The notes under the pieces are model-generated. The model saw nothing but the letters and a program-made list of their open reading frames with translations, had not been told where the DNA came from and did not search any database. Positions 1-64,000 of a stretch of 64,000 nt of DNA are shown here, piece by piece (the stretch's first letter is position 1; each line of letters opens with the position of its first letter). The DNA comes from Thermococcus barossii (GTDB lineage Archaea > Methanobacteriota_B > Thermococci > Thermococcales > Thermococcaceae): assembly GCF_002214465.1 (NCBI RefSeq), contig NZ_CP015101.1, positions 236,502 to 300,501 on the forward strand. Direction: 5' to 3'. The position numbers were made by a program, and so were the translations under genes.

Positions 1-377
1 GCAGAAACCTCGCCCTTCGCTTCTGGGACTGGGGTATAAAGACTGCCATAAGCGTTGCTGAGGTTCGCTACTCAACGGATCTGCCAATTATCGCTACTGG
101 CGGAATGCGCGACGGAATAATGATGGCGAAGGCCCTCGCAATGGGTGCAACCTTTGCCGGCGTCGCTTTACCGCTCCTCAGACCAGCGGTCAAGGGCGAC
201 GTTGAGGGGGTAATCAAAGTCCTTCAGCGCTACATCGAGGAGATACGAAATGCCATGTTCCTCGTTGGGGCTAAAAACGTCGAGGAGCTCAGGAAGGTTC
301 CGCTTGTGGTTACGGGCTTCACGAGGGAGTGGCTCGAGCAGAGGATTGAGCTGGCGAGTTATCTCAGGGGGCGCTGA
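1..377 (+). CDS. fni: Isopentenyl-diphosphate delta-isomerase type 2, C-terminal part (runs off the left edge)
   Basis: The last roughly 124 codons of an FMN- and NAD(P)H-dependent IPP isomerase, which interconverts IPP and DMAPP for archaeal lipid synthesis in the cytoplasm. The reading frame is open from base 3. The visible part has the family's barrel end: W-D-W-G, then [10 protein letters not shown], which is the phosphate-binding GG motif for FMN, then AKALAMGA and the C-terminal helix pair. The start lies outside the window. The next isoprenoid gene downstream is idsA, with RNase J between them, a combination typical of Thermococcales. Identification is by pattern and is strong. Confidence 0.9.
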
Positions 378-510
378 TTTTACATCTTCTGCCTTCACGC
401 GACTCTTTTACTCTTCCCCCTATTTGCTCATTTTAAGAGCAAAACCCAACTCTGAATAGGATTATAACTAAACAAAGGAGAGAAGAATTCTTGTATATAG
501 TAAAAGGAAA

Positions 511-520
511 AATTTATAAC
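511..520 (+). promoter_or_regulatory. Probable TATA box for the 600-1808 gene
   Basis: AATTTATAAC lies about 80 nt before the chosen start, in an AT-rich stretch. A second AT-rich run, TGTATATAG, lies just upstream near 492-500. No other structure is evident in the 222-bp gap after fni. Confidence 0.45.
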
Positions 521-599
521 CAGAAGTTGTATAATGGGTATTGCAGACAAGCCATGGGTGAGTCTATGCATTGACTGTTATTAAACACTGGTGATGGAT

Positions 600-1808
600 A
601 TGAAAAAGAAAAGCTTCTTGGCATTTCTCCTGATTGGGATTGTATTTTTCAGTCTCTTTTTTTATTTTAATCCACTCAGTGAACCCAAAGAGAGTGATCA
701 GGCCTATGAATACTCCGTAGATGAGATGTATGCCCGTCATTCATTTAGCAGGGAATTCGGAAAATTCGATTTTTGGGATTTAATCAGCAAAAAAGACATT
801 GACAGAATTAGGTCTCAAGTTAAAAACGGTTATATGGAATCTGAGGAACTGTTCTATGACACGGGCATATATACATGGCCCCTTTACTCTTCCTATGCAT
901 GGGATGCTGTTGAGAGCAACATTTCCTGCCCAAGAAACATGACCTCTGAGAAATTCCCTGCTTTAATACGAAATATAAGTCCCAGATATGAAAAACTGAG
1001 GAACACCCAAGAATACTATTTAAGGGCTTTCAGGAATCTTGAGAGTGAGGTCACGGAACCCCGTGCATATGCGTTGTTGGCGTGGCTCGAACTTTTGCTG
1101 GTTGATAACCATGATTTAAATTATGATGAGTATGCCAGAGAATACGGTTTCTCCGAGGATGTATGTAAATCCCTCTTAGGACTCCCAGAATATTACGAGA
1201 ACTATGTCTTTCCTTACGTTGAGATGGGAATAGGGAGAGTTATCGAGCTCAACTCTAGGTCTTCAGGTGACGAGATTCTAAGCGAAAAGGCCCGTGCAAT
1301 AATACAAAATCGGGGAGACTTACTGGGCTCTGAGCTTGTCCTTATTAACAAAACAAAACAGGGAAGCCTGGAGGTCTATGGGGCATATGGACTGACCTAT
1401 TACAACCTTTCAAAAAACTTATCCACCCGCGGGTTTAATTCTCTGGCGCTGTTCTATTTCAGCTGGGCTGAGGGGTACTACAATATTTCCAAAGACGATG
1501 TCGCGAAAGTTCCAATGAGACTTGATTACCCATTCAATGTGTCTGAAATTCGGGACATGGTATACTCGGAGACCAGCGATCTCCTGAACCGGCTCCACAG
1601 AAGCAACTTTTACACCCTCGATCCGCTGATCTCCCAGGTGGTGCTCTATCACATCGCCAGAGTAGACTATACGGTGCTCCCAAAGCTTCAAGACAGGAAT
1701 TCAGGGATGTACTTCATGTACCCCTCGGAGGTATACACTGAATACCTCCGGATACTGGCGAAAGTTAGAGGGGTGGAGATATTCTACGAACACTTGGCAG
1801 AATCCTGA
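600..1808 (+). CDS. Hypothetical membrane-anchored extracytoplasmic protein
   Basis: I do not recognise this 402-residue protein. It begins with MKKKS and a hydrophobic stretch of about 20 residues (LAFLLIGIVFFSLFFYF), which fits an uncleaved N-terminal anchor or signal. The rest is polar, rich in Tyr, Glu and Asn, with several N-glycosylation sequons (for example NIS, NMT, NLS) and no obvious catalytic motif, and it looks mainly helical. The ATG at 600 is preferred because GGTGAT at 590-595 precedes it by 4 nt; GTG 591 and ATG 594 are in frame. Its base composition is visibly more AT-rich than its neighbours, and it sits between fni and the RNase J gene, so later insertion is plausible. Confidence 0.6.
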   Translation: MKKKSFLAFLLIGIVFFSLFFYFNPLSEPKESDQAYEYSVDEMYARHSFSREFGKFDFWDLISKKDIDRIRSQVKNGYMESEELFYDTGIYTWPLYSSYAWDAVESNISCPRNMTSEKFPALIRNISPRYEKLRNTQEYYLRAFRNLESEVTEPRAYALLAWLELLLVDNHDLNYDEYAREYGFSEDVCKSLLGLPEYYENYVFPYVEMGIGRVIELNSRSSGDEILSEKARAIIQNRGDLLGSELVLINKTKQGSLEVYGAYGLTYYNLSKNLSTRGFNSLALFYFSWAEGYYNISKDDVAKVPMRLDYPFNVSEIRDMVYSETSDLLNRLHRSNFYTLDPLISQVVLYHIARVDYTVLPKLQDRNSGMYFMYPSEVYTEYLRILAKVRGVEIFYEHLAES

Positions 1809-1928
1809 GGGGAAGAACAGCACGGATTCTTTGGCCTTCTTTTCTTTGCTACCTTTTGGAAACTCGCTCATAACTGGAAAATGTCAGGTGGAACAAGAAG
1901 ATGTTTGTTTAACCTGAGAATGCACACC

Positions 1929-1936
1929 TTTTTAAA
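1929..1936 (+). promoter_or_regulatory. TATA box for the RNase J gene
   Basis: TTTTTAAA lies about 75 nt upstream of the chosen start and is followed by a GC-richer leader. It suggests that this gene has its own promoter and does not depend on fni. Confidence 0.45.
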
Positions 1937-2008
1937 CCCCTGCCAACAACTATGACCAACGCAGCTCCATGCCTCAGGAGAGGCTTGGGGGCGTTGGGAG
2001 GAATAGAC

Positions 2009-3331
2009 ATGATAAAAATCTACACAGTTAGCGGTTACGAGGAAGTAGGCAAGAACATGACCGCCGTCGAATACAACGGCGAAGTTGTTATAATCGACAT
2101 GGGGATAAGGCTTGACCGCGTTCTCATTCATGAAGACGTCAATATCCAGCAGTTTCCCACGAAGGAACTTCAAAAATTGGGTGCAATTCCTGACGATTCA
2201 TCAATACGGAACAGGAAGGTCGTCGCGATAACCTTCACCCACGGCCATCTCGACCACATCGGAGCCGTCGCGAAGCTGGCTCCCCATTACCCGGATGTCC
2301 CGATATACGGCACGCCCTACACGATAAAGCTCGCGAAGGGCGAGGTCAAGAGCGAGCAGTACTTCGAGGTCAAGAACCCCATGTACGAGACAGAGTACGG
2401 CGAGATAGTCCAGGTGAGCGAGAACCTGGCGATAGAGTTTGTGAGGATAACTCACTCCATTCCGCAGTCCTCTATGGTCGTCGTCCACACCCCGGAGGGT
2501 GCCGTGGTTCACACGGGCGACTTCAAGTTTGACAACAACAACCCCCTCGGCGAGAGGCCGGACTACAAGCGCCTGAGGGAGCTCGGCAAAGAGGGCGTTA
2601 AGGTTCTTATCCCCGAGTCAACCCGTATTGAGCAGCCAACCAAGACGCCGAGCGAGGCGGTCGCCCAGATGCTCCTTGAGGACTTCTTCCTCTACGAGGG
2701 AATGGAGGCTGACGGCCTTATAGCGACCACCTTCGCCAGTCACATCGCCCGCCTTCAGGAGCTCATATGGATAGCCAACAAGATGGGCAGGCAGGCCGTT
2801 CTTGTGGGGCGCTCGCTCGCCAAGTACACCGGCATAGCCAAGCAGCTCGGTCTGATCAAGATGAAGGGGGCCAAGGCAGTTAGGAGTCCCAACGCGGTAA
2901 GAAAGGTTCTCAAGGAGGTTTCCGGGGCGAGGGAGAGCTACCTCCTCATAGTAACGGGGCACCAGGGAGAGCCGGGGGCCGTTCTTACTAGGATGGCAAA
3001 CGGGGAGCTCTACGACATCGGCAAGCGCGACACCGTCGTCTTCTCAGCAGGGACAATACCCAACCCCCTCAACAGGGCCCAGCGCTACGTGCTGGAGACC
3101 AAGCTCAAGATGCGGGGAGTTAGGATGATAAAGGATCTCCACGTCTCCGGCCACGCCAGCAGGGAGGATCATCGCTACCTCCTTCGGCTTCTCAACCCGG
3201 AGAACATAGTGCCGGCACACGGCGACTTCAGGATGCTCACCCACTACGCCGAGCTGGCGGAGGAGGAGGGCTACCTCATCGGCAGGGACGTCTTTGTATC
3301 GAGGAACGGGTACATGGTCGAGATAAAGTAG
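2009..3331 (+). CDS. Archaeal RNase J, beta-CASP metallo-beta-lactamase nuclease
   Basis: A 440-residue zinc-dependent ribonuclease of the aRNase J group, known in Euryarchaeota as a 5'-3' exoribonuclease for RNA turnover. The zinc motif THGHLDH is at about residues 77-83, followed by the histidine of HTGDFKFD and the beta-CASP motifs near VTGHQGEPGA, VSGHASREDH and PAHGDFR. There is no N-terminal KH region, which separates it from FttA at 31628. I chose ATG 2009 because GGGAGGA precedes it; an in-frame GTG/ATG start at 1952 would add 19 unconserved-looking residues. idsA follows 67 bp downstream. Confidence 0.88.
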   Translation: MIKIYTVSGYEEVGKNMTAVEYNGEVVIIDMGIRLDRVLIHEDVNIQQFPTKELQKLGAIPDDSSIRNRKVVAITFTHGHLDHIGAVAKLAPHYPDVPIYGTPYTIKLAKGEVKSEQYFEVKNPMYETEYGEIVQVSENLAIEFVRITHSIPQSSMVVVHTPEGAVVHTGDFKFDNNNPLGERPDYKRLRELGKEGVKVLIPESTRIEQPTKTPSEAVAQMLLEDFFLYEGMEADGLIATTFASHIARLQELIWIANKMGRQAVLVGRSLAKYTGIAKQLGLIKMKGAKAVRSPNAVRKVLKEVSGARESYLLIVTGHQGEPGAVLTRMANGELYDIGKRDTVVFSAGTIPNPLNRAQRYVLETKLKMRGVRMIKDLHVSGHASREDHRYLLRLLNPENIVPAHGDFRMLTHYAELAEEEGYLIGRDVFVSRNGYMVEIK

Positions 3332-3398
3332 GGTAAAACTGATAAAGAGTTGCCCTACTTTTCCTTTAGGTTGCTTTCATCGCTCACGGGGTGATATG

Positions 3399-4430
3399 AT
3401 GGGGAAGTACGATGAGTTGTTTGCAAGGGTTAAGGAGCTTGCAAAGGACGTTGATAAGGCGATATTCGAGCTCATCCCTGAGAAAGAACCGAAGAACCTC
3501 TATGATGCCTCCAGACACTATCCGCTCGCCGGAGGAAAGCGCGTCAGGCCCTTCGTGGTTCTCCGCGCCGCCGAGGCCGTAGGCGGCGACCCAGAAAAGG
3601 CGCTCTATCCAGCCGCCGCCGTCGAGTTCATCCACAACTACTCCCTCGTCCACGATGACATCATGGACATGGACGAGTTGCGCAGGGGAAGACCGACCGT
3701 CCATAAGCTCTGGGGAGTGAACATGGCGATTCTGGCTGGAGACCTGCTCTTCACCAAGGCCTTCGAGGCGATAGCCAAAGCCGAGGTTAGCCCCGAGAAG
3801 AAGGAAAGAATTCTTAACGTTCTGGTCAGGACATCCAACCTTCTCTGCGAGGGCCAGGCCCTTGACATAGAGTTCGAGACGAGGGATGAGGTCACCGTTG
3901 ACGAGTACCTCAGGATGATAAGCGGCAAGACCGGGGCGCTCTTTGAGGGCTCGGCTGAGATAGGCGCGATAGTCGGGACGGATAACGAGGATTACATAAA
4001 GGCCCTTGCTAGGTGGGGAATGAACGTCGGAATAGCGTTTCAGATATGGGATGACGTCCTCGACCTCATAGCGGACGAGGAGAAGCTCGGCAAGCCCGTT
4101 GGGAGCGACATAAGGAAGGGCAAAAAGACGCTCATAGTCAGCCATTTCTTCAGCAAAGCCAGCGAGGAGGACAAGGCCGAGTTCCTCAAGGTCTTCGGCA
4201 AGTACGCCGGCGACGCCAAGGGCGACGCTCTGATACACGATGAGAGGGTCAAGGAGGAAGTCGCCAGGGCCATCGAGCTCCTAAAGAAGTACGGCAGCAT
4301 AGACTACGCTGCGGAATACGCCAAGAACCTCGTTAAGGAGGCCAACGAGGGCCTGAAGGTCCTCCCGAAAAGCGAGGCAAGAAATGATTTGGAGCTGCTG
4401 GCCGAGTTCCTCGTCGAGAGAGAGTTCTGA
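3399..4430 (+). CDS. idsA: Geranylgeranyl diphosphate synthase, bifunctional short-chain prenyl transferase
   Basis: A 343-residue trans-prenyltransferase that condenses IPP with allylic diphosphates to give C15-C20 diphosphates for archaeal ether lipids. GGKRVRP at about residues 45-51 binds IPP. The first aspartate-rich motif DDIMD is at 86-90, followed by RRGRPT, and the second, DDVLD, is at 218-222. GKTG and KGKKT loops are present. GGGGTGAT precedes two tandem ATGs at 3396 and 3399; 3399 has the better spacing. The link to fni by function and position supports an isoprenoid cluster. Confidence 0.93.
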   Translation: MGKYDELFARVKELAKDVDKAIFELIPEKEPKNLYDASRHYPLAGGKRVRPFVVLRAAEAVGGDPEKALYPAAAVEFIHNYSLVHDDIMDMDELRRGRPTVHKLWGVNMAILAGDLLFTKAFEAIAKAEVSPEKKERILNVLVRTSNLLCEGQALDIEFETRDEVTVDEYLRMISGKTGALFEGSAEIGAIVGTDNEDYIKALARWGMNVGIAFQIWDDVLDLIADEEKLGKPVGSDIRKGKKTLIVSHFFSKASEEDKAEFLKVFGKYAGDAKGDALIHDERVKEEVARAIELLKKYGSIDYAAEYAKNLVKEANEGLKVLPKSEARNDLELLAEFLVEREF

Positions 4431-4521
4431 TTTCTGCCTCCTTTCTTTGATTCTCCCATCAACGGGTTCTCATGCAAAATCTTATAACATCACTCCCCCT
4501 AATTATCCTCTGGTGAACAGC

Positions 4522-6051
4522 ATGGGACAGTCCAAATGGGGAGTTCTTATGATCATGAGCGCGGCGCTCTTCATTATGTTCATCGACACCACGATGATGA
4601 ACGTTTCTATCAGCGCCCTTGTAAGGGATCTTGACACAACCGTGGCCGGCGTCCAGGGTGCGATAACGCTCTACGCCCTGGTCATGGCAGCCTTCATGAT
4701 AACCGGCGCAAAGCTGGCCGACATCTGGGGTACAAAGAAGGTCTTCTTCCGCGGACTGGTTATATACACAATAGGAACGCTTATGGCCGCCTTTGCCCCC
4801 AATCTCGCCGTTCTTCTCCTTGGGTGGTCAATCCTGGAGGGCATCGGCGCCTCGATGATGATGCCGGCGACGGTCACCTACATAACCAAGGCCTACACCG
4901 GCAAGGACAGGGCCTTCGCCTTTGGCGTCTGGGGTGGCGTCGGCGGTGCCGCTGCGGCATTCGGTCCGATTATTGGTGGTTTCTTCACGACATACATCAC
5001 CTGGCGTCTCGGCTTCTTCATGGAGGCCTTCATAGCGGCGGGAATATTCGCCTACATGAAGATACTCTCCGACTACAGGCTGGAGAGGAAGGTGAAGCTC
5101 GACGTGGTGGGGGCGGCGCTCGTTGGCATTGGTCTGTTCCTGCTCACGCTTTCCGTCCTCATTATGGATCCCCTATCCAACCCGCCGGTTCTGCTCCTCA
5201 TGGTCGCCGGCCTGGTGGTGCTGGCGGCATTCTGGAAGTACGAAGAACGGAGGAAAAGCAGGGGCGAGGACATTCTCATAGATGTAGACATCTTCAAGTC
5301 TAAAATCTTCACCGCGGCCAACCTGGTGAGCATCTTCTTCCAGATAACGCTCGCGGGCATAATGTTCACAATCCCGGTTTTCGTCCAGCAGTACCTCCAC
5401 TACAACGCCATCCAGACCGGTTTTGTCATAGTCCCTCTCTCGATAATGATGTTCATATTCTCCATGAGCGGCCAGAGGTTTTTGAAGTACCTCACCCCGA
5501 AGCAGATAATCCAGCTCGGAATAGCCCTCACCTTCGTCGGCCTCTACCTCCTCCTCCGCGTCCTCAAGCCCGGGGTCGAGGGAAGCGACTTCGCCCTCGG
5601 CCTGGCCCTCTACGGAACGGGCTTTGGGCTTATATTTTCCCAGATAACCAACCTGGCAATGATGGGGGCGAAGCCGGAGCAGCAGGCTGACGCCTCCGGC
5701 GTCTTCAACGCCCAGAAGCAGTTCGGCCTCTCCCTCGGAACGGCCTTCATCGGTGCCGTCCTCGTCCTTGGAGTCATACACAGCATAACGAGGCAGATCT
5801 ACGAGTCGGGCCTCTTTGAGGGGAACAAGGAGCAGATAAAGGAGGCCGTCATCCAGTGGATAATTAAGATGCAGCAGGGCGAGCTGAACATTCCACCGGA
5901 GTACCACGACATTGTTGTGAAGATGGTGAACGCGTCTTTCATCGACACGATGAAGGTGGCGGTAATCTTCATGATGGGCATCCTCGTCATCAGCGCCCTG
6001 CTCTCCTTCCTCCTGCCGAAGGGGGAGAAGGCCGTCGAAGAAGCTACCTGA
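4522..6051 (+). CDS. MFS transporter, DHA2-like 14-TM drug/proton antiporter
   Basis: A 509-residue polytopic membrane protein. Its N-terminus, with FIDTTMMNVS in the first helix and the long run of hydrophobic segments, matches the 14-helix DHA2 group (QacA/EmrB type), whose members export drugs or organic ions against protons. The motif A-like stretch KLADIWGTKK lies between TM2 and TM3, and a motif C-like GGVGGAAAAFGPIIGG follows. The substrate cannot be read from sequence. The start at 4522 follows GGTGA at 4512; the frame is open further upstream, but that part overlaps idsA and is not MFS-like. Confidence 0.82.
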   Translation: MGQSKWGVLMIMSAALFIMFIDTTMMNVSISALVRDLDTTVAGVQGAITLYALVMAAFMITGAKLADIWGTKKVFFRGLVIYTIGTLMAAFAPNLAVLLLGWSILEGIGASMMMPATVTYITKAYTGKDRAFAFGVWGGVGGAAAAFGPIIGGFFTTYITWRLGFFMEAFIAAGIFAYMKILSDYRLERKVKLDVVGAALVGIGLFLLTLSVLIMDPLSNPPVLLLMVAGLVVLAAFWKYEERRKSRGEDILIDVDIFKSKIFTAANLVSIFFQITLAGIMFTIPVFVQQYLHYNAIQTGFVIVPLSIMMFIFSMSGQRFLKYLTPKQIIQLGIALTFVGLYLLLRVLKPGVEGSDFALGLALYGTGFGLIFSQITNLAMMGAKPEQQADASGVFNAQKQFGLSLGTAFIGAVLVLGVIHSITRQIYESGLFEGNKEQIKEAVIQWIIKMQQGELNIPPEYHDIVVKMVNASFIDTMKVAVIFMMGILVISALLSFLLPKGEKAVEEAT

Positions 6052-6098
6052 GAGTGAACAAAGAGGTGTTCAAAAGGGTAGGAAAAAGAAAGCAGAGG

Positions 6099-9002
6099 TC
6101 ACTCAACAAACACCGCCGGCTTCAGCGGCATCGCGGCCTTCTTCTTTCCTCCCTTGTCCTCCTCCGGGTTGATGATTATCTCGATGCCGAGCTCCTTCTC
6201 CATAAAGTCCTTGGCTTCCCTCAGGGCCTTCTCCTCGTCTATGCGCTTGACCTCAAAGGCCCTCTCCTTGATGAGCTTCTGGATGAGCCTGCTTACCTCC
6301 TTGCCGCGCTTCCTCATCTCCGGGTCTTTCATCAGCTCGGACATCGCTGACTTGAAGTCCTTCTTTTCTGAGACCACTTCCACAACGCGCCACTTCCACT
6401 CCGGGGCGGTGTAGACGTAGGCCCTCTTTGGCTCCTCTATCCTCGCCACGCGGATTATCTCCTTGATGTCCTCGATGAGGGCCTTGACGAACTCCTCCTC
6501 CGCCTCGACCGTCTCGTTCCACCACTCTGGAACCGGCTCTGGCCACTTCGCCAGGCTGACGAACCCTTCCCCGCCGAGCTTCTCCCAGAGCTCCTCGCTG
6601 ATGTGCGGGGTGAACGGGGCCATCAGCCTGACCCAGACCTCTGCGAGCTTTCTGAGCACATGGCGCTTGGCGGTATCATCTCTTCCCTCCGTCCTCCTCA
6701 TGTACCAGCGCAGGTCATTCAGGACTGAATAAAACGCCCACTGCACTGCCGTCCTTGTCCTGAACTCTTCGAGGGCTTTGGTGGCTTCCTCGATTGCCTT
6801 GTTCAGCCTGTGGAGCATCCAGCGGTCGATGTCCTTGAGTTCGACATCCTCCCTTGCATCATAGCCCGCGAACTCGCTTACCAGTTCGTAGAAGCGCTCG
6901 ACCTGCCTGCGGAGCTTTCCGACCTCTTTCCTGCGCCAGTCGAAGTCGCTGTCGTGCTCAGCTAAGCCCATTATGTAGAGCCTCACCACATCGGCACCGT
7001 TCTCCTCGATTGCATCTATGAAGTTCAGCACGTTGCCCTTGCTCTTGCTCATTTTCGTTCCTTCGAGTGTTCCGAAGCCGTTGACGGCTATTCCCTTCGG
7101 CCAGTGCTCCTTCCTGAATATCGCCACGTGGTTGAATATGAAGAACGTCAGGTGGTTCGGTATCAGGTCCTTCGCCGAGCAGCGCCAGTCGAGCGGGTAC
7201 CAGTACTCGAACTCCTCCTTCATTTCATGGATAATCTCCGCTGGAATCCCGGTCTTCTCGGCCAGCTCCTTCTCGCGCTTCTCGCTGAACTCCTCCAGGA
7301 ACAGGTAGTCGAAGAACTCCCTGTCGAGCTTCTCCGGGTCGAGCCTACCCTCCTCGCGGAGCCTGTTGATGTGCCTGCTTATCGTGTAGTACGCCATGTA
7401 GATGGTTGAGTCGCTCAGGCTCTCGATGACCCAGTCGGGATCCCACGGGAGCGGCGTTCCCAGGCCGACTTTTCTCGCGCAGGCCTTCTTGTCGAGCCAC
7501 TCTATTACCGCTTCGAACTGTGCGCGCCTGCTCTCTGGATAAATCGTCATCTCCGCCAGGGCTTCCCTCGCCTTCTCCTTCCACTCGGGGTTGCCGTAGT
7601 CGATGAACCACTGGTCGTGGATTATCTTGATGACGGCCTGGTTTCCGAAGCGGCTTATCACGGGCTTCTCGGCGAACTCGTACATTATCTCGGCCCTTCC
7701 GCTCTCTAGCAGCTCCTTAGCTATCAGGTCTTTGGCCTCCTGGACCGTCTTGCCGGCGTAGGGCTCTATCTTGAAGATGCCCTTGTGGTACTCGGCCTTG
7801 TAGATGTTCTTTGTCGCTTCCTCAAGCTTCTCAACGTCCTTCTGGCTCTTCACTCCGAGCCTCTCAGCCTCTTCCACGGCGGGGAAGTCGCCGTAGCCTT
7901 CGAGCCTTATCAGTGAGATGTAGCTTATCTCCTCGACCACGCGCGGGTCTATGTCGTACTTGAGCAGGAGCTCGGTCTCCTTCTTCAAATCCTCCAGGGC
8001 CACGTGGTCGAAGGGAGCGTGAGCCGGAACGCTCATGACAACCCCTGTCGCGTTGTCTGGGTCAACGAACTCGGCCGGCAGGATTATGACCTCGTCGCCC
8101 GTTACGGGGTTCTTCACGTACTTGCCGATCAGCCTCTCGCCCCTGAACTCCTCGATGACCTCGATCTCCCTGTCCTGGAAGGAGAGCTTGTAAGCGGCTT
8201 CTTTGCTGATTATCCAGGTCTCTTCCCTTCCGTTGCGCCTGACTTTCGCCTTGACGTAAATCGCCTCTGGGTTCAGCCACATGTTGGTTACTCCATAGAC
8301 TGTCTCCGGCCTCAGCGTAGCGGCGGGCAGGTAGATTTCCTCGCCGTTCTCCTCCAGTATGAACTTGATGATGACGTAGTCCAGTATCTGGACGTCTTCG
8401 CCCTCCATTATGTCGTGGTCGCCGAGAGGAGTGCCAACAACCGGGTCCCAGCGGACCCTGTGGGCGCCCTTGACGACCAGCCCCTTGTCCTTGAGAGTCC
8501 AGAACTGCCACTCAATGAACTTGCTGAAGGGCGGGAAGAGACTTGTGGTATGGAACTCGCGCGTCCAGTCAACGGAGAAACCGGCGCGTATGAAGGTCTC
8601 CCTCGCGGCCTTCATGAAGTACTTGACTATCTCCCTCGGATCCTCGAACTTCCAGAGGATTTCCTCGGGAACTTTGTATACGTCGCGGTAGATGTGTATC
8701 GTCTTGGGGTCGCGGTTCTTGATGCGCTCGGCAATTCCAACTATGGGCGCGCCGGTGATGTGCCAGGCCATGGGGAAGAGAACGTTGTACCCCTGCATTC
8801 TCTTGAACCTGGCGATAACGTCGGGAATCGTGTAGGTTCTCGCGTGGCCGACGTGAAGGTGCCCCGAGAGGTACGGGAAAGCGACCGTTATGTAGAACTT
8901 CTTCTCTTTCGGTTTCTCATTTGCCTTTGGTTCAAAGGCCTTTTCCTCCAGCCAGCGCTTCTGCCACTTCTTCTCAATGGCCTTAAAGTCGAGCTCAGCC
9001 AT
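6099..9002 (-). CDS. leuS: Leucyl-tRNA synthetase, archaeal type
   Basis: A 967-residue class I synthetase that charges tRNA-Leu. The HIGH-type motif is [11 protein letters not shown] at about residues 43-53; KMSKS is near residue 650 in [12 protein letters not shown] large CP1 editing insertion lies between them, with an editing-site region such as TLRPETVYG and a later [14 protein letters not shown]. The C-terminal extension is helical and lysine-rich. The start at 9002 is preceded by GAGGAGGT. It is convergent with the MFS gene. A tRNA-Leu gene is also in the window, at 36101. Identification is secure. Confidence 0.97.
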
Positions 9003-9145
9003 GGCTATACCTCCTCAGAATTTTTTCAAAAGAGCGTGAACAATACTCCAGAATAGGGGAGCCGTACGGGAAATCAGGCGCTGTTGCGATTCCAGCGATG
9101 GAGAAGGCACTCCCCCCTCATTGGCATCGGAGCGAGTAGGATTCC

Positions 9146-9157
9146 TTATATTTAAAT
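9146..9157 (-). promoter_or_regulatory. TATA box for leuS
   Basis: On the minus strand TTTAAATATAAG lies about 145 nt before the leuS ATG, giving an unusually long leader of roughly 120 nt. The leader holds a 15-codon reading frame (9074-9121). Confidence 0.4.
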
Positions 9158-9205
9158 CTTTTGTCGGACTCGTCCGGTTCTCTTCGTTTACTTTTTGGCA
9201 TCTTC

Positions 9206-9236
9206 CGAACCAAAGTTGTTATATATCTTGGGTTCG
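9206..9236 (+). promoter_or_regulatory. TATA box flanked by a 10-bp inverted repeat, candidate operator of the DUF257 gene
   Basis: CGAACCAAAG (9206-9215) and CTTGGGTTCG (9227-9236) are inverted repeats with one mismatch, separated by TTGTTATATAT, which contains the TATA box. A dimeric repressor bound here would cover the promoter. A further copy of the half-site context, TCGTCCGGTT versus TCGTCTGGTT, lies at about 9170 and 9234. Confidence 0.5.
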
Positions 9237-9257
9237 TCTGGTTAAATTGGTGGGGTG

Positions 9258-9932
9258 ATGGCCGTGGGTAAACTCGGAGAGGTGTTTCAGTTCCTGGATT
9301 CCGTCGGATTTGGAGAAACCGTACTGATAGAGTACACCTCACCCAACTACACCCTCGACTTCATGGTGCTCCTTCTGAAACGATACGCCGATGACAGGGG
9401 TCATCCGTTCGTCGTCGATGATAACTTGGATACGCTCCATGTAATCAACGAGCATCTCAGGTTCTTTGGGGTGAGGGGTATTTTTGACGATGCCATCGTT
9501 CTGAAGACCGGAGGGGTCGTGAACGTAGGAAAGGTCATTGATAGGGTGAAGGTGGAGAGTGAAGCATCAATCTATCTGCGCAGGTACGAAGAAGCAAGTG
9601 CCAGGGCTTTTTCTGACCTAGAAGGGTCTATAAACGTTGTCATTGGACTGGAAAAACTCTTCGCTTTCGTTGACAACTACCGCAACTTCTATGAGATGAT
9701 ATCCAGCATAGACCGGTTCCTGGGAAACAGGAAAAGAAAAGCGTTCTACCTGCTTGACAGGAACATCTGCGAGATGATACCAATCAACCCGCTTCCAGAA
9801 CTTGAGAAGATCGCGAGCACATTCCTGGATGTTCAGTTCGACGGCACCAGGCTGATAGGGAAAATACACAAATCCCCGGACATTAGGATGATAGGATGGG
9901 AGATAGAGGTCTCGGTTGAGGACATCCTCTGA
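9258..9932 (+). CDS. DUF257 family protein
   Basis: A 224-residue protein of the Thermococcales-specific DUF257 family, of unknown function. It has the RecA/KaiC-like look of that group: ETVLIEYTSPNY near residue 20, a strand HPFVVDD, and later strands such as VVIGLEKLFAF and AFYLLDRNI, but no Walker A loop. It is probably a soluble cytoplasmic protein. The start is uncertain: ATG 9258, with GTG 9255 and GTG 9264 also in frame; GGGGTGAT at 9252-9259 would fit GTG 9264 best. The promoter carries the palindrome described at 9206. Confidence 0.7.
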   Translation: MAVGKLGEVFQFLDSVGFGETVLIEYTSPNYTLDFMVLLLKRYADDRGHPFVVDDNLDTLHVINEHLRFFGVRGIFDDAIVLKTGGVVNVGKVIDRVKVESEASIYLRRYEEASARAFSDLEGSINVVIGLEKLFAFVDNYRNFYEMISSIDRFLGNRKRKAFYLLDRNICEMIPINPLPELEKIASTFLDVQFDGTRLIGKIHKSPDIRMIGWEIEVSVEDIL

Positions 9933-9973
9933 CGCTTCGAAACCCTTTTCTTCCGTTTTGCCATCTCTATTCG

Positions 9974-11551
9974 GTGGTGTGTTTGAAGCATGCCTTCATA
10001 AACGGAAATGTCTACGTTTCATTCCGTCCGGTCCGGCGCGTTGAAGCGTTTTTGGTCGTGGACGGGAAGGTGGCCATGCTCGGGAGCACTGAGGATATCC
10101 TCAGGACAGCCGGGGTTCTGGGGGCAGGGGTAACCGACCTCGGCGGAAGAACCGTTCTGCCGGCTTTCATAGACTCCCACATGCACCTCGATGAGCTCGG
10201 CGAGTACCTTAACATGCTCGACCTCAGGGGAGTGCGGAGCATCGGGGAGCTCAAGGAAAAGCTCAGGGAGTTTGCGGAGGGAAGGAGGGGCTGGCTTCGC
10301 GGTCACGGCTGGGACCAGGAGCTCTTTGAGGAAAAACGCTGGCCCACCCGATGGGACTTGGACGAGGTGGTCAGCGACAGGCCGGTCATGCTCTCCCGCG
10401 TCTGCCTCCATGCGGCGGTTCTGAACACAAAAGCCCTGGAGGAGACCGGTCTGATCGACTGGGACTCCGAGGACGTTATCAGGGACGAAAGCGGGGAGCC
10501 CACGGGCATAGTGAAGGAGGAGGCCTTCAGCGTTGCCGTGAGGAAGTTCGACGAGATGATAGGCGAGGAGGAATACGCTGAATACCTGCTTCAGGTTGCC
10601 GATTATGCCCTCTCCAAGGGCGTAACGACTGTGGGCTTCGTCAGCGTTGGCGAGAGAGCCCTGAGGGCTCTGAGCAGGCTTGAGGCCGAGGGAAAGCTGA
10701 GGCTGAGGGTGAGGGCTTACCTGAACCCCGGGGAGGAGCTTGAGGTTCTGGAGTCCCTTGAGAGGCTGGGGATAAGGCGCGGTTTTGGCGGTGGGATGCT
10801 CAGGATAAACGGGGTCAAGGTGCTGGCGGATGGCTCCCTCGGGGCGAGGACGGCGTGGCTTTCGGGCCCTTACAGTGATGCGGATACGAGCGGGCATCCC
10901 AACGTGGGTGAGGAGTGGCTCGAGGCTGTGGCGAAAAGGGTTCACAATGCCGGCCTTCAGATGGCGGTTCATGCGATAGGAGACGCCACGATGGACATGG
11001 TTCTCGACGTCTATGAGTCCCTGGGGGACGTTGAAAGGGCCGGCCACAGGATAGAGCACGCATCCATAATGCGGCCCGACCAGATCGAGAGGGCGAAACG
11101 CCTCGGAGTCAGGCTCTCCGTACAGCCCCACTTCGTGCTCACGGACTGGTGGGTCATTGAGCGAGTTGGAGAAGAGCGCGCAAAATGGGTCTATCCGTTC
11201 AAGAGCATTGCTAAGGCCGGGATTCCCTTCGGACTCGGCACGGATTCGCCGGTAGAGCCCCTGGATCCATGGGAGACTGTCTACGCCGCGGTAACGCGCG
11301 GGAAGTACGAGAACCTCCCGCTGGCGGCACTAACCGGGGATGAGGCGCTTGGCCTTGAGGAGACCCTCCATGCTTACACGGCCGGCTCGGCGCAGGTGCT
11401 GATGGATGAGGAGCTTGGAACACTCGAGGAGGGAAAGCTGGCCGACTTCATAGTGGTTAGCACCGACCCGTTTGAAGTTGATGAAAAGGAGTTGAGAAGA
11501 ATCCGGGTTCTTGAGACGTACGTTGGAGGGGAGAGGGTTTTCAAAGCCTGA
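9974..11551 (+). CDS. Amidohydrolase family 3 metal-dependent hydrolase (YtcJ-like)
   Basis: A 525-residue TIM-barrel metallohydrolase. DSHMHLDE near residue 65 supplies the first metal histidines, VHAIGDATMD and GHRIEHAS the later ones, and GTDSPVEPLDPW the catalytic aspartate. A C-terminal G-x-L-E-E-G-K-L-A-D-F motif is typical of the superfamily. Members hydrolyse amide or formamide bonds; the substrate is unknown. The start is uncertain: GTG 9974, GTG 9977, and a TTG at 9983 spaced well from GGTGGT. It converges on and overlaps the M24 peptidase gene by 11 bp. Confidence 0.82.
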   Translation: MVCLKHAFINGNVYVSFRPVRRVEAFLVVDGKVAMLGSTEDILRTAGVLGAGVTDLGGRTVLPAFIDSHMHLDELGEYLNMLDLRGVRSIGELKEKLREFAEGRRGWLRGHGWDQELFEEKRWPTRWDLDEVVSDRPVMLSRVCLHAAVLNTKALEETGLIDWDSEDVIRDESGEPTGIVKEEAFSVAVRKFDEMIGEEEYAEYLLQVADYALSKGVTTVGFVSVGERALRALSRLEAEGKLRLRVRAYLNPGEELEVLESLERLGIRRGFGGGMLRINGVKVLADGSLGARTAWLSGPYSDADTSGHPNVGEEWLEAVAKRVHNAGLQMAVHAIGDATMDMVLDVYESLGDVERAGHRIEHASIMRPDQIERAKRLGVRLSVQPHFVLTDWWVIERVGEERAKWVYPFKSIAKAGIPFGLGTDSPVEPLDPWETVYAAVTRGKYENLPLAALTGDEALGLEETLHAYTAGSAQVLMDEELGTLEEGKLADFIVVSTDPFEVDEKELRRIRVLETYVGGERVFKA

Positions 11552-12620
11552 TGAGCTCCCTCTCCGCCCTGGTGAGTCTCTTTCCTTTTCCATCTAGCAC
11601 TACCACGTCGTCCTCTATGCGAACCCCTCCGAGGCCGGAGACGTAGATTCCAGGCTCTATCGTGAAGGTCATGCCGTTTTCGAGGATGGTTTCCCCATCG
11701 GGGCCGATGTATGGCTCCTCGTGGACGTCCAAACCGAGTCCATGTCCGGTTCTGTGGGTGAAGTACTCACCGTAGCCGGCTCTGGCTATGGTCTCCCTTG
11801 CGGTCCTATCGACCTCCTTTGCCTTTGTTCCCTCTCTGACCGCCCGATAGGCGTTCTCCTGCGCCTCCCTGACGGCCTCGTAGATCTCAACGAGCCTCTC
11901 GCTGGGTCTGCCGAGGGCTATCGTTCTGGTTATGTCCGAGCAGTAGCCCTTCCACCTGGCCCCGTAGTCGAGTATCACCATGTCCCCCTTTCTCAGCCTT
12001 CTGTTCCCCGGCTCGTGGTGGGGGTTTGCCCCGTTCTCCCCGCTCGCCACTATCGGCTCGAAGGAAATCCCGTCGCTGAGCTCCCTTACCGCCAATTCTA
12101 TCTTCAACGCCAGCTCACGTTCGCGCATGCCGAGGAGGTCCCAGCTCAGTATCTCGTCGAAGACTCTATCTGCTGCCTTGGCAGCGTGCCCCATCATCTC
12201 TATCTCGTGCCTGTCCTTCCTCATCCTCAGTTCTCTGATTACAGAGCTCAGGGGATGGAACTCGAAGGGGCCGAGCCGTATTACCCCTATCAGCCAGTCC
12301 GCCCTCATGGTGTCCTCGATGAGAAGTCTGCCCTTCGAGAGATGGAGCTCTGCTAAAATCCACGCGAGTTTGTCGTAGGGGTTCTCCCCGTCGCGCCAGA
12401 ACGTAACCGGGAAGTTTCTGACGACGGTTTCGTAGAGACTCGGAGCCAGGAGACGGTAGTCGCCGTCGGCGCTCACGACGAGGACGGTCAATCTTTCCCC
12501 TGCCTCGTGTATCCTCAGCCCGGTGAGGTAGTAGAGGTTCGTCCCGGGGCTTATTAGAGCTCCATCGAAGCCCCTCTCCTTCATGAGTGAGATCAGTTTC
12601 TGAAGGCGCATCCGTTTCAC
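11541..12620 (-). CDS. M24 family metallopeptidase, Xaa-Pro dipeptidase-like
   Basis: A 359-residue pita-bread-fold peptidase. The N-terminal creatinase-like domain (about 1-125) is followed by the catalytic domain with dinuclear-metal ligands: Asp in VILDYGARWKGY, Asp in CSDITRT, His in HRTGHGLGLDVHEEP, Glu in TIEPGIY and Glu in VRIEDDVVV. Such enzymes cleave Xaa-Pro bonds in peptides and would help a peptide-fermenting cell recycle proline. Whether it is a strict prolidase or an aminopeptidase cannot be told. ATG 12620 and ATG 12611 are both possible starts. It is transcribed divergently from rpl15e. Confidence 0.85.
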   Translation of the reverse strand: MKRMRLQKLISLMKERGFDGALISPGTNLYYLTGLRIHEAGERLTVLVVSADGDYRLLAPSLYETVVRNFPVTFWRDGENPYDKLAWILAELHLSKGRLLIEDTMRADWLIGVIRLGPFEFHPLSSVIRELRMRKDRHEIEMMGHAAKAADRVFDEILSWDLLGMRERELALKIELAVRELSDGISFEPIVASGENGANPHHEPGNRRLRKGDMVILDYGARWKGYCSDITRTIALGRPSERLVEIYEAVREAQENAYRAVREGTKAKEVDRTARETIARAGYGEYFTHRTGHGLGLDVHEEPYIGPDGETILENGMTFTIEPGIYVSGLGGVRIEDDVVVLDGKGKRLTRAERELIRL

Positions 12621-12639
12621 CGTACCAACTACTCCGCAA

Positions 12640-12735
12640 GGCTTAAAAACTCAACCTCGAACCCCGACCGACTGGGCGGGGTAAACCCGCGGGATGTTCC
12701 CGTAAGGGAGAACCACAAACTCGGAAGGAGGGAGC
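12640..12735 (+). promoter_or_regulatory. Promoter and structured GC-rich leader of the L15e gene
   Basis: GCTTAAAAAC at about 12641-12650 is the TATA box. The predicted transcript then starts near 12670 and has a leader of about 65 nt with short hairpins: CCCCG/CGGGG (12662-12666 with 12677-12681) and a GTAA-tetraloop hairpin CCC/GGG (12699-12708) inside flanking GTT/AAC. GGAGGGAG is the ribosome binding site. An L15e-binding regulatory leader or a separate small RNA are both possible; the sequence does not decide. Confidence 0.4.
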
Positions 12736-12738
12736 AAG

Positions 12739-13323
12739 ATGGGAATGTACAAGTACATTAGGGAAGCCTGGAAGAGCCCGAAGAAGAGCTACGTCGGGGA
12801 CCTTCTCAAGGTCAGGATGATAAAGTGGCGCCGCGAGCCTGTCGTTGTCAGGATTGAGAGGCCGACCAGGCTCGACCGCGCTCGCTCGCTCGGCTACCAG
12901 GCCAAGCAGGGCTACGTCATGGTTCGCGTTCGCGTGAGGAAGGGCGGAAGGAAGAGGCCCAGGTGGAAGGGCGGAAGGAAGCCGAGCAAGATGGGTATGG
13001 TCAAGTACAGCCCGAAGAAGAGCCTCCAGTGGATAGCCGAGGAGAAGGCCGCCAGAAAGTTCCCGAACCTTGAGGTTCTCAACTCCTACTGGGTTGGCGA
13101 GGACGGAATGTACAAGTGGTTCGAGGTTATCATGGTGGACCCGCACCACCCGGTCATCAAGGCCGACCCCAAGATCAACTGGATAGCCGGCAAGGCCCAC
13201 AAGGGAAGGGTCTTCAGAGGACTCACCAGCGCCGGCAGGAAGAGCCGCGGCCTGAGGAACAGGGGTAAAGGCGCCGAGAAGGTCAGGCCCAGCATAAGGG
13301 CCAACAAGGGCAAGGGCAAGTGA
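12739..13323 (+). CDS. rpl15e: Large-subunit ribosomal protein L15e
   Basis: A 194-residue basic protein of the archaeal/eukaryotic L15e family, a component of the 50S subunit. The N-terminus [12 protein letters not shown], the motif [16 protein letters not shown], and the [14 protein letters not shown] region are characteristic. Its length matches the family. GGAGGG lies just before the start. It stands alone and is followed by a gene for a secreted protein. Confidence 0.97.
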
Positions 13324-13376
13324 GCCCTTGGTTCCTTTCTATTCTCTTCCAGGACGGGCGGTAGAGGGACAACGTA

Positions 13377-14390
13377 ATGCCCATGGCAAAAGGCATACCC
13401 TTTAAGGTGTTCATTGGCTTTTTTGTCCTCACGCTTTTCCTGCCTATTCCCTCGGTTTCTGCGGCGTATTCGGGCGTGAAAATCACTACCAAAGTTGTTC
13501 CCGGAGACGATGATTTTTTCGTTGAGACCTCTGCATACGGTGTCTACCATCCGGGCGACACCCTAAGTGCTCCCAATCTCACCGAGGATGAATTTCCGTG
13601 GCAATCCTTCATGTTCTACGTCTCCAATGGGAGTTCGTACATTGTATGGCGGGGAGACTTTTCATCGAAGTTTCACGGGGCTTTCTACTCGAACGGCTCC
13701 TGGTATCTCCTTCTTCAGGGCGGCTATCCTCTCCTCAGGATAGATGGGAAGCCATTCTCACGGACTTATCCTTACAATTCAACATACACCTCGATAACGG
13801 TTTACAGAATTGAAAACGGATGTATAGAGCCAACATGGGTTATTCCCGCCTCGTCTCCTGGGGTTTTTGGCTCCGCAAGATTGGAGAACAGCACGATCAT
13901 TATGTCATCATATTCTCAGGCTTCTGGGAGGGGATTTGTGGTAAGGGTGCCCTTAAAATCCTTTGAGAGATACATCTCAATAACCAACGCTTCTGCCTTT
14001 GCGGATTTGCTCTCGGCTGTAGGATTGCCCAACGGCGACGTTATTATCTTCTTTCCAGAGCTCTACTATTTCAGATCAAACGGGACAGTCTATGGAGGAA
14101 TGTTTAGGAACGGCGGGTTCATCCCGATTTTTAGGGGAAACGAGACATACATTTTCCTCTATAACGGCTCCCTCAGTGCGGTTCCCATTGTGAGGGTGGA
14201 TCTCAACCTCGGGAAAGTTTTTCCCGAGATCACAGCTCAGTACGAGCTCCGCACCTGCTACCAGAAGAACTCCACAGAGGTGCCGGTTTCCAGAACTCCC
14301 GCCGGGACGGCTTTATTGAGCCTTGGCATCGGCCTTGTAACTGGAACCATCATCGGATACCTGCTGAAAGGGTGGAGAAGGAAAAGTTAA
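13377..14390 (+). CDS. Hypothetical secreted protein with C-terminal membrane anchor
   Basis: I do not recognise this 337-residue protein. Residues 1-30 form a signal peptide (VFIGFFVLTLFLPIPSVSAA). The body is beta-rich and polar with many sequons (NLT, NGS, NST, NAS). A single helix near the C-terminus (ALLSLGIGLVTGTIIGYLL) is followed by KGWRRKS, giving an extracellular domain tethered by its C-terminus. There is one Cys in VENGC-type context and one near RTCYQK, perhaps a disulfide. ATG 13383 is an alternative start. It lies 53 bp after rpl15e and may be cotranscribed. Confidence 0.6.
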   Translation: MPMAKGIPFKVFIGFFVLTLFLPIPSVSAAYSGVKITTKVVPGDDDFFVETSAYGVYHPGDTLSAPNLTEDEFPWQSFMFYVSNGSSYIVWRGDFSSKFHGAFYSNGSWYLLLQGGYPLLRIDGKPFSRTYPYNSTYTSITVYRIENGCIEPTWVIPASSPGVFGSARLENSTIIMSSYSQASGRGFVVRVPLKSFERYISITNASAFADLLSAVGLPNGDVIIFFPELYYFRSNGTVYGGMFRNGGFIPIFRGNETYIFLYNGSLSAVPIVRVDLNLGKVFPEITAQYELRTCYQKNSTEVPVSRTPAGTALLSLGIGLVTGTIIGYLLKGWRRKS

Positions 14391-14436
14391 TGCGCAGGAT
14401 GATGAGTTAGGCTCTTGAGGAGGATGCGTGGTTCCC

Positions 14437-14805
14437 TTATTCTTCCCGACTTTCGAGCTTTATCCTTTTGATTCCCAACTTGTCAAAGGCCTTGTCAAAG
14501 CTGATTATCGTCCCGCCGCACTTTGCCGCGTGGAGGGAATCGAAGGGATTGAGGCCGTGCTCCTTCATGTAGTAGGCCGCCCTGAGGTAGGCCTCATCTT
14601 CGATGTCCGTCATCGCCATGACTGCGGCCATGAGCTTTACCGGGTCGAGGCTGAACTTCTTCGAGAGTATCAGGAGTTCCATTAATGTCGCCTCGGAGGT
14701 CGTTATCTGACCCCGGTACCTCTCGTAGATTTTCCTGGCGTTTTCCTTGAGCCAGTCGCTGGGTTTCAGCAGGGCAAGGAAAAGATCTGTATCTGCGTAG
14801 ACCAT
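14437..14805 (-). CDS. vapC: PIN-domain toxin VapC
   Basis: A 122-residue PIN-domain endoribonuclease, the toxin of a type II toxin-antitoxin pair that cleaves RNA. It begins MVYADTDLF, with the first acidic residues; a Glu in SEATLMELL and Asp residues in NPFDSLHAAK and ISFDKAFDKL complete the acidic site. ATG 14805 is preferred; GTG 14814 would give MGEM and an 8-bp overlap with vapB. The stop of vapB lies within the ribosome binding site GGTGGGTGAG, so translation is likely coupled. Confidence 0.85.
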   Translation of the reverse strand: MVYADTDLFLALLKPSDWLKENARKIYERYRGQITTSEATLMELLILSKKFSLDPVKLMAAVMAMTDIEDEAYLRAAYYMKEHGLNPFDSLHAAKCGGTIISFDKAFDKLGIKRIKLESREE

Positions 14806-14806
14806 C

Positions 14807-15037
14807 TCACCCACCGGCGAGCCTCTCCGCTTCCTTCAGGATTTCCCTCCTCAGCTCTTCGATCGGAACGTCGGGGAGGCCCTTCCCGAGCTCTTCGAGT
14901 TCCTTTACCGGATCATCGGGCTTTGGGACTATGAGTATGCCATCATCGACCCTGACCAGGTAAACCTCCCTCGGTAGGTTTTCCCTGAGCTCCTTGGGGA
15001 GGTACAGCCTTCCCCTTGAATCCACCCTTGCCAGCAT
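14807..15037 (-). CDS. vapB: AbrB-family antitoxin VapB
   Basis: A 76-residue antitoxin with an N-terminal SpoVT-AbrB swapped-hairpin DNA-binding domain (LARVDSRGRLYLPKELRE, the usual R-G-R-x-x-x-P-K core) and an acidic C-terminal tail that would wrap vapC. It precedes vapC by one base. Families of this kind repress their own promoter. Confidence 0.87.
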   Translation of the reverse strand: MLARVDSRGRLYLPKELRENLPREVYLVRVDDGILIVPKPDDPVKELEELGKGLPDVPIEELRREILKEAERLAGG

Positions 15038-15087
15038 TTTCCCACCATTAGCTAATTAGTAGGATTCTATTTAAGTTTTTCCCACCA
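15037..15087 (-). promoter_or_regulatory. vapBC promoter with direct repeats and CTAATTAG palindrome
   Basis: TTTTCCCACCA occurs at 15037-15047 (the vapB ribosome binding site read from the other strand) and again at 15077-15087, with the likely TATA box (minus strand CTTAAATAG, about 15067-15075) and the palindrome CTAATTAG (15052-15059) between them. This fits an autoregulatory operator, which I infer. Confidence 0.4.
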
Positions 15088-15143
15088 ACGCGCGCGGCGG
15101 TTACCTTTTAAAGCGCGGCATCGAATCAACCCCGGTGAGGGCG

Positions 15144-15599
15144 ATGGGAAAGATTAGAGCACACCACGTCAGGATAACCACCTTCATTCAGGCAACCGAA
15201 GACGAGGACAAGGTTCTGGAGGCGATAGCGACCTTCATCCCCGATGAAATAGACGACGATGACGTTCTCTTCGACGTGGACGAGACCACAGGCTTCTTCG
15301 GGAACCCAATTAAAGTGGTGAACGTCGAGATAAAGCGGAGCAGGGCGGTGAGGGCCTTCCTCGACCACTTCAGGGAACTGTTGAGCGAGGACGACAGGCG
15401 CTACCTCCTGGAACACCTTGATGAGAAGGTCGACGAGGAGGGCACCTTCTACGTCCGCTTCAACAAGCAGAAAGCGTATCTCGGCGAGCCGGAGATAGAC
15501 GAGGGCGGCGACACCATCCAGGTCAGGATAAAGGTCAAGGCCTTCCCGATGAGGAAGGAGGCCGTGATGAAAGCCGTAAGGGAGTGGCTGGAGGAATGA
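15144..15599 (+). CDS. COG1325-like RNA-binding protein (predicted exosome-associated)
   Basis: A 151-residue protein resembling archaeal COG1325 proteins, which are predicted RNA-binding factors often encoded with exosome or RNase P genes. It begins MGKIRAHHVRITTFI and alternates strands and acidic helices, with a conserved-looking TGFFGNPIKVV segment and a C-terminal VKAFPMRKEAV. The start at 15144 follows GGTGAGG. Its stop codon overlaps the start of the RNase P gene as ATGA, so the two are translationally coupled, which supports a role in RNA processing. Biochemical function is not known to me. Confidence 0.75.
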   Translation: MGKIRAHHVRITTFIQATEDEDKVLEAIATFIPDEIDDDDVLFDVDETTGFFGNPIKVVNVEIKRSRAVRAFLDHFRELLSEDDRRYLLEHLDEKVDEEGTFYVRFNKQKAYLGEPEIDEGGDTIQVRIKVKAFPMRKEAVMKAVREWLEE

Positions 15600-16270
15600 G
15601 CGGGGAAGTGGAAGAGATCTCCTTCTCGCGCGAGCACTTCATCGAGATGGATGTGAGGAGCGAAGAGGCCTATGAGCTGGCCAAGGAGTGGTTCGACGAA
15701 GTGGTTTTCACGAAAAAGCTGGTTCTCGAAAGCTCTCCGAACTGGAGTGAGCTCAAAGAGGAGCTCAGGCTTCTCCGCGAGAGGTATGGAAGGGTGGCCC
15801 TTCTCATAGTCACGAAAAAGCCCAGCCTAATCCGCGAGGTGAAGAACCGCAACTTAAAGGCCCTCATCTACGTCCAGGGCGGAGATATGAGGGTGAACCG
15901 CTTTGCGCTGGAGAGCGGCGTCGATGCCCTGATAAGCCCCTGGCTCGGGAGGAAGGATCCCGGCTTCGACCACGTCCTGGCGAGGATAGCGGAAAAGCGG
16001 GGGGTTGCAGTGGGCTTTTCGCTCTCCCCCCTTCTCCGCGCGAATCCCTACGAGAGGGTTCAGCTCCTCCGCTTCATGGCGAAGACCTGGGAGCTGGTCA
16101 GGAAGTATCGCGTTCCCCGCTTCCTCACGGGCTCGGCTGAGAGCAAATGGGAGGTTCGCTCGCCGAGGGACTTGATGAGCCTTGGGATAAACATCGGAAT
16201 GGAAATGCCCGAGGCGAGGGCGAGCCTGAACTTTCACCCCTTAAAAATTCTGAAAAAGTTTGAGGATTAA
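15596..16270 (+). CDS. rnp3: Ribonuclease P protein component 3 (Rpp30)
   Basis: A 224-residue protein of the PHP-like TIM-barrel Rpp30 family, a protein subunit of archaeal RNase P that matures tRNA 5' ends. The fold is seen in [52 protein letters not shown] and [10 protein letters not shown], with SGxAES-like [15 protein letters not shown] near the C-terminus. The ATG at 15596 overlaps the preceding stop (ATGA) and follows GGAGGA. It converges with trpB2, overlapping by 4 bp. Confidence 0.9.
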
Positions 16271-17592
16271 CCCCAGAGGGCCGGGAAGTGCTCGGGCTCG
16301 TAGTCCTCCAGCTTTCCGTCGAGGTAGTCCTCGTAGCCCTTGAGGTCGAGCAGTCCGTGCCCGCTCAGGTTGAAGAGGATGACCTCGTCCTCCCCTTTCT
16401 TCTTCGCCTCCAGCGCCCGGTCGATGACGCCTTTAATGGCGTGGGCGCTCTCCGGGGCTGGTATTATGCCTTCCAGCTTTGCAAAGAGTTGGGCCGCCTG
16501 GAAAACCTCGTTCTGATGATAAGCTACCGGCTCGACCAGGCCGTGGTTTATGAGCACGCTCAGCGTCGGGGCTAAACCGTGATAGCGAAGTCCCCCGGCG
16601 TGAATCGGTGGGACGTAGTAGGTGTGGCCGAGGGTGTGCATCTTCATCTTTGGGGTGTAGCCGCCGGAATCGCCGAAGTCGTACTTGTAAACGCCACGCG
16701 TCATCGATGGAGCGGCCCTGGGCTCGACCGCTATGAACTCGTAGTCGGCCTTTCCTGTCAGGACTTCCCTGACGAACGGGTAAGCGAGACCTGCGAAGTT
16801 GCTTCCACCACCGACGCAGCCGACTATCACGTCCGGCCCCTCGAACTCCTCCATCTGCTCCATCGCCTCAAGGCCAATAACGGCCTGGTGCATTAGGACG
16901 TGATTCAGAACACTCCCGAGGGCGTAGCGGGCCTTTTCGTCACTCAAAACGTCCTCAATGGCCTCGCTTATCGCTATCCCCAGCCCGCCGGGGTGGTTCG
17001 GATCCTCAGCGAGGAACTTCCTCCCTATCTCCGTCCTGTCGCTCGGGCTCGGATAGATCTCAGCACCGTAGAGGCGCATTATCGTCTTCCTGTAGGGCTT
17101 CTGGAAGTAGCTGGCGCGAGCCATGTAAACGCGAACCTTCAATCCGAGGAGCGCTCCGGCCAGACTCAAGGCCGTTCCCCACTGTCCTGCCCCTGTCTCG
17201 GTGACGAGTCTCTCTATCCCCTGTTCCCTAGCGTAGTACGCCTGGGCCAGGGCGGTGTTTATCTTGTGGCTCCCCGTCACCGTTGCCCCCTCGTACTTGA
17301 AGTAAATCCTTGCCGGCGTTCCGAGGGCCTTCTCAAGGTTCGTGGCCCTGAAGAGCGGCGTTGGGCGACCGATTTTGGCGTAGAGCTCGCGAACCTCCTT
17401 CGGTATCTCGATGTACCTTTCCCTGCTCATCTCCTGCCTTACGAGCTCCTCCGCGAAAATCCTCAACAGCTTCTCGGGCTCCATCGGCTCCTCCGTCTCA
17501 GGGTCGAGGGGCGGTGCCAGCTCCTCCGGGAGGTCCGGCAGGATGTTGTACCATCTCTTGGGTATCCTTGAATCAGGCAGAACGGCTTTCAT
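16267..17592 (-). CDS. trpB2: Tryptophan synthase beta-like TrpB2
   Basis: A 441-residue PLP enzyme of the TrpB2 group, which is longer than TrpB1 and usually encoded away from the trp operon, as here. It can condense indole with serine to tryptophan, or salvage indole. PLP Lys110 is in [17 protein letters not shown] follows, and GGGSNFAG binds the phosphate. The N-terminal extension (about 45 residues with [14 protein letters not shown]) is a TrpB2 mark. GGAGGTG precedes the ATG by 5 nt. The leader of about 200 nt has an unusual series of short frames. Confidence 0.92.
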
Positions 17593-17620
17593 TCCAACAC
17601 CTCCTTGGTTTTGAGAAGTC

Positions 17621-17830
17621 CCAAAAACGAGGGAATAACGAGCGTGAGGGCTAAGCTAAGGGTTTTCCCGCTGGAGGGGCCAAAAGCAATCCCTCCTCAT
17701 GCTAAGGTCTCCAAAAACGATCCCGCCTAACCGCTATCCCGGGTCTCAAGAAGCGCCCGCTAGAGCCAAAAACAATCACTCCTGGCAATCATGGTGCATC
17801 ACTAACCAGATGCGCTCTTCCTTTAATAGG
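17621..17830 (-). promoter_or_regulatory. trpB2 promoter and leader with four T(C/T)G(C/T)TTTTGG repeats and mini-ORFs
   Basis: On the minus strand a TATA box, CCTATTAAAG, lies at 17821-17830, so transcription should start near 17800. The leader then holds four related repeats ending in TTTTTGG or CTTTTGG at 17766-17782, 17711-17727, 17680-17696 and 17621-17637. The first three lie in short frames ending soon afterwards: MIARSDCFWL (17760-17792), a frame ending RRDRFWRP (stop at 17702) and MRRDCFWPLQRENP (17656-17700). Each carries a Phe-Trp pair. A GGAGGG/CCCTCC stem (17673-17696) brackets the third repeat. A tryptophan-sensing leader is an inference. Confidence 0.5.
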
Positions 17831-17903
17831 TTTTCGGCCGGTTTTCTGGCAGTTGGACAAAAAGTTGACGGAAGGGAGGGCCTGGAGCGTCACCGTGACT
17901 GGG

Positions 17904-18017
17904 TCATGGCCCCCACTGCCACCAGCCGTACCTGAGGACGAGGAACGCTATCCCGACCCCGAGAACCATCAGCATCAGCAGGATGGCGGCGAGTTTCTTC
18001 TTGTCCTGGGTTTCCAT
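17904..18017 (-). CDS. Small single-span membrane protein, 37 residues
   Basis: A short frame with strong expression signals: AGGTGAT at 18021-18027 lies 3-4 nt before the ATG and a TATA box, TTTTTATAA, lies at 18048-18056. The product starts METQDKKK, has one hydrophobic helix (LAAILLMLMVLGVGIAFLVL) and ends with the Trp-rich tail RYGWWQWGP. I know no family for it. It is upstream of trpB2 on the same strand, about 75 bp before the trpB2 TATA box; the Trp-rich tail may be chance. The charged N-terminus suggests the tail is outside the cell. Confidence 0.65.
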   Translation of the reverse strand: METQDKKKLAAILLMLMVLGVGIAFLVLRYGWWQWGP

Positions 18018-18047
18018 GGTATCACCTCTAACAACTCCCCCTGCCGA

Positions 18048-18056
18048 TTATAAAAA
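18048..18056 (-). promoter_or_regulatory. TATA box for the 37-residue membrane protein gene
   Basis: TTTTTATAA on the minus strand, about 30 nt before the start codon. This implies a very short 5' leader holding just the ribosome binding site. Confidence 0.5.
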
Positions 18057-18172
18057 CCTTCCCGACCGTCGGGACTGAAAACCCGTTTCCACCAATCACA
18101 GAGACGTTAGGGCGACGGAAATTTGTTCCGGAAATGTTATTAGGCCGGAAGGCCCAGTAAACCTGATGTCTC

Positions 18173-19174
18173 ATGCTGCGCCTTGAGGTCTACTGCGACG
18201 AGGGTGAGGGGGAGAGGGTGGCGGATGTTCTGGGCAAGTGGAACCTCCAGTTCTACACCGAGGAGGTGCAGGGCAATGGACGCCGTGCCCTCAGGTTCAC
18301 GGCCCTGGTTCCCGATTTCGTGATCAACGACGTCGTTGACGAGCTGATGAAGTCCATAGACCTCCGAAGGGGGCACGCCTCGATAACGTGGACGCCGGTT
18401 AGCGGGAAGTCTGTGAAGTACGCAAACTCCGTGAAGTCCCTCAGGAAGTTTCGGCGCCGCTGGAGCCTGGCGGCGATAGAGGGGCTCATAGAGAACGCCA
18501 ACACCCAGGCCCGGGTTGACCCAATCCAGCTCACCCTCGGCGCCGTTGCCTCGATCATAGCCCTCTTCGGCCTCATCAACGATAGCATAGTCATGATAAT
18601 CTCGGCCATGTTGCTCTCGCCGATACTTGGCCCTCTCTACGGTTTCTCCCTCAACATCGTTATGGGTAAGGGCCGGGATGCCCTAGACGCGGTTTCCTCA
18701 ATCCTGAAGCTCCTCGGTGTCATCTTTGCCTCTGCCCTTCTGGTGTCCATTGCTCTCAGGTTTGCCGGCATTATGCCAGCCGAGCCCACCCACGAGATAC
18801 TCGTCCGCGGCGAATCCGGACTGGTTTACATACTCCTCGCGATAATCCTGGGTTATGCAGGAATAGTCGCCATAGTTAGCAGGATTCCCGAGATTCTCGC
18901 GGGGGTTTCGATAGCGGCCGCGCTCGTTCCTCCAACGACGGTGGTTGGAATATCCCTCGCCATGGGCTGGTGGGATGTTTTCGGGGGCTCGCTCGTTCTG
19001 ACAGTGGAGAACGTTCTCGGCCTCCTCAGCGGCTCACTTCTTGGGCTCTATATCCTCAACGTCTCACCCAGGAGCTACTATGAGAAGAGGGCTGCAAAGT
19101 TGTATACGAAGAGGACGATGCTGGTGCTGGCAGTTATGATCGCCGCCCTCACCCTTGTGGAGCTCCTCAGTTAG
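18173..19174 (+). CDS. TIGR00341/DUF389 family membrane protein
   Basis: A 333-residue protein with a cytoplasmic alpha/beta N-terminal domain (about 1-75, MLRLEVYCDEGEGERVADVL) and a DUF389 membrane domain of six or so helices. The segments DPIQLTLGAVASIIALFGLINDS, IISAMLLSPILGPLYG and ISIAAALVPPTTVVGI are typical of this family, whose function is not established. The protein may be a transporter or a signalling membrane protein. It converges with the next gene, overlapping by 4 bp. Confidence 0.78.
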   Translation: MLRLEVYCDEGEGERVADVLGKWNLQFYTEEVQGNGRRALRFTALVPDFVINDVVDELMKSIDLRRGHASITWTPVSGKSVKYANSVKSLRKFRRRWSLAAIEGLIENANTQARVDPIQLTLGAVASIIALFGLINDSIVMIISAMLLSPILGPLYGFSLNIVMGKGRDALDAVSSILKLLGVIFASALLVSIALRFAGIMPAEPTHEILVRGESGLVYILLAIILGYAGIVAIVSRIPEILAGVSIAAALVPPTTVVGISLAMGWWDVFGGSLVLTVENVLGLLSGSLLGLYILNVSPRSYYEKRAAKLYTKRTMLVLAVMIAALTLVELLS

Positions 19175-19617
19175 GCAACTTCCGTCTGCTCGTATATCGT
19201 CTTTCCTTTTCTGTGTTTGACCAGGAGACCGTAGAAGAACTCCTTCATGTCAGGACCCATCTCATCGTCGAGGAGAAGGTCCGCCCGGCCGGAGTATTCT
19301 CTCTCGGCCTTCGTTATGAGAAGCGCTATCTGGGGGGTCAGATGCTCCAAGAGAACCCTGACGAGTTCTGGGTAGACTTCCTCCTCCAGCTCCTCGTCCG
19401 ATTCGATGCCAAGATACACGATGAAGCCTTTCATCTGGACCGCAAGGACGAACTCGTCCTCGCTCAGCTCGAAGAATGAGAAGTTATAGCCCCTTGACTC
19501 TGTCCTCGCCAGCAGAACGCCCCTTATTGAGAGGGTCACCGGCTCATCGTCTATCTCGAACACGAGGTCTTTGGCGAGTTCCCTGGTGGCTATGGCGTAC
19601 AGCTCCTCGATCGGCAT
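19171..19617 (-). CDS. Hypothetical cytoplasmic protein
   Basis: I do not recognise this 148-residue acidic protein. It begins [23 protein letters not shown] and has alternating strands and helices, with several ED-rich stretches and the phrase [18 protein letters not shown]. There is no membrane segment or catalytic motif. The long in-frame extension upstream overlaps nikR and is antisense to it, so ATG 19617 is chosen, preceded by GGAGAT. It is divergent from the nikR-like gene. Confidence 0.6.
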
Positions 19618-19698
19618 GGGGCTATCTCCATCCGCGGAAATAAAAGGCTTTCGCGTCACGTTTTTAACGATGATGTCCAAAGAAATTACGGTGGTGTC

Positions 19699-20115
19699 AT
19701 GAAGATCACGCGGTTTGGGGTTTCGGTTCCCGATGAGCTGCTTGAGAGGTTCGATCGCATAATCAAGGAGAAGGGTTACGTTAACAGAAGCGAGGCAATA
19801 AGGGACATGATGAGGGACTTCATAGTCAGACACGAGTGGGAGGAAGGTGACAGGGAGGTGGCCGGTACAATCACAATAGTCTACAACCACGATGAGGCCG
19901 ATGTTGTGAAGGAGCTGCTTGACCTTCAGCACGATTACGTTGACGAAATAATCTCAAGCCTCCACGTTCACATGGACGAGCACAACTGCCTTGAGGTCGT
20001 TGTGGTCAAGGGCAAGGCCACGAGGATAAAGGAGATCGCGGAGAGGCTGATAAGCCTGAAGGGGGTAAAGCACGGCAAGCTCGTGATGACAACCACGGGG
20101 AGGGAGCTGGTTTGA
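19699..20115 (+). CDS. nikR: NikR-like nickel-responsive transcriptional regulator
   Basis: A 138-residue ribbon-helix-helix repressor. The N-terminal arm [18 protein letters not shown] contacts DNA; the C-terminal ACT-like domain has the square-planar nickel ligands in HVHMDEHNC (two His and Cys), with the further His in LQHDYVDE. Such proteins repress nickel uptake when nickel is high. Nickel matters here because of NiFe hydrogenases, and hypE lies at the end of the window. A TATA-like GTTTTTAAC is upstream near 19660, and GGTGGTGTC precedes the ATG. No uptake operon is adjacent. Confidence 0.9.
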
Positions 20116-20137
20116 TAAAATTTGAGGGGTGGCGAGG

Positions 20138-20548
20138 ATGAGGCTCTTTTCCTTCCTTTCATCCCTACTGGTCGTGCTCTCCTTTGCCCTGCCCTGGTTC
20201 CGCTTTGACGATGGGGAGATAACCTTCATGGGAATTCTCCGTGAGGTTCTGACGATTCCCAGTGGATTCGAGGGAGCCTTCTGGTGGCTCAATCCCAACA
20301 GCACCGCTGGCATGTTCACCTTCATAGCGTTCTTTGCCGGGATATTCATGATACTCGTGGCGGTGCTCTTCGGCGTCCTCGGGGGCAGGCTCGGACCCGG
20401 AATAGGCACCATCGGGATGTTCGTCTTCACAGTGGTCTCGTGGTACGTTTACGGCTCCGGCTACTTCGGAATCTTGGCGGAGGGCTACGTTATAGCCCTG
20501 CTCAGCTTTGTGATAGGCTTTGTGGTTGCGGGCGGCGAAAAGCTCTAG
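20138..20548 (+). CDS. Hypothetical four-helix membrane protein
   Basis: A 136-residue protein of unknown function with four hydrophobic segments: LFSFLSSLLVVLSFALPWF, a middle pair around FTFIAFFAGIFMILVAVLFGVLGG and TIGMFVFTVVSWYVY, and YVIALLSFVIGFVVAGG. The first helix ends with the LPWF pattern common in small archaeal membrane proteins. ATG 20138 is chosen over GTG 20129 because GAGGGGTG lies 6 nt before it. It follows the nikR-like gene by 22 bp on the same strand, so cotranscription is likely, and it overlaps the rqcH gene tail by 4 bp. Confidence 0.6.
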   Translation: MRLFSFLSSLLVVLSFALPWFRFDDGEITFMGILREVLTIPSGFEGAFWWLNPNSTAGMFTFIAFFAGIFMILVAVLFGVLGGRLGPGIGTIGMFVFTVVSWYVYGSGYFGILAEGYVIALLSFVIGFVVAGGEKL

Positions 20549-22494
20549 CCAACGACCTCGGCTATTTCACCGTTCCCCGGTGGCAGGACGGTCATTACGT
20601 CCTCTTCCCTCACCCTGTAGCCCCACTTTTCGAGGATACGCTTTATCCTCTTCACCAGCTCGCTCTTTTTCAGTGAGCCTGGACGGATGATGATGTAGCG
20701 TTCCGTGTGGGCCTTAATCGCTTCTACCGGAGCGCAGACGACAAAATCTTCCCCCTCGTAGTTTATCACACCCACCGCGAGCTTAAGAGGAAGTCCGTGG
20801 AGCCAGTTCCTCTTGCCGTAGACCATGAAGGCCCCCTTGCCGAGGTACTCACCGCTCGGCGTCTGTTTGGTGACCTGGTTCGGATAGGCCCAGTAGGCAT
20901 CTTCGCTGTAAACCCCCCTGCTCCAGGCCTTGCTCATCGAAACCGCGAACTGGCAGGCCTCGAAGATGGTCTTCTCGCCAGCCTTCTGGCCGTCCTTGAT
21001 GACGACATGGGGTGCTCCGTAAACGTCGGCGTGGCAGTAGAGGTCGTTCTCGCCCATGTGTCTCTTTATTAGAATCTCGTTTGTGCTCGCGTCCTTACCC
21101 GCCAGCACGAGGAAGCCCTCGCTCGAAATGAACCAGCGGAACTTCTCGAACCACTTCTTCTTTCTCCTCTCTATGCGCTTGACGTTGAGCTCCTTCTTCA
21201 TCTCTTCCTCTATCAGCCTCTCCACCTCGTCGAGTTTCCTCTTCGTGTCTTCGTAGGCCTTCAGTGCCCCCTCGTGCTTGTGCCTGAACTTCTTGGCCTT
21301 CTCGTAGTAGAGCTCGGCGTTCTCGCCTATGCTCCGGTTGAGGTAGAGCTTCACCTTCTTCCCTTCCAGTTCTATCGTCACCGCTTTCTCCCTCGGGTCG
21401 GTTCCCTTCACCATGAGCGCCGCCCTGTTGCCGGCCTTCTTACCCTCCTCGATTCGCTTCCTGAACTCCTCCCAGCCGAGCTTCTCGGTGGCCTTCCTGA
21501 ACTCGTCAAGGAGCCTCTCAATCAGGGCGTAGTTCGCGTAGATGAGGTCGCCTATCTCCTGGTTCTCCCGCATTGCCTGCTCAAAGCCCTTCAGCATCTC
21601 CTCCTGCTTCCTGAGCGTCATGAGGAGCTGCCTCTTCTTCGCTTCGAGCCTCTTCGTCTGCTCAAGCCTTGCCTTCTCGATGGTTATCCTTCCGAAGTAC
21701 TCGTCGAGGGCCTCGCTGAAGGTTTTAAAATAGCGCTTCTCAAGCCCTTCGTAGATCCTCAGCTCTATCGGAACGACGTCGTGCATGTTACCCTCCTTGA
21801 AGACTATATTGGGCCTCGGCTCGTCGTTGAAGGTTTTCACCATCGCTTCGTAGACCCTCCTCAGGTCTTCGTCGCTGAGCTCATTGACCGGTGTCGTCTT
21901 GTCGAAGCCGGCCCTTATCGAGATCTCCTCGGCGTACATGCCGCCCATGTTGAGCTTCCTGGCTAAGGCGCGCACGAGCTCAAGCTCCTCCTCGCGCATC
22001 AGCTCCAAAAACCGCTCAAAGCTCACCTCAAGCGGGTTCTCTCTCGCGGGGGGGTACTTGTATTCTGCCTTCGGCTTTATCGCCCTGTCCTTGTACTCCT
22101 CGTAGCGCAAAGCTGCAACGATTCTGTTCTCTGAATCCACGAGGATCACGTTCCCCCTCCGGAAGAGCTCGCCGATGAGGGTGTAGTCCCCAACGCGAAT
22201 CTTTACAATCCTGTCGAAGCCGTGCTGTTCTATGGCATCGATGAAGCCACCGCTGAGATGCTTCCTGAGGAGCATGGTGAAGCTTGACGGCTGCTTTGGA
22301 GCCTCCTTCACGTAGCTCGTGAGATGGAACCTCTTGCCGGCCTGGAGGATTAAGTCCGCCCTCCCTTCCCTCGTTCGGAGTTTTATCCTGATTTCGTCTC
22401 CGTCGTGGTAGACCTTATCAACGCGAGAGCCGACCAGCCACTGAAGCTCCCTCACGACGTAGCGTATATCAACTGAACTCATCTCCTCCTTCAT
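20545..22494 (-). CDS. rqcH: RqcH-like ribosome quality-control NFACT protein (NEMF/Rqc2 homologue)
   Basis: A 649-residue protein with the complete NFACT architecture: NFACT-N (SSVDIRYVVRELQWLVGSRVDKVYHD), helix-hairpin region, a long coiled coil around residues 270-430, and the C-terminal NFACT-R domain with FRWFISSEGFLVLAGKDASTNE and VYGAPHVVIKDGQ. RqcH binds 60S/50S subunits carrying stalled nascent chains and can add C-terminal tails. The ATG at 22494 is preceded by GGGGTGGGAGA. It is an isolated gene, convergent with a small membrane protein gene. Confidence 0.9.
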   Translation of the reverse strand: MKEEMSSVDIRYVVRELQWLVGSRVDKVYHDGDEIRIKLRTREGRADLILQAGKRFHLTSYVKEAPKQPSSFTMLLRKHLSGGFIDAIEQHGFDRIVKIRVGDYTLIGELFRRGNVILVDSENRIVAALRYEEYKDRAIKPKAEYKYPPARENPLEVSFERFLELMREEELELVRALARKLNMGGMYAEEISIRAGFDKTTPVNELSDEDLRRVYEAMVKTFNDEPRPNIVFKEGNMHDVVPIELRIYEGLEKRYFKTFSEALDEYFGRITIEKARLEQTKRLEAKKRQLLMTLRKQEEMLKGFEQAMRENQEIGDLIYANYALIERLLDEFRKATEKLGWEEFRKRIEEGKKAGNRAALMVKGTDPREKAVTIELEGKKVKLYLNRSIGENAELYYEKAKKFRHKHEGALKAYEDTKRKLDEVERLIEEEMKKELNVKRIERRKKKWFEKFRWFISSEGFLVLAGKDASTNEILIKRHMGENDLYCHADVYGAPHVVIKDGQKAGEKTIFEACQFAVSMSKAWSRGVYSEDAYWAYPNQVTKQTPSGEYLGKGAFMVYGKRNWLHGLPLKLAVGVINYEGEDFVVCAPVEAIKAHTERYIIIRPGSLKKSELVKRIKRILEKWGYRVREEDVMTVLPPGNGEIAEVVG

Positions 22495-22602
22495 TCTCCC
22501 ACCCCTTCCGGGTTGGCGCTCCACCCTTTAAACCTAACCGGTGTCCTCAAGTGTTCACGGGCTCAACCCTGTCCCGGATAAGGTTAAATACTCCAAGTGC
22601 GA

Positions 22603-22619
22603 TAACACTCCCGGTGATA
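22603..22619 (+). promoter_or_regulatory. Candidate Thermococcales glycolytic motif (TGM) at the branching-enzyme start
   Basis: TAACAC-TCCCG-GTGATA matches the known consensus TATCAC-N5-GTGATA at 11 of 12 defined positions. It is 4 nt before the ATG and downstream of the AT-rich TATA candidate GGTTAAATA (22582-22590). The right half doubles as the ribosome binding site (GGTGAT), so part of the match could come from that. If real it would be bound by the TrmB-type regulator Tgr. Confidence 0.5.
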
Positions 22620-22623
22620 CAGA

Positions 22624-25014
<2,391 letters not shown>

Positions 25015-25015
<1 letters not shown>

Positions 25016-25743
25016 CACAGGAATGCGTGTCTGTGCTTGTAGAGCATGTAGCTCGCGTACCCGAGCAGTATCAGCGTGGCCGCTCCGAGAACGCCTATGA
25101 GAGTCACAATTCCCTGGGCGAACGATATGCTCCTTCCGAACGCTTCAGCTATCCTTGAGAGCTCCGCTGGATCGTTGAACGCGTAGATTGCATACCTTAT
25201 CGAGAACGCACCCATCACCATCGGAATGGGCATCACTGCAAAAGAGAGCATCAGGCCAAGGTTACCCCTCTTTCTCAGGCTGAGCATCGCCAGGAGGGTG
25301 GGGATTATAAGTATCAGCGCGGTGAACGCATACATCGGTCCGAATATCCCGGAAACTATGTAGAACGGGATCATTCCAGCGAGGAAAGCAAAATACGCCC
25401 TGCGGAGAACCTTGACCTCACCCGCAAAGTCGTACGGTGCAACCTTGGAGTATTTGTTCATGGCTGCAACGTCCTTCATGTACTCCTTTTCTCCCATCTT
25501 TTCGATGTACTTGTCCGTTGTGTTGTTCTTCAGCCTGACGGCCCTCTTGAGGAAGAAGTTGGCCAGCTCCTCGTTATCCACAGCGAGTGTTTCGGACAGC
25601 TTGAGGAAGTTCTCCCTTGCCTCGTGGAGCAGCCTAAGGGCCTTCTGTTTGTTTTTATCTGAGAGATTTTTAAGTGAGTTTATCCTCTTTTCAACATCCT
25701 CTAACGTCTGCGCAACATCTCGCAGAATTTCTCGGCTCTTCAT
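25015..25743 (-). CDS. Hypothetical membrane protein with helical cytoplasmic domain
   Basis: I do not recognise this 242-residue protein. Residues 1-95 are charged and helical (heptad-like, RDVAQTLEDVEKRINSLKNL), and about 105-235 hold four hydrophobic segments. A GAVFSIRYA-like SF-rich helix and the end YASYMLYKHRHAFL complete it. GGAGGTG lies 5 nt before the ATG. It is the last gene of a likely operon with the small subunit and the sodium-dependent transporter, 36 bp apart from the former, so it may modulate that transporter, which is inference. Confidence 0.6.
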
Positions 25744-25779
25744 AAGGGCACCTCCAAAAGGTAAAAGAAAAGGTGGGCT

Positions 25780-25890
25780 TTAAGCCTTTCCTTCCTTCTC
25801 GTGGCGCAGGAGCTTGGTAATGCTCCAGTACATCATGATAAATATTGAACCCCATGCAAAGAGTAGGAAAGCGAGAGCTCCCGTGTCCAT
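25780..25890 (-). CDS. MetS-like small subunit of a sodium-dependent amino-acid transporter, 36 residues
   Basis: A short gene beginning MDTGALAFLLFAWGS and ending RHEKEGKA. It has one hydrophobic helix that continues to MMYWSITKLL. This matches the small subunit found beside NSS family transporters (the MetS of MetPS pairs). GGTGAT lies 4 nt before ATG 25890. Its start is 10 bp after the transporter stop. It would lie in the cytoplasmic membrane. The identification rests on size, pattern and position. Confidence 0.75.
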   Translation of the reverse strand: MDTGALAFLLFAWGSIFIMMYWSITKLLRHEKEGKA

Positions 25891-25900
25891 CCTCATCACC

Positions 25901-27484
25901 TCAGAGCTTTATTAGCACCTCGTTCTTTGCAAGCTCCTCGCCGTACTTCTTCTTTATTGCCATGTATGCCTCGATGGCACCGATGATGAGTATTATGAAT
26001 ATCACTATCCTGGCCCTGGTGACGAGGCTAACGACCTCTGGGGTGTAGTCATAGCCAAGAACGTTGGTTATGTACTGCTCCGATGCTGTGAATGCACCCA
26101 TCTGCCAGTAGTCCCAGGTGTTGCCGCCGAGGAGTATTATCATGAAGAGCGGCGCTATGAAGACCATTATTGGCTTGAACCAGCTAGGAACGTTGATGTA
26201 TGCGCCCTTGTGGAGCTCCTCCCAGAAGTTGTCCGGCTTGAAGAGCCATACTGCAACGATGACGTCGAAGAGACCGAGCAGGACGAGGAAGTAGCTGCCG
26301 ACCCACATGTCGAGTTCACTGAGGTATGCCAGGCTGCTGTCAAGGGCAACCGGCAGTCCGAGCAGGAACAGGAATACCCAGACCACCCAGGTGCCTATCT
26401 TCCTCTCTAGGTGGATGTCCTCTTCAAGCATGGCAACGAGGTAGTTGTATGTTGCTATTGCCGAAGTGAAGCCCGCGAACCAGAGGAGCAGGAACCACAT
26501 CGCACCGAATATCTGACCCGCTGGCATGTTGGCGAAAACGTTCGGCAGGGCCATGTAAGCCAAGCCCACGCCGCCCTTGACTGCCTGCTCGGGACCGAGG
26601 TATGCAAAGGCTATTGGGATGGCGAGCGAGCCGCCGAGTATGACCTCCGCAAACTCGTTGAGCGAGACCGTGGCGAGACCGCTGAGGGCAACGTCATCTT
26701 CTGGGCCGAGGTAGGATGCATAGTTGTGGATGATACCCATACCGAGCGATAGGGTGAAGAATATCTGTCCCGCTGCGGCCAAGCTAATCTTGAAGAAGTT
26801 CTTGCTCAAGGCCTCAAAGTTCGGCTTCCAGATGTACTCCAGACCCTTGATGGCGCTCCACTCGGGCTTGACCGGTGAACCGAGGGTCAGTGCCCTGATA
26901 ACGAGGAGTATGGCAAACACGTAGAGGAGCGGCATCATGACCTTGACCCAGCGCTCGATACCTTTGCTGACTCCCTGTCCAACCGCTATTCCGAGCAGCA
27001 CCATGGTGAGACCCCAGAAGAATATCACCGCCTTGGTGTTGGCTACATAGCTGAGGAAGAACTGGACTGTGTCCTTGCCGAAGTAGGCCCCCGTGAGGCT
27101 GTAGTAGGTGTAAGCCGCTGACCAGCCTATGACCTGGTAGTAGTACGAACTCAGCAGCGAAGCTACCGAAAAGGCCAGCATTCCACCGATGATACCAAAG
27201 ATAAGGGCAGTCTTGGGCTTAACGCTTTCCCTTGCCATGAGGTAGAACATTGGGCCTATGGTGCCGTGGCCGTACTTACCGCCGTACCTTCCTGTGGTCC
27301 ACTCGATCCACATCACTGGGATTCCCAGGAAGAACAGCGCTATGAAGTACGGTATCATGAAAGCTCCGCCACCGTTGCTGGCGAGCTGGTACGGGAACCT
27401 CCAGAAGTTACCAAGACCGATGGCGTTACCTGCCATCGCTAAAATCAAACCAAGCTTAGTTGCCCATTGATCCCTCTGTTCCAC
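25901..27484 (-). CDS. Sodium-dependent amino-acid transporter, NSS (SNF) family
   Basis: A 527-residue transporter with the family signature in the first helix, NAIGLGNFWRFPYQLASNGGGAF, where the G-N-F-W-R-F-P segment is conserved in LeuT-like proteins. The hydrophobic segments fit 12 helices. It should import neutral amino acids with sodium, consistent with a peptide-using cell; the substrate is not decided by sequence. I chose GTG 27484 (MEQRDQWATKLG) because GGGGGTGAA precedes it; ATG 27511 would add nine residues. It heads an operon with its small subunit and a four-helix protein. Confidence 0.88.
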   Translation of the reverse strand: MEQRDQWATKLGLILAMAGNAIGLGNFWRFPYQLASNGGGAFMIPYFIALFFLGIPVMWIEWTTGRYGGKYGHGTIGPMFYLMARESVKPKTALIFGIIGGMLAFSVASLLSSYYYQVIGWSAAYTYYSLTGAYFGKDTVQFFLSYVANTKAVIFFWGLTMVLLGIAVGQGVSKGIERWVKVMMPLLYVFAILLVIRALTLGSPVKPEWSAIKGLEYIWKPNFEALSKNFFKISLAAAGQIFFTLSLGMGIIHNYASYLGPEDDVALSGLATVSLNEFAEVILGGSLAIPIAFAYLGPEQAVKGGVGLAYMALPNVFANMPAGQIFGAMWFLLLWFAGFTSAIATYNYLVAMLEEDIHLERKIGTWVVWVFLFLLGLPVALDSSLAYLSELDMWVGSYFLVLLGLFDVIVAVWLFKPDNFWEELHKGAYINVPSWFKPIMVFIAPLFMIILLGGNTWDYWQMGAFTASEQYITNVLGYDYTPEVVSLVTRARIVIFIILIIGAIEAYMAIKKKYGEELAKNEVLIKL

Positions 27485-27566
27485 ACGATTCACCCCCGTT
27501 CTTAAATGCATGGGCTTTAGTACCCCGAGTACCGCCGTGGGGCATTATGTATAAGGCAAGGCATTC

Positions 27567-27578
27567 TATAAAAAGCTT
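27567..27578 (-). promoter_or_regulatory. TATA region of the NSS transporter operon
   Basis: On the minus strand GCTTTTTATAGA lies about 90 nt before the start. Upstream of it, at 27616-27692, four copies of a CGTTAA-like motif occur, which may be activator sites. Confidence 0.4.
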
Positions 27579-28030
27579 TCTAATAGCTTTTTTCGACAAA
27601 AGACGATTTACTTAAGCGTTAAACCAAGGCAGTCACTCTCTCGTCATTTTTTTAATACGTTAACTGAACGTAAACCCTATCTTGACGTTATGACAATCTA
27701 AAGGACAAAAATGATTCAAAATGACGAATCTCTCCCAGATACTCTTCATCAAACTATTTAACTGAAGGCGATTACAATTGTAACTGTGCCCGATGATTGG
27801 AACAAGAGTGAGCTGAAGGGATGATGACCGACTTCTCGCTGAGGGCTTCGTTTCAACATTCTTTCATACATCTTTATTCAATGGTGTCTCTTTATGTGCG
27901 TCAATGTATAAAAAATCTTGGATGTACAGCGCCGATTTTGTCCTGAAATTTCGGGAGGATTTTTCTTTTCGCCGAAAATTTGCGTACATAACTTTTTGTT
28001 TAAAATTAACCGTTCTCCTGCCTTCTTTAT

Positions 28031-28047
28031 CGAAAGGTTTATATATG
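28031..28047 (+). promoter_or_regulatory. BRE/TATA box of gdhA
   Basis: CGAAAGG followed by TTTATATA (28038-28045) is a textbook strong Thermococcales promoter, giving a predicted start near 28069 and a leader of about 28 nt with the ribosome binding site GAGGTGGT. It fits the high expression known for GDH in these organisms. Confidence 0.75.
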
Positions 28048-28096
28048 CAAATGCCTAAGAGCCTATCGCAAATTACCGAAACCCGAGGTGGTAAAG

Positions 28097-29356
28097 ATGG
28101 TCGAGATTGACCCGTTTGAGATGGCCGTTCAGCAGCTCGAAAGGGCTGCCCAGTTCATGGACATAAGCGAAGAGGCCCTTGAGTGGCTCAAGAAGCCCAT
28201 GAGGATTGTTGAGGTCAGCGTCCCGCTCGAGATGGACGACGGTTCTGTTAAGGTTTTCACCGGTTTCCGCGTTCAGCACAACTGGGCCCGCGGTCCGACC
28301 AAGGGTGGTATAAGGTGGCACCCGGCCGAGACCCTCAGTACCGTTAAGGCCCTCGCCACCTGGATGACCTGGAAGGTCGCCGTTGTTGACCTCCCCTACG
28401 GTGGAGGTAAGGGTGGCATCATCGTTAACCCGAAGGAGCTCTCCGAGAGGGAGAAGGAGAGGCTCGCCAGGAACTACATAAGGGCTATCTACGACATCAT
28501 CAGCCCGTACACCGACATTCCGGCTCCTGACGTTTACACCAACCCGCAGATCATGGCCTGGATGATGGACGAGTACGAGGCCATCAGCAGGAGAAAGGTC
28601 CCGAGCTTCGGCATCATCACCGGCAAGCCGCCTGGAGTCGGCGGTATCGTCGCCAGGATGGATGCCACCGCAAGGGGTGCCAGCTACACCGTCCGTGAGG
28701 CTGCCAAGGCCCTTGGAATGGATCTCAAGGGTAAGACCATCGCCATCCAGGGTTACGGTAACGCCGGCTACTACATGGCCAAGATCATGAGCGAGGAGTA
28801 CGGCATGAAGGTCGTCGCCGTCAGCGACAGCAAGGGCGGCATCTACAACCCCGATGGATTGAACGCCGACGAGGTTCTCAAGTGGAAGAGGGAGCACGGC
28901 TCAGTTAAGGACTTCCCGGGAGCGACCAACATCACCAACGAGGAGCTTCTCGAGCTTGAGGTCGACGTCCTCGCCCCGAGCGCCATTGAGGGTGTCATCA
29001 CCAAGGACAACGCCGACAACATCAAGGCCAAGATCGTCGCAGAGCTCGCCAACGGTCCGACCACCCCGGAGGCCGATGAGATCCTCCACGAGAAGGGCAT
29101 CCTCATCATACCGGACTTCCTCTGTAACGCCGGTGGTGTTACCGTCAGCTACTTCGAGTGGGTCCAGAACATAACCGGCGACTACTGGGACACCGAGACA
29201 ACGAGGGCCAAGCTCGACAAGAAGATGACCAAGGCCTTCTGGGACGTCTACAACACCCACAAGGAGAAGGGAATACAGATGAGGGACGCTGCCTACGTCG
29301 TCGCCGTCCAGAGGGTCTACGACGCCATGAAGTGGCGCGGATGGGTGAAGAAGTGA
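28097..29356 (+). CDS. gdhA: Glutamate dehydrogenase
   Basis: A 419-residue hexameric dehydrogenase interconverting glutamate with 2-oxoglutarate and ammonia. The N-terminal substrate domain has [18 protein letters not shown] and the catalytic lysine region [13 protein letters not shown]; the Rossmann domain has [13 protein letters not shown]; the C-terminal signature [16 protein letters not shown] follows. The length matches the hyperthermophilic enzymes. The start at 28097 ([10 protein letters not shown]) is chosen over 28088 from the ribosome binding site. Codon use is strongly biased toward C/G-ending codons, as in highly expressed genes. It is monocistronic. Confidence 0.97.
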
Positions 29357-29378
29357 TTTCTTCTCCCTTTTCTCTCCA

Positions 29379-29729
29379 TTAGAATTTTCTGAGCCTGTCC
29401 CTGTAGAGCCTTTCTATGGCCTTCATAGCCGCCGCGACCATTATGCCCGTCAGTATCATGCCGAGGATGGGGAGTATTATTACCGCGAGAAACTTGGAGG
29501 CGGGCGTTTTTGGCGTTATGTCGCCGTAGCCCACCGTGAAGGCTGAGACGAAGGCGAGGTAGACGCCCTGCCAGGGCGTCAGGCCGTCGAGGAGGGACAT
29601 CACAACTCCGAGCAGGGTTATCAGGCCGAAGAGGCCCGCGAGTATGCTCCTGACGTAGTAGATCACCCTGAGAAACTCCGTGAAAAATGTTCGAAAGCCA
29701 ACGAGCTCAAAGTCGTCCTCGACGCCCAT
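29379..29729 (-). CDS. Two-helix potassium channel subunit
   Basis: A 116-residue membrane protein of the Ion_trans_2 family with two hydrophobic helices (about 33-52 and 80-100) and the K+ selectivity filter TVGYGD between them. It is shorter than full prokaryotic K+ channels and has no regulatory domain of its own; four copies would form a pore. It starts with ATG 29729, whose preceding bases overlap the end region of the nucleotide-related fusion gene (gap 3 bp), implying that the two are coupled. Confidence 0.85.
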   Translation of the reverse strand: MGVEDDFELVGFRTFFTEFLRVIYYVRSILAGLFGLITLLGVVMSLLDGLTPWQGVYLAFVSAFTVGYGDITPKTPASKFLAVIILPILGMILTGIMVAAAMKAIERLYRDRLRKF

Positions 29730-29732
29730 CAC

Positions 29733-30896
29733 TCACACCTTTGCCCAGTACTCCTTCTCCTCGATCATTGCCCTTATCATCTCGTCCTCGTCCTTGAACA
29801 TAGTCCTCCGCGAGGGATTCTGCATCCCGTAGAACTCCATGAACGGGCTCGGTCTCCTCTTGAACGGGTAGTAGAGGTATATCGCCGCCAGCGTCCTGTA
29901 AGCCTCTGCCATCTCGCTGATAACTCCAGCCGAAACTCCCTCCGCGTAGTGATAGACTGCTATTGCCTTGCTGACGTCCACGAGATTGAAGTCTCTCTCG
30001 ACGAGCTGGCGCCGCAGTATGTCGGTTGCCTGCTCTATGTCCTCCCTGTCAAGTTCCTCCACCTGCTCCCCGTCGAGAAGATGCTTTATCTTGATGCGCT
30101 TTATGGAGGGATTCTTGTTTACCTGGGCGTCGTACTCGGCAACGACCCACCAGTCGTCAAGTGCACCGGGATCGAGAACCGTGAAGTGCTCGCTCAACTT
30201 GTTGTAGAAGTCCCTGACGCGGTGATAGTACTCCTCCTCGTGGCCGGTCATCGGATAGCTGAGGTAGACGAGGGGTTTTTCGGCCTCGTGGAATACGAGG
30301 TCCAGGAAGACGCGGTACGGGTGCCTTATGCCGAACTGGAGGATGTAGCGAACCTCGGTGCCCTCCTTCTTCAGCTCGTGTATCAGGGTCTTGACGTGGT
30401 TTATGGCATCCTCGCGCCACATGACAAGGGTCGTCAGCTTTATGTTCTCAGGGTTCTCCCCGAAGCGCTCGAACCACTCGGGATCGTTGATGATCCTTCT
30501 CCTGACTGAGAGAACGTCATCGAGGACTATTATGACGCGATCGGGCCTCAGAAGCTTCAGGTTACTGGTCGTAAATCCGATAACGCTTCCGCTTCCCCAC
30601 CGGAAGAGGCTCGGTGTTGAAACTAGGTGGAACCTCATCTCGCTTTCATCTATTTCCTTTCTTATTCTACTGAAAGCCTCGTCCCGTATCTCGTTCATCA
30701 GATCCTGGTGGCTTATGGCAAAGTCGAGGACGTTCTTCCTCGTTATCTTAACGCCCAGCTCCTTTCCGACTTCCCTGATGTAGTCAAAGACGTGGTAATA
30801 GGCGTAGCTTTTCTCATCGGCGAGTTTTAGAGCCTCCGTTATGTACTCGTCCCGTCCGTTGAGCGGCGGCCCTGTGAGCAGGATAACCTCTTTCAT
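29733..30896 (-). CDS. P-loop kinase-like protein fused to a nucleoside deoxyribosyltransferase-like domain
   Basis: A 387-residue cytoplasmic protein in two parts. Residues 1-195 resemble adenylate-kinase-like P-loop proteins, but the Walker A is degenerate: LTGPPLNGRDE has Arg where Lys is expected. Residues about 205-330 resemble the Rossmann-like nucleoside 2-deoxyribosyltransferase/SLOG fold, with YLSYPMTG at 211-218 and the candidate catalytic Glu in SAGVISEMAEAY. The product may bind or process a nucleotide, but neither activity is shown. A K+ channel gene follows immediately. Archaeal genomes often annotate such proteins simply as AAA ATPase or adenylate kinase. Confidence 0.6.
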   Translation of the reverse strand: MKEVILLTGPPLNGRDEYITEALKLADEKSYAYYHVFDYIREVGKELGVKITRKNVLDFAISHQDLMNEIRDEAFSRIRKEIDESEMRFHLVSTPSLFRWGSGSVIGFTTSNLKLLRPDRVIIVLDDVLSVRRRIINDPEWFERFGENPENIKLTTLVMWREDAINHVKTLIHELKKEGTEVRYILQFGIRHPYRVFLDLVFHEAEKPLVYLSYPMTGHEEEYYHRVRDFYNKLSEHFTVLDPGALDDWWVVAEYDAQVNKNPSIKRIKIKHLLDGEQVEELDREDIEQATDILRRQLVERDFNLVDVSKAIAVYHYAEGVSAGVISEMAEAYRTLAAIYLYYPFKRRPSPFMEFYGMQNPSRRTMFKDEDEMIRAMIEEKEYWAKV

Positions 30897-31014
30897 TCTA
30901 CCACCCCACTGCGTCTAAACGTACACTTCGGACGAAACCTTTAAATACTATTCCCCTAAACTGGCGTTGTAGAGGTTCTTCTATTCTAAAAACATACCAG
31001 CAGGGGTGTTGTAA

Positions 31015-31626
31015 TTGGCTGAAAAGCTAAAGGGAACGACTACGGTCGGCATTGTATGTAAGGACGGCGTCGTCCTAGCGGCGGACAGGAGAGCATCGCT
31101 CGGCAACATGGTGCTTTCGGAGAGCGTTACCAAGGTGTTCCAGATAGACGACCACCTGGCCTTGGCTGGCGCCGGGAGTGTGGGGGATATACTCTCGCTC
31201 GTCAGGCTTCTGAGGGCCGAGGCCAAGCTGTACAGGGCAAAGGTTGGGTATGAGATGAGCGTGAAAGCCCTTGCTACGCTGACTTCTAACATCCTTCACG
31301 GCAGCAGGTTCATGCCGTACTTCGGATGGTTTCTCGTGGCGGGATACGACGAGAAGCCTGGGCTGTACTCCATAGACATGGCCGGGGGCATTACGGAAGA
31401 TAAGTTCACCGCCGCTGGTTCCGGAATGGAGTTCGCCTTCGCGGTTCTTGAGGATGGTTACACCGAGGATATTAAGCTGGAAGAGGGCATAAAACTGGCC
31501 CTTCGGGCCATAAAAGCCGCCACAAGGCGGGATGTTTTCACTGGGGATGGAATAACCCTCGTTACGGTGACCAAGGATGGCTACAGAGAGCTGAGCAAGG
31601 AGGAGATAGAGGCTCTTCTGAAGTGA
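31015..31626 (+). CDS. psmB: Proteasome beta subunit
   Basis: A 203-residue precursor that is cut after Gly7 to expose the N-terminal nucleophile Thr in GTTTVGIV. Counting from that Thr, Asp17 (AADRRAS) and Lys33 (SVTKVF) are in place, so it should be active. It forms the inner rings of the 20S proteasome. The frame begins with TTG at 31015, following GGGGTG. The gene is directly followed by fttA, a conserved archaeal arrangement. Confidence 0.93.
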
Positions 31627-31627
31627 G

Positions 31628-33583
31628 GTGGTGACTTTGATAAGGAGAGAAACTTTCGTTGATGACATACTACGGGACATAAAGGCCGTCATAAGCCAGA
31701 TGGTTCCCAGGGAGGCCAGGATAACCGACGTCGAGTTCGAGGGGCCGGAGCTCGTCATATACGTCAAGAACCCCGAGGCCATAATGCAGGACGGGGAGCT
31801 GATCAAGAACCTCGCCAAGGTTCTCAAGAAGCGCATAAGCGTTCGGCCTGACCCTGAGGTTCTCCTTCCACCGGAGAAGGCTGAGGAAATGATAAAGCAG
31901 CTTGTTCCACCTGAGGCAGAGATAACCAACGTGAGCTTTGACCCATCAGTTGGAGAGGTTCTCATAGAGGCCAAGAAGCCCGGTCTCGTTATAGGGAAGA
32001 ACGGCGAGACCCTGAGGCTCATAACCCAGAAGGTTCACTGGGCCCCCAGGGTCATAAGGACCCCTCCGCTCCAGAGCCAGACTATCTATTCCATAAGGCA
32101 GATACTCCAGGCAGAGGCAAAGGACAGGAGGAAGTTCCTCAGGCAGGTTGGCCGGAACATTTACCGCAAGCCCGAGCTGAAGAGCGAGTGGATCAGAATC
32201 ACCGGGCTTGGCGGCTTCCGTGAGGTTGGCAGGAGTGCGCTCCTCGTTCAGACCAACGAAAGCTACGTTCTCGTTGATTTCGGTGTCAACATAGCCGCTC
32301 TGAGGGACCCCAAAAAGGCCTTCCCGCACTTCGAAGCGCCGGAGTTCAGGTACGTCCTCGATACGGGCCTGCTCGACGCCATAATCATAACCCACGCCCA
32401 CCTTGACCACAGCGGAATGCTGCCGTACCTCTTCCGCTACAAGCTCTTCGACGGCCCGATATACGCGACTCCCCCGACGAGGGACCTGATGGTTCTCCTC
32501 CAGCAGGACTTCATTGAGATACAGCAGATGAACGGCGTCGAGCCTCTCTACCGGCCGAGGGACATTAAGGAGGTCATAAAGCACACCATAACCCTCGACT
32601 ACGGCGAGGTCAGGGACATAGCCCCGGACATGAGGCTCACCCTCCACAACGCCGGCCACATACTCGGTTCCTCGATAGTTCACCTCCACATAGGAAACGG
32701 ACTGCACAACATAGCCATAACCGGCGACTTCAAGTTCATCCCGACGAGGCTCTTCGAGCCGGCGGTGAGCAGGTTCCCGCGCCTTGAGACACTCGTCATG
32801 GAGTCAACATACGGCGGTAGCAACGACTACCAGATGCCGCGCGAAGAGGCTGAGAAGCGCCTGATAGAGGTAATCCACCAGACGATAAGGCGGAAGGGCA
32901 AGGTTCTGATTCCAGCTATGGCCGTCGGTAGGGCCCAGGAGATAATGATGGTCCTTGAGGAGTACGCCCGCGTCGGCGGCATAGAGGTGCCCATCTACCT
33001 CGACGGAATGATATGGGAGGCGACGGCGATTCACACTGCCTACCCGGAGTACCTCAGCAGGCACCTCCGCGAGCAGATATTCCACGAGGGTTACAACCCG
33101 TTCCTTAACCCGATATTCAAGCCCGTTGCCAACAGCAGGGAGAGGCAGGACATCATTGACAGCGGCGAGCCGGCGATAATCATAGCCACCTCGGGCATGC
33201 TCGTCGGTGGGCCGAGCGTGGAGTACTTCAAGCAGCTCGCCCCTGACCCCAAGAACAGCATGATATTCGTCAGCTATCAGGCAGAGGGAACCCTTGGCAG
33301 ACAGGTGCAGCGCGGCCTCCGCGAGATTCCACTCGTCGGTGAGGGCGGGAAGACGGAGGTTGTGAAGGTCAACATGGAGGTCCACACCATCGATGGTTTC
33401 TCCGGTCACGCCGACAGGAGGGAGCTTATAAGCTACATAGCCCGCTTGAGGCCGAGGCCGGAGCGCGTCATAACCGTCCACGGAGAGCCCCACAAGTGCC
33501 TTGACCTGAGTACGAGCATCCACAAAAAGTTCGGCATCTCAACCCGCGCCCCCAACAACCTCGACGCCATAAGGCTGAAGTGA
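31628..33583 (+). CDS. fttA: Transcription termination factor FttA (archaeal CPSF1)
   Basis: A protein of up to 651 residues with two N-terminal KH-like domains (about 1-150, containing KKPGLVIGKNGET), then metallo-beta-lactamase and beta-CASP domains. The zinc motif HAHLDHSG is near residues 256-263; NAGHILGSS, TGDFKF, STYGG, GFSGHADRRE and VHGEPHKC are further motifs. FttA cleaves nascent RNA and releases RNA polymerase at 3' ends. Start candidates are GTG 31628, GTG 31631 and TTG 31637; GAGGTG at 31625-31630 would serve TTG 31637. It lies 1 bp after psmB. Confidence 0.95.
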   Translation: MVTLIRRETFVDDILRDIKAVISQMVPREARITDVEFEGPELVIYVKNPEAIMQDGELIKNLAKVLKKRISVRPDPEVLLPPEKAEEMIKQLVPPEAEITNVSFDPSVGEVLIEAKKPGLVIGKNGETLRLITQKVHWAPRVIRTPPLQSQTIYSIRQILQAEAKDRRKFLRQVGRNIYRKPELKSEWIRITGLGGFREVGRSALLVQTNESYVLVDFGVNIAALRDPKKAFPHFEAPEFRYVLDTGLLDAIIITHAHLDHSGMLPYLFRYKLFDGPIYATPPTRDLMVLLQQDFIEIQQMNGVEPLYRPRDIKEVIKHTITLDYGEVRDIAPDMRLTLHNAGHILGSSIVHLHIGNGLHNIAITGDFKFIPTRLFEPAVSRFPRLETLVMESTYGGSNDYQMPREEAEKRLIEVIHQTIRRKGKVLIPAMAVGRAQEIMMVLEEYARVGGIEVPIYLDGMIWEATAIHTAYPEYLSRHLREQIFHEGYNPFLNPIFKPVANSRERQDIIDSGEPAIIIATSGMLVGGPSVEYFKQLAPDPKNSMIFVSYQAEGTLGRQVQRGLREIPLVGEGGKTEVVKVNMEVHTIDGFSGHADRRELISYIARLRPRPERVITVHGEPHKCLDLSTSIHKKFGISTRAPNNLDAIRLK

Positions 33584-33589
33584 TGCCCG

Positions 33590-34924
33590 ATGCAGGTTCG
33601 GTGTCCGAGCTGTGGGAGGCTCTACTCCTCCCTTATTCCCCCCACATGCTCATGCGGGGAGCCCCTTAGGATAACCTACGACTACGATAGTGTGGCCGTT
33701 TCTGCCTGGGGTAGCAGAAAATCCGGCGTCTGGAAGTACAGGGAGCTTCTACCCGATGTGAAGAGAGTCATCAGCCTGAACGAGGGCGGAACGCCCCTGT
33801 TGAGGGCAAAGCTCGGTGAGGAACTCGGGCTGAGGGTATTCATCAAGGACGAGACCAGGAATCCCACAGGCTCCTTCCGTGACAGGCTCATCACTGTGGC
33901 AGTCTCCTACGGCCTTCCATATGCTCATAACGGCTTTGTTGTTGCCAGCAACGGGAATGCCGCGGCTTCCCTGGCTGCGTACTCCGCGAGGGCCGGTGTC
34001 GATGCCTACACCGTTGTGCCGAGGCTCATAGAATCCGGAAAGCTCAACCAGATAGTTGCCTTCGGGGCCAAAGTTATACGCTACGGTGAAAGTGTTGACG
34101 AGGGCATAAGCTACGCCGAAGGCCTTGCGGAGGGAAAGGGACTCTACAACGTAACACCGGAGAGCAACCTTATCGGCCTTGAGGGCCAGAAAACCCTTGC
34201 CTTTGAGCTGTGGGAGGAGCTCAAGCCCACCCATGTCATAGTTCCCACGGGAAGCGGGAGCAACCTCTACAGCATCTACAAAGGATTCGTTGAGCTGAGG
34301 GAGATAGGGGCCATCGAAGAACTCCCAAGGCTTATAGCGGTGCAGGCGGAGAGGTGCTCGCCCATAGCCAGCGAGGTTCTGGGCGTTGAGCCAAGGGCAG
34401 AGCCAACAAAGGCTCTGGCGCTATACGTAAAGAACCCGGTGATGAAGGAGCTCGCTCTCAGGGCCATCCACGAGACCGGCGGAACCGCCGTGATGGTGGG
34501 TGAAGATGAGCTCGACCTCGGGCAGAGACTCCTGGCGGGCGAGGGAATCTTTGCCGAGTACGCATCGGCGGTTATAGTTCCTGCCCTGCTCAGGCTGGCC
34601 GAGGAGGACTACTTCGAGAGGGACGACAGGATAGCGCTCATAGTCACAAGCTCCGGCCTGAAGGGGCACTACTCCGAAACCAGGGAGAAGTTCAGCATAG
34701 GTGGCACGAAGCTCGACATCCTGAGGCTCCTCAGCGACAGGGTCATGTACGGCTACGAGATATGGGATGCCCTTGAGAAGCCCCTCAAGTACCAGGCGGT
34801 TTATCAGCACCTCCGCGAGCTTGAGAGCCTTGGTCTGATAGAGGAATCCCACAGGGAGGGAAGACGCCTCTACTACCGGCTGACGGACAAGGGCCGCAGG
34901 TTCCTGGAGACACTGTCGGAGTAA
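33590..34924 (+). CDS. Threonine-synthase-like protein lacking the PLP lysine, fused to a winged helix
   Basis: A 444-residue protein in three parts: a zinc ribbon (CPSCGRLY...TCSCG, residues 5-22), a fold-type II PLP-enzyme domain (about 50-365), and a PadR-like winged helix (about 372-444: LDILRLLSDRVMYGYEIW, then YQAVYQHLRELESLGLIEE). The active-site motif PTGSFKDR of threonine synthases reads PTGSFRDR here, with Arg97 (codon CGT at 33878) in place of the Schiff-base Lys. The SNGNAAAS and PTGSGSN phosphate-binding loops are kept. This suggests a ligand-binding transcription regulator, not an enzyme, though annotations would call it threonine synthase. Confidence 0.72.
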   Translation: MQVRCPSCGRLYSSLIPPTCSCGEPLRITYDYDSVAVSAWGSRKSGVWKYRELLPDVKRVISLNEGGTPLLRAKLGEELGLRVFIKDETRNPTGSFRDRLITVAVSYGLPYAHNGFVVASNGNAAASLAAYSARAGVDAYTVVPRLIESGKLNQIVAFGAKVIRYGESVDEGISYAEGLAEGKGLYNVTPESNLIGLEGQKTLAFELWEELKPTHVIVPTGSGSNLYSIYKGFVELREIGAIEELPRLIAVQAERCSPIASEVLGVEPRAEPTKALALYVKNPVMKELALRAIHETGGTAVMVGEDELDLGQRLLAGEGIFAEYASAVIVPALLRLAEEDYFERDDRIALIVTSSGLKGHYSETREKFSIGGTKLDILRLLSDRVMYGYEIWDALEKPLKYQAVYQHLRELESLGLIEESHREGRRLYYRLTDKGRRFLETLSE

Positions 34925-34972
34925 CGGAAAGGTTTTAAAAGGTCTTTTTAAAGCTAAGCGTAGGTGAAGAAC

Positions 34973-35317
34973 GTGGAGCTGGCAATTGAACATAAGTTTT
35001 CACTCTCAGTTTACCTCTGGGGACTCATCTGTGGCCTGGTCAGTGGCGTAGCCGCCGCGAAGTTCCAGTACGGCTGGGTGATTGGCATCGCCATGTTTCT
35101 GGTCATCGATAAGGTTGTCATGGCCATCATAAAGGAGCTCCCGCCGGATATCGAGGAGGAGCGCCTCATACTCAGGAAGGCCTTTTTCGGCTGGTTCCTG
35201 TTCTGGCTGTACTTCACGATGCTCAGCTACACCCTGATGGTCAACTTCCAGCCCCAGTTCTACTCAAACCAGAGCCTGCTTTACCAGCTTACTCAGAACG
35301 GAACGGTGATGGGGTGA
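34973..35317 (+). CDS. Hypothetical three-helix membrane protein
   Basis: A 114-residue protein of unknown function with three hydrophobic segments (LWGLICGLVSGVAAA, WVIGIAMFLVIDKVVMAI, FFGWFLFWLYFTMLSYTLMV). A charged loop, PPDIEEERLILRK, lies between the second and third. The start GTG 34973 follows GGTGAA at 34963 by 4 nt; GTG 34964 would add MKN. It is preceded by TTTTTAAAG. It ends 4 bp before rpiA and is probably cotranscribed with it. Confidence 0.6.
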   Translation: MELAIEHKFSLSVYLWGLICGLVSGVAAAKFQYGWVIGIAMFLVIDKVVMAIIKELPPDIEEERLILRKAFFGWFLFWLYFTMLSYTLMVNFQPQFYSNQSLLYQLTQNGTVMG

Positions 35318-35321
35318 GCCT

Positions 35322-36005
35322 ATGGAGGAACTCAAGAGGGCCGTCGCGAAGGAGGCCTTGAGGTTCATCGAGGACGACATGATAGTTGGCCTCGGTACAG
35401 GCTCCACCACCGCCTACTTCATAGAGTACCTGGGCAAGCTGATAATGGAGGGGGAGCTTGAGGACGTCTATGGTGTTCCAACATCCTATCAGGCGAGGCT
35501 TCTTGCCCTTGAGAGCGGCGTGCCGGTCGTTGGGCTTGACGAAGTTGATGCGATTGATATAGCCGTCGACGGCGCCGACGAGGTGGATCCAAACCTCAAC
35601 CTCATCAAAGGCCGCGGAGCTGCCCTCACAATGGAGAAGATCATCGAGTACCGCGCCGGAACCTTTCTGGTACTCGTTGACGAGAGCAAGCTCGTCGAGA
35701 GGCTCGGCCAGAGGATGCCGGTTCCGATAGAGGTCATCCCGGCTGCATGGCGCGCCATAGCGGAGGAGATAGAGGTCTTCAACGCCACCGCCGAGCTCAG
35801 AATGGCGAGCAGGAAGGACGGGCCCGTCGTTACCGACAACGGCAACTTCATCCTTGACGCAAGGTTCCACCGCATAGACGACCCGCTCGACCTGGAGATA
35901 GAGCTGAACAACATTCCGGGCGTTGTGGAGAACGGCATCTTCGCGGACATAGCCGACATAGTCCTCGTCGGTACGAAGGAAGGCGTCAAGAGGATGGAGC
36001 GGTGA
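35322..36005 (+). CDS. rpiA: Ribose-5-phosphate isomerase A
   Basis: A 227-residue enzyme that interconverts ribose 5-phosphate and ribulose 5-phosphate. GLGTGSTT binds phosphate near residues 24-31, IAVDGADEVDP carries the catalytic Asp residues, IKGRGAA the Lys, and VDESKLV the later lysine loop. It supplies ribose phosphate for nucleotides and is complemented by the uracil salvage gene nearby. Length is normal. The start is ATG 35322, 4 bp after the three-helix gene. Confidence 0.95.
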   Translation: MEELKRAVAKEALRFIEDDMIVGLGTGSTTAYFIEYLGKLIMEGELEDVYGVPTSYQARLLALESGVPVVGLDEVDAIDIAVDGADEVDPNLNLIKGRGAALTMEKIIEYRAGTFLVLVDESKLVERLGQRMPVPIEVIPAAWRAIAEEIEVFNATAELRMASRKDGPVVTDNGNFILDARFHRIDDPLDLEIELNNIPGVVENGIFADIADIVLVGTKEGVKRMER

Positions 36006-36059
36006 GTTTTGGGCCCAACGAGCTCAATGTTTTCTCTCCCTGGATTTCTCTGAGTTAAA

Positions 36060-36066
36060 TTTATAA
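36060..36066 (+). promoter_or_regulatory. TATA box of tRNA-Leu
   Basis: TTTATAA lies about 35 nt before the tRNA and is preceded by GTTAAA, as usual for archaeal tRNA promoters. Confidence 0.55.
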
Positions 36067-36100
36067 GCCTCCTGAGGGTTAGTATTCTCGAACCTCCCGC

Positions 36101-36188
36101 GCGGGGGTTGCCGAGCCTGGTCAAAGGCGGTGGACTCAAGATCCACTCCCGCAGGGGTTCCGGGGTTCAAATCCCCGCCCCCGCACCA
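36101..36188 (+). tRNA. tRNA-Leu (anticodon CAA)
   Basis: An 88-nt tRNA with encoded CCA. The acceptor stem pairs GCGGGGG with CCCCCGC; the discriminator base is A. The anticodon stem-loop GTGGA-CTCAAGA-TCCAC gives CAA. There is a long class II variable arm (CCCGCAGGGGTTCC context) and T-arm CGGGGTTCAAATCCCCG. No intron is visible. An inverted repeat follows at once. Confidence 0.95.
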
Positions 36189-36190
36189 CA

Positions 36191-36214
36191 GAAACTTTTC
36201 TGACGAAAAGTTTC
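36191..36214 (+). repeat. Perfect 10-bp inverted repeat after tRNA-Leu
   Basis: GAAACTTTTC (36191-36200), TGAC, GAAAAGTTTC (36205-36214) form a perfect hairpin directly after the CCA. It may help end transcription or RNA maturation. It contains no long T run. Confidence 0.65.
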
Positions 36215-36217
36215 ATC

Positions 36218-36298
36218 GAAGTTCGTAGCTCCTAACCCCATAAACCCGAGAAGAAAAACAAATTCCCGAATACGGCAACGCGAAGAGCTACAAACTTC
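36218..36298. repeat. Inverted 14-bp repeats flanking a 53-bp core
   Basis: GAAGTTCGTAGCTC (36218-36231) and GAGCTACAAACTTC (36285-36298) are inverted with one mismatch. They enclose 53 bp without a gene. A structured RNA, or a remnant of a small mobile element inserted by the tRNA, are both possible. Confidence 0.5.
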
Positions 36299-36376
36299 TG
36301 GTCAAGCCTTGCGGGAGCGAAAGGTACTTGTCCGGAAATCCAATGAGAGAAAATACGGGAGAAGCGGAAAGGTCCT

Positions 36377-37045
36377 TCAGACCTTAATCGGCGCTCCAAA
36401 GGCCCTGTCGCCCGCATCGCCGAGGCCGGGCAGGATGTAACCGTGGTCGTTGAGCTCCCTGTCTATCGCTGCAACGAACATCTCAACGTCCGGGTGGGCT
36501 TCCTTTATCCGGCTTATCCCTTCAGGTGCAGCGAGAACTCCAACTATGACGTAGCGCTTGGCCTTCCCGTACTTCTTTACCTCGTCGAGAACCCTGATGA
36601 GCGTCGAGCCGGTCGCTATCATCGGGTCTGCTATGATGACCGTGTCCTCCGGCTTTACCTGCGGCACCTTGACGTACTTCATCTCTATCTCGAACTTCGG
36701 CGCCTTTCCGCGGGATGCGGAGACGATACCCACCCTTGCGTGGTCGAGAACCTTGATGAGGCCCTCCATGAGCGGTATCGCCGCGCGGAGGACGGTTATT
36801 ATGACCACATTGCGCCTGTCTCTGACTATTACTCCAGTTGTCTCCTCAAGGGGCGTCTTGATGGGAACCTCTTCGACCTCCATGGTCTTGGTCAGCTCGT
36901 AGGCCATGTACCTGCCGAGCTTGACGAGTCCCTTTCTGAACGGTATCGGCCCCGTTCTCTCGTCGCGAAGCTCCGTCAGAATCTCCATAATGAACGGGGA
37001 GTCCTCAAAGGAGTAAACACCCTTCCAGCGCCTGTCCTCTATCAT
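36377..37045 (-). CDS. upp: Uracil phosphoribosyltransferase
   Basis: A 222-residue type I phosphoribosyltransferase that converts uracil and PRPP to UMP. The PRPP loop is [15 protein letters not shown], the uracil-binding end is [23 protein letters not shown], and [13 protein letters not shown] lies in the core. The long upstream extension of the frame (37 codons) is noncoding; ATG 37045 follows GGTGAG. It sits on the strand opposite the tRNA. Confidence 0.94.
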
Positions 37046-37095
37046 TGCTCTCACCGGTGGTGGGTCGGGGAAAGGGTTTATTAGCCTTCCGGCTG

Positions 37096-38550
37096 TTAAG
37101 TCGCAGCTTTTTCGGGGACAGTTTTTGATTTCTCCTCGATTATCCGTTTCATCCATGTGCCGCGCATGAACCAGGCGAGAGCGACCACAGCCGCTATGAA
37201 GTTGCTCATCCCCATTCCAAAGAACACTCCCCTGCTCGTGAAGTTGAATATTTCAGCGAGGGGTATCGTGATTCCAAGAACGGTTATCGCCCCCACGTAG
37301 CCGAAGGCATAGCTCAGCGGAATCCTCAGGCCCCAGAGGCGGAATATTCCGAGGGTCATGCTCTTCTTCGTATGGCCGGCGGAGCTGAAGGTTCTGTTGA
37401 CGACTATGAAGATTCCATTGAAGAAGGGCACCGAGATGAGGAAGTACTTCAGCACAATCTCGCTCTCCTCGATGACGGCCGGGTCGTTGAGGAAGACGCG
37501 GAATATCTCGACGCGGAAAATTCCAATTATCAGTATCGCGAGGCTCGCTATGGCGAAGTTTATGACCATCGTCCTCTCGGCTATTTTCTTCGCCCTCTCG
37601 TAGTTCTCCGCCCCGACGTTCTGGGCTATCATGGTTCCCATCGCCATGCTTATGCCGCGCGAGATGCTCGTTAGGAAGTTCACCAGACGGGTCGTTATGA
37701 CGTAGGCCGCGTAGGTCACATCACCAAAGCCGAATATTATCCTGGTGAGGATTACAAAGCCAAAGCTGTTGGCGGACTGCCCTATGCTCGACGGCAGGCC
37801 GACCTTGAATATCCTCTTGTAGAACTCGAAGTCCGGTTTGAGGCTCTCAAGGCTCAGGCTCAGTCCAACCCTGTCGGTGAAGAGGAGGTAGAGGCCGATG
37901 AAAGCCCCCACCGAGTTGGCGAAGACCGTCGCTATGGCGGCACCGGCAACCCCCAGCTCGGGGAATCCGAGCCAGCCGAAGATGAGTATCGGGTCAAGGA
38001 TTATGTTTATCGCAACCGTGAGGAGGGTTATTTTTACCGGCGTCTTCGTGTCTCCCGTCGCCCTTACAAGGGCTCCAAAGGCCATGAAGGTGAAGGAGAA
38101 CGGAATGCCGAGGAATATTATCGTCGCGTAGGTGAGCGAATAGGGATAGACGTTCTCGCTGACCTTCATGAAGTGCAGGGCGTACGGCAGGAGGAGCGTT
38201 CCGATTATGGCGGTGGCAGTTGCGAAGAACAGCATGAGCGAGTAAAGGGCTCCGGCTGAGCGATTCGCCTTCTTGTACTCACCAGCACCGATGTACTGGC
38301 CAACAAAGGCGAAACCGGCCGTTGTGAATCCCATGCCCAACGCCATGAGGGTGCCGATTATTGGCCAGGTAACGCCTGGAGCAGAGAGCGCTTCCCTTCC
38401 GAGTTTTCCCAGCCAGAAAGTGTCGGTTATGTTGTAGACAACCTGGACTAGGTTGTTGACTATGAGCGGGCCCGCCAGAACGAGGAGCGTTTTTTCTATG
38501 GGTCCGCTCAGTATCTCCCTGCGCATCTTCTGGATTTTCTCGCCATTCAT
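37096..38550 (-). CDS. MATE family efflux transporter (first of a tandem pair)
   Basis: A 484-residue protein with 12 predicted helices in two homologous halves, typical of NorM/DinF-like MATE exporters that use H+ or Na+. It begins around [33 protein letters not shown], and this early QVVYN-x-x-D segment is the family mark. The C-terminus is charged. It resembles its upstream neighbour at 38589-39980 closely along the whole length, so the two arose by duplication. Its promoter has an element shared with that gene. Substrate unknown. Confidence 0.88.
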
Positions 38551-38563
38551 ATGCAATCAGACC

Positions 38564-38588
38564 GCAATCGAAACGGTGATATATAAAG
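38564..38588 (-). promoter_or_regulatory. Promoter of the first MATE gene with shared CGTTTCGAT element
   Basis: On the minus strand CTTTATATATCACCGTTTCG starts the element: TATA box, then CGTTTCGATTGC. The same arrangement, TATA then CGTTTCGATAGC, occurs before the second MATE gene. Confidence 0.5.
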
Positions 38589-39980
38589 CTACCCCTTCTC
38601 CTCTATGATGCGGCTCATCCAGCTCCCGGTCAGGAACCAGGCGAGGGCAACCACAGCTCCCAGAACGTTGCTCAGGCCCATCCCCAGCCACATTCCGGCG
38701 GTGTCCTTAACCAGAAGCCCGAGGCCGTAGCTGAGAGGTAGCCTTAACCCCCAGAGCCGGAGCATGCTGAGGAGCATGCTCTTCTTGGTGTGTCCTGAGC
38801 TCTGGAACACGTTGTTCACCGCAGAGAATATGCCGAAGAAGGGTAGCGAGGCCGAGAAATACTTGACGACCTTTGCGCTCTCCGCTATTATCGCCGGATC
38901 GTTGATGAAGAAGCTGAATATCTGGACCCTGAAGAGGACGAACAGGAGCGTTCCTATGCCAAGAATGGCAAAGTTTATCGCCATCGTTCTCTCCGCTATG
39001 GCCTTTGCCCTGTCATAGAGCTTCGCCCCAACGGTCTGGCCCACCATTGTTCCCATAGCCATGCTTATCCCATCTGAGAAGGCGAACATAAAGTTGGTAA
39101 GCCTGTTGGTTATGCTGTAGGTCGCGAAGGCAACATCGGCCTCGCCGAACTGGCCGCCGAGGGTGAAGATTATCCTCGTGAGTATGACAAAGCCAAGGGC
39201 GGTTGTGGATGAACCTATGCTTGAAGGTATTCCCACGCGGAAGATGCGCTTGTAGAACTCCCAGTCCGGCTTGAGGCCCTCGACCGTGAGGTGTATGCCC
39301 ACCCTGCCCTTGAAGAGGAGGTAACCGCCAACGACCGAGCCGAGGCTGTTGGAGAGCATCGTGGCAACGGCCGCTCCAACGACTCCAAGTTCTGGAAACG
39401 GCCCCCAGCCGAAGATGAAGAACGGGTCTAAGACAAGGTTGAGGAGTACCGTTGCTATGTTTATCTTGACGGGCGTTTTAGTGTCGCCTATTGCCCTTAG
39501 GAGAAAGTTGAATGCGAAGAGAGTGAAGGCGAAGGGAATCCCGGCGAAGATGACCCTCGTATAGGCCAGGGCGTAGGGATAAACCGTCTCGCTCACGTTC
39601 ATGAACTTAAGGAGATACGGGGCGGAGATCACGCCGAATATCCCAACTCCAATCGCGAAGAACATCATGAGGGAGTAGAGGGCTCCAGCGGCGCGGTTGG
39701 CCTTGTCGTACTCTTTTGCCCCAACGTACTGACTGACGAAGGCGAAGCCCGCTGTGGCGAACCCCATCCCTATGGCCATGAAGAACCAGACGAGGGGCCA
39801 CGCTGTTCCCGGGGCAGCTAACTCTTCCCTTCCGAGCTTTCCGAGCCAGTAGGTGTCGGTGAGGTTGTAGAGAACCTGAACGAGCTGGTTTATGATTAAG
39901 GGGTAGGCTAGCACGAGGAGGGTTTTAACTATCGGCCCGTTGACAATCTGGTCTCGCATAGCCTCTACTTCGCGTTTCAT
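38589..39980 (-). CDS. MATE family efflux transporter (second of a tandem pair)
   Basis: A 463-residue paralogue of the preceding MATE protein, with the same motif pattern (GPIVKTLLVLAYPLIINQLVQVL near residue 14) and 12 helices. ATG 39980 is used; ATG 39959 (MRDQIVNG) is an alternative. It ends 39 bp before the start of its paralogue, but that gene has its own TATA box. The pair may differ in substrate or form a dosage pair. Confidence 0.88.
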   Translation of the reverse strand: MKREVEAMRDQIVNGPIVKTLLVLAYPLIINQLVQVLYNLTDTYWLGKLGREELAAPGTAWPLVWFFMAIGMGFATAGFAFVSQYVGAKEYDKANRAAGALYSLMMFFAIGVGIFGVISAPYLLKFMNVSETVYPYALAYTRVIFAGIPFAFTLFAFNFLLRAIGDTKTPVKINIATVLLNLVLDPFFIFGWGPFPELGVVGAAVATMLSNSLGSVVGGYLLFKGRVGIHLTVEGLKPDWEFYKRIFRVGIPSSIGSSTTALGFVILTRIIFTLGGQFGEADVAFATYSITNRLTNFMFAFSDGISMAMGTMVGQTVGAKLYDRAKAIAERTMAINFAILGIGTLLFVLFRVQIFSFFINDPAIIAESAKVVKYFSASLPFFGIFSAVNNVFQSSGHTKKSMLLSMLRLWGLRLPLSYGLGLLVKDTAGMWLGMGLSNVLGAVVALAWFLTGSWMSRIIEEKG

Positions 39981-39987
39981 TGAGATA

Positions 39988-40011
39988 GCTATCGAAACGT
40001 TGGTATAAAAG
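39988..40011 (-). promoter_or_regulatory. Promoter of the second MATE gene with shared CGTTTCGAT element
   Basis: The plus strand reads GCTATCGAAACGTTGGTAT and then AAAAG; on the minus strand a TATA box, CTTTTATAC, precedes CGTTTCGATAGC. Compare 38564-38588, which has GCAATCGAAACGGTG. The shared core is GCWATCGAAACGKTG. Confidence 0.5.
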
Positions 40012-40087
40012 CCTTATCGTGGATAAAGAATCCACTGGCTGGCTGCAAAACGGGTAGAAACGAATAGAAAAGGGAAGCCGGAAGGCT

Positions 40088-42442
40088 TCACTCGAAGAGC
40101 TTCTTCCTCGCCGCCTCCAGGAGAATCTTCTGCTCCTCCTGGGCGACGGTCTTCCTGATGAGCTCGACGGCATCGGGGTTGGCCGAGATGCTGTCTATGC
40201 CGAGCCTGACGAGTATCTTGGCCATCTTCGGGTCACTGCCGGCCTGTCCGCAGATGCTGGTCTCGACGCCGTACTTCTTGGCGACCTTGATGACGTTCTC
40301 GATGAGCTTGAGCACGGCCGGGTGCTTCTCGTCGTAGAGGTAGGCTATCCTGTCGTTGTCCCTGTCGATGGCGAGGGTGTACTGGGTGAGGTCGTTGGTT
40401 CCGAAGCTGACGAAGTCAAGGCCCTCCTTGATGAGGTCCTCGATGATGAGGGCAGCGGCCGGAACCTCGATCATGATTCCCCACTCGACGTCCTTGTGCG
40501 GCTCAAGGCCAACTGAGCGGGCTATCTCCTTGGCCTTCCTTATCTGGTCAGGGTTGGCCACGAGCGGGAGCATGACGCCGATGTTGTCGTAGCCCTCTTC
40601 GACGACCTTCTTGATGGCCTTGAACTCGGCCTTGAGGAGCTCGGTCTGGTCGAGGCTCCTCCTGATGCCGCGCCAGCCGAGCATCGGGTTTCTCTCGTCC
40701 GGCTCGTCCTCTCCACCCGGCATCTCCTTGAACTCGTTGGTCGGAGCGTCGAGGGTCCTGTACCAGACCGGCCTCGGGTAGAAGGCAGCGGCGACGGTCC
40801 TGATGCCCTCGGCGAGCTTCTCGACGAGCTCCTCCTCCTTGCCCTCCTTGATGAACTTGACCGGGTGCTGGCCGATGCTGAGGATCATGTGCTCGGCCCT
40901 GAGGAGACCGACGCCGTCGGCACCGGTGGCGGCGGCGCGCTCGGCGACCTCGGGCATCGAGACGTTGACCTTGACCTTGGTGGCGGTGACGAGCGGAGCG
41001 CCGGCAACGACGACCTGTCCGCCCTCGGCCTTCTCCTCCTTCTTCTCGACGAGGCTCTTGACTATGCCCTTGTAGACGACGCCCCTGGTTCCGTCAACGG
41101 TGACATAGTCGCCGGTCTTGAGCTTCTTGGTGGCCTCCTTGGTTCCGACAACGGCTGGGATTCCGAGCTCCCTGCTAACGATGGCGGCGTGGCTGGTCCT
41201 TCCACCCTCGTCGGTGACTATCGCTGAGGCCCTCTTCATGGCCGGGACCATGTCCGGGTTGGTCATGGTGGTGACGAGAACGTCGCCCTCCTTGACCTTG
41301 TCGATCTCGCTTGCATCAAATATGACGACGACCCTGCCGGCACCTATTCCTGGGGAGGCGCCGAGACCCTTGAGGATGACCTCCATCTCCTCGGTTCCCT
41401 CGACGGCCTCTCCCTCGGCGGGAGCCTCCTTGAGGGTGGTGATCGGCCTGCTCTGGACGATGTAGAGCTTGCCGTCGTCCTTGTCGTAGGCCCACTCAAT
41501 GTCCTGCGGCCAGCCGTAGTGCTCCTCGATCTTGGCGCCGATCTTGGCGACCTCAATGATCTGCTCGTCGGTAAGGACCTGCTTCTCGACCCACTCCGGC
41601 CCGAGGTAGTCGGCGACCTTGACGTAGACGGTGCCCTTGCCGGTCTCAGGGTTCCTGACGACCATGACTTCCTTCTTGGCAATGAACTTCTCCTTTATCT
41701 TCCAGGTGCCCTTCTCAACGATGTACTCGTCGGGGGTGACGCTTCCGCTGACGACGGCCTCACCAAGGCCCCAGCTGGCGTTTATCATAATCTCGTTCCT
41801 GTCGTTGGTGACCGGGTTGGCGGTGAACATGACACCGCTGGTCTCGCTGTTGACCATCTTCTGGACGACGGCTGAGAGGTAGACCTTGCTGTGGTCGAAG
41901 CCCTGCTTGGCCCTGTAGAAGGTAGCCCTGGCGGTCCAGAGTGAGGCCCAGCACTTCTTGACCTTGTCTATGACGTCGTCAACGCCGTAGACATCGAGGT
42001 AGGTCTCCTGCTGGCCGGCGAAGCTGGCCTCGGGGAGGTCTTCGGCGGTGGCAGAGGAGCGGACGGCGACGTAAACCGCTTCCTTGTTGAACCTCTGGGA
42101 GAGCTCCTTGTAGGCCCTCTCTATCTCCTCAGCTATCTCAGGGAGCATCGGGAGCTCGATTATCTTCTGCCTGATCTTGGCGGTGTTCTCCTGGAGCTGC
42201 TTGGAGTCGTCAACATTGGTCTGGGCGATGACGTCCATAATCCACTCCTGGAGGGTCTTACCGTCCTCGAGCTTAACGTTCTCGACGAAGTACTTGTAGG
42301 CCTCAGCCGTGACGCAGAAGCCGGGCGGAACCGGAATTCCGGCGTTGGTCATTTCTCCCAGGTTGGCACCCTTCCCGCCAACAAGAGCGACGTCGCCCTT
42401 TCCGAGTTCCTCAAACCACTTTATAAATTTGTATTCGCTCAT
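40088..42442 (-). CDS. ppsA: Phosphoenolpyruvate synthase
   Basis: A 784-residue enzyme converting pyruvate, ATP and water to PEP, AMP and phosphate, the first step of gluconeogenesis. The N-terminal nucleotide-binding domain begins GDVALVGGKGANLGEM; phospho-His418 lies in GGRTSHAAIVSRELG; the C-terminal barrel has the PEP-binding region and the catalytic Cys in SICGQAGSDP. The length is normal. Codon bias suggests high expression, as is known for this protein in Thermococcales. GGAGGG precedes the ATG. A half-match to the glycolytic motif (TATCAC) lies in the leader but is not convincing. Confidence 0.96.
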   Translation of the reverse strand: MSEYKFIKWFEELGKGDVALVGGKGANLGEMTNAGIPVPPGFCVTAEAYKYFVENVKLEDGKTLQEWIMDVIAQTNVDDSKQLQENTAKIRQKIIELPMLPEIAEEIERAYKELSQRFNKEAVYVAVRSSATAEDLPEASFAGQQETYLDVYGVDDVIDKVKKCWASLWTARATFYRAKQGFDHSKVYLSAVVQKMVNSETSGVMFTANPVTNDRNEIMINASWGLGEAVVSGSVTPDEYIVEKGTWKIKEKFIAKKEVMVVRNPETGKGTVYVKVADYLGPEWVEKQVLTDEQIIEVAKIGAKIEEHYGWPQDIEWAYDKDDGKLYIVQSRPITTLKEAPAEGEAVEGTEEMEVILKGLGASPGIGAGRVVVIFDASEIDKVKEGDVLVTTMTNPDMVPAMKRASAIVTDEGGRTSHAAIVSRELGIPAVVGTKEATKKLKTGDYVTVDGTRGVVYKGIVKSLVEKKEEKAEGGQVVVAGAPLVTATKVKVNVSMPEVAERAAATGADGVGLLRAEHMILSIGQHPVKFIKEGKEEELVEKLAEGIRTVAAAFYPRPVWYRTLDAPTNEFKEMPGGEDEPDERNPMLGWRGIRRSLDQTELLKAEFKAIKKVVEEGYDNIGVMLPLVANPDQIRKAKEIARSVGLEPHKDVEWGIMIEVPAAALIIEDLIKEGLDFVSFGTNDLTQYTLAIDRDNDRIAYLYDEKHPAVLKLIENVIKVAKKYGVETSICGQAGSDPKMAKILVRLGIDSISANPDAVELIRKTVAQEEQKILLEAARKKLFE

Positions 42443-42489
42443 GCGAATCCCTCCACAATTGTTTACTGCGGGTGATATATCGAGGGTTC

Positions 42490-42500
42490 ATATTTAAAAT
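42490..42500 (-). promoter_or_regulatory. TATA box of ppsA
   Basis: On the minus strand TTTTAAATATG lies about 50 nt before the start codon, and predicts transcription starting near 42468. Confidence 0.5.
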
Positions 42501-42635
42501 TAACTATCCAAGGCTGTTCTCTGGCGTACAGGAATGAAAAAGAAGGCGAATGTGTCCATTGGGGGAAAGGGATACCGTAACGCCCTTTGACCCGTCATGA
42601 TGGCATAATCAGTTCAGTGTTCCGCTGTTTATGCT

Positions 42636-45095
42636 TCAATCGAACTCCAGCAGGGGATGGGCCCGGAGGAGTTCGTTAAGCATGTCTATGGCCCTATCAT
42701 TACCGTAGGCATAGCCGAAGTAGCGGTACATCGTGAGCACGGCGTCGAGGGGATGGACTTCCCTGTTGGGGTTGAACGTCTCCTCAATGAACCTGAGCGT
42801 CCTCTCCTCTGCATCCGAGAGCCCTGCAACGTGGTAGATGTAGACCATCTGGGCGTAGGTTGCCCTGGAATAGGCGTATTCGTATTTCTCGGCCTTGAGC
42901 TTTCCGCTATCCTCCTGTTCTCCCGTCATCCACTGGGCGGCCTTTTTAACTGAATCCAGAACGCTCTCGTTGCCCGTAAGCTGATAGTACCTCGCGAGGC
43001 TCGAAGCGACCGCTATGGTGGTGCCGAGATTGTCGTTCCAGCTTCCGTCTCCCTTCTGCTCTTTCAACAGCTGGCCAACTATGTTCTTCTCAGTCGTGGA
43101 ATTCAAAATGCCAAGCTCCTTGTAAATGGGCAGCATGAGGGCATTCGTCACCATTCCCCCGCGAGAATCCTTGGGGGTCGTCATGAAATAGTCCTCCCGT
43201 TCTCTGCTATCCAGCAGACTGAGAGATTTCTCCTTCCCATCGAAGTTAACATCCTTCAGGGGTTCGAGTGTGTATGCGGTGTACAGGGTAAAGTCGTTGG
43301 GTGGAATGCCCCAGGGGAACGCTCCGTTTTCCATCTGCTTGTATGAGAGCCAGCGGAGGAGCCAGTCAACCCTTGACTTGAAGTCCTCATCCCCTGTTCT
43401 CTGGTAGAGGCGCGAGTACAGGTCGACCATCCACGCGTTGAGGTTGAAGTACGCCTTGTACCTGCTGTCGAAGTCGGCGTAGTTGTATCCGGTCCAGAAC
43501 TTCTCCAGGAAGTTCACCAGCGGGTAGTAGTTGCCGGTGTAGTTCACGGGAAACGGCTGTTCCATCTTCAGCGTTGGCTCCGGAATGAAGCGGTATATCA
43601 CCGATCCGCCGTTGCAGAACTCCAGCTTGAAGTGGGTGTCGTAGGGGGCGTACTCCATAAGCCCGTAACGGATGAAACCGTAGGAATAGCGCTTCCTATC
43701 GACGAAGATGTAGCTCACGTTGTATTTTTTCATGAGGTAGTACGCCCATTTCCTCTGGTTTGAGCTGAACATGACGACGTGGTCGAAATACGCCTGGGTG
43801 GCCTCCTGAACTGTTGGTGCCTCCCCGAAAAAGCCCTGATAGACCTTCTTCCATATGACGACGTCCTTTCTCTTCGTGTTGCCTATCAGCAGGTACCCCA
43901 TGTCCCACCAGACGAGTATTGTAGCATTCTCCGGTGTGTTCTGGGCTATCCACTCGTAGGCTTCCTTGTCGCTCACAGTCGGCGCTTCGATGTACTTGTA
44001 AGCCCCGTAAACACCCTGGGCGAGGGGAGAGACAAGTATTAACAGAACCACTAAGGATGCGAGCCACTTCTTCCTTGATACACTCTGTATCCACTCCGCA
44101 CCGAAGCCTCTGACACCATCGAATGCCTTCCTAAGTGCAGGGCCTATCACTGGAAAAGCCACATCAATTAGGTATTCAGCTGCCATTGCGGAGAGCGGTA
44201 TGGCCGCATAGGGGTCACGGAAGCGGAAAGAGACTCCCCCGGCGAATATGAAGGCCCAAGCCCACAGAACGAAGCCACGCCTTATGCTGTCCCGCCTGAA
44301 GTAGTATGGACTTGCTATCGCTCCGAAAACTAGTTGAACGACGCCTATCCACTTGAAGTATCCAAGGAAGCTAACCTCGCTCCGCTGGAGCCTGAGAGCA
44401 AGCTCACCCAGAGTGGAGTGGATAAACGAGACCTGAGTGTACGCAATGAGAGCAATCACTGCGAGAGCCACGAAGTAATGGAGGTGTCTCTTTATGGAAC
44501 CCCACCAGTATGAAACGAGCACGATGAGTGAAGCAAGGGCAAAGAATATCCACCCCCTGTGGGTTACCATATACAGGGCGAAGACGAGTGCCAGCGGGAT
44601 TAGGTCTTTAAGTCTCTTCGATTTGAGGAACCTTATTCCAAAGAGCATGCTGAGGGAAAAGAAGAATAGCCCAAGGTTTTCGGGTATGTACAGGCTCGTC
44701 CGGTAGATGAAGTTTGGGGCGAACGCCAGAAGGGTCGTAGCCAGGAGTGCACGCTTTTTATCCCCCATGAGTTCCTTGAAGGCCAGATAGAAGCCAAAAA
44801 CGGCCAGAGTGCCGTAGATTGCAGGAAGGATGAAGAAGAGATAATCGGAGGAAAAGATCCTGTAGAACGCGGCACCGATTATATGGAACAGAGGGGGATA
44901 GCTGTACGCCCGAAGGCCGAGCAGGGAAGGGATATCCTTGGATATGGAATCCAGACCGTAGTGGACGATCCTCAGGGTTATATCCTTGTGAAGGTATTCG
45001 TCGTAGGTGGCGAGCAGGAGCGTCCTGTGAGGTATTAGCCTGAGGATGAAGGAGGCGATGAGAAGCAGCGGGAGGTAGAGGCTCTCCTTTTTCAT
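42636..45095 (-). CDS. STT3-like membrane glycosyltransferase with C-terminal alpha/alpha-toroid domain
   Basis: An 819-residue membrane protein. Residues 1-380 have about 11-13 hydrophobic segments and a GT-C-like first loop with acidic residues (ATYDEYLHKD). The next part has WWDMGYLL near residue 397, which mirrors the WWDYG motif of STT3/AglB oligosaccharyltransferases. Residues about 540-819 are soluble and helical with alternating repeats, including QKGDGSWND near residue 682, which is like the QW motif of squalene cyclase/prenyltransferase toroids. It may transfer sugars or lipid-linked glycans; this is inference. It is divergent from the next membrane gene, 55 bp away. Confidence 0.62.
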   Translation of the reverse strand: MKKESLYLPLLLIASFILRLIPHRTLLLATYDEYLHKDITLRIVHYGLDSISKDIPSLLGLRAYSYPPLFHIIGAAFYRIFSSDYLFFILPAIYGTLAVFGFYLAFKELMGDKKRALLATTLLAFAPNFIYRTSLYIPENLGLFFFSLSMLFGIRFLKSKRLKDLIPLALVFALYMVTHRGWIFFALASLIVLVSYWWGSIKRHLHYFVALAVIALIAYTQVSFIHSTLGELALRLQRSEVSFLGYFKWIGVVQLVFGAIASPYYFRRDSIRRGFVLWAWAFIFAGGVSFRFRDPYAAIPLSAMAAEYLIDVAFPVIGPALRKAFDGVRGFGAEWIQSVSRKKWLASLVVLLILVSPLAQGVYGAYKYIEAPTVSDKEAYEWIAQNTPENATILVWWDMGYLLIGNTKRKDVVIWKKVYQGFFGEAPTVQEATQAYFDHVVMFSSNQRKWAYYLMKKYNVSYIFVDRKRYSYGFIRYGLMEYAPYDTHFKLEFCNGGSVIYRFIPEPTLKMEQPFPVNYTGNYYPLVNFLEKFWTGYNYADFDSRYKAYFNLNAWMVDLYSRLYQRTGDEDFKSRVDWLLRWLSYKQMENGAFPWGIPPNDFTLYTAYTLEPLKDVNFDGKEKSLSLLDSREREDYFMTTPKDSRGGMVTNALMLPIYKELGILNSTTEKNIVGQLLKEQKGDGSWNDNLGTTIAVASSLARYYQLTGNESVLDSVKKAAQWMTGEQEDSGKLKAEKYEYAYSRATYAQMVYIYHVAGLSDAEERTLRFIEETFNPNREVHPLDAVLTMYRYFGYAYGNDRAIDMLNELLRAHPLLEFD

Positions 45096-45150
45096 TCCGC
45101 GACACCCCTCAAGTTTTTAAGTCCTTTTCTTAACATTAATTGGTGGTAAA

Positions 45151-46200
45151 GTGAGGGGGTTAAAAATCTTTAGCCTTGCCTTCTTTTTGTACCTCGCCCT
45201 TTCACTGTACGCTAACTATTTTGACGGGGACTTGCGGGAGATAATATACTCGCGAGGCTTTGAGCCATCGATGCTCCTTCTGGGGACGGTTTATGCCCTC
45301 GCGTTCTTTTCTGTGTTTGCCCTGGGATACGCTTCCCGAATAAAACTCAGCCCTGCTTTCCTGGCGGCGCTTTTCTTGGTGCTCTCCTTTCACGACTTCC
45401 CCGTGATTCCAATTCTGGCTGTGCTGGTTGTGATAGCCTACAAGCTCCGGATAAATCTCTTTCGCCTGTTCCCCCATATATCCCTTCTCGTTGCCCTCTT
45501 GATTCCGCTCAGCCTCTACATTGTGATAGGGGTTCCGTTCTTTGAACGTTCCCTTAGGTACGAGCTCGTCGGCCCCTTGGTTCTGGCGGCAATCCTGGCC
45601 GTCATCGGGATGGCTTATTCAAAGGTTTCCCTTCAATGGAAAACCCTTCTGGTGGCGGTTTATTCCATCGTGTTCTTCTTTGGCACGTTTCGCTCCCTGG
45701 TTCTTCTGGTGTACCTCTCCTACTTCCTGATTGTCTACTTTGATTATCCCCACTTCAGGAGATGGCTGCTCGCACTCAGCGCGGTTCCCCTTTTCCTAGT
45801 ACTCGGCATGAGTGGGGGCTTAAACGCCCTTCTCGTCAGGATAGGGTTCACTTTCTTGGTTTTCCATAACTTGGTTCGTCTTTCACTGCCATGGGGCTTT
45901 TTTCACGGTGCATTGCTCTTCAGTGATAATCCCCGCCACTTGGTGGCTTCCATGTTCGGAGCATCTACAAACTACACTTACTTCTTTTTCGGTCAGCCCA
46001 TAGCGGATTTTGGCATCCTTGGAGCCTTGGAGGCATTTCTGCTTGGAGTGCTCCTCTACAACAGTGAACGTAGCAGGGAAAGCTTTGTGGTTGTGCTATC
46101 TTTAATGCTGTACTCCCTTGATCCTGGGGTGGATGCGTTCGTGATGTTATTCATCGTGGGAACTTTGCTATTCTTTTCTTCCGAGTCGAATGCAACATAA
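45151..46200 (+). CDS. Hypothetical polytopic membrane protein, possibly polymerase-like
   Basis: A 349-residue protein with about 9-10 hydrophobic segments. I do not recognise it firmly. The overall pattern, with a loop bearing HGALLFSDNPRHLVASMFGASTNYT and a later GQPIADFGILG, loosely recalls O-antigen polymerase-like proteins. It starts with GTG 45151 after GGTGGT. Its divergent neighbour looks like a glycan-transfer enzyme, so a role in surface glycans is plausible but unproven. Confidence 0.55.
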   Translation: MRGLKIFSLAFFLYLALSLYANYFDGDLREIIYSRGFEPSMLLLGTVYALAFFSVFALGYASRIKLSPAFLAALFLVLSFHDFPVIPILAVLVVIAYKLRINLFRLFPHISLLVALLIPLSLYIVIGVPFFERSLRYELVGPLVLAAILAVIGMAYSKVSLQWKTLLVAVYSIVFFFGTFRSLVLLVYLSYFLIVYFDYPHFRRWLLALSAVPLFLVLGMSGGLNALLVRIGFTFLVFHNLVRLSLPWGFFHGALLFSDNPRHLVASMFGASTNYTYFFFGQPIADFGILGALEAFLLGVLLYNSERSRESFVVVLSLMLYSLDPGVDAFVMLFIVGTLLFFSSESNAT

Positions 46201-46284
46201 AGAAAGGTCACTAATGTCATGAAATAACCATCCAAGTTGTAATGTGGCCGCTATAGTTGGTTATACATCTATGTGGTGCGAAAC

Positions 46285-46293
46285 GTTTATATC
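46285..46293 (+). promoter_or_regulatory. TATA box of the subtilase gene
   Basis: GCGAAAC followed by GTTTATATC is a good BRE/TATA arrangement, about 50 nt before the start codon. Confidence 0.6.
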
Positions 46294-46342
46294 GGTGCTC
46301 TATCCACAGTATAGGTGAACATTACAACCTGGAGGTGTCAGG

Positions 46343-49300
46343 ATGAATAGGAAGGCTTTGAGTCTTTTGATTGTGGTGGTAATGCTGTTGGCAGTAGTTC
46401 CAGGGGCATATTCTGGAGTTGCAGCGACCAATAACTCCAATCAAGAGATAGTGGCAAGTCTCCAGAAGGTTCCAGTAAGTTCAGGAAAGAATTCTGAGCA
46501 CCAGCTCTCTCCTCTGGAGAAGATTGAGCCTAAATTGCTCGACATCCTTAAGGGAGTTGATTCTCAAGGAGTTGTGGAGATTGATGGCAAGAGATGGGTC
46601 ATGATTCATATCTCTTCTGCTAAGGACATATCGACATCTCTTAGAGGCATCAAGATTCTGGGCAAAACCAGGATAATGGGCGATACTATTTACCTGGCGT
46701 TGATACCAGCACAGAAGGATAGCATCAACACGCTCATAAAAATCGCCTCGATACCTGAGGTCAAAGACATAACCAGAAGCTCACCCTTTGAGCCCATTGA
46801 AGTCAAAAAAGACCCAGAAGAAAAGATTCAATCAATGCCACTTCCGCATTCAAAGTTTGCTGAGAGAGTGAAAAACTGGAAACCCAAAGTGGAATCCCTG
46901 GATGGGAAGAAAATCGTCTCTGTTCACGAGCTTGTTAGCGGTGAGCTGAAGGAACTCCAGAAAAACAGCCCAGCAGTCAACGGAATGGCCACTATCGCAA
47001 CCCCCAGGAGGTCCTTGGCAGTTGAACCCGGTCCGGATGACATTTTTGCAGTCTACCACCATGGCTCTTACATGACTTGGCTCGATCTAAATGTTACAGG
47101 AGAGGGGGTCAATGTGGCTATAATCGACAGTGGTGTTGACTTTGGTAACCCTGACCTTCAGGATGCCTATGCGGTTGACAACAACCAGAATTCTCCGTAC
47201 TACGGGTGGCCAATAGCCTTTGATGGAAATTCCATGATATACTATCTAGTGTTGGGAGCAACGTTTGCGGACGCTTATTCTTACAGGGGATATCTGTATT
47301 CCTGGTACACCCCAACCATCGTCAACGTCACACCCTACATTGTTCCGGGATACTTTAGCATCGGATACAAGGGTAATTTCACCACGGTATTCACCAGTAT
47401 GAGCCTCGCTAACATACCCAGCGATAGTGAGAGGGCACAGCTAATATACAACACTCTCCAGTGGGTAGGGAACGTTAGCAATGTCCTTTTGGTAGATGAC
47501 GATGGTGGTGACGTACTCGAGACGTTCTATGAGACCGCCTTAGACGCCCTTGGAGTTAACTACACGTACTATGAAGTTCCCAGTGAAACTGCAAACGGTC
47601 CCAACTCAACGGTTCTGAGTGCCTATGACATGGTTATCTGGTTCACGGGAGGTGCATGGGAATACGTTCTTACAGACTCGGATGTTGGCAACCTTACATC
47701 GTACCTCGATGCCGGAGGAAAGCTTTGGCTCATAAGCGATGACTACCTGTACGATGGAGGCCTTGACAACACCACCGTTCAGTACGAGTTTACCACCAAC
47801 TACCTCCACGTTAACGTCAGTAGAGTCATGGAAGACTTCCCGGTTCCGACGGTACTATACGACTATGCCAACGGCTTGTACCATGGTGGAGAGGTCTACT
47901 GGGGATTGTATGAGAGCCCCACGGACATGTACGCTGACTACATATATCCCGATGAGGAGGCTGTTCCTCTGCTCGTTGGATACACCGCCTACGCGTATGA
48001 TACATTCCTTGGAGGAATTTACATAGACATTAAACTGCCTCTAAACGATGACCTGAGCGTGCCCACCACCAGCGGGATCATGAAACTTGGTCTCCATCCA
48101 GATCTTGCCCTCTGGGGAGGCTGGTATGGCGGATTTGTACTGGTAACTGATCCCAACGACAATGCTAAATATGACACAGTGTACGCTGACATAGCCCCCG
48201 CTACGGTTGTTGACTTCAACAAGGATTCCGGACATACCAAAGACAACCCTGTGATACAGCTTGACTTCTGGAACACCTTCAACGGCTGGTTCGGACAGGA
48301 TGGCTACGCCGATCTGTCGGGAGGTATGATTTATTACATCGCCGACGGAAAGACGCCCATACCGTACTCTGACAAAGTTGCCAAGAGATGGGGACTCCCC
48401 TTAAGGATACCTGCCAATGGTGAGCTCGTTGCCTTTATGATAGGCAACACCTACACTGCCGGTGGAGACCACGGAACCTTGTGTGCCGCTGCCGTTGGTG
48501 CGAGGGGCAGAACGTTCTTCGGCCTTACCTTCGGAAACGCCATCGATGCAAAGATAATAGCGGAAGGCTCACTCTACCAGGGAGGCAGCTGGATTGACTA
48601 CGTTTACTTCGCGGTTGAAGGCTACGATGGAAAACCAGGAACCGGGGACGAGGCCCAGATAGTCAGCAATAGCTATGGGGCGTCTTCTATAATAAACAAG
48701 GGTTACACTTGGGCCGACAGGTTCCTGTACTACATAACCAGCATCTACTCCCCAACAACAACGTTCTTCTTCGCGGCTGGGAATGGAGGTCCCGGCTATG
48801 GAACGGTTACTAGTGAAGGCTCCTCCCCATTCGTCGTTACGGTTGGTGCAGCTATTGAGTGGGGATACAGGGGACTCTTCGGATACGATGATGGGCCCTG
48901 GCAACAGTTCGATGCAAACTATGGCGATGCCGCTGACTTCTCCAACAAGGGTCCCAACGCCCTCGGACAGCCTGATCCCGACGTCCTTGCAGTGGGTGAG
49001 TTTGCCCTTGGAAGCGTGGCTTTGAACTCGGTGGGGGATGGGTTCTGGGCCAGTGACCTCTGGTCAGGAACAAGCCTGGCCACCCCAATGGCATCTGGAA
49101 TTGCGGCTCTCGTTTACCAGGCTTATTATGAGAAGCACGGTAGATGGCCCACCTCCCAGGAGGTCAAGGAGATACTCATGAGCACAGCCAAGAACGTCAA
49201 CCATGACGTCTTCACTCAGGGAGCTGGATTCCTTGACGCTTACAGCGCCGTTGAGGCTGCGAAGAACATAGACGGCATAGTGGTCTCGCCGAGCGAATGG

Positions 49301-51988
49301 GCTGCGGGCAAGACCGACTATAAGGGCTTTGCAAATGTGCTCTATCCCGGAGAGAGTGACTCTCAGACATTCATAGTTCGGAACATGAATCCGGAGAGTG
49401 CCAAGGAAGTCAACGTCTCCGCAGAGGTGTTCCAGAAGATTGACGAGGTTGAGCTCGATGTCGTGGGCAACTCATGGGCATACTACAGAATAGACCAGTT
49501 TATCCCAGAGGATGCCGACCTCATGAAGGTGACCCTGTACACCTCCTATGATAACTTCGACAACAACAGTGACTATTCCCCGGATGCCTATCCGTGGTTC
49601 AGGATCTGGGACGTTACCTTCGTTAATGGCAACGCCACCACTAACTTGCTCCAGCAGGCATCGAAGGAGGGTGACGTGGTTTCCGTCATGCTCGGCAATC
49701 CGAACGAGAAGTACCATGACATGATGCTCATCCAGATCAGAGACATCTGGAGGTTCTATGGAAAGACCAGCACATACCCTGCCAAGGTAAAACTTGAGTT
49801 CTACAAGAGGGTTCCGTGGGAATGGGTGACCCTTGACAAGGATACCCTTACAGTGGGGGCTAATGGAAAGGCCCAGTTTACCGCCAAGATCTCCGTTCCG
49901 AGCAACGCTACATACGGTGTTTATGAGGGCGCAATTTACCTCAAGTACGATGGTAAGGAGACCACCATCCCAGTCAGCGTTGTTGTTGCCTCTCCAACAC
50001 CTGAATTCGAGTTTGGCGGTAATAACGTGTCCAGTGGTCTCTATGACAATGGCAATGTCTACGGTTACTTCGACTGGGGATGGAGGTACGAGAGCGGCGA
50101 CTGGAGGTTGTTCTATTTCAACGTCCCGAAGGCAAAAGAGGGTAGTTATGTGCTCGCAGACGTTTCGTGGGACGGCACTATAACCGACATAAACCTGCAT
50201 CTCCTTGGTCCAAGCGTTGACGAGTGGAGCATGAAGTACCCGGACGTGATGGGGCAGTACTCACTGAAGGAAATTGGTAGGAGTGACGATGGATATGTCG
50301 GTGGAGGACTGTTTGTTTACCAGACCTCCAGTGGTGCCAACGAGGAACTAATAGCTGGTAAAGCCTCCGCTGGAATGCACGCACTCTGGCTTCACAACGT
50401 CCTCTTTGATGGAAATGCCAGCTATAGGACGTTCTATGGCCATGTAGGGATGGCTAGGATCTACCCAGAGAAATGGCTGGAAGTCCTTGGTCCAAAGACC
50501 GGTGAGAAGACTTTCACAGTCGAATTGCCAGAATGGGCTGGCGACCTCTCGGTTATTGCTACAGGCTTCAGTACGCCGATTATGTATGAGGATGTCATAG
50601 CACCACCGACCGGTGACTCCGACTACTACACCGTCAATGTGACAACTTCTCCATTCCTCGATGTGCAGCTTACCAGCATTTGGGACGATCTCGCAGGAGT
50701 TGACCTCGATCTGTATGTATACTACAATGCAAGCGGTACTCTAGTTGAGGTAGGAAGCTCCCTTACCTCCAGCTCCGATGAACATGTCTCAATAAACTTC
50801 CCGTATCCTGGCCAGTACATTATAGAGGTCTACTCATACAACAACCCGGCACCTGGAGATGCTACCTACGACCTTACAATAACGACAGTCGAAGGAAATG
50901 AGCTCCAGGTTAGTGATATAAGGGAGACCTCCACAGGATACCTGATTGACATGGCATACAACTTGAGTGACGAGCACCTCAATGCCACGACTCCATTAAA
51001 CGGATTGATCCTCATAGGCACTAACAAGAACCCGGTCCTCTTCCGTATACCTGTGACAATAACCCCTGCACCCTATGACGTCAAGATATCAAGTGTTACG
51101 ACTACGGGAGTACCGGATAAGGGCGGCGAATACAACATAACTGCGTACATAACAAATATCGGAGAGTACAATGCCACAAATGTCCAGGTAAAGTTATTCA
51201 GGGATGGCCTTCCAACAGACGTTCAGCTTACCATCCCACTCCTTCAGCCCAACGAGGTCTACAAGGCTACCTTCAGCATTCCAGTGGGGGATGCGGTTGG
51301 CCACTCATACAAGGTAGTTGTATCAGCACCAAACGACCTTAACCCCGACAACAACGAGAAGATGGTCTATGCCATGGCCGTGGATGAGAACAACGTACCG
51401 TGGACGTATGCAATAGGGGAGAGCATTGGTAGAGCAAAGATAACCAAGGCCACTGCAGCCGGCAGAAGGATTTACTATCTGACCATTGATGGCGACCATG
51501 GCACCAAGACAACCGTGTTGCTTAAGCTTCCGCAGGATACAACTTATTATAACGTCAGAATACAGGGTGCCACGCTCCTCGACGTCACTTCAAGAAAGGT
51601 CGCCGATGGCATGTTACTCTACATAACGCTGAGGCTCAATTCACCTGGTACTGTAAGGGTTGAGTTCAGAACTCAGTCAGACTACACCAGAATCTCAACT
51701 ATGAACTACGTCTGGTACATGCTCTACTGGAGGTACGACCAGAAGTTCGACCCGCTCTACCAGAAGGCAGTCGAGCTCGGCGTTGACAACGAGACCCTCA
51801 GCCTTGCCATGGAGCACAAGAAGCTGGCGGATCAGTATTATGAAGAGGCCGAGAAGTACCTCACCCCCGGCAGGGAGGTTCTTGCAATAGCAGGGCTGCC
51901 GTATATCCGCAAGGCCTACGTACACATTAGAGAGGCGTACAATATCCTGGAGGAAGCCATCCGCGAGCTTGAGGGCACAGAGGGCTGA
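46343..51988 (+). CDS. Giant secreted subtilisin-like serine protease (S8 family, pyrolysin-like)
   Basis: A 1881-residue secreted protease. A signal peptide (1-27) and propeptide (to about 230) precede the catalytic domain. The triad is Asp262 (VAIIDSGVD), His710 (GGDHGTLCA) and Ser911 (GTSLATPMASG); Asn814 (AAGNGG) is the oxyanion residue. The Asp-His distance is 448 residues, against about 32 in subtilisin, and holds an inserted domain (about 375-475: LLVDDDGGDVLETFYETAL). The C-terminal part has a PPC-like beta domain (about 1425-1515), a CARDB-like domain (1577-1680) and a helical end that might attach to the surface. It would digest proteins outside the cell. Confidence 0.9.
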   Translation: MNRKALSLLIVVVMLLAVVPGAYSGVAATNNSNQEIVASLQKVPVSSGKNSEHQLSPLEKIEPKLLDILKGVDSQGVVEIDGKRWVMIHISSAKDISTSLRGIKILGKTRIMGDTIYLALIPAQKDSINTLIKIASIPEVKDITRSSPFEPIEVKKDPEEKIQSMPLPHSKFAERVKNWKPKVESLDGKKIVSVHELVSGELKELQKNSPAVNGMATIATPRRSLAVEPGPDDIFAVYHHGSYMTWLDLNVTGEGVNVAIIDSGVDFGNPDLQDAYAVDNNQNSPYYGWPIAFDGNSMIYYLVLGATFADAYSYRGYLYSWYTPTIVNVTPYIVPGYFSIGYKGNFTTVFTSMSLANIPSDSERAQLIYNTLQWVGNVSNVLLVDDDGGDVLETFYETALDALGVNYTYYEVPSETANGPNSTVLSAYDMVIWFTGGAWEYVLTDSDVGNLTSYLDAGGKLWLISDDYLYDGGLDNTTVQYEFTTNYLHVNVSRVMEDFPVPTVLYDYANGLYHGGEVYWGLYESPTDMYADYIYPDEEAVPLLVGYTAYAYDTFLGGIYIDIKLPLNDDLSVPTTSGIMKLGLHPDLALWGGWYGGFVLVTDPNDNAKYDTVYADIAPATVVDFNKDSGHTKDNPVIQLDFWNTFNGWFGQDGYADLSGGMIYYIADGKTPIPYSDKVAKRWGLPLRIPANGELVAFMIGNTYTAGGDHGTLCAAAVGARGRTFFGLTFGNAIDAKIIAEGSLYQGGSWIDYVYFAVEGYDGKPGTGDEAQIVSNSYGASSIINKGYTWADRFLYYITSIYSPTTTFFFAAGNGGPGYGTVTSEGSSPFVVTVGAAIEWGYRGLFGYDDGPWQQFDANYGDAADFSNKGPNALGQPDPDVLAVGEFALGSVALNSVGDGFWASDLWSGTSLATPMASGIAALVYQAYYEKHGRWPTSQEVKEILMSTAKNVNHDVFTQGAGFLDAYSAVEAAKNIDGIVVSPSEWAAGKTDYKGFANVLYPGESDSQTFIVRNMNPESAKEVNVSAEVFQKIDEVELDVVGNSWAYYRIDQFIPEDADLMKVTLYTSYDNFDNNSDYSPDAYPWFRIWDVTFVNGNATTNLLQQASKEGDVVSVMLGNPNEKYHDMMLIQIRDIWRFYGKTSTYPAKVKLEFYKRVPWEWVTLDKDTLTVGANGKAQFTAKISVPSNATYGVYEGAIYLKYDGKETTIPVSVVVASPTPEFEFGGNNVSSGLYDNGNVYGYFDWGWRYESGDWRLFYFNVPKAKEGSYVLADVSWDGTITDINLHLLGPSVDEWSMKYPDVMGQYSLKEIGRSDDGYVGGGLFVYQTSSGANEELIAGKASAGMHALWLHNVLFDGNASYRTFYGHVGMARIYPEKWLEVLGPKTGEKTFTVELPEWAGDLSVIATGFSTPIMYEDVIAPPTGDSDYYTVNVTTSPFLDVQLTSIWDDLAGVDLDLYVYYNASGTLVEVGSSLTSSSDEHVSINFPYPGQYIIEVYSYNNPAPGDATYDLTITTVEGNELQVSDIRETSTGYLIDMAYNLSDEHLNATTPLNGLILIGTNKNPVLFRIPVTITPAPYDVKISSVTTTGVPDKGGEYNITAYITNIGEYNATNVQVKLFRDGLPTDVQLTIPLLQPNEVYKATFSIPVGDAVGHSYKVVVSAPNDLNPDNNEKMVYAMAVDENNVPWTYAIGESIGRAKITKATAAGRRIYYLTIDGDHGTKTTVLLKLPQDTTYYNVRIQGATLLDVTSRKVADGMLLYITLRLNSPGTVRVEFRTQSDYTRISTMNYVWYMLYWRYDQKFDPLYQKAVELGVDNETLSLAMEHKKLADQYYEEAEKYLTPGREVLAIAGLPYIRKAYVHIREAYNILEEAIRELEGTEG

Positions 51989-52060
51989 TGCCCTCTCTTT
52001 TCTCTTGATTTTTCCCAACACTTTTAAACCGTCGGGCGTTTCTTCATTCGGTGTCGCTTC

Positions 52061-52360
52061 ATGATATACGTCAAGGTTTACAGGGTTCAGGGAGAGGTAC
52101 TCCTGGCGGCATGCGACGAGGAGCTACTCGGGAAGACCTTCAGAGAGGGCGAACTCAAACTGGAGGTGAAGGAGCGCTTCTACAAGGGAGAGCTTGTGGA
52201 AGAAGACGCTCTCGGCCCCTTGCTCGAAGAGGCAACGATAGCAAACCTGACCGGGGAACGGTGTGTGTCCAAGGCTGTTGAACTGGGCTACGTTGATGAG
52301 GAGCGCATCCTGAGGATTGAAGGTATTCCTCACGCCCAGATGGCAAAGCTCTTTCTGTGA
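52061..52360 (+). CDS. DUF424 family protein
   Basis: A 99-residue protein of the archaeal DUF424 family, of unknown function, found beside translation genes. The signature pieces GERCVSKAVELGYVDEE and RIEGIPHAQMAK near the C-terminus match the family. ATG 52061 follows GGTGTC. The NMD3 gene starts 44 bp later. Confidence 0.8.
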   Translation: MIYVKVYRVQGEVLLAACDEELLGKTFREGELKLEVKERFYKGELVEEDALGPLLEEATIANLTGERCVSKAVELGYVDEERILRIEGIPHAQMAKLFL

Positions 52361-52404
52361 TTAGATTTTTAAACTCCCTTCCTCACCTCTCCCCGGTGGG
52401 AGAG

Positions 52405-53571
52405 ATGAGCGAGAGGTTCTGTTACAGATGCGGGATAAGCGAGAGGGAGGGAGGACCGCTCATAGAGGGCCTCTGCCAGGTCTGCTATCGGAAGGAGAAT
52501 CCCGTTCTGCTCATTGAAGATGAGATAAACACCGAACTCTGTCAGAACTGCGGAAGTTACAAGCGCAGGGGTGTGTGGGTTGACCCGAGGAGCTATGACT
52601 TGGAGGAGCTGATATTCGAGGTCGCTGATAACGCCCTGCTTGAGACCATCGAAGACTCACTGGACGAGAGGGTGAGGGAGTTCGAGGTGGTCCCCATCGA
52701 GGAACTTGATGGGATTGCCGAGCTCCCGGTTGGAAAGGCCCTCGTTGCTTTCCGGCCCGTTGACTGGCACATAGAGTACTTCCCCGCGATAATCACGTAC
52801 GAGGTGAGGGTTAAGGCCCGGATACACGAGCTCCAGAGGGAGCTCCACGACGAGATCAAGACCGTCACCGTCTACGTTCGCCAAACAGTCTGCCCGCGCT
52901 GTTCAAAGTTCCTGGGAGGCTACTTCGAGGCGATACTCCAGGTTCGCGCCGAGGGCAGGCCCCTGACGGAGGAGGAGAGGAAGGCCATTGGAAAGCTCGT
53001 TGAGGAGAAGGTGGACGAGATAATGCGCAGGGACAGGATGGGCTTCATCCAGGACACGATAGAGAAGGAGGAAGGGCTGGACTTCTACATGGGCTCGACG
53101 TCGAGTGCCAGGAAGCTCGCTCAGGCCATAAGGGACCGCTTCGGTGGAACGATAAGCGAGGCCTACGAGCTGGTTGGAGTTGACAGGCAGACGAGCAGGG
53201 AAGTTTACCGCACGAGCGTGAGCGTCAGAATCCCGAAGTTCCAGAGGGGTGACCTGGTAACGGACAGGCACGGAAACGTCTATGAGGTCGAGAGGGTCGA
53301 CGGGAAAGGCATGAGCATGAGGAACCTTGAGAGCCGGGAGAGCGAGCACCTCGACTGGAAGACCGTTAGGCGGGAGGGAATAGAGGTTGTCGAGGGTGAG
53401 GAAAGCGAGGCGATGGTGACGAGTATAACCCCGGGGGAAGTCCAGGTCATGGATATGGAGACATACGAGACTTATGAACTCGAAAGGCCTTCCATGGAGC
53501 TCAGAGAGGGCGAGGTCTACCGCATGGTGGAGGTCAAGGGCAGGAAGTACTTCCTTAACCGAAAGGAGTGA
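52405..53571 (+). CDS. nmd3: NMD3 family 60S/50S export-adaptor-like protein
   Basis: A 388-residue archaeal NMD3. It starts MSERFCYRCGISE with zinc-binding CxxC pairs (CYRC, CQVC, CQNCG, CPRC). A middle domain and a C-terminal domain with repeated beta segments (RGDLVTDRHGNVYEVERVDG) follow. In eukaryotes NMD3 exports the large subunit; in archaea it probably acts in ribosome assembly. ATG 52405 follows GGTGGGAGA. It lies in tandem with DUF424, so a shared translation role is reasonable. Confidence 0.88.
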   Translation: MSERFCYRCGISEREGGPLIEGLCQVCYRKENPVLLIEDEINTELCQNCGSYKRRGVWVDPRSYDLEELIFEVADNALLETIEDSLDERVREFEVVPIEELDGIAELPVGKALVAFRPVDWHIEYFPAIITYEVRVKARIHELQRELHDEIKTVTVYVRQTVCPRCSKFLGGYFEAILQVRAEGRPLTEEERKAIGKLVEEKVDEIMRRDRMGFIQDTIEKEEGLDFYMGSTSSARKLAQAIRDRFGGTISEAYELVGVDRQTSREVYRTSVSVRIPKFQRGDLVTDRHGNVYEVERVDGKGMSMRNLESRESEHLDWKTVRREGIEVVEGEESEAMVTSITPGEVQVMDMETYETYELERPSMELREGEVYRMVEVKGRKYFLNRKE

Positions 53572-53590
53572 CACGTTTCTGTCCCACCAA

Positions 53591-53614
53591 TCTTTTTAAC
53601 CTTAGGTTTTGAAC
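53591..53614 (+). promoter_or_regulatory. CoADR promoter: TATA box followed by a SurR-type site
   Basis: TTTTTAAC (53593-53600) serves as TATA box. GTTTTGAAC at 53606-53614 fits the known SurR motif GTTn3AAC, right after the TATA box, a position that would block transcription when SurR binds. Confidence 0.5.
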
Positions 53615-53631
53615 CTTTCCTGGTGATGCTC

Positions 53632-54957
53632 ATGGGGAAGACCGTGGTTATTATCGGTGGTGGAGCGGCTGGAATGAGTGCTGCCTCTCGCGTTAAGAGG
53701 CTCAAACCTGAGTGGGACGTCAAGGTCTTCGAGGCAACGGAGTGGGTCAGCCACGCCCCGTGCGGGGTGCCTTACGTTGTTGAGGGCATCTCGCCGAAGG
53801 AGAAGCTTATGCACTACCCACCGGAGGTCTTCATCAAGAAGAGGGGCATAGACCTCCATATGAGGGCGGAGGTTGTTGAGGTTGCCCAGGGAGAGGTTCG
53901 GGTAAGGGAGCCCAACGGAGAGCACACCTACGGGTGGGACTACCTGGTCTTTGCCAACGGTGCTTCTCCAAGAGTTCCCGCGATCCCGGGAACCGAGCTG
54001 GAGGGTGTTTTCATAGCCGACCTGCCCCCTGACGCCGTTGCAATAACGAGCTACCTCGAGAAGAACCCCGTCGAGGACGTGGTCATAATCGGTGGAGGTT
54101 ACATAGGCGTCGAGATGGCCGAGGCCTTCGCGGCGAGGGGAAAGCGCGTCACTCTCATAGAGAGGAACGAGAGGGTAATGGCAAAGGCCTTTGACAGGGA
54201 GGTTACCGATGTTCTTGAGGAAGAGATGCGGAAGAGGATAAACCTCCGCACCCAGGAGATAACCCTCCGCATCGAGGGCAAGGAGAGGGTCGAAAAGGTG
54301 GTAACCGACGCGGGCGAGTATAAAGCCGACCTCGTCGTCCTAGCGACGGGCATAAGGCCCAACGTCGAGCTGGCGAAGGAGCTTGGCGTCAGGATCGGCG
54401 AGACCGGCGCGATATGGACGAACGAGAGGATGCAGACGAGCGTCGAGAACGTTTACGCCGCCGGCGACGTTGCCGAGACGAGGCACATCATAACCGGCAG
54501 GCGCGTCTGGATTCCCCTCGCTCCAGCTGGAAACAAGATGGGTTACGTTGCAGGAAGCAACATAGCTGGAAAGGATATACACTTCCCCGGCGTTCTCGGA
54601 ACGAGCGTGACCAAGTTCTTCGACGTTGAGATAGGCAAGACCGGTCTGACCGAGGCCGAGGCCATAAGGGAGGGTTACGACGTTAGAGCAGCCTTCATAA
54701 AAGCCGGCACGAGACCGCACTACTATCCTGGAGCAAGGCCGATATGGCTGAAGGGAGTGGTTGACAACGAGACCAACAGGCTCCTCGGCGTCCAAGCGGT
54801 CGGTGCAGAGATACTGCCGAGGATAGACACCGCCGCGGCGATGCTGACTGCAGGCTTCACGACCAGGGATGCATTCTTCACAGACCTGGCCTACGCACCG
54901 CCGTTCGCCCCCGTCTGGGACCCGCTCATAGTCCTCGCTAGGGTTCTCAAGTTCTGA
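53632..54957 (+). CDS. CoA-disulfide reductase / NAD(P)H:sulfur oxidoreductase
   Basis: A 441-residue FAD flavoprotein. [14 protein letters not shown] binds FAD, the redox Cys lies in HAPCGVPY near residue 43, [15 protein letters not shown] binds NAD(P)H, and VYAAGDVAE completes the FAD site. Enzymes of this type reduce CoA disulfide and elemental sulfur (NSR) with NAD(P)H and are needed for growth on sulfur. ATG 53632 follows GGTGAT by 4 nt. The candidate SurR site fits the known sulfur response of the P. furiosus orthologue. Confidence 0.9.
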
Positions 54958-54961
54958 GCCT

Positions 54962-56206
54962 TTACCTTTTTAGGAGAGCAAGGCTCCCTCCGATGAGGGC
55001 CAGTCCGAGGCCAAAGGTGGCCGTGAACCCGGCGGAGGATATGAGTGCCCCGCCGATGGCGCTGCCCGCGATGTATCCCGCCGAGCTGACGACGTTGTAG
55101 GTTCCCATTGCACTGCCCTTCTCCTTTTCTCCGGCCTTTTCGCCAACTATTGCGGTCGATGAAACGCCGATGAATGCCCACGAATAACCCGCCAGGATGT
55201 ACGAGGCGAAAGCCAGGGGAATCAGCACCGGGGAGAGTACCATACCCAGCACAATCGTAGCGAATGCCCCTGCGCGGAGGAGCAGTCCCTTTCTCAGAAC
55301 CCTCTCCTTACCTCCACCCATCGCTGCCCCGACGCGGGTGTAGTTTATAGCCGAGACTGCCGAGTTGGCTATGAGCGCCAGGTAAACAACCTCCCTTGTG
55401 TAGCCCTCACTCGTGAGGAGCACGGGTATCTGGGGGAAGTAGAGGCCCGCCGCTATCCAGAAGAGCAGGAATGCCGCGTAGAACCTCTCAAGTCCCTCTG
55501 GAAGGCTGAAGCTGGTGTGCAGTATAAAGCTGGGGAAGTAGCGCGCCTTCTCGACGACGTAGTTTCCGAACGCTCTGATGGCCCGCCGGTTGATGTATAT
55601 CGGGGCCTCCCGTATCATCCTCTCCCCCATAACGACCGATGGAATGCCAAGGATTGCAAATGCTATGAACAGCTGGGGTATGCTCAGGAATCTCGACAGG
55701 CCGAAGCCGAGAACCAGCCCAAGGACCCATCCCCAGCCGCTTATCTCGTTGAACTTGCCTATGGCATGGTCCCAGCTGTGCTTTCTAACGCTCCTAAGCA
55801 CGAGGGCTATGGGGACAGATAGCGTTGATGCCAGGAAAAATGCGTACGCGGTGTTTACAGCAATCAGCTGAGCCGGGGTTTTCACGAAGGCCATCGCGGA
55901 GAGGAACACAGGAACGCTGGCGAAGCCGAGAAGGATGAAGGGCTTTCTCCTGAGCGTCCTGTCGCTGAGCCTGCCCCAGAACAGCGCGCCGAGCATCGAG
56001 GCCAAGCTTGCGAGGGCGAAGGTCAGTCCAACTGTTGAGGCGTTTCCTCCGAGCTCCAGGAGGTAGAGGCTCACCAGGGCGGAGCTACCCCCGGTGGCCA
56101 CCTTGAACGGCACGAAGGAATAAAACCACCGGGGAATCTTGGGGATGTAGCGGTAGCGATTTGCGACCGATGCGTTCCTCACCGCGATGGCTACCCTCTG
56201 ACTCAT
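54962..56206 (-). CDS. MFS transporter
   Basis: A 414-residue transporter with about 12 helices. It carries the MFS motif A, GRLSDRTLRRKPF, between helices 2 and 3 and a second half beginning near SFSLPEGLERFYAAF. The substrate is unknown. The start is ATG 56206, following AGGTGAG; the frame extends upstream but the added 29 residues are not membrane-like. It is convergent with CoADR, 4 bp apart. Confidence 0.82.
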   Translation of the reverse strand: MSQRVAIAVRNASVANRYRYIPKIPRWFYSFVPFKVATGGSSALVSLYLLELGGNASTVGLTFALASLASMLGALFWGRLSDRTLRRKPFILLGFASVPVFLSAMAFVKTPAQLIAVNTAYAFFLASTLSVPIALVLRSVRKHSWDHAIGKFNEISGWGWVLGLVLGFGLSRFLSIPQLFIAFAILGIPSVVMGERMIREAPIYINRRAIRAFGNYVVEKARYFPSFILHTSFSLPEGLERFYAAFLLFWIAAGLYFPQIPVLLTSEGYTREVVYLALIANSAVSAINYTRVGAAMGGGKERVLRKGLLLRAGAFATIVLGMVLSPVLIPLAFASYILAGYSWAFIGVSSTAIVGEKAGEKEKGSAMGTYNVVSSAGYIAGSAIGGALISSAGFTATFGLGLALIGGSLALLKR

Positions 56207-56324
56207 TTTTCTCACCTTGAGGCCTCCGGGAGGCGGGTTTGGTTTAAAAAGGTTCGTGACACTGGTGGTACTCCAATGCCCTGAAATGTTCATTTTCTGG
56301 CTCAGAAAAGGGAGAAAGGAGGCG

Positions 56325-57065
56325 CTATACCTCCAGGACGTATTTCAGGCTCTCATCGGAGAAGCCCCTGAAGCGGCCGAGCTTCAGATTGAGTATCGCC
56401 CTTTCAGTGTTCTTGACCTTCATCGAGGCCAGGTGGGTCACCCCGCTGCCCCTGAGGAACTCGGGGAGAACCTGTCCCGTAGGGCCGGTTAGGAGGAAAA
56501 TCCTGGCGTTCTTCGCCATGTCCAGGAGCATGTCGAGGGTTCCGTTTATCATGCACGATGCGCTCGCAAGCACCGCGTCCATCTCCGGCAGAAGCCAGTA
56601 CTCCAGGGAGTCGCTCAGCGTCTCCCTGTCCCAGAGCTTCGGGTTTCTCTCGAAGACGTAGAGCTCCAGCCCCTTCTCCCGCAGGGCACTAACTATCGGT
56701 GGCATGTTACCTATCACGGCTACCTTTTCGACGTTATCATCGAGGAGCTCCACGGCGTCTATCCATTTCGCGCTGCTCAGGTCGATGTAGTACTGGGAAA
56801 CCGCGTTTATCGCCGCCAGAGCGAGGGACCTCTCGATGATGTTGAGGCTATCGGCCTTTTCAATGAATGCTTCCACACTCGTCTCGTCGATGGAGTTGTC
56901 GTACCTCTGTATCTCCTCTGGCAGGGTCATGGCAACCCCCAGTGCTTTCCCCCTCTCCCCTTCAACCAGCATGTAGGTGTAGGGGAGGCCGAAGGAGAAG
57001 TCCAGAACCCTGAGGTCCTCATCGATGAGCCGTAGGGCCCTTTTCTTGAGCTTATTTAGCAGCAT
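56325..57065 (-). CDS. DUF364-like putative heavy-metal chelation protein
   Basis: A 246-residue protein of the DUF364/DUF4213 type, a Rossmann-like fold suspected to bind metals or metal-pterin, with no proven function. Landmarks are SFGLPYTYMLVEGERGKALGVA, VAVIGNMPPIVSALR and MDAVLASASCMINGTLD. ATG 57065 follows GGGGTG; ATG 57083 would add six residues. It diverges from the radical SAM gene, and the intergenic region carries a DtxR-like palindrome, which would fit a metal-linked job. Confidence 0.72.
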   Translation of the reverse strand: MLLNKLKKRALRLIDEDLRVLDFSFGLPYTYMLVEGERGKALGVAMTLPEEIQRYDNSIDETSVEAFIEKADSLNIIERSLALAAINAVSQYYIDLSSAKWIDAVELLDDNVEKVAVIGNMPPIVSALREKGLELYVFERNPKLWDRETLSDSLEYWLLPEMDAVLASASCMINGTLDMLLDMAKNARIFLLTGPTGQVLPEFLRGSGVTHLASMKVKNTERAILNLKLGRFRGFSDESLKYVLEV

Positions 57066-57167
57066 ATGAACACCCCACTTCAAACATTTAGCGCCTCCTG
57101 TTTTGACTTCATCTCTTCTGATTTTGAACCTTCCGTTCTTGTATCTCCAAATCCCAGGCGGGCAAAA

Positions 57168-57193
57168 CCTTATACGCTTTTAGGTTAACCTAA
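57168..57193 (+). promoter_or_regulatory. Radical SAM gene promoter with TTAGGTTAACCTAA palindrome
   Basis: CTTATACGC is a TATA candidate near 57170. A perfect 14-bp palindrome, TTAGGTTAACCTAA, spans 57180-57193, close to the expected start of transcription. It resembles the DtxR/IdeR metal-regulator consensus. Confidence 0.55.
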
Positions 57194-57206
57194 CTCCGGT
57201 GGTGAC

Positions 57207-58157
57207 ATGATAGCCTTCGGTCCGGTTCCATCGAGAAGGCTCGGCAAGAGCCTCGGCGTGAACAACATACCCGACAAGGTCTGCAGTTACGCCTGCGTCT
57301 ACTGCCAGATAGGGAGAACCCTGAGGATGGAGGTGGAGAGAAGGCCCTTCTACGAGCCAGAGTTCATATTCGAGGAGGTCTCCAAGAAGGTTGAGGAAGC
57401 CAGGATGAAGGATGAGAGGATAGACTACATCACATTCGTCCCCGACGGCGAGCCGACGCTCGACTTAAACCTGTCCAGAGAGGTGGAAATGCTGAAGAAC
57501 CTTGGGATACCGCTGGCGATACTCACAAACTCCTCCCTGATATGGCGCGAGGACGTGAGGGAGGAGCTTTTTGACTTCGACTTCGTCTCCCTTAAGCTCG
57601 ACGCGATGACCGAAAGCCTCTGGCGGAGAATAGACAGGCCCCACAAGAGCCTGAGCCTGGAGAGAATCCTCGATGGCATGCTGGAATTCAGGGACGACTT
57701 CGATGGAACCATCGTCACCGAGACGATGCTAATAAACGTCGACTACGGCGATGAGCTTGAAAGGATAGCGGACTTTCTCGCGGAGCTGAAACCTGATAAG
57801 GCCTACATAGCCGTCCCCACGAGACCTCCGGCCGAGAAGTGGGTGGAACCAGCGAAGGAAGACCTCATAAACCTCGCCTACCAGCTCTTCTCGGAAAGGC
57901 TCGGAGAGGACAGAGTTGAATACCTCATCGGCTACGAGGGCAACGCCTTCGCCTCCACCGGAAATGTTGAGGAAGACCTGCTGAGCATCACCGCGGTTCA
58001 CCCCATGAGAGAGGAGGCTGTGGAGGAGCTTCTAAGGAAGGCAGGGGCCGGCTGGGAGACCGTGGAGAGGCTCATCCGGGAGGGGAAGCTCATCGAACTG
58101 GAGTACGGCGGGAAGCGCTTCTACATGCGCGCCCTTCCGAGCAGGAGAAAACCTTAA
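57207..58157 (+). CDS. Radical SAM protein, COG0731-like
   Basis: A 316-residue iron-sulfur enzyme. It opens MIAFGPVPSRRLGKSLGVNN and has the cluster motif CSYACVYCQIG (C-x3-C-x2-C) at about residues 27-37. DGEPTLD is the expected G-E motif, and a SAM barrel follows. The last 70 residues look like a winged-helix domain (EEAVEELLRKAGAGWETVERLIREGKL). The substrate is unknown; COG0731 includes tRNA-modifying Tyw1 relatives. GGTGGTGAC precedes the start. The metal-type operator suggests iron control. Confidence 0.8.
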   Translation: MIAFGPVPSRRLGKSLGVNNIPDKVCSYACVYCQIGRTLRMEVERRPFYEPEFIFEEVSKKVEEARMKDERIDYITFVPDGEPTLDLNLSREVEMLKNLGIPLAILTNSSLIWREDVREELFDFDFVSLKLDAMTESLWRRIDRPHKSLSLERILDGMLEFRDDFDGTIVTETMLINVDYGDELERIADFLAELKPDKAYIAVPTRPPAEKWVEPAKEDLINLAYQLFSERLGEDRVEYLIGYEGNAFASTGNVEEDLLSITAVHPMREEAVEELLRKAGAGWETVERLIREGKLIELEYGGKRFYMRALPSRRKP

Positions 58158-58189
58158 TTATCCGGGAAACTAGTTTACCGGGGAGGGCC

Positions 58190-59635
58190 ATGTGCGAGTA
58201 CACCTACGAGAACGGCAAGAAGTGTCGCCTGAAACCTATCGAGGGTTCCGCCTACTGTCCCCTCCACATCCCCTACGACGAGGGGGAGAAGCTTCTGGGG
58301 GATGAGATAAAGAGGCTGAAGGAGGAGGCCTTCCTCAAGAGGCTCAGGGCAGGTCAGACCTATTTTGAGGGCGTTTACCTCTACGACGTCAAGGTGAGCG
58401 ACTTCAAAGCGGAGAAGCCGATAGTGTTCAAAAACTCCCATATTAGGACTGTACTCTTCGACGGTGTTAGCGCGCCCGGCATAACATTTCACAACTCTAC
58501 CGTGGGCAGGCTGGTTGTCTTTGAGAGCGAGCTGGGGGCGTTTGCGGTCCACGGCTCCCGCATCTTCGGCCTGAACCTGCTGCGGGTCAGGTTCTCTAAC
58601 TCGGTTTACATTAGGAGTTCGAGCGTTCGCTACGTCATGATAAACTCGACCGAGTACACCGGCGGTGGGGAGGGGGATGAAAGGGAGTACGGGGAGCGCA
58701 GAACAGCCACCGGAAGGATAGAGCTGAGCGACCTGGACGAAGTCCGCAGGATTGGAATAAACGTCCGCTATCCCCTCCTGAGGAAAATCCTTGAGGAACA
58801 CGGTATAAAGCCATCCGAATCACGAGAGAGAGCCGTTAAGGCCACCGCCCTGGCCATTCGGGATATCAGCTTCGATCAGTCGGCACGCTTCAAGAGGCAG
58901 GTCAGGCTGAGCATAAGGCGCTTCCATGGGGGTCTTGTCCTTGAGAACCTCAACATATTCGGGCACGCCGAGATCCTCGCCAGCTGGCTCAGGAATCCCG
59001 AGTTCGTTCACACCAGGGTCATGGGGAACATAATATTCAGAAAAACCTCCTTCCATGGTGACTTTGCCTGGAATTCCACTGTTCTGCCCAACATCCCCGT
59101 AGAACTCAATGTGGAGGGCTTCGTTGAGGTTGAAGACTGTAGGTTCAACAGCCATCGGGCGGCAGAGGTTCTTTACCGCCTCGCGAGGATAAGCTGGGAG
59201 CGAAACGGGGACTTCGAAAGGGCCGACCGCTACTACTACCTGGAGATGGTGGCCAAAAGAAAATCCCGGCTGGGCGGAAGGAGGAGGGGGATTAAAAGGC
59301 TCCTCATGAGGATGGAATCGGCCTTTGAGTGGCTCTTCGCGGATCTTACCTGCAAGTACGGCACCGACTGGAAGAGGCCGATACTCATATGGCTTGCCGC
59401 GGTGAACGTCTTCTTCCCCCTGCTGTTCTTCCTGACCCGGAGCGTCGAGGGCATCTCCGGAAGCATGGGCTTCTTGGACTATGAGTACTTCAGCGTGGTA
59501 ACCGCGACAACCCTCGGCTACGGCGATTACCACCCGATAGGCGTTGGAAGGGCCATAGCTTCCCTGGAGGCGCTTTTTGGAATGTTCATGTGGGCGGTTT
59601 TCCTGACGGTGTTCGCGAGGAAGTACATGAGGTGA
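58190..59635 (+). CDS. Zinc-motif, pentapeptide-like protein with C-terminal potassium channel module
   Basis: A 481-residue protein in three parts. Residues 1-30 have a Cys3His motif (CEYTYENGKKC...YCPLH). Residues about 60-330 form a beta-helix-like stretch of short strands (for example FKNSHIRTVLFDGVSA, VRYVMINSTEY), resembling pentapeptide repeats. The C-terminus has two helices and the K+ filter TTLGYGDYHP. A tethered K+ channel with a cytoplasmic sensor is the natural reading. It is followed after 4 bp by the COG3199 gene. Confidence 0.68.
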   Translation: MCEYTYENGKKCRLKPIEGSAYCPLHIPYDEGEKLLGDEIKRLKEEAFLKRLRAGQTYFEGVYLYDVKVSDFKAEKPIVFKNSHIRTVLFDGVSAPGITFHNSTVGRLVVFESELGAFAVHGSRIFGLNLLRVRFSNSVYIRSSSVRYVMINSTEYTGGGEGDEREYGERRTATGRIELSDLDEVRRIGINVRYPLLRKILEEHGIKPSESRERAVKATALAIRDISFDQSARFKRQVRLSIRRFHGGLVLENLNIFGHAEILASWLRNPEFVHTRVMGNIIFRKTSFHGDFAWNSTVLPNIPVELNVEGFVEVEDCRFNSHRAAEVLYRLARISWERNGDFERADRYYYLEMVAKRKSRLGGRRRGIKRLLMRMESAFEWLFADLTCKYGTDWKRPILIWLAAVNVFFPLLFFLTRSVEGISGSMGFLDYEYFSVVTATTLGYGDYHPIGVGRAIASLEALFGMFMWAVFLTVFARKYMR

Positions 59636-59639
59636 AACC

Positions 59640-60770
59640 ATGCGCGTTGGGTTCATAGTCAACCCCATAGCAGGGATGGGAGGCAGGGTGGCGCTGAAGG
59701 GCACCGACGGCGTTGTCGAGGAGGCCATCAGGCGCGGGGCACGGCCCATCGCGGCCGACGTTGCGAGGCTCTTTCTCCACGAGCTGAGCAACTACGCCGA
59801 GGCTAGGGACGTTGAGTTCCTGACCGGCCCCGGTCCTCTCGGGGAGGACCTTCTGGCGGAGTTCGATTTTCTCTACGAGGTGATAAGGCACAGGGAGGTA
59901 GGCTACCGCGAAGTTCTCGGCGTCAGGATTCCAGATACGAATAGCGACGACACGAAGGAACTCGTGAGGAGAATGCTCGGACGTGTCGGGCTGATAGTCT
60001 TCGCCGGCGGCGACGGGACTGCGAGGGACGTTTTCACCGTCGCGGGAAAGACCGTTCCGATACTCGGCGTCCCGACGGGGGTTAAGATGTTCTCCGGAGT
60101 TTTTGCGGCATCCCCCGAGGACGCTGCCAGGCTCGTTGCCGAGTTCGTCGGTGGAAACGCCGAGCTGGTTGAGCGGGACGTCATGGATCTGGACGAGAAC
60201 GCCTTCAGGCACGACGAGGTGAGGCCAAAGCACTACGGAAGGGCCCTTACCCCCTACGCTGAGCTCCTGCTTCAAGGCGCCAAGGAGCCAACGAAGACGG
60301 ACGAGGCCGAGGACGTGGATGCCATAGTGGAGGCACTGGCGGAGGAGCTTGAGGACGGGATATATTTCCTCGGTGCCGGCTCGACGGTCAAGAAGCTCAA
60401 GGACCTCCTCGGGATAAACGGAACCCTCCTGGGTGTTGACATCGTTGAAATCAAGAACGGCAGGGCCAGGCTCCTCGTTAAGGACGCCGCAGAGAAAGAC
60501 CTGCTGAGGTTCGCGGGAGAAAAGACCAGAATCGTCGTGACCGTGATCGGGGGCCTGGGCTTCCTTTTCGGCAGGGGAAATCAGCAGTTCTCGGCCGAGG
60601 TTCTGCGGAGGATTCCCAAGGAGAACATCATCGTCGTTGCAACTCCTTCAAAGCTCAGGAACGGCTTCATACGGGTCTACACCGGTGACAGAGAGGTGGA
60701 CGAGAGGCTTCGCGGCTACATCCGCGTTCGCGTCAGTCCCTGGATGGAGCGAATGGTGAAGGTTGTTTAG
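59640..60770 (+). CDS. COG3199-like NAD kinase family protein
   Basis: A 376-residue protein of the ATP-NAD kinase/diacylglycerol-kinase fold. It starts MRVGFIVNPIAGMGGRV and has the GGDGT motif in LIVFAGGDGTARDVF, plus LGVPTGVKMFSGVF. COG3199 members are predicted kinases of small molecules; the substrate is not known. It is likely translated with the preceding channel gene. An N-terminal insertion with EARDVEFLTGPGPLGEDLL lies between the two motifs. Confidence 0.75.
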   Translation: MRVGFIVNPIAGMGGRVALKGTDGVVEEAIRRGARPIAADVARLFLHELSNYAEARDVEFLTGPGPLGEDLLAEFDFLYEVIRHREVGYREVLGVRIPDTNSDDTKELVRRMLGRVGLIVFAGGDGTARDVFTVAGKTVPILGVPTGVKMFSGVFAASPEDAARLVAEFVGGNAELVERDVMDLDENAFRHDEVRPKHYGRALTPYAELLLQGAKEPTKTDEAEDVDAIVEALAEELEDGIYFLGAGSTVKKLKDLLGINGTLLGVDIVEIKNGRARLLVKDAAEKDLLRFAGEKTRIVVTVIGGLGFLFGRGNQQFSAEVLRRIPKENIIVVATPSKLRNGFIRVYTGDREVDERLRGYIRVRVSPWMERMVKVV

Positions 60771-60827
60771 GCAGGCGAACCAGAAGCCGTTTATAGAACC
60801 TCTTCCTATTTTCCATCGGTGAATCCC

Positions 60828-61727
60828 ATGAAGTACAGCCGTATAGCGGTCAGGCTCTTTGAGCGGGAAGGGGAAGACGTTTTCTACGACCCCGTTTACC
60901 ACGGCAGGACGCTGAAGGTCTTTGGAATGGACGAGTGGCCGGGCAAGGCCCTGAAGTACTTCGCGGACAGGTACCGCGAGATAGACTACGGGGTCGTTAT
61001 CTTCGACACCGAGGGCGACTTCCCGGAGGAGGGGTTTGACACGATCATCGGGGTGAAGGACGGCCAGGGAACGGGTCTCGACCCGCTTGCCCTGGCATCT
61101 AAAGGACTGCTCGACGGATACACCGCGGCAACGATAGTCCAGACCGTTTACGGGCTCGACAGGAGCCTTACGGACAGGCTTTACGCGGATTTCCTTGCAG
61201 GGAAGGTGAAGAGCGTTCCCGATGCCCTGAAGTCCGGTGGAAAGTATGCCGAGGTTATAGGAGAGAGCTACACCGCCCTGGACGAGGCCTTCTACTCCGG
61301 AGAGCCACCGCGCTTCGGAAAGAACATTCTGGTTGACCTGGGAAAGACCTACAGTATAACGCTAGCGGGCATAGCCTTCCTCGTGGTGAGCGCGGTGGTC
61401 AGACACAGGAGGAACACGATGATAGGCGTCAACGACGCGGCGGTTCTGGCTTATACCACCGCGGGGGGCGCCGCGATACCGCTGATAACCCGCCCAATGA
61501 GGGCAAGGGTGACCGTTCTGGCAACTCAGTACGCGATAGACTCGATAATGAACCTTGCCGGCCCGAGCCTTGTTCTCTACCACGATCCGGACACACAGAG
61601 CGTTATCTACGAGACCAACGGCGTTCCGCCTGGCCCCATGAGGAAGCACGTCCACAAGGGGGAGGGGGCGTTTATCTACCGCACCCCGGAGACGATAAAC
61701 GTTGAGTGGGGCGAGATGCCCCTTTAA
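60828..61727 (+). CDS. HerA-like ATPase-fold protein without a clear Walker A motif
   Basis: A 299-residue protein of uncertain identity. The pattern VVIFDTEGDFPEEGFD, then TGLDPLALASKGL, then NILVDLGKTYSITLAGIAFLVVSAVV and TVLATQYAIDSIMNLAGPS, is reminiscent of the C-terminal core of HerA/VirB4-like ATPases, but no GxxGxGKS loop is present. It may be a degenerate or non-hydrolysing relative. The start at 60828 follows GGTGAA by 4 nt; GTG 60819 would add MNP. It converges with sufS, overlapping by 4 bp. Confidence 0.45.
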   Translation: MKYSRIAVRLFEREGEDVFYDPVYHGRTLKVFGMDEWPGKALKYFADRYREIDYGVVIFDTEGDFPEEGFDTIIGVKDGQGTGLDPLALASKGLLDGYTAATIVQTVYGLDRSLTDRLYADFLAGKVKSVPDALKSGGKYAEVIGESYTALDEAFYSGEPPRFGKNILVDLGKTYSITLAGIAFLVVSAVVRHRRNTMIGVNDAAVLAYTTAGGAAIPLITRPMRARVTVLATQYAIDSIMNLAGPSLVLYHDPDTQSVIYETNGVPPGPMRKHVHKGEGAFIYRTPETINVEWGEMPL

Positions 61728-62923
61728 CTCCTTAAACTTTTTACCAGCCCCTCCATGACGCCGAGGAAGGTCTCGACCTCCTCAACGCTGTTGTAGACGT
61801 GGAACGAGGCCCTGACCGTGCCGTTTATCCCGAGCTTCTTCATCACGGGCAGGGCACAGTGGTGGCCGCTCCGTACCATGATGTTGTTCTCGTCCAGTAT
61901 CGCCGCCACGTCGTGGGGGTGAAGGCCTGGAACGTTGAAGCTCACAACTCCGGCGTGCTTTTTCAGGTTCCTCGGCCCGTACCAGGGAATTCCAAGTTCA
62001 TCAAGCCCCTCGGTTATGCGCTTGACGAGCTTCCTCTCCTGTCTCTCGATTTTGTCGAGGCCTATCCTCTCGATGTACCTTATCCCAGCGGCGAGGCCTA
62101 TCGCACCGCCTATGTTGGGCGTTCCGGCTTCAAAGCGCTCGGGCGGTTCTGTGAGCTTGTAGCCGTCCAGATCGACGTCCTCTATCGTCCCGCCTCCGAT
62201 GAGGGGAGGCTCGAACACCTCAAAGAACTCCTCGTTTATGTAGAGAACGCCTATCCCAGTCGGTCCCATCGGACCCTTGTGGCCGGAAAATCCAAGGAAG
62301 TCCGCGTGGAGCCTCTTCACGTCCACCCCCATGTGGCCGGCGCTCTGGGCCGCGTCGACAACAAATATCGCCCCTTCCTCCTTCGCCATCTTTCCGAGCT
62401 CCTCGACCTCGTGGATAACGCCCAGGGCGTTGGAGACGTGTTGCACAGCCACCAGCTTAGCTCCCCTAATCTTCCTCTCCGCATCGCTCAAATCGAGGTT
62501 GCCCTCGTTATCTCCTTCAATGAACTCAAGCCTCAGGCCGAGCTTCTTAGCTAACCTCTGCCAGGGGAGCAGGTCGGAGTGGTGCTCGTAGGGCGTCGTT
62601 ACTATCTTGTCGCCGGGTTTAAATATGTGCTCCAGCCCGAGGGCGACGAGGTTAAGGCTCTCGCTCGTGTTCTTGGTGAAGACCACCTCCTCAAACTTAG
62701 CGTTTATAAACTCGGCGACGACCTTCCTGCTCTCCTCGTACTTATGGGTCGCCATCTGCGAGAGCCTGTGGACGCCCCTGTGCACGTTGGCGCGGTATCT
62801 GAGGTAGTACTCGTCCATTGCCTCTATCACGGGCTTCGGCGTCAGAGAAGTGGCGGTGTTGTCGAAGTAGATAACCTCGCCCGTAAGGGGTATGTCCTTC
62901 CTCACATCCTCCGGAATCCTCAT
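61724..62923 (-). CDS. sufS: SufS-type cysteine desulfurase
   Basis: A 399-residue PLP enzyme that takes sulfur from cysteine to feed Fe-S clusters. PLP Lys216 is in SGHKGPMGPTG, the catalytic Cys356 in SGHHCALPVM, and HxH-type DAAQSAGH precedes. It is a group II (SufS/CsdA) enzyme. GGAGGTGG lies before ATG 62923; the long upstream frame is noncoding in this gene. Its ATG overlaps the stop of the TBP-like gene (ATGA), so the two are coupled. It is the sole Suf gene visible here. Confidence 0.9.
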   Translation of the reverse strand: MRIPEDVRKDIPLTGEVIYFDNTATSLTPKPVIEAMDEYYLRYRANVHRGVHRLSQMATHKYEESRKVVAEFINAKFEEVVFTKNTSESLNLVALGLEHIFKPGDKIVTTPYEHHSDLLPWQRLAKKLGLRLEFIEGDNEGNLDLSDAERKIRGAKLVAVQHVSNALGVIHEVEELGKMAKEEGAIFVVDAAQSAGHMGVDVKRLHADFLGFSGHKGPMGPTGIGVLYINEEFFEVFEPPLIGGGTIEDVDLDGYKLTEPPERFEAGTPNIGGAIGLAAGIRYIERIGLDKIERQERKLVKRITEGLDELGIPWYGPRNLKKHAGVVSFNVPGLHPHDVAAILDENNIMVRSGHHCALPVMKKLGINGTVRASFHVYNSVEEVETFLGVMEGLVKSLRS

Positions 62924-63213
62924 GAAACCACCTCCAGAACTCCAGCGCAGTCGTAGATTATTCGAGCGAGCCTCTCTCCTCTTTTTGCATCTTCCAAGAG
63001 CTTGATTATTATCTTGCCGCTCGGATAGACGCTCGTCTCGTAGCCCTCCATCTCGACGAGAAGCATCATCCCCGGCAGGAGCTTCTTCACCGTGTAGCCC
63101 CTCTCCCTCAGGCACTGGGCGGTTCTCGTGAGGTCGAGCTTCACCTTCCTGTCCCACGAGTAGCCGCTTATGACGACCCCCTTCATCGTTACGCAGGGCT
63201 TCGCTATTATCAT
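62920..63213 (-). CDS. Small protein with a single TBP-like repeat
   Basis: A 97-residue protein. Residues about 25-90 follow the pattern of one half of TATA-binding protein: KLDLTRTAQCLRERGY, then LLPGMMLLVEM (TBP has FPGLVYR), YPSGKIIIKLL (TBP has FxSGKxVxTG), and a final helix RGERLARIIYDC. The start of 63213 follows GGTGGGGG; GTG 63222 would add three residues. Two Cys (about residues 7 and 34) occur near the termini. Its stop overlaps the sufS start, so they are coupled. It may aid sulfur transfer or bind nucleic acid; neither is shown. Confidence 0.6.
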   Translation of the reverse strand: MIIAKPCVTMKGVVISGYSWDRKVKLDLTRTAQCLRERGYTVKKLLPGMMLLVEMEGYETSVYPSGKIIIKLLEDAKRGERLARIIYDCAGVLEVVS

Positions 63214-63303
63214 TTCCCCCACCGGTCAAAATTGGAAAAGGGGCCTTATACGGCTTTCCCAAACCGAAGGTTAAGGACAAAAGTGGGAATCGTGGAAAGG
63301 GGC

Positions 63304-64000
63304 TCAGCAGACCCTCGGAACGGGGTCTCCGGCAGGAGGCTCAAGGAAGCGCTTTCCGCCTATGCCGGTCTCAACCAGAACCCTACCCCTGTAGTCCCCT
63401 ATGACTTCGCCGATTATCGCCGCGTTCCTTCCCTGCTCCGTGCTCCTCATGGCTTTCAGGGCTTCCTCAGCGTATTCCCTTGCAACGGCCATGGCGACCT
63501 TGCCCTCGTTCGCCACGTCGAAGGGATTTATGCCCAGCATATCGCTTGCCGCCCTGACCTCCGGCCTGACCGGTACGTCGGATTCCCTTATGAGGATTCC
63601 CACGTTGGCCTTCTTGGCCATCTCGTTGAGGGCGTTGCTCAAGCCGCCCCTGGTGGGGTCCTTCATCGCATGGATGTTCTCCCAGCCGATGGTCTCTGCA
63701 ACCGCCTCGACGACCTCCCATATCGGCGCAACGTCGCTTTCAAGCTCGGTCTCGAAAGCTATGCCCTCGCGGTGGCTCATCAGGGCTATGCCGTGGTCTC
63801 CAACGGTCCCGCTGATAAGAACGGCATCGCCCACCTTCGCTCCGGCGTCGCTTATCGGCCTCTCTGCGATTCCTATCCCTGCTGTCACGACGAAGATGCC
63901 GATGTCCTCTTCGACGACCTTTGTGTCGCCGGTGACGATTGGAACCGGCACCTCTCTGGCCGTTTCGTCCATCGAGCGAAGGATTCTCCTCAGATCTTCG
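63304..64000 (-). CDS. hypE: Hydrogenase maturation protein HypE, C-terminal part (runs off the right edge)
   Basis: The last 232 codons of HypE, an AIR-synthase-fold ATPase that dehydrates a thiocarbamoyl group on its C-terminal Cys to give the cyanide ligands of NiFe hydrogenase. The typical C-terminus PRVC ends the frame, with the Cys at the last position. IVTGDTKVV, VGDAVLISGTVGDHG and MKDPTRGGLSNALNEM are family marks. Its N-terminus lies beyond base 64000. Together with a NikR-like regulator it points to NiFe hydrogenases in this organism. Confidence 0.93.
   Translation of the reverse strand, partial: EDLRRILRSMDETAREVPVPIVTGDTKVVEEDIGIFVVTAGIGIAERPISDAGAKVGDAVLISGTVGDHGIALMSHREGIAFETELESDVAPIWEVVEAVAETIGWENIHAMKDPTRGGLSNALNEMAKKANVGILIRESDVPVRPEVRAASDMLGINPFDVANEGKVAMAVAREYAEEALKAMRSTEQGRNAAIIGEVIGDYRGRVLVETGIGGKRFLEPPAGDPVPRVC

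Follow-up and report, generated by a model that had tools for sequence, protein, structure and literature searches.

The region upstream of trpB2 in Thermococcus barossii raises the question of why the gene for a TrpB-like enzyme should be preceded by a series of Phe-Trp codons in short reading frames, and whether these codons could control the gene. We analyzed the locus within a 64,000-nucleotide stretch of the genome (the window, to which all coordinates refer) and in related organisms. In the source genome, no TrpA scored above the family cut-off in a profile search. TrpB2 would thus stand alone there, perhaps serving indole salvage; TrpA was found in 12 of 81 relatives. The functional unit considered here lies on the minus strand between two start codons, the ATG at 17792 and that of trpB2 at 17592-17590. 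The gene and its signals are as follows.

16267..17592, minus strand: trpB2, the controlled gene, coding for a stand-alone TrpB-like PLP enzyme (TIGR01415, 722 bits against a cut-off of 519)
17822..17828, minus strand: TATA box (TATTAAA) of the trpB2 promoter, read from the sequence; TTTAAA or TTAAG boxes are equally distant in relatives
17598..17604, minus strand: Shine-Dalgarno sequence GGAGGTG of trpB2, read from the sequence

A sequence-only reading of this DNA had described four related repeats in the leader, three of them in short frames. We located all four on the minus strand (17778-17766, 17723-17711, 17692-17680 and about 17634-17619), and the short frames, MIARSDCFWL-stop, one ending in RRDRFWRP-stop and MRRDCFWPLQRENP-stop, were each found as described. 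The fourth repeat proved to be a different element, ATTCCCTCGTTTTTGGGA, which is found in other phases in relatives, and the leader is best described as containing three (S/R)xD(C/R)-Phe-Trp repeats in short frames and one dissimilar fourth repeat. Repeats 1–3 fit GGATYGYTTTTGG with 0–1 mismatch. Over the whole window this motif was not enriched at up to 2 mismatches (6 matches, 5.4 expected), and the weight of the argument therefore rests on the clustering of the repeats and their conservation. Over the whole genome, RGGNNNGAYYGYTTTTGG with no more than 1 mismatch had 5 matches, 3 of which were the trpB2 leader repeats; these 3 were also the longer-motif matches with zero mismatch. A broader motif search in 61 genomes of the family gave few matches beyond the trpB2 leaders, and these were chance-like.

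Most of 81 Thermococcaceae genomes had an ortholog of trpB2, and we compared 60 upstream regions. Repeat 1 was located in a frame opened by ATG in 58 of them. In all 58 leaders this first frame was short and conserved (pattern M-x(0-2)-(R/G)-S-(D/E/G)-(C/R)-F-W-stop), and in 53 of the 58 the unshifted frame stopped 1–3 codons past Trp, with TGA, TAG and TAA all in use. Neither missing frames nor frame-breaking differences were met in these leaders, as would be expected if the Phe-Trp frames were kept among relatives. In T. barossii, the frame MIARSDCFWL begins approximately 30 nt past the TATA box (17828-17822). Another ATG (17799-17797) was considered as the start and rejected; it is missing in L021, L024 and L047–L049, and the second ATG (17792) is therefore preferred.

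Conserved short frames with Trp codons near the 5' end, upstream of a Trp gene, are features of classical ribosome-mediated attenuation, in which separate Phe-Trp mini-ORFs would act without any frameshift, by stalling ribosomes and switching RNA structures or terminators, and the U-rich sites could serve as archaeal termination signals. However, such a model does not predict how the repeats are phased. This phasing, a shift of +1 from each repeat to the next, is the key feature of the leader and was absent from the sequence-only reading. We followed a path that starts at the ATG and moves one additional base forward at every in-frame TTT-TGG or CTT-TGG. In the window, this path reads MIARSDCF, GSSGRFLRPGIAVRRDRF, GDLSMRRDCF and 30 further residues, and then meets the TGA of an ATGA at the start of trpB2; the unshifted frames stop 1, 2 and 7 codons past Trp at sites 1, 2 and 3, respectively. 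Its parts are listed below.

17790..17792, minus strand: start codon of the path (second ATG); 58/58 leaders have an ATG in frame with slip 1, at a distance of 15, 18 or 21 nt upstream
17760..17792, minus strand: unshifted reading MIARSDCFWL with stop TAG at 17762-17760
17766..17771, minus strand: putative slip site 1, UUU-UGG, with AGGAGTGAT upstream, from comparison of leaders
17714..17767, minus strand: segment 2, the frame past slip 1, GSSGRFLRPGIAVRRDRF, open as far as slip 2
17711..17716, minus strand: putative slip site 2, UUU-UGG, with AGGCGGGAT upstream, from comparison of leaders
17683..17712, minus strand: segment 3, the frame past slip 2, GDLSMRRDCF, open as far as slip 3
17680..17685, minus strand: putative slip site 3, UUU-UGG, with AGGAGGGAT upstream, from comparison of leaders
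17589..17681, minus strand: segment 4, the frame past slip 3, 30 residues, ending at TGA 17591-17589, which overlaps the trpB2 ATG; the same TGA ends 47/58 leaders

The +1 rule led to the trpB2 start in 58/58 leaders: 47 paths ended exactly at the ATGA, 10 stopped within 20 nt, and that of L052 ran in frame into the gene. When no slip, a -1 slip or a +2 slip was applied to the same leaders, none of the 58 gave an exact ATGA end, and omission of site 1 alone or site 2 alone left 1/58. When spacers were shuffled and given random length changes, the ATGA was reached in 0.1–2.6% of trials per leader. The phase was retained over seven different spacings between sites 1 and 2 (25–73 nt), five between sites 2 and 3, and twenty between the last slip and the ATG; because the leaders are related by descent, the 58 are not independent events and these counts of different lengths are the better guide. 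Among 3630 codons the shifted frame had no stop, compared with 279 and 309 in the two other frames, a zero that arises partly by construction, since the path stops at the first stop codon, which makes the endpoint the real test.

The number of sites varied: Pyrococcus-type leaders had 2, most Thermococcus leaders 3, L034 had 4 and L052 had 1. In L026, L029, L042 and L060, a single-base change left one step fewer, passed with no slip, and the downstream phase was retained. In one group of leaders (L002, L003, L005–L008, L012, L013 and L024), the frame was kept because a one-base loss near repeat 4 is paired with a one-base gain. In L052 (genome G021), a single shift puts the leader in frame with TrpB2, for which no ATG is visible; judged from its sequence, TrpB2 translation must here begin through either a slip or a GTG within repeat 1. 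Six additional Thermococcus leaders from a separate collection (L185–L187, L189, L192 and L194) fit the rule, and in L189 the shifted path likewise enters TrpB2 in frame. A two-slip test of the whole G012 genome was passed by 2 of 1583 ORFs, with trpB2 among them. Outside the family, approximately 60 trpB2 relatives in Archaeoglobaceae, Desulfurococcales and bacteria had no such series, save a weak single-slip match in L199. Two trpB2 orthologs within the family, L050 and L051 (genomes G017 and G024), also had none upstream, which is a point against the frameshift reading; G017 nevertheless has a site of the type found at trpC (L181, see below). An excess of synonymous changes, which the sequence-only reading had looked to as a sign of coding, was absent from the spacers: their peptides had pN/pS of approximately 1, i.e., no selection, suggesting that the frame, or being translated, matters and the peptide product does not.

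These observations bear on two of the explanations that require no frameshift. Separate mini-ORFs acting by classical attenuation would account for none of the +1 phase, the open shifted frames or the ATGA endpoint; repeats 2 and 3 often have no start codon in their own frame, and no conserved alternative structure was found near the trpB2 start. We consider this explanation quite unlikely. Of the original proposal, the sensing of tryptophan by translated Trp codons is supported, with frames kept in 58 relatives, and the separate mini-ORFs are better seen as the unshifted readings of a single path with putative +1 slips. The T-rich repeats had also been offered as protein-binding sites; more generally, they could be copies of an element that binds protein or structures the RNA, their frames being accidental. 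Strong nucleotide conservation, which includes a repeat 4 that occurs in three phases, and Y-for-Y changes within the motif would agree with this. However, this would not explain why the phase stays constant across many spacer lengths or why the endpoint is reached in 58/58 leaders, making such an element highly improbable. In a purely RNA-level or DNA-level form it is ruled out by the phase control, in which other shifts gave 0/58 exact ends.

The predicted slip sites resemble the +1 frameshift site of prfB (bacterial release factor 2), whose signal is AGGGGG-N3-CTTT-GA-C, with TTTTTGA variants (PMC12421855). Both have Shine-Dalgarno-like purines, a YUU-U run, a slow A-site codon and, often, C as the next base (PMC12421855). 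In the trpB2 leaders the P-site codons were 154 TTT and 4 CTT, followed by U in every case, so that YUU-U re-pairing is possible, and C was the commonest base 3' of UGG. The conserved upstream purine-rich stretches (AGGAGTGAT at site 1, RGGCGGGAT at site 2 and AGGGGGG at site 3) are partly complementary to the 16S 3' end, GATCACCTCCT, as read from G012. The two systems would also be alike in logic, with a +1 slip sensing a component of translation. In contrast to prfB, the trpB2 sites are archaeal and serial, have UGG and not UGA in the A site, lie in a leader peptide and not in the enzyme itself, and have 5–7 nt between the purine stretch and UUU instead of 3, unless a conserved GAU is counted.

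The same anatomy argues against two other ways of changing frame. RNA polymerase could slip on the T-run and drop one U, so that the frame change would already be in the RNA, and sites 1 and 2 do have five Ts. However, site 3 often has four (CTTTTGG) and in some leaders three (TCTTTGG; L034 and L059), which is short for such slippage, and the conserved UGG would have no role; this explanation is scarcely credible. In a chain of termination and re-initiation, every mini-ORF would end past Trp and the ribosome would restart in the shifted frame. Stops are nearby and a GTG in the shifted frame occurs at site 1 in 58/58 leaders, which could bypass slip 1 and is in this respect a point against a slip there. 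At the later sites, an ATG, GTG or TTG in the shifted frame was within reach in only 6/56 leaders (site 2) and 2/42 (site 3), a scarcity that rules out re-initiation at sites 2 and 3, and a chain of this kind is very unlikely for the leader as a whole.

We consider it likely that the leader is a Trp-starvation switch built from serial +1 frameshift sites that would carry translation to trpB2. Sensing of tryptophan through the translated Trp codons upstream of trpB2 is well supported as the probable function, judging from the compared leaders. The phasing, open frames, endpoints, conservation and lack of peptide selection were observed directly; from them we infer the slip, its dependence on Trp-tRNA and a coupling or polarity step, as follows. 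The ribosome would initiate close to the 5' end, at the ATG at 17792. With ample Trp-tRNA, UGG would be read and translation would terminate a few codons on. When Trp-tRNA is scarce, the ribosome would pause with tRNA-Phe on UUU and an empty UGG, and slip by +1 from UUU to UUU, probably helped in the pause or the slip by the upstream Shine-Dalgarno-like stretch. GGC or GGA would then be read, in a frame open up to the next site. Three slips would bring the ribosome to the TGA that overlaps the trpB2 ATG, where re-initiation could occur with the Shine-Dalgarno sequence GGAGGTG. Because each of the three sites must be passed, the response would be steep. Without slips, trpB2 would be uncoupled and the leader mostly untranslated, and polarity of the FttA type might cut transcription short; FttA has a preference for U-rich RNA, and its proposed action follows the loss of transcription-translation coupling (PMC11616081).

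Frameshifting of a constitutive kind, at a set ratio and not tuned by tryptophan, would yield an identical anatomy. However, most ribosomes would be wasted over three serial slips, the ribosome would wait at a Trp codon upstream of a Trp gene, and a candidate site occurs at trpC as well. We regard constitutive frameshifting as unlikely.

The final part of the leader contains an element of another kind.

17619..17634, minus strand: repeat 4, TCCCTCGTTTTTGGGA, a possible UCCC/GGGA hairpin, read as PSFLG in the shifted frame; nucleotides conserved, in three phases

Its pattern, TCCC-N8/9-GGGA, keeps its sequence in relatives while the phase varies among three, and it is a slip site solely in L034 and L036. 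A sequence that is conserved yet read in three phases probably acts at the RNA level. The stems seen in this part of the leader are one of 3 bp in repeat 4 and a weak one in the start region, with no covariation, and an Rfam search of the leader region gave no match. The gene trpB2 has a strong Shine-Dalgarno sequence of its own, and no conserved structure masking it was found near the start; both points count against the frameshift reading. For the stem GGAGGG/CCCTCC, which had been proposed to bracket the third repeat, no counterpart was noticed by eye in the leaders of relatives.

Several known systems share part of this logic. In trpL and pheL attenuation, as proposed for trpB2, translated Trp codons of a leader report on Trp-tRNA and control a Trp gene. 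In contrast, the trpB2 leader has one Trp codon per site and no tandem regulatory codons, no conserved terminator or antiterminator was found in it, and the predicted readout is the reading frame; frameshifting in pheL was judged incidental (PMC5009743). In the ermC leader, the downstream gene becomes open when translation goes on in a different frame (PMC5009743), but that slip is telithromycin-induced and occurs at a single site with no codon-specific sensing. In hungry-codon frameshifting, shortage of an aminoacyl-tRNA slows the A-site codon and promotes a slip, and a 2016 review knew of no case with a productive trans-frame role (PMC5009743); the trpB2 sites would differ in being conserved, positioned and regulatory. 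Programmed frameshifting in an archaeon is found in Sulfolobus fucA1, which differs in being -1, in an enzyme gene and at a heptamer site. The accessible part of a 2021 review of archaeal recoding names one cellular -1 case and one viral +1 case, and no cellular +1 case (PMC8211752). In literature consisting largely of openly accessible journal papers, we found no report of frameshifting at trpB2 or trpC. As read from the sequences, the predicted ladder of sites is, in anatomy, +1 frameshifting of the prfB type save for the A-site codon and, in logic, an attenuator, and it may well merit a separate class. If the reading is true, frameshifting upon amino-acid starvation would for the first time be known to serve as a genetic switch. 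The leader would then be a starvation sensor with a reading-frame readout, a case of programmed +1 frameshifting in a cellular gene of an archaeon, an AND-type device with frameshifts in series, and one answer to how Trp genes are controlled in Thermococcales.

A second candidate locus is trpC, with which the trp operon begins; the UUU-UGG arrangement was observed there in L087–L092, L180, L181, L183 and L184, downstream of a well-spaced start codon. Of 12 Thermococcales trp operons sampled, 10 had at the trpC start a Shine-Dalgarno sequence of the GGTGA/GGTGG type, a start codon and then GGT GAT GGT TTT TGG or a near variant. The unshifted frame stops in 2–9 codons, and a +1 slip enters TrpC. 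TrpC may need one such slip; start codons are also present in the TrpC frame, and the site is therefore a candidate only. A single-slip scan of G012 was unspecific (103 matches), and trpC was distinguished by its Shine-Dalgarno sequence and its position. The trp operon of T. kodakarensis is reported to be Trp-regulated, with control at the transcriptional level (PMC1854888). With both loci taken together, we lean, somewhat less firmly than for trpB2, towards a class of regulation by serial hungry-codon +1 frameshifting that would act as a steep Trp switch on trpB2 (up to three or four sites) and on the archaeal trp operon (one site, at the trpC start), in which steepness would depend on how many sites are present, and steps would be gained or lost in evolution through single-base indels. 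The arrangement also suggests that trpC and trpB2 start sites may be misannotated in some of these genomes.
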